This document shows, one piece after another, positions 1 to 34,836 of a stretch of 34,836 nucleotides of DNA; the stretch's first letter is position 1; each line of letters starts with the position of its first letter. The notes under the pieces were generated by a model. That model was not told the origin of the DNA. It searched no databases and saw only the letters and a program-made list of their open reading frames with translations. Location of the stretch: positions 1 to 34,836 of the forward strand of contig JAPSGI010000022.1 in the NCBI GenBank assembly GCA_031177685.1, read 5' to 3'. Source of the stretch: Solirubrobacteraceae bacterium (lineage in GTDB: Bacteria; Actinomycetota; Thermoleophilia; Solirubrobacterales; Solirubrobacteraceae). Position numbers and translations under genes: made by a program.

Positions 1-1
1 G

Positions 2-190
2 ATCGCGTGCGCCGGCAACACCAAGAACACAAAGAACGCCGCGCGGTCCGCGTTCGACGCGAACGGTAGACCCGCTCCGGTCGCCGACGGTCACGCCGGC
101 AAGGGCGTCTCGCTGACCGGCGAGCACGCGTACGACGACCGTCACGACGCGTCGGGTTGGAGCGGCAAGACCGCACCCGCGGCGGCCGGG
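2..190 (+). CDS. Possible 3' part of an unrecognised plus-strand gene (partial)
   Basis: Frame 2 of the plus strand is open from the window edge, and about nine in ten of its third codon positions are G or C. First positions are much poorer in G/C, the expected pattern for real coding DNA in this genome. The translation is unlike the Arg-rich shadows elsewhere: it contains Asn, Lys, Asp, Tyr and His (for example GEHAYDDRHDASGWSG). I do not recognise the family. No stop is seen; the reading runs into the G/C-only tract at about 190 and then becomes the antisense of the PKD gene. The minus strand here is also open, so the two readings conflict. It may be a genuine gene joined by a misassembly, or an accident. 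Confidence 0.3.
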
Positions 191-2842
191 GGCGGCCCCG
201 CGCCCGCCCCCGCCCCCCCCCCGCGGGGGGGGCGGGGCGCGCCCCCCGGCCGCGGTCAAGCGCAGCCGGGCGCTGCGACTACCCCCGCTTCGGAGGACGA
301 CCTTGAGACGGCCGATCACGACCGGCCGCCCGCGCCGCGCCCGCACGCCGAGGCGGCGCGCGTCGGAGCGCCGCAGCTCCACGCGCAGCGCGCAGGTGGT
401 TGCGCGGTCGGCGCGGCAGCCGACGGCCAGTCCGCGCCTGAGCACGCCGCGCAGGCGCTGAAGGGGGCGTCCGATCAGGGCGGGACGGAACGCCTCGGGG
501 CCCGCGGCGCCCGTGTCGCCCGCGCCCGGCGCATCGCCCGCCGCGCCGCCGGCGCCGGCGCCCGTGCCGGTGCTCGTCGCCGAGACGGGCGCCCGGACCG
601 CGAGCTGCGCGGTGGCCGTGCGCGCGCCGCCGTGGTTGTCGGTCACGCGCACGCCGACGGTGAACGAGCCGGCGTTGGGATAGGTGTGGCCGCGGGTCGG
701 CGTGCCGCCGCTGGTGGCCTCGAACGAGCCGTTGCCGTCCAGGTCCCAGTCGTAGCGGACGACCGTCCCGTCCGGGTCGCCCGAGCCGCGCGCGTCGAGC
801 AGCGTGGGCTCGCCCGCGGTGACCGAGGACGGCGTCGCGACGAGCGCGGCCGCGGGCAGCTGGTTGGCGGCGGTCAGGTTCACCGTCGCGGTCGCGCTGG
901 CGCCGTCGTCGTCGGTCACGCGCAGCCGGACGGCGTAGGTGCCGCCGGCGGAATAGGCACGGTTGGCGACCGGCGACGCGCCCGTGTCGGTCTCGTAGCT
1001 CCCGTCGGCGTCCAGGTCCCACTCGTGGCGCACGATCGTGCCGTCGGAGTCGCTGGAGCCGCTCGCGTCGAAGGTCACCGGCCGGTCGAGCGAGACGGGG
1101 TTGGGCGTCGCGCCGAACGAGGCGACGGGTGGCACCGTGACGGCGACCGTGCGCGTGCTGGTGGCGCTGCCGCCGTGCTCGTCGGTGACCCGCAGCCCGA
1201 CCGCGACGTCGCCGGGCGCGGAGAAGGTGTGCTGCGCCGTCGGCGACGCGCCGGCGTCGCGCTCGTAGGCGCCGTCGCCGTCGAAGTCCCACTCGTAGCG
1301 GACGATCGTGCTGTCGGGGTCGGTCGTCGCGCGCGCGTCGAAGGTCACGGCGTTCGCCGTCAGGACGGGCGCGGGATGCGTGAAGGTCGGGACCGGCGGG
1401 CGGTTGCGGACCACGACGTCTGCCGCGTGGACGTCGGTGGCGCCGTCCTCGTCGGTGACCCGAACCCGGACCGTGCGGGTGCCCGGGGACGCCCACTGCG
1501 TCGTGGTCGTGGCCGTGGCGCCGCCGTCGCGCTCGAACTCGCCGTCTCCGTCGAGGTCCCACTCGTAGCGCTCCAGGGGCGCCCCGTCGGGGTCGGTGGA
1601 GCCCGACGCGTCCAGCGTCGTGGTCTCGGCGGTCAGCGGGGACGCGGGCGCAGCGGTGAACGTGGCGACCGGCGGGTCGGTGACCGAGACCTGCACGACC
1701 GTCGTGCCGGTGTTGCCGCGGTCGTCGGTGACGCGCAGCCCCACGGGCTTGCGGCCGCGCGTGGCGAAGCTGGTGGTGAGGCTCTGGGTCGTGCCGTCGT
1801 CGTACTCGCCGTCGCCGTCGAGGTCCCACGCGTAGCCGGCGATCGTGCCGTTGGGATCCGTGGAGCCCGAGGCGTCCAGGGTCAGCGTCTGGCCCGGGAG
1901 GACGGGGTTGGGATCGGCGGTGAAGGACGCGATCGGGCTGCCGTCGCACACCGCGGTGCGGACGTCCAGCCCCCACGCGTTGAGCTGGCCGGTGTCGCTG
2001 CCGAACTTGTCGGTCACGCGCAGCTTCCATTGGCCCTGCGGGCTGCGGCCGGCCAGCGCGGACAGCGACTCCTCGGGGCGGTAGGTGCCGGTGAAGGGAG
2101 CCGACGCGCCGGCGATCGGCTGGACGGCGGCGTCGGAGAAGACGGTGTTGACGAAGTCGTTGCCGCTGGGGTCCTCGCTGTCCACGAGCACGACCGCGGT
2201 GCCGTCGGGCGCGATCACCTCGATCTTCAGGTCGCCGGTCGCGGTGTGGCGCAGGTCGCCGAGGCGGACCGAGACGTCCTTGACGCGTCCGGTGGCCGCC
2301 ACGTCGAGGGTCGACTCGACGGTGGTCAGGTCGGGCACGGGGCGCGGCACGTCGGCGCTGTCGTAGGGCAGCGTCGGGCCGGGAGCCCCGCTGCTGATGC
2401 GCAGCGGGACCTGGCCCGCGCCCTGGTCGGAGGCGACGTTCAACTGGAGGTCGTACCCGGCGCCGCACTCGGCGCTCGCGGCCACCTGGCCGGTGAACGC
2501 GGTGGAGTTCTGGCCCTCGGCGCCGAACGACATGTCGGGGTAGCCGGAGACCTTCTGGAACAGCGTGAGGTCGGGCGAGCTCTCCGCGAGCGTGCCCGAG
2601 ACGCCGGTCAGCTGCGGGTACAGGAGGTCGTCGTGCTTGATCCGCTCGGTGAGCGAGAACGTCTCGCCCGGTCCCACCAGGCCGTCGCCGTTGCCGGTCG
2701 TCTCGGTCAGCGTGGTGCTGACGTGCGAGACCTCGACGGCCGCGGCGGAGGCGGGCACCGCGAGGGCGGCCACGACCGCGAGCGCGAGCGGCACGGCAAG
2801 CGCGCGCAGCCGCGCGCGCACGAGTTGCAGACCCCAGACCAT
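2..2842 (-). CDS. Secreted multi-PKD protein with P/homoB domain (3' end uncertain)
   Basis: The reading frame starts at ATG 2842 and is open to the left edge. A signal peptide (about residues 1-34: Arg-rich n-region, long Ala/Leu/Val core, ASA-type cleavage site) is followed by a beta-rich domain to about residue 165. A proprotein-convertase P-like (homoB) domain covers about 167-295. Five PKD domains follow at about 299-388, 389-480, 481-570, 571-660 and 660-748, each with an ASGSxDPDG-like turn, a WDLDGDG-like strand and a terminal VRVTDxxG. A Gly/Ala/Thr linker and a basic C-terminal domain with C...C close the protein. Such proteins are usually extracellular adhesion or carbohydrate-binding proteins; no catalytic domain is visible. 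The part left of about 246 crosses the G/C tract and should not be trusted, so the true stop is probably missing. Confidence 0.8.
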   Translation of the reverse strand, partial: MVWGLQLVRARLRALAVPLALAVVAALAVPASAAAVEVSHVSTTLTETTGNGDGLVGPGETFSLTERIKHDDLLYPQLTGVSGTLAESSPDLTLFQKVSGYPDMSFGAEGQNSTAFTGQVAASAECGAGYDLQLNVASDQGAGQVPLRISSGAPGPTLPYDSADVPRPVPDLTTVESTLDVAATGRVKDVSVRLGDLRHTATGDLKIEVIAPDGTAVVLVDSEDPSGNDFVNTVFSDAAVQPIAGASAPFTGTYRPEESLSALAGRSPQGQWKLRVTDKFGSDTGQLNAWGLDVRTAVCDGSPIASFTADPNPVLPGQTLTLDASGSTDPNGTIAGYAWDLDGDGEYDDGTTQSLTTSFATRGRKPVGLRVTDDRGNTGTTVVQVSVTDPPVATFTAAPASPLTAETTTLDASGSTDPDGAPLERYEWDLDGDGEFERDGGATATTTTQWASPGTRTVRVRVTDEDGATDVHAADVVVRNRPPVPTFTHPAPVLTANAVTFDARATTDPDSTIVRYEWDFDGDGAYERDAGASPTAQHTFSAPGDVAVGLRVTDEHGGSATSTRTVAVTVPPVASFGATPNPVSLDRPVTFDASGSSDSDGTIVRHEWDLDADGSYETDTGASPVANRAYSAGGTYAVRLRVTDDDGASATATVNLTAANQLPAAALVATPSSVTAGEPTLLDARGSGDPDGTVVRYDWDLDGNGSFEATSGGTPTRGHTYPNAGSFTVGVRVTDNHGGARTATAQLAVRAPVSATSTGTGAGAGGAAGDAPGAGDTGAAGPEAFRPALIGRPLQRLRGVLRRGLAVGCRADRATTCALRVELRRSDARRLGVRARRGRPVVIGRLKVVLRSGGSRSARLRLTAAGGRAPPPPRGGGGGGRGAAPGRRGCGLAAPTRRVVTVVVRVLAGQRDALAGVTVGDRSGSTVRVERGPRGVLCVLGVAGARD
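185..246. repeat. G/C-only tract with perfect 18-bp palindrome
   Basis: About 60 bases contain only G and C. Their centre (215-232) is a perfect palindrome, nine bases each side of a GC dyad. Imperfect pairing extends outward to about 207-240. It sits where coding character switches strand: apparent plus-strand coding to the left, the C-terminus of the minus-strand PKD protein to the right. No stop codon for either gene lies nearby. It could be a natural terminator-like hairpin, but a homopolymer-rich inverted junction is also what a chimeric contig end looks like. Confidence 0.6.
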
Positions 2843-2930
2843 GGCTCCATGGGGATCGGCGCGCCCCACCGCTGCCGTGAACCGGGGCGCTCAGGGGCCG
2901 ATCAGGCGTCCAGCCGCGATCCGGGGCCGG

Positions 2931-3119
2931 CTACTCCCCCTGGGGGGCACTGTCCGCCGCCCAGCGCGCCTGCGCGTCGTGCTCGGGGACGAAGCGCCCG
3001 GTCCCGTCGCACCACGGGCAGTCGACCTCGTGGCGCTCGCCGCCGAGCATCGAGGCGACCTTGCCGGTGCCACGGCAGGCACGGCACTCGCCCGGGTCCA
3101 GGGGGTCTTCCGGCGTCAT
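2931..3119 (-). CDS. Small zinc-ribbon-like protein (62 aa)
   Basis: The 62-residue protein carries two Cys pairs, CRACRGTGKV near residue 12 and CPWCDGTGRF near residue 34. These CxxCxGxG-like motifs resemble half of the DnaJ cysteine-rich zinc domain. The rest is acidic and hydrophilic, with no membrane segment. It starts at ATG 3119 and ends with TAG. It lies 88 nt upstream of the PKD gene on the same strand and 12 nt downstream of the next minus-strand gene. The motif predicts binding of one zinc; a specific role cannot be read from the sequence. Confidence 0.7.
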   Translation of the reverse strand: MTPEDPLDPGECRACRGTGKVASMLGGERHEVDCPWCDGTGRFVPEHDAQARWAADSAPQGE

Positions 3120-3131
3120 CGGCGCGCGAGA

Positions 3132-3548
3132 CTAGCGAGCGGAGCCGCGCAGGCCCGCCACGCCCAGCACGGCTACGGCGGTCGACCCGCCCGCCATGGC
3201 CAGCGCGAAGCGCCCGCGGCGCCTGGGCAGATCGTCGAACGCCGTCCACGTCGCGGCCGCGTCCGCGGCGTCGGCGAGCGCATGCGCCGCCATCCACGCC
3301 CGCGCCTCGCCGTCCCGGCGCCGCGCCAGCGCCCACAGCGCCCCGAGCCCCAGCGCCACGTCCCGCGCGCCCTGCGAACGCACCATCACCTGCGCCCCCG
3401 GCTTGCGCGCCGCCCGCCCGATCCAGGTGCGGCCCGCGTTGCGCGGCCGCACCAGATACCCGCCGCCCATGACCACACGGTTCACGGCGAGACCACCGGC
3501 GAGTACGCGCACGACATCCACAGCGTCACGTATCCCCAGGGTCCGCAC
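3132..3548 (-). CDS. Conserved hypothetical membrane protein (138 aa)
   Basis: I do not recognise a named function. The protein has an N-terminal amphipathic stretch with GIRDAVDVVRVLAGG, a central GARDVALGLGALWALARRR hydrophobic segment and a C-terminal hydrophobic segment (ALAMAGGSTAVAVLGVAGL). This layout resembles small integral membrane proteins of the DUF4267 type common in actinobacteria, but that assignment comes from recall of pattern only. An internal ATG (residue 27) gives a shorter alternative. I kept the longer start because GIRDAVDVVRVLAGG is a typical N-terminus for such proteins. It is followed 12 nt later by the small zinc-ribbon gene, so the two are probably co-transcribed. 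Confidence 0.65.
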   Translation of the reverse strand: MRTLGIRDAVDVVRVLAGGLAVNRVVMGGGYLVRPRNAGRTWIGRAARKPGAQVMVRSQGARDVALGLGALWALARRRDGEARAWMAAHALADAADAAATWTAFDDLPRRRGRFALAMAGGSTAVAVLGVAGLRGSAR

Positions 3549-3620
3549 GTTCTAGTCACAGTTGAGTATGTCCGCTGCCTCGCCGTCGCTGCGGAGCGCA
3601 GCGCCCGTAGCTACGTAATC

Positions 3621-3629
3621 CGAAGGGAG
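3621..3629 (+). promoter_or_regulatory. Ribosome binding site of the DyP peroxidase gene
   Basis: The purine run CGAAGGGAG ends five bases before ATG 3635. It is one of the clearest Shine-Dalgarno sequences in the window and fixes the start. The 86-bp intergenic region also holds the divergent start of the hypothetical membrane protein; I see no convincing -35/-10 pair in it. Confidence 0.6.
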
Positions 3630-3634
3630 TCTCG

Positions 3635-5035
3635 ATGGCCCACTCAAAGGGCGTCCTGCCAGACCCAGTGATCAGGGATCACCGTGCGGAGGCGCTGCTC
3701 GTCTTCGCGGACTTGCGCGCCGACCTCGACGGCGCGGGCGTGCAGGCGTGGCTGCAACGAGTCAGCGAGTTGATCACGCAGTTGACGCGAGCCGTCCGCG
3801 GCCGCCGGCTCGCCAGCGTGGCGGTGGGTCTTGGGCCTTCGTTCTTCCTCTCGAACGGCTCACCGCGGTTCGAACTTGGAGCGGAAGTCATCCCTGCCGG
3901 GCTGCGAAATCCCTCTCAGGTAACGGGTGTGCACGACGCGGATGCTGGTGCGCACGACGTGCTGTTCTATGTGATGACTCTGTCCGAGGCAGTAGTCGCG
4001 AATTTCTTTGAGGGCCTTTCTTCGACGTGTCCCGATCTGGCGCACGCAGTCATAGAACGTGGATTCCAGCGGACAGATGGCCGCGAATTATTCGGCTTCA
4101 AGGATGGGATCCGCAACGTACATCCACGCGCCGAACGCGCACGGGCGGTCTTCGTCGATCGTGATCGCGCTCCGGACGAGCCCAGTTGGTGCGAGGACGG
4201 GACCTACATGGCGTACATGAAGCTGCGGCAGGATCTGGACCGCTGGAGGACGATCGCGCCCGAGGACCAAGAGCGGATTATGGGCCGTCGGCGTGACGAC
4301 GGATCCCGCCTTGACCGTCCAGCTGGATCGGATCCTCGACAGGAGGGCCCAATCACGGGCGACTCGCCAGCGCCAAACTCGCACGTCCCAAAGAGTGGGC
4401 CGCGCGGCGACCTCCATGACAGGACGCAGATCTTCCGTCGCGGCGTCCCCTGGATCACATTGCGCGAAGCCGACGGCGGACTTGAGGGTGGACTGCAGTT
4501 TGTGAGCTTTCAGTGGTCTCTTGACAACTTCCACGTGGTCCTGGAGCGATGGATGCAGAATCCGCACTTCCCCCAGCCGAACTCCGGCGTCGACCGGCTG
4601 TTCGCGGATGGACTCGTTTCCATCCAGAAGGCGGGCTTTTACTTCACCCCTCCAAATGATTCGCGGTACATCGCCGCTGGACTCTTCGACCCGCCGGCAA
4701 CTCCGAGCCGGCCGCGGAGCACAGGTCGGGTCATCATTCGTAAGCGAGCTGTGAATACCTCGGGCGGCGCGGTGCCGGCCGAGGTCGGAAATGTCGGCTT
4801 CCAAGTTTTTCGGGCATCCGACCAGCAACCCATCGGAGAAATCTTCTTTACGGACTCCGCGGGGCATGCCATGTCAGGCGATCTTCCAGTGCGGACCCCA
4901 TTGGTCGTACGCGAGGTCCAGGTTCCGCCTCACCTACAGGCAGGACCGGAGCAACAGATCACGATCGAACGCCGCCGTGAGCTTCTCCGCTTCGATGACG
5001 TCGTATCGCAGGCCTCACCCGGATACGGCGGGTAG
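3635..5035 (+). CDS. DyP-type haem peroxidase with C-terminal prealbumin-like domain
   Basis: Dye-decolourising peroxidases are haem proteins that use H2O2 to oxidise bulky substrates. The family signature GxxDG is present as GFKDG (catalytic Asp157). The proximal haem ligand is probably His250 in SHVPKSGPR, and the distal Arg lies in IFRRG (residues 266-270). Residues 1 to about 360 are the peroxidase. Residues about 362-466 (from GRVIIRKRAV) form a beta-rich extension with the spacing of a SpaA/Cna-B prealbumin-like domain, which is not part of an ordinary DyP enzyme. There is no signal peptide or Tat motif, so the protein is probably cytoplasmic or exported non-classically. No encapsulin gene or typical cargo peptide is visible. 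Third codon positions are clearly less GC-rich than in the neighbours and the gene stands alone between convergent minus-strand blocks, which suggests horizontal acquisition. Confidence 0.85.
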   Translation: MAHSKGVLPDPVIRDHRAEALLVFADLRADLDGAGVQAWLQRVSELITQLTRAVRGRRLASVAVGLGPSFFLSNGSPRFELGAEVIPAGLRNPSQVTGVHDADAGAHDVLFYVMTLSEAVVANFFEGLSSTCPDLAHAVIERGFQRTDGRELFGFKDGIRNVHPRAERARAVFVDRDRAPDEPSWCEDGTYMAYMKLRQDLDRWRTIAPEDQERIMGRRRDDGSRLDRPAGSDPRQEGPITGDSPAPNSHVPKSGPRGDLHDRTQIFRRGVPWITLREADGGLEGGLQFVSFQWSLDNFHVVLERWMQNPHFPQPNSGVDRLFADGLVSIQKAGFYFTPPNDSRYIAAGLFDPPATPSRPRSTGRVIIRKRAVNTSGGAVPAEVGNVGFQVFRASDQQPIGEIFFTDSAGHAMSGDLPVRTPLVVREVQVPPHLQAGPEQQITIERRRELLRFDDVVSQASPGYGG

Positions 5036-5049
5036 CTTGGACGCGAGCC

Positions 5050-6258
5050 CTACTTGATCTCGTCGTAGACCTTGAACATCGGCAGGTACATCGAGATCAC
5101 GATGAACCCGACCATGCCGCCCACGACGATGATCATCGCCGGCTCGAGGATCGAGGTGATCGCCTTGACGGCGGCCTCGACCTCGGCCTCGTAGAAGTCC
5201 GCGACCTTGCCGAGCATCGTGTCCAGGGCGCCGGTCTCCTCGCCGACCGCGATCATGTCCACGACCATCGCCGGGAACACGGGGACGTCCTTGAGCGGCG
5301 CCGCGATCGTGCCTCCGCGCTTGACGGACTCCGTCACGTCGGCCATCGACTTCTCGATCACGTCGTTGCCGGCCGTCTGGCCGGTGATCTCGATCGCGGA
5401 CAGGATCGGCACGCCCGAGGACACCAGCGCGGAGAACGTTCGCGACCAACGCGCCAGGGCGATCTTCTGCACCGTGTCGCCGATCTTCAGCGGGACGCGC
5501 AGCTTGAAACGGTCCCACTGGGGCCGGCCCCACGACGACTTCTTCCACGCGAAGAACGACCAGACGAGGGCGGCGAAGACGGCGAGGCACAGGTACCAGC
5601 GGCCGGTCAGGAAGTCCGACGCGCCCACCGTGAGCTTGGTCAGGGCGGGCAGCTCGCCGTCGAACTCCTCGAAGATCTTCGCGAACACCGGCACGATGAA
5701 CGCGACCAGGGCGAGCATCACCGCCGAGGCGAACGTCACGACCACCGCCGGGTAGACCATCGCGGCCCGGACCTGGCGGCGCAGCGCGTCCTCCTTCTCC
5801 AGCTGGTCGGCGATCCGCAGCAGCGACTCCTCGAGCAGCCCGCCGGTCTCCCCGGCGCGGATCATCGAGACGAAGAGCGGACCGAACACCTTGGGATGGC
5901 GGGCCAGCGCGTCGGACAGCGGCAGGCCCGCCTCGACGTCCTTGCGCACCGCCACGAGCGTCTCGCGCAGCAGCTTGGCCTGCGTCTGCGCCTCGAGCAC
6001 GTTCAGCGCCCGCAGGATCGTCATGCCCGACGAGATCATCGTCGAGAGCTGGCGCGTCATGATCGCCAGGTCGCGCAGCTTGACCCGCTGCAGGAAGTCG
6101 ATGTTGAGGTCCTTGGACTTCGACTTGGCGTCGATGTCCAGGACGATCAGCCCGCGCTCCTTGAGCTGCTGGGTGACGGCCTGCTTGGAGTCCGCCTCGA
6201 CCTCGCCGCGCGCCGGGGCGCCGGTGAGGTCCATCGCCTTGAAGACGTAGGTCTCCAT
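5050..6258 (-). CDS. pilC: Type IV pilus inner-membrane platform protein PilC
   Basis: PilC (GspF superfamily) is the polytopic platform that couples the pilus motor ATPases to pilin assembly. At 402 residues it has the usual length. The N-terminus has the typical YVFKAMDLTG...GEVEADS start. Two GspF domains follow, each beginning near ITRQLS/ALARWSRTFSALVSSGVPI, with the family pattern MIRAGETGG / MIAVGEETGAL. Transmembrane segments are visible around residues 170-190, 220-235 and 375-395 (IIVVGGMVGFIVISMYLPMF). It starts only 6 nt after the pilT stop and ends the pil cluster, 14 nt from the convergent DyP stop. Assembly proteins PilM/N/O and the prepilin peptidase are not in the window. Confidence 0.95.
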   Translation of the reverse strand: METYVFKAMDLTGAPARGEVEADSKQAVTQQLKERGLIVLDIDAKSKSKDLNIDFLQRVKLRDLAIMTRQLSTMISSGMTILRALNVLEAQTQAKLLRETLVAVRKDVEAGLPLSDALARHPKVFGPLFVSMIRAGETGGLLEESLLRIADQLEKEDALRRQVRAAMVYPAVVVTFASAVMLALVAFIVPVFAKIFEEFDGELPALTKLTVGASDFLTGRWYLCLAVFAALVWSFFAWKKSSWGRPQWDRFKLRVPLKIGDTVQKIALARWSRTFSALVSSGVPILSAIEITGQTAGNDVIEKSMADVTESVKRGGTIAAPLKDVPVFPAMVVDMIAVGEETGALDTMLGKVADFYEAEVEAAVKAITSILEPAMIIVVGGMVGFIVISMYLPMFKVYDEIK

Positions 6259-6264
6259 CGCGGG

Positions 6265-7344
6265 CTAGGCGGCCATCGGCCCCGCGCCGATCAGGCGGCG
6301 CAGCTCGTCGGGCGTGGTGGAGCGCTGCTCGGCCAGCTGGCGCGTGATCTTGCCGGCGCGCACGAGGCTCACCAGCGACGCGTCCATCGTCTGCATGCCC
6401 GCCGAGGCGCTGGTCTGCAGGACGGAGTAGATCTGGTGCGTCTTGCCCTCGCGGATGAGGTTGCGGATGGCCGGCGTGGGCACGAGGACCTCGCACGCCA
6501 GCACGCGGCCCGAACCGTCGGCGGTCGGGAGCAGCGTCTGGGTGACGATCCCCTGCAGTGCCACGGACAGCTGCACGCGGACCTGGTGCTGCTGGTGGGG
6601 CGGGAAGACGTCGATGATGCGGTCGATCGTCTGCGGCGTGTCCTGCGTGTGCAGGGTCGCGAACACGAGGTGACCGGTCTCCGCCGCCGTCAGGGCGGTG
6701 GAGATGGTCTCCAGGTCGCGCATCTCGCCCACGAGGATCACGTCCGGGTCCTGGCGCAGGGCGCTGCGCAGCGCGGCCGCGAAGCTCTGCGCGTCGGAGC
6801 CCAGCTCGCGCTGGTTGACGATGCACTTCTTGTGCTTGTGGAGGAACTCGATCGGGTCCTCGATCGTCATGATGTGCTCCTCGCGCGTCTCGTTGATCTC
6901 GTCGATCATCGCCGCGAGGCTGGTGGACTTCCCCGAGCCGGTGGGGCCCGTGCACAGGACGAACCCGCGCGGCTTGTTGACGAGCTCGTGCACGATCGGT
7001 GGCAGGCCGAGTTCCTCGACGCCGCTGATCTGCGCGGGGATCAGGCGGAACGCCGCCCCGATCGCGGAGCGCTGGAAGTAGGCGTTGACGCGGAAGCGCG
7101 CCCGGCCCGGGATCGCGTACGCCAGGTCGACCTGCCAGTCCGTCTCCAGGCGCTGGCGCTGGTCGTTGTTGAGTATCGAGTAGACGATCTCGCGCGTGTC
7201 GGCGGGCGTGAGGATCGGGAAGTCCTCGAGCGGCGTCAGCCGCCCGCGAACACGGATGGTCGGCGGCGCGCCGGCGGTGATGTGCAGGTCGGAGGCGCGG
7301 CGCTCGAGCACCTCGATCAAAACGTCTGCGAAGTCGAAGTTCAT
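6265..7344 (-). CDS. pilT: Type IV pilus twitching/retraction ATPase PilT
   Basis: PilT is the hexameric ATPase that powers pilus retraction. The protein is 359 residues long. It has a PAS-like N-terminal domain (ASDLHITAGAPP), Walker A GPTGSGKST, the Asp-box/Walker B region ILVGEMRD, a His box (GHLVFATLHT) and the PilT-typical C-terminal segments AIRNLIREGKTHQ and GMQTMDASLVSL. The AIRNLIRE motif is characteristic of PilT rather than PilB and is linked to retraction. The gene lies 50 nt downstream of pilB, with a promoter-like GCCGATAA motif in the gap, and 6 nt upstream of pilC. Confidence 0.96.
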   Translation of the reverse strand: MNFDFADVLIEVLERRASDLHITAGAPPTIRVRGRLTPLEDFPILTPADTREIVYSILNNDQRQRLETDWQVDLAYAIPGRARFRVNAYFQRSAIGAAFRLIPAQISGVEELGLPPIVHELVNKPRGFVLCTGPTGSGKSTSLAAMIDEINETREEHIMTIEDPIEFLHKHKKCIVNQRELGSDAQSFAAALRSALRQDPDVILVGEMRDLETISTALTAAETGHLVFATLHTQDTPQTIDRIIDVFPPHQQHQVRVQLSVALQGIVTQTLLPTADGSGRVLACEVLVPTPAIRNLIREGKTHQIYSVLQTSASAGMQTMDASLVSLVRAGKITRQLAEQRSTTPDELRRLIGAGPMAA

Positions 7345-7378
7345 GTGCTTTCGGAGGGGTCGGGAGGGCGGGGGTCTG

Positions 7379-7393
7379 TTCCCTTATCGGCAG
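7379..7393 (-). promoter_or_regulatory. GCCGATAA-type promoter-like motif upstream of pilT
   Basis: Read on the minus strand, the pilB-pilT gap contains CTGCCGATAAGGGAA. GCCGATAA equals the -10 consensus known for FliA/WhiG-family sigma factors. It ends 39 nt before the pilT ATG. No good TAAA-like -35 is visible at 15-16 nt, so promoter function is an inference. A close relative of the motif occurs upstream of the thioredoxin-fold gene at 24946. Confidence 0.35.
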
Positions 7394-7394
7394 C

Positions 7395-9191
7395 TCAGCC
7401 GGAATCCGTCACCCGGGCGACCTCGGCGATGGACGTGCGACCCTGGCGGACCTTGTCCAGCCCGTCCTCGCGCAGCCGGCGCATCCCCTGCTGGAGCGCC
7501 ACCGCGCCGATGCGGTCCGCGGGCGCGCGCTCCAGAATCAGCTCGCGGATCTCGGGACTGACCATCATCACCTCGTAGAGGCCGATGCGCCCCTTGTAGC
7601 CGGTGTGGTTGCAGCGCCCGCAGCCCGCGGGCTCGTAGGCCTCGAGGTCGTACTGGGCGACGAACCCGTTGCGCCTGAGCACGTCCGCCGGGATCAGCGT
7701 GCGCTTCTTGCACGTCGCGCACAGCGTGCGCGCCAGGCGCTGGGCCACCACGCAGTCGATGGCGGAGGCGACCAGGAACGGCTCGATCTCCATCTCCAGC
7801 AGGCGCGTGATCGCCGTGGGGGCGTCGTTGGTGTGCAGCGTGGAGAGGACGAGGTGGCCCGTGAGCGCCGACTCCACCGCGATCTTCGCGGTCTCGGTGT
7901 CGCGGATCTCCCCCACCATGATCACGTCGGGGTCCGCGCGCATCATCGAGCGCAGCCCGTTGGCGAACGTCAGCCCGGCCTTCGGGTTGACCTGGATCTG
8001 CGTGATGCCGTCGACCTGGTACTCGACCGGGTCCTCGATCGTGATGATGTTCTTGTCGGTCGTGTTGATCGTCTGCAGCGCGGCGTAGAGCGTGGTGCTC
8101 TTACCGGAGCCCGTCGGGCCGGTGGCCAGCACGGCGCCGTAGGCGCGCTTGAAGGCCGACTCGTAGCGCTCGCGATCGTCCGGGCCCATCCCGAGACGGT
8201 CGAGGTCGACGATCGAGGCGTCCTTGTCGAGGATGCGCATCACGACCGACTCGCCGTGCACGCTGGGGAGCGTCACGACGCGCAGGTCTACGTGGCGGTC
8301 CTCGATCGACAGCCCGACGCGGCCGTCCTGGGGCAGGCGCCGCTCGGAGATGTCGAGGTCGGCCATGATCTTGATGCGGGACACGACGCCGCGGACCATG
8401 CGCCGCGGGACGGTGGCGGAGCTGGCCAGCACGCCGTCCACGCGGAAGCGCACCCGCAGCTCGCTGCCGTCCGGCTCGAAGTGGATGTCCGAGGCGCCCT
8501 GCTCGACCGCCTGCGCCACGATCGAGTGCACGAGCTTGATGACCGGCGCGTCGTCGGCCGACTCGCGCATGTCGACGACCTCGGCCGGCCCCTGCTCCTC
8601 CTCCTCGTCGGCGGCCTCCTGGACCACGTCGTCGAGGCGGTTCAGGCGCTTGACCAGGCCGGCCACGTCCTCGCGGGAGGCGACCGCGGGGCGAACCTCC
8701 AGCCCCGTCATGATCGCGATGTCGTCGACGGCCAGGACGTTGCTGGGATCGACCATCGCGAGCATCACGGTGCGCTCGTCGACGAACGAGACCGGGACCG
8801 CCTCGTAGCGCTTGGCCGCGCCGACGTTGATGAGGTTGGCGGCGCCCATGTCCACCTTGAAGGCGTTGAGGTCGAGGTGGTCGAGCCCGTAGCGCTCGGC
8901 CACGGCCCGGGCGAGCTGGTCCTGGCTCAGGCTGCCCTGCTCGACGAGGATCTGCTCGGGCGTGCGACCGGCCGTGCGCGCGGTCGCGATCGCCGCGTCG
9001 ACCTGGGCGCGGTCCACGAACGCCATGTCGACGAGCACGTCGGTGAGGAACCGCCCGGAGCCGCCGCGGCGGCTGGGCGGGGTGATGCCGCGGTTGGGTT
9101 CCTCCTGGGCAGGCTGGCGCGCGAGGGCGCCTTCGCTCTCGGGAGTCCCGTCGTCGACGGGTCGCAGATGTGGCCTGATGGCAGGGTCCAT
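7395..9191 (-). CDS. pilB: Type IV pilus extension ATPase PilB
   Basis: PilB (GspE family) powers pilus polymerisation. At 598 residues it has full length. The N-terminal MshEN domain spans about residues 40-195 (FLTDVLVDMAFVD, GLDHLDLNAFKVD, VDPSNVLAVDDIAIMTG). The core has ASDIHFEPDG, Walker A GPTGSGKSTTLY, Asp-box EDPVEYQV, Walker B VIMVGEIRD and the His box GHLVLSTLHTND. A zinc-binding tetracysteine motif, CATCKKRT and CGRCNHTGYKGR, is characteristic of PilB/GspE. An acidic insert (QEAADEEEEQGPAEV) links the N-terminal domain to the core and is probably a flexible hinge. It follows aroE after 49 nt and precedes pilT by 50 nt. Confidence 0.96.
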   Translation of the reverse strand: MDPAIRPHLRPVDDGTPESEGALARQPAQEEPNRGITPPSRRGGSGRFLTDVLVDMAFVDRAQVDAAIATARTAGRTPEQILVEQGSLSQDQLARAVAERYGLDHLDLNAFKVDMGAANLINVGAAKRYEAVPVSFVDERTVMLAMVDPSNVLAVDDIAIMTGLEVRPAVASREDVAGLVKRLNRLDDVVQEAADEEEEQGPAEVVDMRESADDAPVIKLVHSIVAQAVEQGASDIHFEPDGSELRVRFRVDGVLASSATVPRRMVRGVVSRIKIMADLDISERRLPQDGRVGLSIEDRHVDLRVVTLPSVHGESVVMRILDKDASIVDLDRLGMGPDDRERYESAFKRAYGAVLATGPTGSGKSTTLYAALQTINTTDKNIITIEDPVEYQVDGITQIQVNPKAGLTFANGLRSMMRADPDVIMVGEIRDTETAKIAVESALTGHLVLSTLHTNDAPTAITRLLEMEIEPFLVASAIDCVVAQRLARTLCATCKKRTLIPADVLRRNGFVAQYDLEAYEPAGCGRCNHTGYKGRIGLYEVMMVSPEIRELILERAPADRIGAVALQQGMRRLREDGLDKVRQGRTSIAEVARVTDSG

Positions 9192-9211
9192 GGAATGCTG
9201 CCTCTACGGCT

Positions 9212-9219
9212 CTATCGGC
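9212..9219 (-). promoter_or_regulatory. GCCGATAG promoter-like motif upstream of pilB
   Basis: On the minus strand the 49-nt aroE-pilB gap contains GCCGATAG, ending 20 nt before the pilB ATG, with TTCAG 14 nt upstream. It resembles the FliA/WhiG-type -10 and the motif ahead of pilT. If active, it would let the pil genes be expressed apart from the upstream housekeeping genes. Only the motif is seen; its activity is inferred. Confidence 0.3.
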
Positions 9220-9240
9220 GGCTGGCGCCGCAACTGAAGC

Positions 9241-9990
9241 TCAGGCGCGCACCGCGGCGCGCATCGCCTCGAGCGGCGCGGGCTTTCCCGTCCAGCGCTC
9301 GAAGCTCAGCGCGCCCTGGCGCACGAGCACCTCGAGGCCATCGACCGTGCGGGCGCCCGCCTTGCGCGCGGCGCTCAGCAGAGGTGTCTCGCGGTCCCCG
9401 TAGGCGAGGTCGACGACGATCTCCCACGGGGCGGCCGGCAGCGGGTCGCCGGCGGGGATGCAGCTGACGAGCAGGTCGCCGTCCGTTGGCTGCGTCACCG
9501 CCCGCACGCCCATGTCCTGCGCCAGTCGCCGTGCGCGCCCGGGCGTGCGGTTCCACACGCTGACGTCGGCGCCGTTCTCGCGCAGCGCCCACACGATTGC
9601 GCGAGCGCTGCCACCGGCGCCGAGGACGGTGGCGCGCATCCCGGCGGGGTCTTCGTCGAGAGCGACCATGAACCCCGGAGCGTCCGTGTTCTCGGCCTCG
9701 ATCTCGCCGTTCGCGAAGGTCAGGGTGTTGGCGGCGCCGATCGCTCGCGCGGTGGGCGTGGCGCGCGTGGCGGCGCGCAGGGCCGCCTCCTTGTGGGGGA
9801 TCGTCACGTTGGCCCCCGCGAACCCGGCGGCCGGCAGCGCGCGCACCGTCTCGTCCAGCAGCTCCGGCGGCACGGGCAGCAGCTGGTAGCGCCAGGTGTT
9901 CAGGCCGGCCGCGGCGAAGGCGGCCTCGTGCATGGCGGGCGAGCGGCTGTGCGCGACCGGCCAGCCCAGGACGCCGGCGCGCGGGCTCAA
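9241..9990 (-). CDS. aroE: Shikimate dehydrogenase
   Basis: AroE reduces 3-dehydroshikimate with NADPH in aromatic amino acid synthesis. The 249-residue protein has the substrate-binding SRSP near residue 16, catalytic Lys in NVTIPHKEAAL, Asp in NTDAPGF and the NADP-binding GAGGSARAI turn. The start is TTG at 9988-9990, overlapping the mltG stop (TTGA), which implies translational coupling. Starting here gives the canonical short N-terminus (SPRAGVLGWPVAHSRSP). The motif set fits AroE better than the quinate/shikimate paralogue YdiB, although short actinobacterial members are hard to separate. Confidence 0.94.
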   Translation of the reverse strand: MSPRAGVLGWPVAHSRSPAMHEAAFAAAGLNTWRYQLLPVPPELLDETVRALPAAGFAGANVTIPHKEAALRAATRATPTARAIGAANTLTFANGEIEAENTDAPGFMVALDEDPAGMRATVLGAGGSARAIVWALRENGADVSVWNRTPGRARRLAQDMGVRAVTQPTDGDLLVSCIPAGDPLPAAPWEIVVDLAYGDRETPLLSAARKAGARTVDGLEVLVRQGALSFERWTGKPAPLEAMRAAVRA

Positions 9991-11645
9991 CAGTCGACGG
10001 GCGAGCGGCCCTGGCGCTGGCGCTCGGCCTCATAGCGCTGCACCGCGCGCTGGAACTCCGCGTCGGTCTTGGTGAACGCGTGCTCGCCCTTGCCGCACGG
10101 CTTGACCACGAAGTAGAGGAAGTCCGTGCGGGCGGGGTTGGCGGCAGCGCGGATCGAGGCGAGCCCCGGATTGCCGATCGGCGTCGGGGGCAGTCCCTGG
10201 CGCAGGCGCGTGTTGTACGGCGTGTCGCGCTCGAGCTCCGACATCCGCAGGGGCCGCTGCCAGTTGTCGAGCTGGTAGCGGATCGTGGCGTCGATCCCGA
10301 GGGGGATGCTCTGCGCCAGCCGGTTGTAGATGACGGACGAGATCAGCCGGCGGTCCTTGGGGACGCTGGCCTCGCGCTCGATCATCGAGGCGATGATCAG
10401 CACCTCGTACGGCGTCAGGTTCTTCGACCGCGCATAGCGCAGGTTCACCGTCGCGAACTGCTTGCGGAAGGTCTGCAGCTGCTTGCTCACCAGGTCGGAC
10501 ACGGGCGCCCCGACGCGCACCTTGTACGTCGCCGGGAACAGGAAGCCCTCCTTGGTGCGGATCGACCGCGGCGCCCCGTACTGCTGCGGGCGCAGCGCCG
10601 TCGAACGGGCCACGGCACCGGCGTAGCTGCCCCGCAGCGACGTGCGGCGCAGCAGGCGGTTGGCCTCGGTGATCGTCCGCCCCTCGGTGATCGTTATGTC
10701 CGTCGTCTTGGGCGGCGGCGGGCCCTTGCCGAGCGCGGCGAGGGCGTCCCCGAAGGACGTGTCCTCGCGGAAGGTGTAGTTGCCGGGCTTGATGTCGCCG
10801 GTGCCCTCGAGCTTGGCGCGTAGCTTGAAGAAGAAGGCGGAGGAGACGACACCGCGCTCGGCCAGGATGTCGCCGGCCTGGCTGATCCCGGCGCCGCGCG
10901 GGATGCTGACGGAGACCGGCGGCCCGCCGTCGCCGTGTAGCGGCTGGAAGAGCTGCATCAAAAACCAGCCCGCCCCCAGGATTGCCAGCACCGCGACGAT
11001 CAGCAGCGCCAGCGGCCAGCGCCGCGGGGAAGGCGGCCCGTTCCGGCCGCGGGTTCCGCGCCGCGGCGGCGGGGCGTCCAGCCGCGACCAGTCCTCGGCG
11101 ATGGCGCCATCGAGGACCGCCGAGGGAGCATCGGCGCGAGCGGCTCGCGGGCGCGCGCCGTCGACGCTCGCCGGGCGCGCGGCGGCGGGCCCCGGCCGCG
11201 CGGGCGCGACGGCCGGCGCCGGTGCGCGTTCCGTGACGGCCCGGGTCGGTTCTGTGACCGGCCGCTCCTTTTGCTCCGTGACCGGCCGCGTTTGCTCCGT
11301 GACCGGCGCTGCCAGGTCCGGGAACGGCTGGGCCGGTCGGGGGTCGGGCTGGGCCGGTTCGGTGACTGCCCGGTCGTGTCGCGTGATCGGCCGATCCTGT
11401 CCCGCGACCGGGCGGGCCGGTTCTGTCGCGGGCCGGGTCGGTTCTGTCGCGGGCCGGGCCGGTTCTGTCGCGGGCCGGGATGGTTCGGTGGACGGCGGGG
11501 GTGTCTCCAGTGGCGGCGGGATGGCCTGGTCGGCTGGGATGCCCTCGCGGGCGGCGCGGCGGGCTTCGCGCTCCTGGCGGGCGCGCTCTCGTTCCTCGTT
11601 GGTGCGCTCGCGACTAGGCGGCGATTTGCGGTCGAACAGGGCCAT
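9987..11645 (-). CDS. mltG: Endolytic murein transglycosylase MltG (YceG-like)
   Basis: MltG cleaves nascent glycan strands and is thought to set their length. The 552-residue protein has three parts. A long cytoplasmic Pro/Thr/Glu/Arg-rich region (about 1-200) contains near-repeats such as RPATEPA. One transmembrane helix follows (WPLALLIVAVLAILGAGWFL, about 210-230), then an extracellular YceG domain with LysM-like and catalytic subdomains. The catalytic Glu is in IIASMIEREAS. The downstream pattern IDATIRYQL...NTRLRQGLPPTPIGNPGLASI is typical of the family. The N-terminal extension is much longer than in Proteobacteria but is common in actinobacteria. It lies between ruvX (123 nt upstream) and aroE (overlapping). 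Confidence 0.94.
   Translation of the reverse strand: MALFDRKSPPSRERTNEERERARQEREARRAAREGIPADQAIPPPLETPPPSTEPSRPATEPARPATEPTRPATEPARPVAGQDRPITRHDRAVTEPAQPDPRPAQPFPDLAAPVTEQTRPVTEQKERPVTEPTRAVTERAPAPAVAPARPGPAAARPASVDGARPRAARADAPSAVLDGAIAEDWSRLDAPPPRRGTRGRNGPPSPRRWPLALLIVAVLAILGAGWFLMQLFQPLHGDGGPPVSVSIPRGAGISQAGDILAERGVVSSAFFFKLRAKLEGTGDIKPGNYTFREDTSFGDALAALGKGPPPPKTTDITITEGRTITEANRLLRRTSLRGSYAGAVARSTALRPQQYGAPRSIRTKEGFLFPATYKVRVGAPVSDLVSKQLQTFRKQFATVNLRYARSKNLTPYEVLIIASMIEREASVPKDRRLISSVIYNRLAQSIPLGIDATIRYQLDNWQRPLRMSELERDTPYNTRLRQGLPPTPIGNPGLASIRAAANPARTDFLYFVVKPCGKGEHAFTKTDAEFQRAVQRYEAERQRQGRSPVDC
11414..11476. repeat. Three 21-bp tandem repeats inside mltG
   Basis: Three consecutive 21-bp units differ by one base in the middle copy. 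In mltG they encode the heptad RPATEPA/T, and diverged flanking copies (ATEPSR, VTEPAQ, VTEQTR) continue the pattern. The unit length is a multiple of three, so copy number can change without breaking the frame. It lies in the cytoplasmic disordered region. Confidence 0.85.
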
Positions 11646-11768
11646 CGGCTGTGCTCCGGCCGGCCGGCGCGAGCTTCTCCCGGGACGGAGTCCGGGATCG
11701 CGCCGACGAAGCGGTCGCGGTGGCTGGCCGGAGCGCGAAAGGCTACCTACCCGTCTGAAGCCGGGGCG

Positions 11769-12161
11769 TCACGCTTCGCCGTGCGCGGCCAGCCACGCCT
11801 CGAGCAGGTGCGCGGCGGCGCGCGAGTCCTCGCTCGCCGACCCGCCGGTGCGCCGCGCTTGCGCGGTCGTCAGCCGCTCGTCGTACAGCGTCACCGCGAC
11901 CGGCGCGACGGCCTCGCGCACTTGATCCGCAAACGCGCGCGCCGCGGACGTCTGCGCCGACTCCTCACCCGCAAGCGTCAGCGGCAGACCGACCACCACC
12001 GTTCCCACCTCCAGCCCGTGCACCAGCTCGGACAGGAGCCGCAGCCCGGCCTCGGACCCCGGCCGCTCGATCGGGTCCAGCGGCGTCGCCAGCACGCCCG
12101 TCGGGTCGCTGACCGCCACGCCGCACCGCGCCTCGCCGTAGTCAAGCGCGAGGACCCTCAT
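11769..12161 (-). CDS. ruvX: Holliday junction resolvase-like / pre-16S rRNA nuclease RuvX (YqgF)
   Basis: The RNase H-fold protein of the YqgF family is implicated in 16S rRNA 5'-end maturation. From ATG 12161 it is 130 residues, the usual length. The fold's acidic residues are visible: LALDYGEARCGVAVSD (first Asp), the central VVVGLPL strand with Glu in the following helix, and TLYDERLTT and ASEDSRAA near the C-terminus. A longer frame from 12209 adds 16 residues (PLSRLYRPNDTQVGR) unlike the family N-terminus, so I chose MRVLALDYG. It follows alaS by 60 nt; alaS-ruvX-mltG-aroE is a familiar actinobacterial order. Confidence 0.92.
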   Translation of the reverse strand: MRVLALDYGEARCGVAVSDPTGVLATPLDPIERPGSEAGLRLLSELVHGLEVGTVVVGLPLTLAGEESAQTSAARAFADQVREAVAPVAVTLYDERLTTAQARRTGGSASEDSRAAAHLLEAWLAAHGEA

Positions 12162-12221
12162 TCGACCAACTTGCGTGTCATTCGGCCGGTATAGGCGGCT
12201 TAACGGCACGCAACTTGCGGA

Positions 12222-14852
12222 TCACGCGCTCAGCGCCTCCTCGATCGCGCGGCGGGCGGCGGCCAGGGCTGCGGCGGTCTTGGAGGGATCCCGGCCGCCG
12301 GCGCGGGCCATCGTGTCGCGCCCGCCGCCGCCGCCGCCGGCCACCTCGGCGGCCGCCTTGACGATCGCGCCCGCCTTGACGCCGCGCTCGACGAGCGCCG
12401 GCGCGACGCTCGCGACGAACGAGACCTTGCCCTCGCCCGGGGCGGCCAGCACTATCGCCGCCTCCGGGTGCTTGGCCTTGAGCTGGTCCATCGTCCGCAG
12501 GAGCGTCTTCTCGTCGGACGCCGGGACCTCGGCGATCACGGCGCCGACCCCGGCGATCTCCTCGGCGGTGAACTCGTCGACCGAGACAGCCGCCGCGGGC
12601 CGCGACGAGCTCGCCTTCGCCGCCTCGCGCAGCTTCGCCACCGCGGCGGGAACCTGCTCGGGCTGCGTGCGCAGCTCGCGCGCCACGTCGCGCAGCAGGC
12701 CGTCGTGGCGGCGCAGCAGGTCCACCGCGGCCGGCCCGGTCAGCGCCTCGATGCGGCGAACGTTCGCGGCGCTCGAGGTCTCCGTGACGATGCGCAGCAG
12801 CCCGATCTCCGCCGTGGACCGGACGTGCGTCCCGCCGCACAGCTCGCGCGAGAAGTTGCCGTCGCCGATCTCGACCATGCGCACGACGTCGCCGTACTTC
12901 TCGCCGAACAGCGCCATCGCGCCGAGCGCGCGCGCCTCCTCCAGGGTCGTGGTCAAAGCACGCACCGGCTGGTTGGCGAGGATCCACTCGTTGACGCGGT
13001 CCTCGACGGCGCGCAGCTCCTCGGCGCTCAGCGCCCCACCGTGCGTGAAGTCGAAGCGCAGCTTGTCGGGGCCCACATAGGAGCCGGCCTGGCGCACGTG
13101 CGTACCGAGGCGCTCGCGCAGCGCCGCGTGCAGGAGGTGCGTCCCGGTGTGGTTCGCCTCGGTGGCGTGGCGCGCGCGCTCGTCGACCCGCGCGACGACC
13201 GGCGCGCCGGCCTCCACACGACCCTCCTTGACGTCCAGCACCAGCACCTGGTCGTCGCCGACCCGCACCACCGCATCCACGCCGGCCTCGAAGCCCTCGC
13301 CCACGACGACGCCCCGATCGGAGATCTGCCCCCCGCCCTCGGCGTAGAACGGCGACTCCAGGAGCTTGGCCAGCACCCGCTCGGGCTCCCCCTGACCGGC
13401 GCCGTTCGCCGGGGCCAAGGCGCCCACCGTAGTCGCCTGCTCCGTCGTCGCGTAGCCCGTGAAGTCGGTGGCGAACGCAGCCGACTGGGCAAACTCGCGC
13501 ACGTGCTCGCGCCCACCGTCGCCCTCGTTCATCGCGACCGCCGAGCGCGCCCGGGCCCGCTGGCGCTCCATCAAGGTCTCGAAGCCGGACTCGTCCACGC
13601 CCAGCCCGGCCTCCCCCGCCAGCTCGCGCGTCAAGTCGAAGGGGAACCCGTACGTGTCGTGCAGCTGGAAGGCGGCGTCCGCACCGATGCCCTCCAGCCC
13701 CTCCTCGCGCGAGCGCGCGACGATCTCGTCGAGCAGCCGCGTGCCGGTCTCCAGCGTGCGTCCGAACGCCTCCTCCTCCGCGCGCACCCAGCGCAGGATC
13801 GCGTCGCGCTGCTCGTGCAGCTCCGGGTACTCCCCGCCCATCAGCTCGATCACGCGCTCGGAGAAGCGCGGGAGGAACCCGGGCTCCAGCTCGATGCGCC
13901 GCCCCTGGAGGATCGCGCGGCGCATCACCCGGCGCAGGATGTACCCGCGGTCCTCGTTGGAGGGAACGACCCCGTCGCCGATCAGGAACGTCATGCCGCG
14001 CGAGTGGTCGGCCAGGACGCGCAGCGCGCGCGTGGTGCGCTCGTCCTGCCCCATGCGCCGGCCCGACAGCTCCTCGCCCAGCTGCACGAGCGGCAGGAAC
14101 TGGTCGGTCTCGTACACGGAGGGGACGTCCTGCAGGATCGCCGCCATGCGGTTGAGGCCCAGCCCCGTGTCGATGTTCTGCGCCGGCAGCGGAGTCAGCG
14201 TGCCCGGGGGCTCCTGGTTGAACTGCATGAAGACGAGGTTCCAGAACTCCAGGAAGCGCTCGGTGTCGTCGCCCGGGCGGTCGTCCTCGCCGCCGAAGTC
14301 CGGCCCGCGGTCGAGGTAGAGCTCGCTGCACGGGCCGCACGGCCCGGTCGGGCCGGCCTGCCAGAAGTTGTCCTCGCTGCCCAGCCGCACGATGCGCTCG
14401 TCGGGAACTCCCACGGCGCGCCAGGCCTCGATCGCCTCCTCGTCCGGGCCCAGTCCGAGCGAGTCGTCGCCGCGGTGGACGGTGACCCAGATGTCCTCCT
14501 CGCGCAGCCCGAACCCCTCGCGCGACAGCTCCCACGCGAACTCCACCGCGCCCGTCTTGAAGTAGTCCCCGATCGAGAAGTTGCCGAGCATCTCGAAGAA
14601 CGTCAGGTGGCGCGCCGTGCTCCCCACGTTCTCGACGTCGGTCGTACGGAACACCTTCTGGCACGTCGTCAGGCGGTGATGCGGCGCCGGCTCACGCCCC
14701 ATGAAGTACGGCTTGAGCGGATGCATCCCCGCCGTCGTGAGCAGGACCGACGGGTCGTACTCGGCGGGCACCAGCGACGCGGACGCCAGCCGCCGGTGGT
14801 CGCGGGCCACGAAGAATTCAATGAAGGTGCGGCGTATCTCGTCCGAGGTCAT
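12222..14852 (-). CDS. alaS: Alanyl-tRNA synthetase
   Basis: AlaRS charges tRNA-Ala and edits mis-activated Ser and Gly. At 876 residues it is full length. The N-terminal class II core has TTAGMHPLKPYFMG, KVFRTTDVENVG, TFFEMLGNFSIGDYFK and GPTGPCGPCSEL. The editing domain has the zinc-binding HxxxH (ANHTGTHLLHAAL) and the Cys/His pair in CGGTHV. The C-terminal C-Ala domain ends with a Gly-rich VAGGGGGGRDTMARAGG segment. It is the first gene of the minus-strand block. About 70 bp separate its ATG from the divergent secreted protein; I see no clear promoter there. Confidence 0.97.
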   Translation of the reverse strand: MTSDEIRRTFIEFFVARDHRRLASASLVPAEYDPSVLLTTAGMHPLKPYFMGREPAPHHRLTTCQKVFRTTDVENVGSTARHLTFFEMLGNFSIGDYFKTGAVEFAWELSREGFGLREEDIWVTVHRGDDSLGLGPDEEAIEAWRAVGVPDERIVRLGSEDNFWQAGPTGPCGPCSELYLDRGPDFGGEDDRPGDDTERFLEFWNLVFMQFNQEPPGTLTPLPAQNIDTGLGLNRMAAILQDVPSVYETDQFLPLVQLGEELSGRRMGQDERTTRALRVLADHSRGMTFLIGDGVVPSNEDRGYILRRVMRRAILQGRRIELEPGFLPRFSERVIELMGGEYPELHEQRDAILRWVRAEEEAFGRTLETGTRLLDEIVARSREEGLEGIGADAAFQLHDTYGFPFDLTRELAGEAGLGVDESGFETLMERQRARARSAVAMNEGDGGREHVREFAQSAAFATDFTGYATTEQATTVGALAPANGAGQGEPERVLAKLLESPFYAEGGGQISDRGVVVGEGFEAGVDAVVRVGDDQVLVLDVKEGRVEAGAPVVARVDERARHATEANHTGTHLLHAALRERLGTHVRQAGSYVGPDKLRFDFTHGGALSAEELRAVEDRVNEWILANQPVRALTTTLEEARALGAMALFGEKYGDVVRMVEIGDGNFSRELCGGTHVRSTAEIGLLRIVTETSSAANVRRIEALTGPAAVDLLRRHDGLLRDVARELRTQPEQVPAAVAKLREAAKASSSRPAAAVSVDEFTAEEIAGVGAVIAEVPASDEKTLLRTMDQLKAKHPEAAIVLAAPGEGKVSFVASVAPALVERGVKAGAIVKAAAEVAGGGGGGRDTMARAGGRDPSKTAAALAAARRAIEEALSA

Positions 14853-14922
14853 GCGATCGAGAGTCTAGGTCGGCGCGATCGTGGCGGCGCGGCACCCGCG
14901 CGGCACGATTAGCCTGGACCCG

Positions 14923-16428
14923 GTGCGCCGCCGCCTCATCTGGCTGCCCGCCGCGCTCATCCTGCTGGTGCCCGCGGCGCCCGCCGCCGCGCGCTACCCG
15001 TGGCGGCCGATCGAGGAAGCCGCGTTCGGCGACCCGGGGAATCGCGGCGTCGTCGCCCTGGAGGCGTTCGGCAGCCGGCTGTTCGCGGGGACGGAGCGCT
15101 GGGGCGGCAGCGGCCCGGCGCAGCTGTGGACTAGCGCGTCGGGCGAGCCGCGCTCCTGGACGCGGGTCGGCGACCTGCGCCCGCCGCCGCCGGCCTCGGC
15201 CACCGCGATCTCGGCGCTGGCCGGCGCGCCGGGGGGTCCGCTCTTCCTCGGCACCGCCGACCCCGCCGGCGCCGCGGTGTACCGGTCCGGCGACGGCGTC
15301 ACCTGGGAACTGGCCACCGGCCCCGGAAGCGGGTGGCTCCCGGCGCGCGCGCTCGCGGTCAGCGCGCTGGCCGTGCACGGCGGCGCCGTCTACGCCGGCA
15401 CGCGCCACCCGCGCGGCGGCGCGCTGTGGCGCGCACCACTGACGGGCGGGCGGTTCGAGCGGGTGCTGGCCTTCGGCGGGCGCCGCGCGGTCACCGATGC
15501 GGTGACCGCGCTCCAGCGCTTCCGCGGCCATCTGTACGCCGGCACCCACCGGACGGCCGGCAACGGGCGCCTGTGGCGCTCAGCCAGCGGCGCGCCCGGA
15601 ACCTGGCGCGCCGTGCGCGTCCACGATCGCGGTCGGGTTCGTCCCGGCAACGTCACGATGGGCTCCGCGCTCGCCGTGTTCGAGGGCGCGCTGCACGTCG
15701 CCACGCGCAACCCGCGCTTCGGGGCCGAGCTGTACCGCACGCGCGACGGGCGGCGCTGGAGCGTCGCAACGTACGCGGGAATCCCGGGCGCCGAGCGGCG
15801 CCACGAGGAGATCCACGACTTCGCGCGGACCTTCGATTACCTGTGGATGATCGAGGCCGTGGGGCTGGCGCGGGTATGGCGAGCGCAATCCCACGAGCTG
15901 TCCCCAGGCGAGATCTCTTTGGGCTTCCATCAGACGAACGACGACGGGTTCGGCCGGCGCACGATCCGCGGCGGCCTGCCGGTGGTGGCGGCCTTCCGCG
16001 ACGCCGTCTACTGGGGCGGGCGCGACACGGTGCACGGGGCGCAGGTGTGGCGGGTGGGCCAAGCGGACATCGACCGCTTCGATGGCATCGGCCCCGGCGT
16101 TCGCTTCGCCCCCGGGCCCCTGAGGCTCGCGCCCGGCGGGGTGGTGGCGGTGACGATCCGCTGCCCGCGGGAGGACCCGAACGGATGCCGCGGCCAGCTG
16201 ACCGTGCGCACCCACGGAATCTTCCGAATCGGCGCGGTCCGCCGGCGCATCCTCATCGGCCGGAAGATCTTCGAGATGGACGCCGGCCGCTCGCTCACCC
16301 TGCGCTTCCGCGTACCCGCCGCCGAGCGCCGGGTGCTGCGGCGACTGGGCCGCGTCGGGGTGCGCGCCCGCAGCCTCGAACTGGACAACGCGCACGACAG
16401 CGTCGCGGACTACGTCCTGGAGGCGTGA
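14923..16428 (+). CDS. Secreted beta-propeller-like protein
   Basis: I do not recognise a named family. From GTG 14923 the protein begins with an excellent signal peptide (RRRLIWLPAALILLVPAAPAAA). The body repeats the pattern 'hydrophobic strand-FAGT/YAGT-x-LWRS': RLFAGTERWGGSGPAQLW, AVYAGTRHPRGGALWRA, HLYAGTHRTAGNGRLWRS, ALHVATRNPRFGAELYRT and AVYWGGRDTVHGAQVWRV. About five to six such blades suggest a beta-propeller like those in BNR/sialidase-type or PQQ-like proteins, but the Asp-box is not clear. The last 110 residues resemble the basic C-terminal domain found on other secreted proteins here. An in-frame GTG at 14881 gives a 14-residue longer version that buries the signal peptide. The stop lies 3 nt before the convergent mnmA stop. 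Confidence 0.75.
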   Translation: MRRRLIWLPAALILLVPAAPAAARYPWRPIEEAAFGDPGNRGVVALEAFGSRLFAGTERWGGSGPAQLWTSASGEPRSWTRVGDLRPPPPASATAISALAGAPGGPLFLGTADPAGAAVYRSGDGVTWELATGPGSGWLPARALAVSALAVHGGAVYAGTRHPRGGALWRAPLTGGRFERVLAFGGRRAVTDAVTALQRFRGHLYAGTHRTAGNGRLWRSASGAPGTWRAVRVHDRGRVRPGNVTMGSALAVFEGALHVATRNPRFGAELYRTRDGRRWSVATYAGIPGAERRHEEIHDFARTFDYLWMIEAVGLARVWRAQSHELSPGEISLGFHQTNDDGFGRRTIRGGLPVVAAFRDAVYWGGRDTVHGAQVWRVGQADIDRFDGIGPGVRFAPGPLRLAPGGVVAVTIRCPREDPNGCRGQLTVRTHGIFRIGAVRRRILIGRKIFEMDAGRSLTLRFRVPAAERRVLRRLGRVGVRARSLELDNAHDSVADYVLEA

Positions 16429-16431
16429 GCG

Positions 16432-17871
16432 TCAGGCGGCGACCGTCGCGTGGCCGACGACGAGGTCGCCGTCGAGGAACACCGCGGTCTGCCCGGGCGC
16501 GGCGCCGAGCACCGGCTCGTGCAGGTCGACCCGCAGCCGCGCGTGGCGCCCCGCGGCCGGCGTCCCCTCGATGCCCGCGGCCAGGGGCTTGGACCGGTAG
16601 CGCAGCTTCACCGAGTCCACCCGGCTCGCGTCGCGGCGCAGCACCGCGCCGCGCACGTCGACCCGCGTGCGTCGCAGCTCCTCGCGCGAGCCCACGACCA
16701 CGCGGTTGGCGCGGGCGTCGGTCTCCAGCACGTACAGCGGCGCGGTGGCGGCGACGCCCAGGCCCTTGCGCTGGCCGACGGTGTACCCGTGGTGCCCGCG
16801 GTGGCGGCCCAGGACGCGGCCGCCGCGGTCGACGATGTCGCCGGGGAGCTCGCGCGGGCCGCCATGGCGGCGCAGGAACGCCGCGCGGTCGGTGCCGGCG
16901 AGGAAGCACAGGTCCTGCGAGTCGGGCCGTCGCGCGACGGGCAGACCGGCCTCGGCCGCGAGCTCGCGGACCTGCGGCTTGCGCAGGTCGCCCAGCGGAA
17001 AGCGCATGCCGGCCAGCGTCTCGGGCGACATGGCGGCCAGCATGTAGCTCTGGTCCTTGGCCGGGTCGGCGGCGGCGCGCAGCAGCAACCCGTCCGCGTC
17101 GCCGGCGATCCGCGCGTAGTGACCGGTCGCGAGCTTGTCCGCGCCCACACGTCCGGCCAGCTCGAGCATCGCGTCCAGCCGCACGTGGCCGTTGCAGCGG
17201 ATGCAGGGATTCGGGGTCAGACCGCCGGCGTGGTCCTCGACGAACGGGTCGACGACGCCGGCGCGGAACTCCTCGCGCAGGTCCAGCGTGAGGTGCGGGA
17301 GGCCCATCCGCCGCGCCAGCGCCCGCGCGCCGCGGACCGCCGCCGCGGAGCAGCACGATCGCTCGCCGTCGTTCTCCGGGTCGGCCCAGAGCTCGAGCGT
17401 GACGGCGACGACGTCGTCGGAGGTCGCGCACAGGAGGGCCGCGACGGCGCTGTCCACTCCGCCGCTCATCGCGACGAGCGTGCGGCCCGGGGCCAGGCGC
17501 GCGTTTGCGTCGGCGCGGACGGCGGCGCCGAGGGCGCGTGCGAGCGCGTCGGCGGCCAGCTCGGCCGCGTGGCGCTTGGCGGGGTGCAGGCCGTCGAGCT
17601 CGGTCGAGATCTCGTCGGGTCCCACGCGGGCGGCGTCGAGCACACTCGCGCCGCAGGTGAGCGCCACCGCCGCGCTGCCGGCGGCCAGCGCCGCGCCGCA
17701 GCCGTGCCCGTCGAAGGAGGCCGCCGCGACGCGATCGCCCTCGACCGCCACGGTGATCCGGACCAGGTCGCCGCACGCGGCGCCGCCGGCGGCGCCGCTG
17801 TAGCCACCGCGCACGGGCTCGCCCCGGCCCACCGGCGCGTCGAGATGCTCCTGAAATCCGCGCGGTTCCAT
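16432..17871 (-). CDS. mnmA: tRNA-specific 2-thiouridylase MnmA with N-terminal IscU-like domain
   Basis: MnmA adds the 2-thio group to U34 of tRNA-Lys, -Glu and -Gln. Residues about 115-479 are a normal MnmA: PP-loop SGGVDS at 136-141, NPCIRCN with Cys223 and Cys226 (226 aligns with the E. coli catalytic Cys), TGHYARI, KDQSYML and SQDLCFL with Cys322. Residues about 23-114 instead match the Fe-S scaffold IscU/NifU-N: GAACGDLVRI (Cys33, Asp35), FDGHGCGAALAAGS (Cys58) and HPAKRHAAELAADAL. The third scaffold Cys is replaced by Ala102 after the conserved His101. An extra Cys73 is present. The frame is continuous, so the fusion is real in this sequence. The domain order suggests that an Fe-S or sulfur-handling module is wired to the thiolase. 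Confidence 0.93.
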   Translation of the reverse strand: MEPRGFQEHLDAPVGRGEPVRGGYSGAAGGAACGDLVRITVAVEGDRVAAASFDGHGCGAALAAGSAAVALTCGASVLDAARVGPDEISTELDGLHPAKRHAAELAADALARALGAAVRADANARLAPGRTLVAMSGGVDSAVAALLCATSDDVVAVTLELWADPENDGERSCCSAAAVRGARALARRMGLPHLTLDLREEFRAGVVDPFVEDHAGGLTPNPCIRCNGHVRLDAMLELAGRVGADKLATGHYARIAGDADGLLLRAAADPAKDQSYMLAAMSPETLAGMRFPLGDLRKPQVRELAAEAGLPVARRPDSQDLCFLAGTDRAAFLRRHGGPRELPGDIVDRGGRVLGRHRGHHGYTVGQRKGLGVAATAPLYVLETDARANRVVVGSREELRRTRVDVRGAVLRRDASRVDSVKLRYRSKPLAAGIEGTPAAGRHARLRVDLHEPVLGAAPGQTAVFLDGDLVVGHATVAA

Positions 17872-17920
17872 GCGAAACGCGAGTGTAGAGCGCGCCGCAG
17901 GCCCGGCCGAGCGGAAGCAT

Positions 17921-17957
17921 TGTTGACTTGACCGCGTATATCGCGGCTAAGTCAACA
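17921..17957. promoter_or_regulatory. 37-bp palindrome between cehA-like stop and mnmA start
   Basis: The arms TGTTGACTT and AAGTCAACA pair perfectly. After a two-base mismatch, inner arms CCGCG and CGCGG pair around a TATAT centre. It begins 6 bp from the cehA-like stop and 50 bp upstream of the mnmA ATG, all on the minus strand. No T-run follows on either strand, so a classic intrinsic terminator is unlikely. A factor-binding operator for mnmA or a tract-less terminator for the upstream gene are the alternatives. Confidence 0.55.
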
Positions 17958-17963
17958 TCGTGG

Positions 17964-20009
17964 CTAGCGGGTGCGCAGGCGGGTGCGGCGGGTGGCGGTT
18001 GCGGTGCGGCCCTCGCGGTCGACGGCCGCGACCTCGACGGTGACCGCAGTCAGGCCGCGGCGGCCGCGCAGGAGGCGCAGGCCGCGTGCGTTCAGGCTCG
18101 CGTGCACCATCGCGCGACCGCCCGTCACGGGTGCGCGGCCGGACGCGATCTCCACGCCGCGCCGCACGACGCGTACCGCGCACGCGCGCAGGTCGGTCCC
18201 GGCGGCGCGGCAGCCGAACTGCATCCGCCCCCGGCGGACCTTCGAGTGCGAGCCGAGGATCGCCCGCACGGTCAGGGGCGCGGCGCGCGACCCCACCCAG
18301 ATCGGGCTCGAGACCGTCTCGATGGCGGTCCCGCGCATCAGCTGGAGGCGGTAGCGCCCCGGGCCGGCGCCCGCCAGCGACAGCGTCGCCTCGGAGCCGA
18401 CCACGGGCTGAGTCCGGATCACCTCGCGACCGCGCAGCAGCTGCAGCTCGTACGGCCCCCGCTCCCCGGCGTTCAGCACGCGCGCCACGAGGTCCGCGGC
18501 GGGCGCGTCGACCGTGTCGCCCATGATCGCCACGGGGCGCTGCGGGGCGCCGGGCACCCGCGCCTCGAAGCGCAGGTCCGGTCCGCGCTGGCCGAACAGC
18601 TTCACGTACGTGTGGCCCGCCTCGACGCCGCGCTGGATGCCCCGCTCCGACAGCTCGTCGGCGTAGACGACCGTCGTCGCCTGCCCCACCGGCGCCTGCG
18701 TCACCGGGTCCTCGGTGCGCCCCGCGAGCTGCGAGTCGCTCGAGCCGATCGCGGCCACGTGCCAGCCGGTGTCCAGCACGTCCTCCCAGAAGGAGATGGC
18801 CGTGAGCACGAAGGGGCTGGGACCCGGCTGGCCCGGCGCCGCGTTGAGGCCCGCCACGCCGGTCGCCACCTCGATGCCGTCCACCAGCTCGTAGCGCGTC
18901 TCCTCCGGTGGGTAGTCCCACGGGCAGCCGCGGCAGAAGCCGGCGAAGACGCTCGACGGAAAGATCGTCGGGTGGTTGACCTGCGCGAACCCGCCGGCGC
19001 GGTCGATCTCGGCGAGCACCTCGCGCGGCGGCCGCGGCCCGCGGCGCAGCACCAGGTTGCCGTCCGGACGGCGCTCGTGCACGGGCCCCGTCCGGTAGTC
19101 GACGAAGCGGCCGGTCGCCATGTTGTGGAAGTGGCCGCGGTAGGTGATGACCTCCGCCGCGCGCAGGATCGTCTTGGAGGGATGGCGCGGCTGGTGGCGG
19201 CCGATCTCGCCCCACGCCGCGTCCGTGACGTAGTCCGAGAGGTTCACGAAGTCCAGCCCGGCGCCGCCCTGCGACAGCGGCCGGAACGCGTAGTCGAAGA
19301 CCTCGGTCATCGTCGCGACGCCGAAGCGCGAGTGCTCGGCGTGGACGTGGAAGTCGCCGGCGTACCAGCCGGCCTCGCGGCGCGCCGGACGGCGGTCGTA
19401 GGGCGCCGGGCGGTACGGCTCGTCGGCGTAGGCCCGCTCGCGCGACAGCTCGATCTCCACGCGCCACGCGACCGTCCCGTCGGGGTCGCCCTCGGCTTGC
19501 GAGACGACCGACCCCACTCCCAGCTCGACCGCCCAGGTGCCCGCCGAGATCGGGCCGGGCTTGAACCCGCGCGTGGTCCTCCCGGGCACGCGGCCACGCG
19601 GGGCCGCCCGGTACTCGGCCTCGCTGGAGAACCCCTCCGGCGAGACCGTCACGTCCGGGTGGCTGGAGCCGCCCCAGCCGCGGAACTCCTCGCGCCCCCA
19701 CAGCGCCTGCGGCGACGGCCGCGCCTCGTAGAGCCCGAGGTCGAGCGTGTGGCGCACGCGCTGGGCGACGGGCTCGGGCGGCTGGTCGTAGCAGTACTTC
19801 ACGCGCACGGCCGTCGTCCCCGCGGGGACGTCGAATGGAAGCAGCACGTAGGAGCCCTGCAGCTCGTCCGCGAAGCGGCCCGTGACCACACGGTCGGCCC
19901 GGATCGCGTCGCCCGGACACGAGACGGGCGCCTGGGCCGAGGCGTCAGCGGCCGCGACGGCCAGCGTCGCGAGCGCCGCGGTGGAGATGGCGCGCAGACG
20001 ATCCCCCAC
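17964..20009 (-). CDS. Secreted CehA/McbA-like PHP-domain metallohydrolase
   Basis: CehA/McbA-type proteins are metal-dependent hydrolases of the PHP fold. From GTG 20009 the protein is 681 residues, starting with a signal peptide (GDRLRAISTAALATLAVAAADASA). A beta-sandwich domain occupies about 25-210. The PHP domain begins at GDFHVHAEHS (residues about 218-227, metal ligands H221, H223 and H226). It continues with VNLSDYVTD, FAQVNHPTIFP (about residue 344) and AAIGSSDSQLAG (about 420). The His expected after GSSDS in active PHP proteins is Gln here, so activity is uncertain. The C-terminal 110 residues resemble the basic Ig-like tail seen on other secreted proteins in this window. The frame extends upstream to 20675, but that part is Arg-rich shadow over another gene. 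Confidence 0.8.
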   Translation of the reverse strand: MGDRLRAISTAALATLAVAAADASAQAPVSCPGDAIRADRVVTGRFADELQGSYVLLPFDVPAGTTAVRVKYCYDQPPEPVAQRVRHTLDLGLYEARPSPQALWGREEFRGWGGSSHPDVTVSPEGFSSEAEYRAAPRGRVPGRTTRGFKPGPISAGTWAVELGVGSVVSQAEGDPDGTVAWRVEIELSRERAYADEPYRPAPYDRRPARREAGWYAGDFHVHAEHSRFGVATMTEVFDYAFRPLSQGGAGLDFVNLSDYVTDAAWGEIGRHQPRHPSKTILRAAEVITYRGHFHNMATGRFVDYRTGPVHERRPDGNLVLRRGPRPPREVLAEIDRAGGFAQVNHPTIFPSSVFAGFCRGCPWDYPPEETRYELVDGIEVATGVAGLNAAPGQPGPSPFVLTAISFWEDVLDTGWHVAAIGSSDSQLAGRTEDPVTQAPVGQATTVVYADELSERGIQRGVEAGHTYVKLFGQRGPDLRFEARVPGAPQRPVAIMGDTVDAPAADLVARVLNAGERGPYELQLLRGREVIRTQPVVGSEATLSLAGAGPGRYRLQLMRGTAIETVSSPIWVGSRAAPLTVRAILGSHSKVRRGRMQFGCRAAGTDLRACAVRVVRRGVEIASGRAPVTGGRAMVHASLNARGLRLLRGRRGLTAVTVEVAAVDREGRTATATRRTRLRTR

Positions 20010-20056
20010 GTTCCCGAGGATAGGCCCGCCGGATGGCGACCGGCGCAGTCGCGCCG

Positions 20057-20305
20057 TTACTCCCCGTAGGGGTCGGAGTCCGCGGTGTCGTCGGGCTCGC
20101 CGACGGGATTGTTGAGCTGGTGGTGGGGATCGCGGTCCGTCTCGGCGGCGCGCGGCTCGCCCGCCCCCGGCTCGTGGACCGGTCCGGGGTCCGCCTCGTC
20201 GCGCTCCTTGCGCTCCAGCGGGCGCCCCGCCGCCTCGGCCTCGTCGTGCGGGCGCTCGTTGTGGTCCTCGGTCTCGCGGAGATGCTGGCTTATGCGATCG
20301 GCCAT
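20057..20305 (-). CDS. Small acidic hydrophilic protein (82 aa)
   Basis: The 82-residue protein has no hydrophobic segment and is dominated by Glu, Asp, Pro, Arg and His (for example ETEDHNERPHDEAEAAG and PVGEPDDTADSDPYGE). It is probably intrinsically disordered. The composition is unlike the Arg/Ala-rich shadow frames and the ATG is well placed, 44 bp from the divergent dehydrogenase. The stop lies 47 bp before the cehA-like start. Function is unknown. Confidence 0.6.
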   Translation of the reverse strand: MADRISQHLRETEDHNERPHDEAEAAGRPLERKERDEADPGPVHEPGAGEPRAAETDRDPHHQLNNPVGEPDDTADSDPYGE

Positions 20306-20349
20306 GGCGTTGGCCTACCCGTGCGGGGCGCGCCGTACTCTCCCGCGCG

Positions 20350-21261
20350 ATGTCCGCGCGCATCTCAGCCTGGATTCCCGAGCCGGCCGACCTCGAGGGC
20401 GCGCCGGCGCAGGTAGACCTGCACGCGATCCCGCGCGAGGGCCCCCTGCCGCCCGCCTTCCACGACGCCGAGTTCGTCGTTCCGCCCCACGGCAGCCGCC
20501 GCGTGCTGGACGCGCTCCCCGACATGCCGCGGCTGCGTGTCGTCCAGGCGCTGTCCGCAGGCGTGGAGTGGCTGCTTGCGCACGTCCCGCCGAGCGTGAC
20601 GGTGTGCACGGCGCGCGGCGCGTACGACGTCGCCGTGGCCGAGTGGGTGGTGGCGGGCGTGCTCGCCGACGCCAAGCGCCTCGCGCAGTTCCGCGATCGC
20701 CAGCGCGAGCGCCGCTGGGAGCCGGCCCTGCTGGACGAGGTGGCGGGCCGTCATGCGCTGATCGTCGGCTGCGGCTCTATCGGCCGCGCGGTCGCGCGGC
20801 GCCTGGAGGCGCTCGGAGTCTCGATCCAGGGTGTCGCCCGGCGTGCCCGTCCCGGCGTGGCGGCCACGGCGCAGCTGCCGGACCTCCTCCCCGCCGCCGA
20901 CTTCGTAATCGTGCTCGTCCCCCACACGCCCGAGACGGCGCGGCTCTTCGACGCCGGGACGCTGGACCGGATGAAGCCCGGCGCCCTGCTCGTCAACGCC
21001 GCGCGCGGCGCCGTGGTCGACACCGGCGCGCTGCTCGAGCGCCTGCGGTCGGGTCGCCTGCGCGCCGTCCTCGACGTCACCGACCCCGAGCCGCTGCCGC
21101 CCGACCACCCGCTGTGGGACGCGCCCGGCGTGACGATCACGCCCCACGCCGCCGGCGACACGCCCGCGGGCGAACGCCGCGCCCGCGAGCTGCTCGCCGC
21201 CCAGCTGCGCCGCTACGCCGCCGGCGAGCCGCTCGCCAACGTCGTCGCCGACGGCTACTGA
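20350..21261 (+). CDS. D-isomer-specific 2-hydroxyacid dehydrogenase
   Basis: This NAD(P)-dependent oxidoreductase of the D-2-hydroxyacid dehydrogenase family is 303 residues long. The nucleotide-binding turn is VGCGSIGRAVARRL (about 136-149). Catalytic Arg lies in NAARGAVVDTGAL, Glu in DVTDPEPLPPDHPLW and His in VTITPHAAGDTP, the expected Arg-Glu-His set. The substrate (phosphoglycerate, glyoxylate, lactate or other) cannot be deduced; the short N-terminal domain favours the glyoxylate/hydroxypyruvate-type group over SerA, and there is no ACT domain. It is monocistronic between the divergent small acidic gene and the convergent amt gene, whose stop is 6 nt away. Confidence 0.9.
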   Translation: MSARISAWIPEPADLEGAPAQVDLHAIPREGPLPPAFHDAEFVVPPHGSRRVLDALPDMPRLRVVQALSAGVEWLLAHVPPSVTVCTARGAYDVAVAEWVVAGVLADAKRLAQFRDRQRERRWEPALLDEVAGRHALIVGCGSIGRAVARRLEALGVSIQGVARRARPGVAATAQLPDLLPAADFVIVLVPHTPETARLFDAGTLDRMKPGALLVNAARGAVVDTGALLERLRSGRLRAVLDVTDPEPLPPDHPLWDAPGVTITPHAAGDTPAGERRARELLAAQLRRYAAGEPLANVVADGY

Positions 21262-21267
21262 GCGCCG

Positions 21268-22554
21268 CTACACGGCGTCGGCCACAGGTACCGGCTCCTC
21301 GATCCCGGCCTCGGGCGAGACGAGGATCGCGCCCTCGCCCGAGGCGTAGGCCTCCTCGCCGTGCTGCGTGACGTCCATCCCGATCGACTCGTCGTGCTCG
21401 CTCGTGCGCAGCGGCATGACGAGGCCCATCAGCTTCAGCAGCGCGAACGTCATCGCGAACGCGTAGGCCGGCGCGGCGACCGCCGCCAGCGCCTGCCACT
21501 TCAGCTGCGTCGCGTTGCCGTACAGCAGGCCGTCGGAGATCGCGTTCCAGTTCTGCTGGGCGAAGAACCCGATGAACAGGATGCCCGTCAAGCCGGCGAT
21601 GCCGTGCGCCGCGAGCACGTCGAGCGTCTCGTCCACGCGGGTGCGCGGGCGCCACACGATGACCGCGTAGCAGGGCAGCGCGCCGGCCGCACCGAGGGCC
21701 AGGGCCCAGCCCGGGCTGACGAACCCGCCGGCCGGGGTGATGAGCACGCAGCCGACGATGATCGCGGTGGCCGCGCCGACCGCCGTGACACGGCGGCCGC
21801 GGAGCGCGTCGAGCACGAACCACACCAGGAGGCTGGCGGCCGGGCACAGCAGCGTGTTGGTGAAGGCCAGGACGCTGTTCTGGCCCGTGGTGAAGCCGCT
21901 GCCGCCGTTGAAGCCGAACCAGCCGAACCACAGCAGCGCCGCGCCCAGCAGGACGAACACGGAGTTGTGCGGGAGCAGAGCCTGGCGCCCGTAGTCCTTG
22001 CGCGCCCCCACCACGATCGCCGCGGCGAGCGCCGAGAAGCCCGACGCCATCTCGACGGCGATGCCGCCCGCGAAGTCCAGCGTCCCGCCCTCGATCAGCC
22101 AGCCGCCGCCGAAGCCCCAGTGCGCGAGCACGGCGTAGACCAGGATCGACCACAGCGCCGCGAACGCGATCCACGCGCCGAAGCGCATGCGCTCGACCAC
22201 GGCGCCGGAGATCAGCGCGATCGTGATGATGCAGAACGTGGCCTGGTAGGCCATGAACAGCAGGTGCGGGATCGTCATGCCGTCCCGCGGCTCGAAGGTG
22301 ACGTCCTTGAGGAAGGCGTGGCCGAGGCCGCCGACCAGATCGCCCGTCCCGTCGAAGGCCAGCGAGTAGCCGACCGCGGCCCACGTGACCGCGCCGATCG
22401 CGATCGCCGAGACGCACATCATGAAGGTGTTCAGCGTGTTCTTCCCGCGCACCAGCCCGGCGTAGAAGAGCCCCAGCGCCGGCGTCATCAGCAGCACCAG
22501 CGCCGTGGCGACGAGCATCCAGGCGGTGTCGCCCGTGTTGATCTCGGCGGGCAT
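21268..22554 (-). CDS. amt: Ammonium transporter Amt
   Basis: Amt channels conduct ammonium across the cytoplasmic membrane. The protein is 428 residues with eleven predicted helices. It begins MPAEINTGDTAWMLVATALVLLMTP and contains the family blocks GLFYAGLVRGKNTLN, HWGFGGGWL and LDFAGGIAVEM, plus the pore His in AAHGIAGLTGILFIGFFAQ. The start at 22554 gives an ATGA overlap with the stop of the PII gene. A longer frame to 22980 runs antiparallel to family expectation and is shadow. The C-terminal cytoplasmic tail carries Asp/Glu-rich segments and ends PEAGIEEPVPVADAV. Pairing with PII predicts regulation by PII binding to the cytoplasmic face. Confidence 0.95.
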   Translation of the reverse strand: MPAEINTGDTAWMLVATALVLLMTPALGLFYAGLVRGKNTLNTFMMCVSAIAIGAVTWAAVGYSLAFDGTGDLVGGLGHAFLKDVTFEPRDGMTIPHLLFMAYQATFCIITIALISGAVVERMRFGAWIAFAALWSILVYAVLAHWGFGGGWLIEGGTLDFAGGIAVEMASGFSALAAAIVVGARKDYGRQALLPHNSVFVLLGAALLWFGWFGFNGGSGFTTGQNSVLAFTNTLLCPAASLLVWFVLDALRGRRVTAVGAATAIIVGCVLITPAGGFVSPGWALALGAAGALPCYAVIVWRPRTRVDETLDVLAAHGIAGLTGILFIGFFAQQNWNAISDGLLYGNATQLKWQALAAVAAPAYAFAMTFALLKLMGLVMPLRTSEHDESIGMDVTQHGEEAYASGEGAILVSPEAGIEEPVPVADAV

Positions 22555-22907
22555 CAGACGTTCACCGGCGTCACGGCGCGGTTGTCGGTCTCGCCCGTGC
22601 GGATGCGCACCACCCGCTCGAGGGGGACCACGAAGATCTTGCCGTCGCCGACGTCGCCGGTGCGACCGCCGTCGCACAGGGCGTCGATGGTCGGCTGCAC
22701 GAACTCGTCGGAGACCGCGATCTCGAAGCGGATCTTGTCCGCGAGGCCCATCTTCACGGTCGTGCCGCGGTACGTCTCGACCCGGTCGAGCTCGCCGCCG
22801 TGCCCCTGGACACGGCTCAGCGAGACGCCGCGCACCTGCGCGCGGTAGAGGGCCTCCAGCACGTCGTTCGCCTTCTCGGGCCGGACGATGCCGATCACGA
22901 GCTTCAA
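22554..22907 (-). CDS. glnB: Nitrogen regulatory protein P-II
   Basis: PII trimers sense 2-oxoglutarate, ATP and ADP and control nitrogen transport, notably Amt. From TTG 22907 the protein is 117 residues and begins KLVIGIVRPEKANDV, the canonical PII N-terminus. The SD AAGAGGT lies 6 nt upstream of this TTG; a GTG at 22913 would leave no spacing. With this start the numbering matches E. coli GlnB: Y46-R47-G48 are conserved, but position 51, the usual uridylylated or adenylylated Tyr, is Val. The ATP-binding TGDVGDGKIFV and RIRTGE motifs are intact. The arrangement with amt is GlnK-like. Modification at residue 51 is therefore not possible; ligand sensing should be retained. Confidence 0.95.
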   Translation of the reverse strand: MKLVIGIVRPEKANDVLEALYRAQVRGVSLSRVQGHGGELDRVETYRGTTVKMGLADKIRFEIAVSDEFVQPTIDALCDGGRTGDVGDGKIFVVPLERVVRIRTGETDNRAVTPVNV

Positions 22908-22913
22908 AACCAC

Positions 22914-22921
22914 ACCTCTTT
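22914..22921 (-). promoter_or_regulatory. Ribosome binding site that decides the glnB start
   Basis: On the minus strand AAAGAGGT lies 6 nt upstream of TTG 22907 but directly abuts GTG 22913. The spacing favours the TTG start, which also gives the conserved KLVIGIV N-terminus. Confidence 0.65.
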
Positions 22922-23019
22922 CGGTCGCTGACGCGATCCTCGGAGGTGGGACCCGTCCCCGTCGTTCGACCGGCGTACAAGATTTCCCGGGGCGCTTTGG
23001 CCCTCGCGGCGAACGCGCC

Positions 23020-23682
23020 TTAGAGAGGGATCTCGCCGCGCGTCAGCGCCATCGCGACCGCCTGCACGCGCGTGCGCGCGCCCAGGCGGGCCATCGCGTT
23101 GCGCACGTGCGTCTGCACCGTCGGGTTGCTGATCGACAGCTCCTCGGCGATCTGCGGGCCGTCCAGGCCGACGGCCAGCAGCGTCATGACCTCTCGCTCG
23201 CGCCGGGTGAGACGCGACGTCTTCTCGGGGAGGACCGGCGGCGGGCCTTCGGGCTCGGGCGGGAACGTGACGACGGAGAGATGGAGGCCTGGGCGGAAGT
23301 TGGCCGTGGCGAAGTAGCCGATCTCCAGGCGCTCGCACTCCGAAGGAGCCAGCCCGTAGCGCCCCGCGCTCGTGCCCTGCGCGAGGAAGTCGTCCCAGCC
23401 CGCGCGGAGCAGGTCGCGACACGCCGGCGCGGCGAGCTCGTCGAGCGTCCCGCCGACGATGTCCGCGCGCGACGCCCGCAGCAGGAGGCACGCCGCGCGG
23501 TTCGCGTCCACGAACCGGCGCGCGTCGTCGAGCAGGACCATCGGGTTCACGCTGCGGTCGGCCAGCGCGTTGAACCAGTCTCCACCCGGAGACGTCACTT
23601 CCCGATCCAGCACGGCACTCCCCTCCGACTCGACGCCGGGATCATCCCCCAGTCGCCACACGCGGTCCATACCACGATCCAT
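23020..23682 (-). CDS. PAS-LuxR family transcriptional regulator
   Basis: The 220-residue regulator has an N-terminal PAS-like sensor (about 38-140: NPMVLLDDARRFVDANRAAC and IVGGTLDEL). A C-terminal LuxR/GerE helix-turn-helix spans about 155-215 (LTRREREVMTLLAVGLDGPQ, IAEELSISNPTVQTHVRNAM). There is no receiver domain, so the signal is probably read by PAS. No membrane segment is present. It is divergent from the HD-GYP/receiver pair across 91 bp and lies 112 nt upstream of glnB on the same strand. Either neighbour could be its target; the sequence does not decide which. Confidence 0.88.
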   Translation of the reverse strand: MDRGMDRVWRLGDDPGVESEGSAVLDREVTSPGGDWFNALADRSVNPMVLLDDARRFVDANRAACLLLRASRADIVGGTLDELAAPACRDLLRAGWDDFLAQGTSAGRYGLAPSECERLEIGYFATANFRPGLHLSVVTFPPEPEGPPPVLPEKTSRLTRREREVMTLLAVGLDGPQIAEELSISNPTVQTHVRNAMARLGARTRVQAVAMALTRGEIPL

Positions 23683-23699
23683 GGAGTGAGAAAGCGGCG

Positions 23700-23730
23700 C
23701 ATTGCTTGGCCGGCCAGCCAGTCATTGCTT
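23700..23730. repeat. Direct repeat CATTGCTT in the divergent regulator intergenic
   Basis: CATTGCTT occurs at 23700-23707 and again at 23723-23730, a spacing of 23 bp (about two helical turns), in the 91-bp region between the divergent LuxR-type and HD-GYP genes. Same-face direct repeats upstream of a LuxR-type regulator could be its operators. They are short enough to arise by chance. Confidence 0.35.
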
Positions 23731-23738
23731 TGCGGTAT

Positions 23739-23766
23739 TTGCGGGGGCTGCCGGCTGACCGATACT
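23739..23766 (+). promoter_or_regulatory. Candidate leaderless promoter of the HD-GYP gene
   Basis: TTGCGG (23739-23744) and GATACT (23761-23766) are separated by 16 bp. The -10 ends 7 bp before ATG 23774, so transcription would begin at or next to the start codon. No SD precedes the ATG. Leaderless mRNAs are common in actinobacteria. ACCGATAC (23758-23765) also resembles the GCCGATAA-type motif seen upstream of pilT. Confidence 0.35.
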
Positions 23767-23773
23767 GGGCGGC

Positions 23774-24502
23774 ATGTCCGAGTCGGGGGAGTCGGCGAGG
23801 CGGCTGGAGCGCGCGCAGCTGCGCGCCTACGCCGAGGACGTCCGCCGTGCCTACGCGGGCGAGCTCGCGCGAACTCAGGAGCTGCACGCGAGCTACCTTG
23901 CCACGGTTCACGCGCTCGCCGCGGCGGTCGAGGCCAAGGACGGCTACACAGGTGGCCACATCCAGCGCGTCCACGAGCTCGGGATCCTGCTGGCGCGCCG
24001 GCTCGTTCCCGGCGATGCCGAGGACCCGCAACTCGCGTACGGGTTCCTGCTCCACGACGTCGGGAAGCTGGCCGTCCCCGACGCCGTCCTCACCAAGCCG
24101 GGCAAGCTGACCAAGCGGGAATGGGTGCTGATCCGGCGCCACCCCGAGGCGGGCGCGCGCATCCTGGCCGGCATCTCCTTCCTCGATCGCGCGCTCGACG
24201 TGGTTCTGCACCACCACGAGCGCTGGGACGGCAAGGGCTACCCGCATGGCCTGGCGGGCGAGCAGATCCCCGCGTGGGCGCGGATCTTCGCCGTGGTGGA
24301 CGCCGTGGACGCGATCACCAGCGACCGCCCCTACCGCCGTGCGCAGCCGCTCTCCGTCGCCGTCGAACGCGTGCTCGCGGACGCCGGCGCCCAGTTCGAC
24401 CCCGCGTGCGCGGAGGCCTTCGCCGCGCTGGATCCGCACGCCGTCCAGGCGCTGCTCGAACACCGGCCCGCGCCGGCGCTGCGCGTCGTGGATGCCGCGT
24501 AG
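23774..24502 (+). CDS. HD-GYP domain phosphodiesterase-like protein
   Basis: HD-GYP proteins hydrolyse cyclic di-GMP or related dinucleotides. The 242-residue protein has a helical N-terminus (1-45) and an HD-GYP domain with GYTGGHIQRVHELG, LLHDVGKLAVPDAVLTKPGKL, RRHPEAGARIL, the hallmark HHERWDGKGYPHGL and VVDAVDAITSDRPYR. All HD and GYP residues are present, so it is probably active. There is no receiver or sensor domain within the protein. A receiver-only gene follows after 3 nt and probably acts with it. Many HD-GYP proteins regulate type IV pili and biofilm; this window contains pil genes, but a link is inference. Confidence 0.92.
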   Translation: MSESGESARRLERAQLRAYAEDVRRAYAGELARTQELHASYLATVHALAAAVEAKDGYTGGHIQRVHELGILLARRLVPGDAEDPQLAYGFLLHDVGKLAVPDAVLTKPGKLTKREWVLIRRHPEAGARILAGISFLDRALDVVLHHHERWDGKGYPHGLAGEQIPAWARIFAVVDAVDAITSDRPYRRAQPLSVAVERVLADAGAQFDPACAEAFAALDPHAVQALLEHRPAPALRVVDAA

Positions 24503-24505
24503 CGC

Positions 24506-24886
24506 ATGGCACGCATCCTCATCGCCGAGGACGATCCCAGCCTTCGGTCGCTCATCCGGGTCACGCTGGACACCGGAGGCTTCGAGATCCTCGAGGCCGC
24601 GGATGGCCCCAGCGCGCTCGAGTGGGTGCGCCGCGCCCATCCGGACCTCGTGTTCCTCGACTGGCAGATGCCGGGGATGTCCGGACTCGACGTCGTGCGC
24701 GCGCTGCGCGCGGACTCGGGCACCGCGACGACACGGATCGTGATGGTGACCGCGCGAGGACGCAAGGCGGACGAGGCCGCCTGCCGCCGCGCCGGCGTGG
24801 ACGACTTCATCGTCAAGCCGTTCTCGCCCCTGCGCCTGCTGGACAAGGTGCTCGAGGTGCTGGGCCCGGACGCGCTGTTGCACTGA
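24506..24886 (+). CDS. Stand-alone response regulator receiver (CheY-like)
   Basis: The 126-residue single-domain receiver has acidic-pocket residues E8-D9-D10, phosphoacceptor Asp52 in VFLDWQMPG, the signalling Thr in MVTARG and Lys in FIVKPFSP. It has no output domain. It follows the HD-GYP stop by 3 nt, so the two are an operon and probably a split version of the common receiver-HD-GYP (RpfG-like) architecture. The cognate histidine kinase is not in the window. Confidence 0.92.
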   Translation: MARILIAEDDPSLRSLIRVTLDTGGFEILEAADGPSALEWVRRAHPDLVFLDWQMPGMSGLDVVRALRADSGTATTRIVMVTARGRKADEAACRRAGVDDFIVKPFSPLRLLDKVLEVLGPDALLH

Positions 24887-24909
24887 GCGCGCCGTCCATC
24901 GGCCGTCGC

Positions 24910-24942
24910 TAAGGGGCTTTCGCCGAACTGCCGACACGGGAA
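24910..24942 (+). promoter_or_regulatory. TAAG-N16-GCCGACAC promoter-like element
   Basis: TAAG (24910-24913) and GCCGACAC (24930-24937) have a FliA/WhiG-like layout. The segment CTGCCGACACGGGAA (24928-24942) matches 13 of 15 bases of the motif upstream of pilT. It ends 3 nt before ATG 24946, so the transcript would be nearly leaderless. Function is inferred. Confidence 0.3.
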
Positions 24943-24945
24943 GGG

Positions 24946-25614
24946 ATGGATCAGGTCTCGCGTCCCATGCAGGTCCTCCTGATCGCCACGCTCGCCTTCG
25001 CGGCGGTGTGGTTCGTCGCGCTGCGCCCGAAGACCGACCCGGGGGGCGCGCCGGCGACTCCCGCCGCCGCCAAGGCGGCTCCCCCGGCCAAGTCCGCCGT
25101 CCCCGGCGCGCCGGGCGATGCGCTCGACAAGGCGCGCGCCACCAGCGCGCAGGCCGATGCGGCCGTGCCGTCGAGCGGACCGCAGACCGCGCCGGTGGCC
25201 GCGACCCCGCGGCCGCAGCCGCGGGCGGCCCAGCCGCCGGCCGCGCCGCGCGCGGGCAAGCGCAAGGCGCGCCGCGCCGAACCGGCGGGCGCGTCGCCGC
25301 ACAAGGTGCGCCAGGCGCTCCTGCGCCGCCACGCCGTAGTGCTGCTCTTCTACTCCGACGCCGGTGCGGACGACCGCGCGGTGCACTCCGAGGTGGCCGG
25401 GGTCGCGCGCCGCGGCGGTCGTGTGAACGTGTGGTCGGTGCCGGTCAGCGGCCTGTCGCGCTTCAAGAACGTCCTCGCCGGCGCGCAGGTCCTCCAGACC
25501 CCCGCCGTGCTGATCCTCTCGCCGCGTGGGCGCCCGCCCGTGCTGCTCAACGGCTACACCGACGTCGCCGAGATCGACCAGATCACGGCGGCCGCCCTGC
25601 GCAAGCCGCGCTAG
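24946..25614 (+). CDS. Membrane-anchored thioredoxin-fold protein without CxxC
   Basis: The 222-residue protein has one N-terminal membrane anchor (about 8-26, MQVLLIATLAFAAVWFVALR), a long Ala/Pro-rich linker (about 30-120) and a C-terminal thioredoxin-like domain. That domain has HAVVLLFYSDAGADDRAVHSEV, the cis-Pro region LQTPAVLILSPRG and a final helix. The CxxC expected after the first strand is replaced by DAGADD, so it cannot act as a thiol oxidoreductase. A structural or pilus-associated role is possible because of the shared upstream motif with pilT, but this is speculation. Its TAG stop shares the palindrome CTAG with the convergent aspS stop. Confidence 0.75.
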   Translation: MDQVSRPMQVLLIATLAFAAVWFVALRPKTDPGGAPATPAAAKAAPPAKSAVPGAPGDALDKARATSAQADAAVPSSGPQTAPVAATPRPQPRAAQPPAAPRAGKRKARRAEPAGASPHKVRQALLRRHAVVLLFYSDAGADDRAVHSEVAGVARRGGRVNVWSVPVSGLSRFKNVLAGAQVLQTPAVLILSPRGRPPVLLNGYTDVAEIDQITAAALRKPR

Positions 25615-27404
25615 GCCGTCCGCGGCGGCGCCTGCGCGCGCAGTCCCAGCTCCTTGAGCTGGCGCTCGTCGACGGGCGCGGGCGCACCGGTCAGCGGGTC
25701 GGCGCCCGTGGCCGTCTTGGGAAACGCGATGGACTCGCGGATGTTGACCTCGCGCAGCGAGCGCCAGCCCGCGAGCAGCGCCACGAGCCGGTCGATGCCC
25801 AGCGCGATGCCACCGTGCGGGGGCGCGCCGTAGCGCAGGGCGTCGAGCAGGAAGCCGAAGCGCTCCTGCGCCTCCTGCGGTCCGATGCCGATCAGCTCGA
25901 AGACCTTGCGCTGGACGTCGAGATCGTGGATGCGGATCGATCCGCCGCCCAGCTCGAAGCCGTCCATGACCAGGTCGTAGGCGCGCGAGCGCAGGGCGCC
26001 AGGGTCGTCGAGGTCGCCCTCGGGCGCCGTGAACGGGTGGTGCAGCGGGTCCCAGCGCTCCTCGGCCTCGTTGCGCTCGAACATCGGGAAGTCGACGACC
26101 CAGTGGATCTCGTGGTGTCCGTCCGCCACCACGTCGAAGCGCTCCGCCAGCTCCAGGCGCAGCTGACCCAGCACGATGGCCGCGGTGCGCGGGACGTCGG
26201 CGACGATCAGCAGCAGGTCGCCGGACTGGGCGCCCAGGCGCGTGACCACGCCGGCGCGCTCCTCGTCGGAGAGGAACTTGGCGATCGGCGAGCGCCAGCC
26301 GCCGTCCTCCTCCACGAAGGCCCACACCAGGCCCTTGGCCCCGAAGCGCTGCGCCAGCTCCGTGAGCCCGTCGAGCTCCGAGCGCGCCACCTCGCGCGCC
26401 CCCGCGTTGATGCCGCGCACGACGCCGCCGGAGGCCAGGGCGCCGGAGAAGACCTTGAACTCGCTGCTGGACAGCGCCGCGCCGAGGTCCTCGATCTCCA
26501 TCCCGAAGCGCGTGTCGGGACGGTCGATCCCGTAGCGCCCGACGGCGTCGTCGTAGGGCATGCGCGGCCACGGCGGCGCCGGCATCTCGTACTCCGCGGC
26601 CTCGAACACCGCATGGATCACGGCCTCGGTCGTCCCGATCACGTCCTCCTCGTCAACGAAGGACATCTCGAGGTCGAGCTGCGTGAACTCGGGCTGGCGG
26701 TCGGCGCGCGGGTCCTCGTCGCGGAAGCAGCGGGCGATCTGGAAGTAGCGCTCCAGACCGCCCACCATCAACAGCTGCTTGAACAGCTGCGGCGACTGGG
26801 GCAGCGCGAAGAAGGCGCCGGGCTGGTGGCGGCTGGGCACGAGGAAGTCGCGCGCGCCCTCCGGCGTGGAGCGCGTGAGGATCGGCGTCTCGACCTCCAC
26901 GAAGTCGCGCTCGGCCAGCGCGCGGCGGATCGTCTGGTTGACACGGTCGCGCAGGATCAGGGTGTCGCGCTGGGGCGCGCGGCGCAGGTCGAGGTAGCGG
27001 TGGCGCATGCGCAGCAGCTCGTCGAGGTCGCGCTCCTCGTCGAGCGGGAAGGGCGGCGTGTCGGCGTCGGCCAGCTGCTGCACCGCGGCGACGTCCAGCT
27101 CCACCTCGCCGGTGGGCATCGCGGGGTTGACGTTCGCGGGATCGCGCGCCGCCAGCGTCCCCGTGGCGCTGAGCACGTCCTCGGCGCGCAGGTCGCGCGC
27201 CGCCGCGTGCGCGTCCGGCGCCGTCTCGGGGTGGAAGACGAGCTGGAGCAGACCGGTGCGGTCGCGCAGGTCGATGAAGACCAGGCCACCGTGGTCGCGG
27301 CGGCGATGCACCCAGCCCGCAACGCGGACCTCGCCGCCCGCGTCGGCCGCGCGCGGCGCGCCGGCCCAGGTGTCGCGGTAGGCGTTGGGGCGCGGGGGGC
27401 GCAT
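25611..27404 (-). CDS. aspS: Aspartyl-tRNA synthetase (bacterial type)
   Basis: AspRS charges tRNA-Asp. The 597-residue protein has the N-terminal OB-fold (VRVAGWVHRRRDHGGLVFIDLRD). Class II motif 2 lies in FQIARCFRDEDPRADRQPEFTQ read in two steps, motif 3 in GIALGIDRLVALLAGWRSLREV, and the bacterial GAD insertion sits in between. ATG 27404 gives an ATGA overlap with the hisS stop; the longer frame to 27746 is shadow. Whether it is discriminating or also charges tRNA-Asn cannot be told here, since no gatCAB is visible. Confidence 0.96.
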   Translation of the reverse strand: MRPPRPNAYRDTWAGAPRAADAGGEVRVAGWVHRRRDHGGLVFIDLRDRTGLLQLVFHPETAPDAHAAARDLRAEDVLSATGTLAARDPANVNPAMPTGEVELDVAAVQQLADADTPPFPLDEERDLDELLRMRHRYLDLRRAPQRDTLILRDRVNQTIRRALAERDFVEVETPILTRSTPEGARDFLVPSRHQPGAFFALPQSPQLFKQLLMVGGLERYFQIARCFRDEDPRADRQPEFTQLDLEMSFVDEEDVIGTTEAVIHAVFEAAEYEMPAPPWPRMPYDDAVGRYGIDRPDTRFGMEIEDLGAALSSSEFKVFSGALASGGVVRGINAGAREVARSELDGLTELAQRFGAKGLVWAFVEEDGGWRSPIAKFLSDEERAGVVTRLGAQSGDLLLIVADVPRTAAIVLGQLRLELAERFDVVADGHHEIHWVVDFPMFERNEAEERWDPLHHPFTAPEGDLDDPGALRSRAYDLVMDGFELGGGSIRIHDLDVQRKVFELIGIGPQEAQERFGFLLDALRYGAPPHGGIALGIDRLVALLAGWRSLREVNIRESIAFPKTATGADPLTGAPAPVDERQLKELGLRAQAPPRTA

Positions 27405-28642
27405 CACAGCTCGCGCCCGCGGATGACCTCGCGCACGACCCGCCCGGCGTCCACCGCACGCTGGTCGCCGCTCTCCATGTCGCGCAGCTCGGTTCCCTCC
27501 TCGCCCAGGATCGCCACGAAGCGCGCGCCGACGCGGTCGGCCTGCTTGAGCTGGCCCTTCAGCGAGCGCCCGGCCAGCTCGAGCTGCGCACCCAGCCCGG
27601 CGCGCCGTGCCTCGCCCGCCAGGGCGAAGGCGGTGGCGCGGTCGCCGGGCCGCACGAACGCGACGTAGAGGTCGACGGGGGGCGGCGCCACCGGCGGGCG
27701 GTCGGCGGCCAGCAGGATGCGCTCCACGCCGGCGGCCCATCCGCATCCGGGCGTGTCAGGGCCGCCGATCATCTCCACCAGGCGGTCGTAGCGCCCGCCG
27801 CCGCCGACGCCGCTCTGCGCGCCCAGCTCGCTGGACTCGAACTCGAACACCGTGCGCGTGTAGTAGTCCAGGCCGCGCACCAGCGTCGGATCGACGTCGT
27901 AGTGGACGCCGGCCCCGTCGAGCAGGCGGCGGACCTCCGCGAAGTGGGCGGCGTCGTCGGCGTCGAGGCGGTCCAGCAGCTTGGGGGCGTCGGCCATCAG
28001 GTCCTCGATCCCGGCGGCGTCGAAGGCGCGCAGCGGGTTGAGGTCGATGCGCTCGGCCACCTCGCGCGGCAGGCGCTCCTCGTGCGCGCGCAGGTAGGCC
28101 TGCAGCTCCTCGCGGTAGGCGGCGCGCGTCTCCGGCGTCCCCAGGCTGGAGATCCGCAGCCGGATCCCGTGCGTGTTCAGCGCGTCCAGCAGGTCGGCGA
28201 GCAGCAGGATCGTCTCGGCGTCCACGGCGGGGTCGTCGGAGCCGATGGCCTCCGCGCCGACCTGCCAGAACTGGCGGTAGCGGCCGGCCTGCGGGGCCTC
28301 GTGGCGGTAGAAGCTGCTCAGGTACCACAGGCGCACGGGCTGGGCGTGCTTGTGCATCCCGTGCTCGACGTAGGCGCGGCACACCGGGGCGGTCCCCTCC
28401 GGCCGCAGCGTCAGCGAGCGTCCCCCCTGGTCCTCGAAGGTGAACATCTCCTTGCGCACGATGTCGGTCGCCTCCCCCACCCCGCGCGCGAACAGCTCGG
28501 TCGCCTCGAAGGTCGGCGTCTCGACGCGCCGGTAGCCGGCGGCCTCCAGCACGCGGCGCGCCTCGCGCTCGACCGCCTCGCGCGCGTCCGCGTCGTCGGG
28601 CAGCACGTCGAAGGTGCCGCGCGGCGCTTGGAGCTTGCTCAC
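27404..28642 (-). CDS. hisS: Histidyl-tRNA synthetase
   Basis: HisRS charges tRNA-His. The 412-residue protein begins LQAPRGTFDVLPDDA. It has motif 2 TLRPEGTAPVCRAYVEHGM, the histidine-binding RGLDYYTRTVFEF, motif 3 CGWAAGVERILLA and a C-terminal anticodon-binding domain (VDLYVAFVRPGDRA onward). It starts with GTG at 28642, overlapping the MBL gene stop (GTGA), and ends in an ATGA overlap with aspS. The hisS-aspS pair is common in Gram-positive bacteria. No T-box leader is visible ahead of it. Confidence 0.96.
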   Translation of the reverse strand: MSKLQAPRGTFDVLPDDADAREAVEREARRVLEAAGYRRVETPTFEATELFARGVGEATDIVRKEMFTFEDQGGRSLTLRPEGTAPVCRAYVEHGMHKHAQPVRLWYLSSFYRHEAPQAGRYRQFWQVGAEAIGSDDPAVDAETILLLADLLDALNTHGIRLRISSLGTPETRAAYREELQAYLRAHEERLPREVAERIDLNPLRAFDAAGIEDLMADAPKLLDRLDADDAAHFAEVRRLLDGAGVHYDVDPTLVRGLDYYTRTVFEFESSELGAQSGVGGGGRYDRLVEMIGGPDTPGCGWAAGVERILLAADRPPVAPPPVDLYVAFVRPGDRATAFALAGEARRAGLGAQLELAGRSLKGQLKQADRVGARFVAILGEEGTELRDMESGDQRAVDAGRVVREVIRGREL

Positions 28643-29280
28643 TGGGAAGCGAGCTCTCGCAGGAAGGGATTCGTGCGGGCTTCCCGCCCCAGAGTGGTGA
28701 GGCCCATGTGACCCGGGAAGACGCTGGTCTCGGGTGGCAGCGCGTCGAGCAGCCTCCCGATCGAGGCGGCGAGTGTCGGCCAGTCGCCGCCGGGCAGGTC
28801 GGTGCGGCCCACGCTGCCCTGGAAGATGACGTCGCCGGAGAACAGGGCCTGCTCGTCGGGCACCGAGTAGGCGACGTGGCCCGGACTGTGGCCCGGGACG
28901 AAGTGCACGTCGATCCGCATGCCCGCCAGCTCGAGCGTCTCGCCGCCCTCGACCGTCTTGTCGGCGTCGTAGCTCTCGAACGGGCCGAACCCCGGCCAGG
29001 GGACGTAGTCCATGATGCTGGCCAGGACGGGCACCTCGATCTTCGGGCAGTAGACCGGGGCGCCGGTGGCGCGCGCGACCGGGGCGACGGCGCCGACGTG
29101 GTCGAAGTGCGTGTGGGTGAGCAGGATCGCCTCGACCGCCACGCCGAGCTCCTTCACCGCGCCGAGGATGCGCTCCGCCTCGTCGCCGGGGTCGACGATC
29201 AGCGCCCTGTCGGACCCGTCGCGGCGCGCGACGAAGCAGTTCTCCTGCACCGGCCCGACGGTGAACATTCGGACGTCCAT
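28639..29280 (-). CDS. MBL-fold metallohydrolase (glyoxalase II-like)
   Basis: The 213-residue single-domain metallo-beta-lactamase-fold protein has the metal-binding THTHFDHVG near residue 57. The further ligands are His in VPGHSPGHVAY, Asp in LFSGDVIFQGSVGRTDL and His in VFPGHMGLTTLG. This set and the SVGRTDLPGGD signature match the glyoxalase II-like/YcbL group, which hydrolyse thioesters or related substrates. ATG 29280 overlaps the stop of the preceding membrane-protein gene (ATGA). Genes of this type often sit upstream of hisS in actinobacteria. Confidence 0.92.
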   Translation of the reverse strand: MDVRMFTVGPVQENCFVARRDGSDRALIVDPGDEAERILGAVKELGVAVEAILLTHTHFDHVGAVAPVARATGAPVYCPKIEVPVLASIMDYVPWPGFGPFESYDADKTVEGGETLELAGMRIDVHFVPGHSPGHVAYSVPDEQALFSGDVIFQGSVGRTDLPGGDWPTLAASIGRLLDALPPETSVFPGHMGLTTLGREARTNPFLRELASQ

Positions 29281-29630
29281 CAGTCCCCCTGCCGCTTCTT
29301 GGCCATCCGGCGCCTGTAGAGGAACGAGTCCGTGTAGAAGCCGAGCGGGATGTAGACGAGGAACATGAAGATGGCGATGGGGATCGCCGCCTGCAGGGGC
29401 TGGCGGAACAGCGCGACGACCGCCACGAGGAAGATCGCCGCCGCCACGCCCGCGCGGCTGGCCGCGCCCTGCCAGGTGGGCGGCTTGTCGAAGCGGTTCG
29501 CGCGCGCCGCGCGGCGGTCCGCGCCGCGCTCCGCGGGCTCCGGCTTGCGCCCGGTGCGCCCGCGCGCCTCGATGGTCCCGGCGGGCGTCCCGCGGTGCTT
29601 GGTGCGGCGCTTGCGCTTGGCCTGGGCCAT
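29280..29630 (-). CDS. Small two-helix membrane protein (116 aa)
   Basis: It is not a recognised family. The N-terminal half is very basic and probably cytoplasmic (QAKRKRRTKHRGTPAGTIEAR, shortened here to its Lys/Arg-rich character). Two transmembrane segments follow at about 62-78 (AAAIFLVAVVALFRQPL) and 80-100 (AAIPIAIFMFLVYIPLGFYTD), then a basic tail. It starts 11 nt after the ftcD stop and overlaps the MBL gene by ATGA. Position and composition suggest a conserved operon member. The basic N-terminus might contact nucleic acid or ribosomes; that is inference. Confidence 0.8.
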   Translation of the reverse strand: MAQAKRKRRTKHRGTPAGTIEARGRTGRKPEPAERGADRRAARANRFDKPPTWQGAASRAGVAAAIFLVAVVALFRQPLQAAIPIAIFMFLVYIPLGFYTDSFLYRRRMAKKRQGD

Positions 29631-29641
29631 CGCCTCCCAAT

Positions 29642-30508
29642 CTATCGGCCGAGGCGTTCGAGCAGGTGGCGGTCGGGGTCGAATCCGGGGACCGGGACGT
29701 CCGCGGGGAAGCCCGCGAACGCGGCCTGCGGCGCGAGGCCGACCAGCTCCGCGCCGGCAACGGGAGCGTGCCGGCGCACCGCCTCGACGACGTCGCGCAG
29801 CGGGGTGTCGTAGGGGCGCTCGACGTTGAACGAGACCTGCGCGGCGCGCTCGTGGTCGAGCCACAGGCCGATCGCGCGGACGCCCGGCAGGCCCTCGTCT
29901 CCCCCCTCGCGGATCCGCGCGGCGATGGCGCGGGCGTCCTCCAGCGTCGCCGCGGGCGACAGCAGCACGTTGAAGGCGACCAGCGGCGGGCGCGCGGTCA
30001 CGAGGACCGCGCCCGCGGTCGGGTGGATGCGCGGAGGGCCGAAGTCGGGTTGCAGCGCGCCGGTGGCCAAACGCCGGGCGAGGTTGTAGAGGCCGCCCTC
30101 GCGCAGCTGCGCGCGGGTGCGCCCGCCGCCGAGCGCGCCGTAGAGGAAGACGGGAGCGTCGAGGGCGCGCGCGATCTCGTCCGCGGCCACCAGCGCCTCG
30201 GCGACTGCGGCGCCGCGGCTTTGGTCGTCGAGGTGGACGACGGGGGCGACGTCCAGCGCCCCGACGCACGGGTGGACGCCGGTGTGGCGGCCCATGTCCA
30301 CGCGCTTGGCGGTCTCGCGCGCGCCCTCGGTCAGCGCCTGGGCGAGCGTCCCGGGTGCGCCGGAGAGCGTGTAGACCGAGCGGTTGTGGTCCGGGTCGAC
30401 GTGGAGGTCGAGGAGCCGCGCGCCGCCGGCCTCGAAGGCGCCGCCGATCGCCGCGATCGTGCCCTGGTCGCGCCCTTCGGAGACGTTGGGGACCGCCAGC
30501 AGGCTCAC
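29642..30508 (-). CDS. ftcD: Glutamate formimidoyltransferase
   Basis: This enzyme transfers the formimino group from N-formiminoglutamate to tetrahydrofolate in histidine degradation. The 288-residue protein covers the N- and C-subdomains of the transferase: LLAVPNVSEGRDQ at the start, LDLHVDPDHNRSVYTLSG, MGRHTGVHPCVGALDVAPVV and FLYGALGGGRTRAQLREGG. It lacks the cyclodeaminase half. No hut genes are nearby. GTG 30508 overlaps the stop of the aminopeptidase gene (GTGA). The alternative of a folate-related paralogue with another acceptor is open. Confidence 0.92.
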   Translation of the reverse strand: MSLLAVPNVSEGRDQGTIAAIGGAFEAGGARLLDLHVDPDHNRSVYTLSGAPGTLAQALTEGARETAKRVDMGRHTGVHPCVGALDVAPVVHLDDQSRGAAVAEALVAADEIARALDAPVFLYGALGGGRTRAQLREGGLYNLARRLATGALQPDFGPPRIHPTAGAVLVTARPPLVAFNVLLSPAATLEDARAIAARIREGGDEGLPGVRAIGLWLDHERAAQVSFNVERPYDTPLRDVVEAVRRHAPVAGAELVGLAPQAAFAGFPADVPVPGFDPDRHLLERLGR

Positions 30509-31458
30509 GTGAGCAGCGTGCCGGCGTCCAGGATCGTCTCGCCGTCGAGCTCCAGCGTGGCGTCGCGCACGACGCAGTCGAGGTGGACGGGGACGGAGAC
30601 GTTGCCGCCGATGCCCGCGCTGGCGCCGAACGCGACGTGGACGGTGCCGAGGATCTTCTCGTCCTCCAGGACGTTCCCGGTGAGCGTGGCGCGGTCGTTG
30701 GTCCCGACGCCCAGCTCGGCGAGGTTGGTGCCGGGGCGGCCGTGGGCCTGGAGCAGCTCGAGGAAGGTCTCGCCGGCCGGGGTCCCGGTGGCGCCGGTGA
30801 TGTGCCCGTCCGCGACGGTCAAGCGCGCCGGCGGGTCGACGAGGCCGACCGCGGCCAGGGAGGACGCCACGAGCGTCCCCTCTCCCCCGGCGGGCGAGAC
30901 GAAGCCCTCGCCGCACGGGAGGTTGCCGAAGGCGCCGGGCGCGCGCAGGTCGCCGTCGTCGGCGATCCCGGCGCGGTCCCGGACATCGAGGCGCAGGTCG
31001 GTCCCGCGGGGGCACGTGAGGCGTGCCTCGGCGGCCGCGTCGAGACGGCGCGCGACGGCGGCGCAGCGCGCGCGCAGAGCGTCGAAGTCCACCGCCATCA
31101 CGCGCGCGAGCATGTCCTCCGTGACGCCGGGGAGCGTCGCCCCGCGCACGCCCGCGTCGGTCGCCCGCTTGCGCGCGCTCGTGTGCGAGAGCGACTTGGT
31201 GGTGGGCGCGACGTAGGCGTCGGCGGCGGAGAGCGCGGCGGCGACGGGTGCGGGCGGCTCCGCGCCATGGGTGGGGCGCTCCTCGATGAGGGCGAGCGTC
31301 GCGTCCGCCCCGGCCGCCTGCGCTCGCTCGCGTAGCGCCTCGCCGAGGGCGCGGGTCCCGGGGTCCGCGACGACCAGGACCTGCTCCCCGGGACGAATCC
31401 CCAGGCAGTCGTGCACGACGGCGTGCAGGGCGCGATCGAGGTCGTTCGGAGAGGTCAT
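30505..31458 (-). CDS. M29-family (thermophilic) aminopeptidase
   Basis: M29 peptidases are dimetal aminopeptidases. From ATG 31458 the protein is 317 residues. Candidate metal-binding segments are NLPCGEGFVSPAGGEGTLV, ANLAELGVGTND (read in context near residue 235), EDEKILGTVHVAFG and VPVHLDCVV. The N-terminal half has the Rossmann-like GIRPGEQVLVVADPGTRALG. An in-frame ATG 18 nt upstream adds six residues. Neither start has a good SD. It is the first gene of the minus-strand operon and lies divergent from the pilin gene across 108 bp. Confidence 0.88.
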   Translation of the reverse strand: MTSPNDLDRALHAVVHDCLGIRPGEQVLVVADPGTRALGEALRERAQAAGADATLALIEERPTHGAEPPAPVAAALSAADAYVAPTTKSLSHTSARKRATDAGVRGATLPGVTEDMLARVMAVDFDALRARCAAVARRLDAAAEARLTCPRGTDLRLDVRDRAGIADDGDLRAPGAFGNLPCGEGFVSPAGGEGTLVASSLAAVGLVDPPARLTVADGHITGATGTPAGETFLELLQAHGRPGTNLAELGVGTNDRATLTGNVLEDEKILGTVHVAFGASAGIGGNVSVPVHLDCVVRDATLELDGETILDAGTLLT

Positions 31459-31515
31459 GGACGCATGTACGAACACCGGCGCTCATGCCGGGGCCCGGCT
31501 CGGTCGATCCTTTCA

Positions 31516-31548
31516 CGGAGCGGGGTTGCCGGCTGCGGCCCCGCTCCG
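31516..31548. promoter_or_regulatory. 10-bp stem-loop in the pilin leader region
   Basis: CGGAGCGGGG (31516-31525) and CCCCGCTCCG (31539-31548) pair perfectly around a 13-nt loop. The right arm's core GGCCCCGCTC is repeated at 31551-31560, so the left arm could pair with either copy. The second copy ends 6 nt before the pilin ATG and no SD is seen. It may control pilin mRNA translation or stability. Confidence 0.4.
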
Positions 31549-31566
31549 GCGGCCCCGCTCTCTCCA

Positions 31567-32004
31567 ATGCGCTCCTTGCCTTCCCATAGCGACGGCTTCA
31601 CGCTGGTCGAAGTCCTGGTCATCACGCTCGTGATCGGGATCCTGGCCGCGATCGCCCTTCCCACGTTCCTCGGTCAGGCCGACCGCGGGTACGACGCCAC
31701 GGCGAAGTCCGACACCGCGTCGCTCGCGTCGCTGATGGAGCAGTGCTGGGTGGAGTCCGAGGACTTCGGCGAGTGCGACACCGAGGCCGAGCTGACGGGC
31801 GACCCGGGCGACGGGACCGGCCTGCCCGTGGGCGACGGCGTCGGCGAGGTCGAGATCGTCGAGGCCGCCGAGCGCACCTACAGCCTGCACAACCGCTCGC
31901 GCTCCGGCTCCTCCTACCGAGTGTTCCGCCCCGCCACCGGCCCCCAGGACCGCACCTGCGAGCCACAGAGCCGCGGCGGCTGCCAAGCGGACGGGACCTG
32001 GTAG
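31567..32004 (+). CDS. Type IV pilin / pseudopilin
   Basis: The 145-residue prepilin has a short leader (MRSLPSHSDG), a type III cleavage site G|FTLVE with Glu at +5 and a hydrophobic alpha1 helix (LVEVLVITLVIGILAAIALP). A small globular domain with four Cys follows, two in EQCWVESEDFGEC and two in the C-terminal CEPQSRGGCQADGTW. The second pair probably forms the D-loop disulfide. It would be processed by a prepilin peptidase not present here and assembled by PilB/PilC. It is transcribed apart from the pil motor operon. The stop lies 22 bp before the tRNA gene. Confidence 0.9.
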   Translation: MRSLPSHSDGFTLVEVLVITLVIGILAAIALPTFLGQADRGYDATAKSDTASLASLMEQCWVESEDFGECDTEAELTGDPGDGTGLPVGDGVGEVEIVEAAERTYSLHNRSRSGSSYRVFRPATGPQDRTCEPQSRGGCQADGTW

Positions 32005-32011
32005 CGGCGCC

Positions 32012-32017
32012 TAAACT
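32012..32017 (+). promoter_or_regulatory. Candidate -10 of the tRNA gene
   Basis: TAAACT lies 9 bp before the first base of the mature tRNA, in an A/T-containing island unusual for this region. No recognisable -35 is seen 16-18 bp upstream, inside the pilin 3' end. Confidence 0.35.
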
Positions 32018-32026
32018 GAAGTCCCC

Positions 32027-32100
32027 GCCGGAGTAGCTCAGTCGGTTAGAGCAGCGGAATCATAATCCGCGTGTCGGGGGTTCGAGTCCCTCCTCCGGCA
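32027..32100 (+). tRNA. tRNA-Met (CAT), elongator type
   Basis: The 74-nt cloverleaf has a 7-bp acceptor stem (GCCGGAG/CTCCGGC), a D-arm GCTC...GAGC, an anticodon stem GCGGA/TCCGC around loop ATCATAA (anticodon CAT), a 5-nt variable loop and a T-arm GGGGG-TTCGAGT-CCCTC. CCA is not encoded. CAT can also be tRNA-Ile2 (lysidine-modified), but positions 4 and 5 of the acceptor are G, not the C expected for TilS recognition. The paired 1-72 ends argue against initiator tRNA. The right side of this gene is the left border of the accessory region. Confidence 0.92.
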
Positions 32101-32349
32101 TCGGAAGGCGCTGCAAATAAGCCTGTTTCGGCCGGACGGATCGGCCGATGGCGATATGGCTGCTTGCAGGAGTTTTCCGTGTGGCTTGTCAGACGTGCTG
32201 ACAAAACTGACCCCCCGCATGACCCCCGTAAGGGCTTAGGGGGACGAACCGCCCGCGCTGCCGGCCATTGACGCCGGACGACGCGCGGAATCTGGATCCG
32301 CGTGTCGACCCCGGTTGTCTTGTCCGCGGTACGCGGGAAAATGTGAGCC
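32101..32349. other. Gene-free 249-bp spacer with five inverted repeats
   Basis: No plausible gene is seen. Five dyads follow in series: TCGGCCG/CGGCCGA (32128-32148), TTGTCAG/CTGACAA (32186-32204), CCCCC...TAAG/CTTA-GGGGG with a bulged G (32223-32243), an 11-bp stem CGACGCGCGGA/TCCGCGTGTCG with a 7-nt loop (32279-32307) and CCGCG/CGCGG (32324-32336), which is followed by a short A-run. The region may hold attachment or recombination sites, a structured RNA, or terminators for the tRNA transcript. Confidence 0.55.
32285..32307 (+). repeat. Near-copy of the tRNA-Met anticodon arm
   Basis: Positions 32285-32307 match the tRNA anticodon arm and variable loop (32054-32076) at 20 of 23 bases. The only differences are three adjacent loop bases (ATA to TGG). 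The D- and T-arms are not repeated, so it is not a second tRNA. A same-orientation copy of an anticodon arm beside a tRNA and a compositional break is what an integration (att) site remnant could look like. Confidence 0.5.
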
Positions 32350-33435
32350 TTGCCTTATCTCCTTCCGGATTCGAACGTTCTACGGGGGCGTATCGTCGAT
32401 CCTCGGACCACCGGCCCATGGCAGACGCTCCTGAACGAGAGCTCACGCTCGGGATGGACAATCGTCCTTAGCGAACTTGTCGAGTGGGAACTTGCAGCGA
32501 TCCTTCGCCGTCATCTCGAGCGACAGCAATCTAGAGCCCGTGGGGCCACGCGAGCGCTAGAGCGCTTTACGAATGTGCCCGAGATCGAAATCGACGTGGG
32601 CGCGACCGTGGCAGGTGAGATGGCGCGGCTCCGCGGCGACGTCCTCGCAGCAGGCGGTGAGCTTGGTGATGTCCCAGACGTGTCTATTGCTGCCTTGGCT
32701 CTCCGGGCAATTGACCGCAGGCCTCCGTTTGACGAGAGGGGCTCGGGTTTTCGCGACGCCATCATCTGGGAAACGGCTATCGGACTTGCTGCGGAGGGAG
32801 AGGCTGTCCTGCTCATCTCAACGGACGAAGCGTTTGCGGAGAGCGACGCTTTGCACCCCCAGCTCGCCGCTGAAGCTAGAAGCCGCTGCGCCGCAGGCGG
32901 CGGCATCGAGTTGGCGAAGACCCTTCACGACGCGCTCGACGGCATCAAGAACCCTGTTCCGTCAAGAACCGTGGCGACTCCGAGGTATGTAGAAGTCGCC
33001 GACGCAATGATTGAGGTCTGTCGCCAGCTCGACGGATACACGCTCTCCCCGTCAGATCTCGCTCGTTTTGGTTGGCCGCGCGGCTTCGATGGCGTGCGAA
33101 TCAGCGACGCGGAATGGACCACAGGCCCCGTGTGGGAGGTCCTTCGCGAGGGAGCCGACGCTGTGTACCGGGGAGTTATCGGCGTTAGAGCATCTATCGA
33201 CGCGCGGGCGACAGCCGAGCTGCTGTACGACACCGAGATCGGCCGGCTCGTTCAAGAGGGAGACCTTCGTGACATCGGGCGCGGCCTCCTCGATGACCTC
33301 GATCAGTTCCGCGTTGATCGACCTTTGATGGTGACCTTCGAGATGAAGCTGGGCCCAGGGCCGGCTTGCCGCGTCCTTGAAATACGGCTACCAGAGCCGA
33401 CGCGACGCCATCAGCTTCGGCTCGACGCCGCTTAG
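32350..33435 (+). CDS. PIN-like domain protein (DUF4935 type)
   Basis: PIN domains are metal-dependent RNases. The 361-residue protein starts YLLPDSNVLRGRI with Asp7. It continues with LSELVEWE (Glu42/Glu45), GSGFRDAIIWETA (Asp136) and LLISTDEAFAES (Asp159). This acidic set and spacing fit the PIN_DUF4935 group rather than short VapC toxins. The C-terminal 150 residues are unassigned. The only possible start is TTG 32350, because an in-frame ATG-TGA lies 9 nt upstream; no good SD is seen. Codon usage is less GC-biased than in the core genes. No antitoxin-like gene is adjacent. It could be a stand-alone defence or tRNA/rRNA nuclease. Confidence 0.78.
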   Translation: MPYLLPDSNVLRGRIVDPRTTGPWQTLLNESSRSGWTIVLSELVEWELAAILRRHLERQQSRARGATRALERFTNVPEIEIDVGATVAGEMARLRGDVLAAGGELGDVPDVSIAALALRAIDRRPPFDERGSGFRDAIIWETAIGLAAEGEAVLLISTDEAFAESDALHPQLAAEARSRCAAGGGIELAKTLHDALDGIKNPVPSRTVATPRYVEVADAMIEVCRQLDGYTLSPSDLARFGWPRGFDGVRISDAEWTTGPVWEVLREGADAVYRGVIGVRASIDARATAELLYDTEIGRLVQEGDLRDIGRGLLDDLDQFRVDRPLMVTFEMKLGPGPACRVLEIRLPEPTRRHQLRLDAA

Positions 33436-33444
33436 CCGACACGC

Positions 33445-33474
33445 TTGTGTCCGACGCGAGTGCGAACGTATGTT
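33445..33474 (+). promoter_or_regulatory. Putative promoter of the DUF5131-tcmP operon
   Basis: TTGTGT (33445-33450) and TATGTT (33469-33474), 18 bp apart, resemble a housekeeping -35/-10 pair. The -10 lies wholly inside the LexA box, so a bound repressor would block it. An AGGAGG at 33481-33486 lies too far (27 nt or more) from the gene start to serve as its SD. Confidence 0.5.
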
Positions 33475-33476
33475 CG
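33463..33476. promoter_or_regulatory. LexA (SOS) box
   Basis: CGAACGTATGTTCG fits the Gram-positive/actinobacterial LexA consensus CGAAC-RNRY-GTTCG at every position. It is the only obvious site of this kind I noticed, and it sits between the PIN-like gene and the DUF5131 gene, overlapping the likely -10. It predicts repression by LexA and induction after DNA damage of the two downstream genes. Confidence 0.75.
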
Positions 33477-33519
33477 GTGCAGGAGGCACTAGCGTTCGCC
33501 ACACGAATGATGCATGAGC

Positions 33520-34248
33520 ATGGCTGACAAGAGCGCCATCGAATGGACCGAAGCAACCTGGAACCCGGTCACGGGCTGCTCGAAGGTTTCCCCCGGGTGC
33601 GCGCACTGCTACGCAGAAACCTTCGCGGAGCGCTGGCGCGGGATCCTGGGTCACCCATACGAGCAGGGCTTCGACCTTCGGCTGTGGCCCGGACGTCTGT
33701 CGCAGCCTCTGCGATGGCGAAAGCCGCGGACGATCTTCGTCAACTCGATGAGCGATCTCTTCCACGAAGACATCCCTGACCACTTCGTCCAAGAGGTGTT
33801 CAAGGTGATGGAGCAGGCCGACTGGCACACCTTTCAAGTCCTTACCAAGCGTCCCGAGCGGGCCGCCGAGCTTGCTGGCAGGCTCCCGTGGCCCGGCAAC
33901 GTATGGCTCGGCGTCAGCATCGAGAACCGACGGTTTGTGAGGCGCGCCGACCTCCTGCGTAGCGTGCCTGCCGCCGTGCGATTTATCTCTGCAGAGCCTC
34001 TACTCGGTCCCTTAGAGGAGCTTTCGCTCGATGAGATTGATTGGTTGATCGCAGGTGGGGAGTCCGGGCCTCAGCACCGACCCGTTCGGATCGAATGGGT
34101 CCGGAATCTTCGCGACACGTGCGCCCATGCAGGGGTCGCGTTCTTCTTCAAGCAATGGGGCGGCGCACGCTCTAAGTCTGGCGGGCGGATCCTTGATGGC
34201 AGGACGTGGGATGAGATGCCACGCCGGGTTCCACTTCCTGTCTCATGA
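33520..34248 (+). CDS. DUF5131 (phage Gp37/Gp68-type) three-Cys-motif protein
   Basis: The protein is 242 residues from ATG 33520, which gives the family N-terminus ADKSAIEWTEATWNPVTGC. An ATG 6 nt upstream adds two residues. The three-Cys motif is C-x6-C-x2-C in GCSKVSPGCAHCYAETFA, close to the metal or Fe-S-binding pattern of radical-SAM-like proteins but not the canonical CxxxCxxC. Further conserved blocks are IFVNSMSDLFHEDIPD, FQVLTKRPERA, NVWLGVSIEN, RFISAEPLLGPL, DWLIAGGESG and FFFKQWGG. The biochemical activity is not established to my knowledge. It is preceded by the LexA box and overlaps the TcmP gene by ATGA. Codon usage marks it as acquired DNA. Confidence 0.88.
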   Translation: MADKSAIEWTEATWNPVTGCSKVSPGCAHCYAETFAERWRGILGHPYEQGFDLRLWPGRLSQPLRWRKPRTIFVNSMSDLFHEDIPDHFVQEVFKVMEQADWHTFQVLTKRPERAAELAGRLPWPGNVWLGVSIENRRFVRRADLLRSVPAAVRFISAEPLLGPLEELSLDEIDWLIAGGESGPQHRPVRIEWVRNLRDTCAHAGVAFFFKQWGGARSKSGGRILDGRTWDEMPRRVPLPVS

Positions 34249-34836
34249 CGCCTGATGCCGGGCGGGCATGGGGCGTCTGGACGCGCCTCAAGCTATCGAT
34301 ACTGACCGAGTATCTAGATCGGTTCGCAATTGCATCGAAGGGCGCGAGCGAGCGTGTCTATCTTGACGCGTTCGCCGGCGAAGGCGTAGGTGTCGACCGA
34401 CTGACGGGCGACGAGTTTCCAGGCTCTGCTCGGATTGCTCTCGAAGCTGGATCACGCGCCGGGTTTACGCGCTTTCGGTTCTTCGAACTCGAGTCGAAGG
34501 CACGCGAGCTGGAAATGCAGCTTCGCAGCGGGTATCCCGATCGCGACATCAAGGTGTACGGCGGCGACTGCAACGCCGCGATTAGGACTGCTCTCGAAGA
34601 GCTCGCCGATATACGCTGGGCGCCCGCCTTCGCCTTCATCGACCCAGACGGCATGGAGGTTGCCTGGGAAACGCTGGTCGCATTAGCGAACCACAAGCAC
34701 GGCTATCGCTCCGCGACCTCCAACAAGCCGGAGTACAAGGTCGAACTCTGGATGCTGTTCCCGACCAGCGGGGTCGTTCGCACGCTCGCTCTCGATCCGG
34801 ACAAGGTTTCGGCTGGGGACATTGAGCGCGCGAACC
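34245..34836 (+). CDS. tcmP: Three-Cys-motif partner protein TcmP (5' part, cut by window edge)
   Basis: TcmP proteins are named for genomic pairing with three-Cys-motif proteins such as the upstream gene. The first 197 residues are present. They show WTRLKLSILTEYLDRF, the glycine-rich YLDAFAGEG (residues 39-47; resembles SAM-binding motif I), FRFFELESKARELE and AFAFIDPDGMEV (Asp133-Gly136; motif IV-like DPDG). This layout suggests a Rossmann-fold methyltransferase-like protein. The ATG lies inside the ATGA overlap with the DUF5131 stop, so translation is coupled. The C-terminal part, and any further operon genes, lie beyond the window. Confidence 0.88.
   Translation, partial: MTPDAGRAWGVWTRLKLSILTEYLDRFAIASKGASERVYLDAFAGEGVGVDRLTGDEFPGSARIALEAGSRAGFTRFRFFELESKARELEMQLRSGYPDRDIKVYGGDCNAAIRTALEELADIRWAPAFAFIDPDGMEVAWETLVALANHKHGYRSATSNKPEYKVELWMLFPTSGVVRTLALDPDKVSAGDIERAN

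What the first reader, a model, noticed from the sequence alone, without database searches (positions are those of the whole stretch)
16432..17871. IscU-like scaffold domain fused to the tRNA thiolase MnmA, with the third scaffold Cys lost
Residues 23-114 match IscU/NifU-N (CGD, GHGCG, the region aligned to LHC), but the last Cys is Ala102. The MnmA part carries CxxC (223/226) plus Cys322, a set compatible with an Fe-S cluster as well as with persulfide chemistry. A physical fusion suggests that cluster or sulfur delivery to MnmA occurs within one chain, bypassing a relay. The missing Cys argues for a specialised docking or transfer role rather than full scaffolding.
Basis: partly seen in the sequence, partly recalled or inferred. 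Interest (0 to 1): 0.65.

Follow-up and report, generated by a model that had tools for sequence, protein, structure and literature searches.

The report
Scaffold domain fused to tRNA thiolase
In several lineages of soil and deep-branching actinobacteria the enzyme that puts sulfur on tRNA (MnmA) carries a built-in copy of the iron-sulfur scaffold protein IscU whose active site has been pared down, which suggests that a cluster-building protein was turned into a private sulfur-docking or relay module.

Summary
The ORF (479 aa, minus strand, 16432-17871) is a real NifU_N/IscU-MnmA fusion. It is not an assembly error: it is fixed across the window's order (Solirubrobacterales-like; 69/69 distinct sequences read) and found in most Thermoleophilia families, a Rubrobacteria-like family and a few other deep actinobacterial families. 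Unfused relatives have an iscS-iscU-mnmA(-alaS) operon whose IscU keeps all five assembly-site residues (Cys, Asp, Cys, His, Cys). Fused domains that keep the first three retain exactly one of the last two: His without Cys (window's order, CDCH-Ala, 69/69) or Cys without His. Elsewhere the site decays further, to a Cys-free remnant in one family. The window's genome has no IscS, TusA or SufE, only SufS/SufU/SufBCD. The MnmA half is C-type (CC-CxxC-C), the type shown to be [4Fe-4S]-dependent in Thermus. By the ISCU literature the retained C33/D35/C58/H101 are the mononuclear metal site and the lost Cys is the persulfide receptor, so the domain should not be a standard scaffold. Best reading: an in-cis desulfurase-docking/persulfide-relay domain (inferred, not shown). 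Closest precedent: the SufE-like domain on apicomplexan MnmA. I found no paper on the bacterial fusion.

The parts
16432..17871 (-). fused NifU_N/IscU-like + MnmA gene (479 aa; stop codon 16432-16434)
17527..17850 (-). NifU_N/IscU-like domain (residues 8-115)
   Evidence: Pfam 71-74 bits, cut-off 22; IscU fold in AF2 model; omega 0.05-0.23 between close relatives
17773..17775 (-). C33, equivalent to E. coli IscU C37 / SufU acceptor Cys
   Evidence: 69/69 in the order
17767..17769 (-). D35, equivalent to IscU D39
   Evidence: 69/69
17698..17700 (-). C58, equivalent to IscU C63
   Evidence: 69/69
17569..17571 (-). H101, equivalent to IscU H105
   Evidence: 69/69
17566..17568 (-). A102 in place of the third scaffold Cys (IscU C106, persulfide receptor)
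   Evidence: Ala 69/69 in the order
17482..17526 (-). short junction (residues 116-130); the last IscU helix (97-121) runs almost directly into MnmA
   Evidence: 20-28 residues between L114 and the P-loop in most fusions
16897..17481 (-). MnmA HUP/PP-loop catalytic domain (residues 131-325; SGGVDS)
   Evidence: Pfam PF03054
17350..17355 (-). C173-C174, the CC motif of C-type MnmA
   Evidence: 83/84; motif definition PMC11784392
17194..17205 (-). C223xxC226
   Evidence: 84/84
16906..16908 (-). C322, equivalent to catalytic Cys199 of E. coli MnmA
   Evidence: 84/84
16687..16881 (-). MnmA PRC-barrel middle domain
   Evidence: PF20259
16441..16614 (-). MnmA C-terminal beta-barrel
   Evidence: PF20258
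12222..14852 (-). alaS, downstream neighbour of mnmA in most relatives; remnant of the iscS-iscU-mnmA-alaS neighbourhood
   Evidence: TIGR00344 845 bits; synteny

Best explanation
The gene encodes a C-type MnmA with an IscU-derived domain fused at its N-terminus. Shown: the two were neighbouring genes of an iscS-iscU-mnmA(-alaS) operon that became one gene; the domain is predicted to fold and is under purifying selection; it keeps the mononuclear metal-site residues C33/D35/C58/H101 and has a fixed Ala where IscU has its persulfide-receptor Cys; this genome's only recognised cysteine desulfurase is SufS. Inferred: the domain no longer builds Fe-S clusters but acts in cis as a docking and persulfide-relay module. 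A metal (Zn or Fe) is held by C33, D35, C58 and H101; the desulfurase (SufS here, adjacent IscS in other families) docks on the domain and hands sulfur to C33 by metal-ligand exchange as in SufU, or presents its own persulfide there; the sulfur then moves to the MnmA cysteines (C322, or a [4Fe-4S] cluster on C223/C226/C322) for thiolation of U34. It would replace a separate relay such as TusA.
For: Operon order iscS-iscU-mnmA in f6, f29 and clostridia, and iscS immediately upstream of the fusion in f10, f11 and f23. In three f29 genomes nifU and mnmA lie in frame with one stop between them. Fused domains with C-D-C keep exactly one of H105/C106, 59/59, against both in 13/15 unfused; the two exceptions, L169 and L189, look like recent splits inside fused families. 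Literature: Fe2+/Zn2+ in ISCU is held by Cys35, Asp37, Cys61 and His103, while Cys104 is the persulfide receptor (PMC8924461); in SufU the first Cys is the acceptor, freed by Zn-ligand swap to a SufS His (PMC10216065). The resident SufS carries the HPHD and RAGHHC motifs of that type (sequence; motif assignment from memory). No IscS, TusA or SufE here. Purifying selection on the N-domain. IscU fold.
Against: No biochemical data on any of these proteins. The relay cannot be universal: f9 keeps only C33 and lacks D35 and C58, f12 is similar, f7 has a Cys-free remnant, and two f8 genomes have MnmA without the domain. The His/Cys exclusivity rests on few independent events (about 3 changes each; sign test not significant). 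f23 keeps an adjacent IscS with the third Cys lost, so loss of that Cys does not track loss of IscS. Whether SufS can dock on an IscU-type domain is not known. No coordinates were available to measure the distance between the C33/C58 site and the MnmA active site.
Confidence: 0.45

Rival explanations
1. The domain is a cluster-delivery or repair module that loads the oxygen-sensitive [4Fe-4S] cluster of the C-type MnmA, with C33, D35, C58 and H101 holding a labile Fe site or [2Fe-2S] cluster.
For: MnmA half is C-type and that type is [4Fe-4S]-dependent in Thermus (PMC8584467); four potential ligands remain and are invariant; descent from a true scaffold.
Against: The third Cys, the persulfide receptor, is replaced by an invariant Ala (69/69), so de novo cluster assembly is unlikely. 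MnmA cluster cysteines stay invariant in lineages whose domain has lost the ligands. A general SUF system is present.
Confidence: 0.2
2. The domain has become mainly structural: it packs on MnmA, stabilises it or helps bind tRNA, or only docks the desulfurase, and its metal site (Zn) is a structural relic that is lost in some lineages.
For: Stepwise decay to a Cys-free 70-75-residue remnant in f7 that is still predicted to fold with high confidence; short junction and high pTM suggest a fixed arrangement; f9 and f12 lost most ligands.
Against: In the window's order all four metal-site residues and Ala102 are 100% conserved, more than a structural relic needs; in f10, f11 and f23 the fusion sits directly after iscS.
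Confidence: 0.27
3. Chance or assembly artefact: NifU_N resemblance is spurious or the fusion is a misassembly.
For: None found.
Against: Profile match far above cut-off, fold match, and the same single open frame in more than 100 independent genomes.
Confidence: 0.01

Closest known systems
Apicomplexan (Plasmodium falciparum) MnmA with N-terminal SufE-like domain (PMC10219651)
   Same: A sulfur-relay-fold domain N-terminal to MnmA in a compartment whose desulfurase is SufS; the authors propose that it could take sulfur from SufS and pass it to MnmA. SufE and SufU/IscU share a fold (PMC10216065).
   Different: SufE-like rather than IscU-like (no metal site); D-type MnmA; a eukaryotic organelle; inferred there from a long N-terminal extension.
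C-type (CxxC-C) MnmA, e.g. Thermus thermophilus MnmA
   Same: CC-CxxC-C cysteine set conserved here.
   Different: No fused IscU domain is described for it in the papers read.
IscU / NifU N-terminal scaffold
   Same: Pfam NifU_N, fold, C33/D35/C58/H101, and operon descent with iscS.
   Different: Fused to MnmA; third Cys replaced by invariant Ala.
SufU zinc sulfurtransferase
   Same: Fold, and a four-residue metal site in place of the five residues of IscU; works with SufS.
   Different: Fourth ligand His instead of Cys in the window's order; closer to the NifU/IscU models than to the SufU model; separate SufU also present.
B. subtilis YrvO-MnmA pair
   Same: Desulfurase gene next to mnmA, dedicated to tRNA thiolation (discussed in PMC10219651).
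   Different: No scaffold domain is involved; the window's genome has no YrvO/IscS-type enzyme.

Membership tests
C-type MnmA (tRNA 2-thiouridine(34) synthase) | MnmA profile over its curated cut-off | tested here: met
   PRK00143 338.6 vs 284; TIGR00420 277 vs 237
C-type MnmA (tRNA 2-thiouridine(34) synthase) | PP-loop SGGxDS | tested here: met
   SGGVDS 136-141; S136 G137 G138 D140 S141 invariant
C-type MnmA (tRNA 2-thiouridine(34) synthase) | CC-CxxC-C motif rather than C-DxxC-C | tested here: met
   C173 C174, C223xxC226, C322 (definition)
C-type MnmA (tRNA 2-thiouridine(34) synthase) | [4Fe-4S] cluster and thiolation activity | not testable with these tools
   needs anaerobic purification
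IscU/NifU_N Fe-S scaffold | NifU_N profile over cut-off and IscU fold | tested here: met
   71.3 bits vs 22; 4eb5_C 1.3 A
IscU/NifU_N Fe-S scaffold | three scaffold cysteines (C37, C63, C106 of E. coli IscU) | tested here: not met
   C33, C58, A102; Ala 69/69 in the order
IscU/NifU_N Fe-S scaffold | equivalog-level match to IscU or NifU | tested here: not met
   NifU_clost 64 vs 188; IscU 52 vs 192
SufU zinc sulfurtransferase | four-ligand metal site Cys-Asp-Cys-Cys | tested here: not met
   Cys-Asp-Cys-His here; Cys-Asp-Cys-Cys in fused f8, f10, f11, f55
SufU zinc sulfurtransferase | SufU profile over cut-off | tested here: not met
   TIGR01994 30.6 vs 92.5
SufU zinc sulfurtransferase | zinc binding and persulfide acceptance from SufS | not testable with these tools
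   needs purified proteins
SufE-like-MnmA fusion of Apicomplexa | SufE-type domain | tested here: not met
   the N-domain is NifU_N; no SufE family match in the whole genome

The most novel reading that the evidence does not exclude
After fusion an Fe-S scaffold was repeatedly converted into a built-in metal-dependent sulfurtransferase: losing either the His or the persulfide-receptor Cys of the five-residue IscU site leaves a closed four-ligand metal site. This lets MnmA take sulfur straight from SufS or IscS without Tus-type carriers, and it parallels the SufE-like domain on MnmA in apicomplexan plastids.
Probability: 0.33. Interest if true: 0.75.

Novelty: new variant of a known kind. Interest (0 to 1): 0.58.

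Why it matters
How MnmA receives sulfur, and whether it works by persulfide or through an Fe-S cluster, is disputed (PMC11784392). A naturally fused donor domain with graded natural variants (CDCHC unfused, CDCH-A, CDC-x-C, C-only, none) is a ready-made series to test which chemistry the donor supplies, and it offers a case of a scaffold protein changing function after gene fusion.

Tried and rejected
(1) Loss of the third Cys follows loss of IscS: rejected, because f23 has an adjacent iscS and no third Cys, and f5 and f9 have IscS-type genes elsewhere. (2) C73 as a functional Cys: rejected. (3) Split genes in genus g37 suggested by two-piece matches: single open frames on inspection. (4) Literature search for an IscU/NifU-MnmA fusion in bacteria: nothing found in the library held; only the apicomplexan SufE-like case. 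(5) Structure comparison of the f7 remnant (residues 1-70): the MnmA part filled the list, so its fold was not independently identified. (6) Sign test on independent pairs for fusion against site loss: too few events to reach significance.

Full report
Observation. The minus-strand ORF 16432-17871 encodes 479 aa starting at an ATG. Pfam assigns residues 9-115 to NifU_N (71.3 bits, cut-off 22) and 131-477 to the three MnmA domains; NCBIfam calls the protein MnmA over its curated cut-off, while the N-part matches NifU, IscU and SufU models only below theirs. phmmer against PDB sequences finds MnmA chains and, separately, IscU chains. The AlphaFold2 model is confident throughout (pLDDT 95.1, pTM 0.92) with a long helix 97-121 leading into MnmA. 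Its N-domain matches IscU structures, best A. fulgidus IscU from the IscS-IscU complex at 1.3 A over 110 columns, and the rest matches MnmA. Two details change: C73 is not conserved, and the MnmA half also has C173-C174 (83/84), which with C223xxC226 and C322 (84/84) is the CC-CxxC-C set of C-type MnmA.

Distribution. Families below are the anonymous codes f1... of the genome search. In 399 genomes of the class, full-length matches covering both domains were listed for well over 100 genomes of the window's order (families f1-f4). Named relatives include Solirubrobacter species. Reading the DNA of about 80 loci showed one uninterrupted frame carrying both domains. The fusion also occurs in class families f5, f8, f9, f10, f11, f12, and outside the class in f23 (probably Rubrobacteria, inferred), f55, f73 and some f16. 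In f6 and f29 and in clostridial contigs the genes are separate and adjacent; in three f29 genomes they lie in frame with one stop codon between them.

Origin. In f6 and f29 the order is iscS-iscU-mnmA; in f10, f11 and f23 it is iscS-[iscU~mnmA]; alaS lies downstream of mnmA in many of these loci, as in the window's order. The fusion is therefore a joining of operon neighbours. On a tree of the MnmA part, fused versus separate needs at least five changes, two of them apparently recent splits (L169, L189), so several fusions or fission events took place; the tree is the quick kind and the deep order is not firm.

What changed in the domain. At the positions of E. coli IscU C37/D39/C63/H105/C106, unfused IscU in f6, f29 and the clostridial-type contigs reads C-D-C-H-C (13/13). 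The window's order reads C-D-C-H-A in 69 of 69 distinct sequences, f5 C-D-C-H-G in 7/7, f23 C-D-C-H-A/G. In f10, f11, f55, four of five f8 sequences and one of two f73 sequences the His is gone and the last Cys kept (C-D-C-x-C). Among the fused sequences on the tree with C-D-C intact, 44 keep only the His, 15 only the Cys, none both and none neither. This rests on about three changes of each residue, so it is a pattern and not a statistical proof. Other lineages decay further: f9 keeps C33 but has A/V and S at the next two positions, f12 keeps only C33, two f8 genomes have MnmA without the domain, and f7 (Gaiella-type) has a 70-75-residue Cys-free N-terminal extension that lines up with the strands and the last helix of the domain. 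That f7 extension folds with high confidence in AF2, but no structural search placed it, so calling it a remnant rests on the sequence alignment and on tree position. Between close relatives in the order the N-domain has dN/dS of 0.05-0.23, like the MnmA domains, so it is under purifying selection.

Cell context. The window's genome (3.15 Mb, 97% complete) has one MnmA (the second hit is a short P-loop match), and one SUF locus on contig C29 with an Rrf2-type regulator, SufC, SufD, SufS, SufU and SufB, read from the translations. SufS is confirmed by TIGR01979. No IscS-type desulfurase was found here or in any of 26 sampled genomes of the order: the best matches are at about 30-38% identity and mostly lie next to SufU. 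TusA and SufE are absent from this genome. MnmA must therefore be supplied by SufS directly, by SufU, or by a source not recognised here.

Mechanism. The ISCU literature states that the ferrous or zinc ion is held by Cys35, Asp37, Cys61 and His103, and that Cys104 is the free persulfide receptor (PMC8924461). Mapped here, C33, D35, C58 and H101 are kept and the receptor is replaced by an invariant Ala. The domain can hold a metal but should not take up persulfide in the IscU manner or build a cluster de novo. In SufU, the sulfurtransferase of the same fold, the acceptor is the first Cys (equivalent to C33), released when zinc swaps ligand to a His of SufS, and the Mycobacterium tuberculosis SufU was found not to be a scaffold (PMC10216065). 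A four-ligand site with C33 as acceptor would work in that way. Hence the preferred model: in-cis docking of the desulfurase and relay of sulfur to MnmA. Steps shown by sequence: fusion, descent, retained metal-site residues, lost receptor, SufS-only genome. Steps inferred: metal binding, docking, transfer. The main rival, cluster delivery to the C-type MnmA (a type that is [4Fe-4S]-dependent in Thermus, PMC8584467), is weakened because the MnmA cysteines remain invariant where the domain's ligands are gone. A structural or docking-only role is a serious alternative, given the decayed forms.

Known or new. C-type MnmA, IscU and SufU are known. The nearest precedent for the architecture is the SufE-like domain N-terminal to MnmA in Plasmodium and other apicomplexans, for which the authors suggest relay from SufS to MnmA (PMC10219651). 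I found no paper on the IscU-MnmA fusion in bacteria in the library held; subscription journals are mostly absent from it, so prior mention cannot be excluded. I rate it a new variant of a known kind.

Noticed in passing
L060 (8001-9392), L069 (807-2198): Contigs titled 'MAG: Bifidobacterium breve' carry Solirubrobacterales-type fused MnmA (57-59% identity to the window); the records look misnamed or misbinned.
   Followed up: no
L122 (7156-8352): A contig titled 'Burkholderiales bacterium' MAG carries a Gaiella-type MnmA with the shrunken N-terminal extension and falls inside that group on the tree; probably misbinned.
   Followed up: partly
window 14881-16428 (+): A 515-aa ORF on the opposite strand lies between mnmA and alaS, with no Pfam or NCBIfam match; in many relatives alaS follows mnmA much more closely.
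   Followed up: partly
window 17964-20675 (-): Upstream neighbour matches the CehA/McbA metallohydrolase family (130.6 bits, cut-off 80).
   Followed up: no
L160, L162 (family f8): MnmA without any fused N-domain nested among fused f8 sequences on the tree, suggesting secondary loss of the domain.
   Followed up: partly
L169 and L189: N-domain and MnmA lie in overlapping different frames, in otherwise fused families: either gene fission or frameshift errors.
   Followed up: no
L184-L190 (family f23): The fused domain has an extra conserved Cys three residues after the second scaffold Cys (GCAxCIA), which could alter the metal site.
   Followed up: no
L013 8018-8398 (+), own genome SufU: The resident SufU is short (126 aa) and just under the SufU model cut-off (88.1 vs 92.5); it appears to lack the roughly 21-23-residue insert described for other SufU proteins.
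   Followed up: no
window 5050-6258 (-): T2SSF domain protein (type II secretion / type IV pilus family, 216 bits).
   Followed up: no
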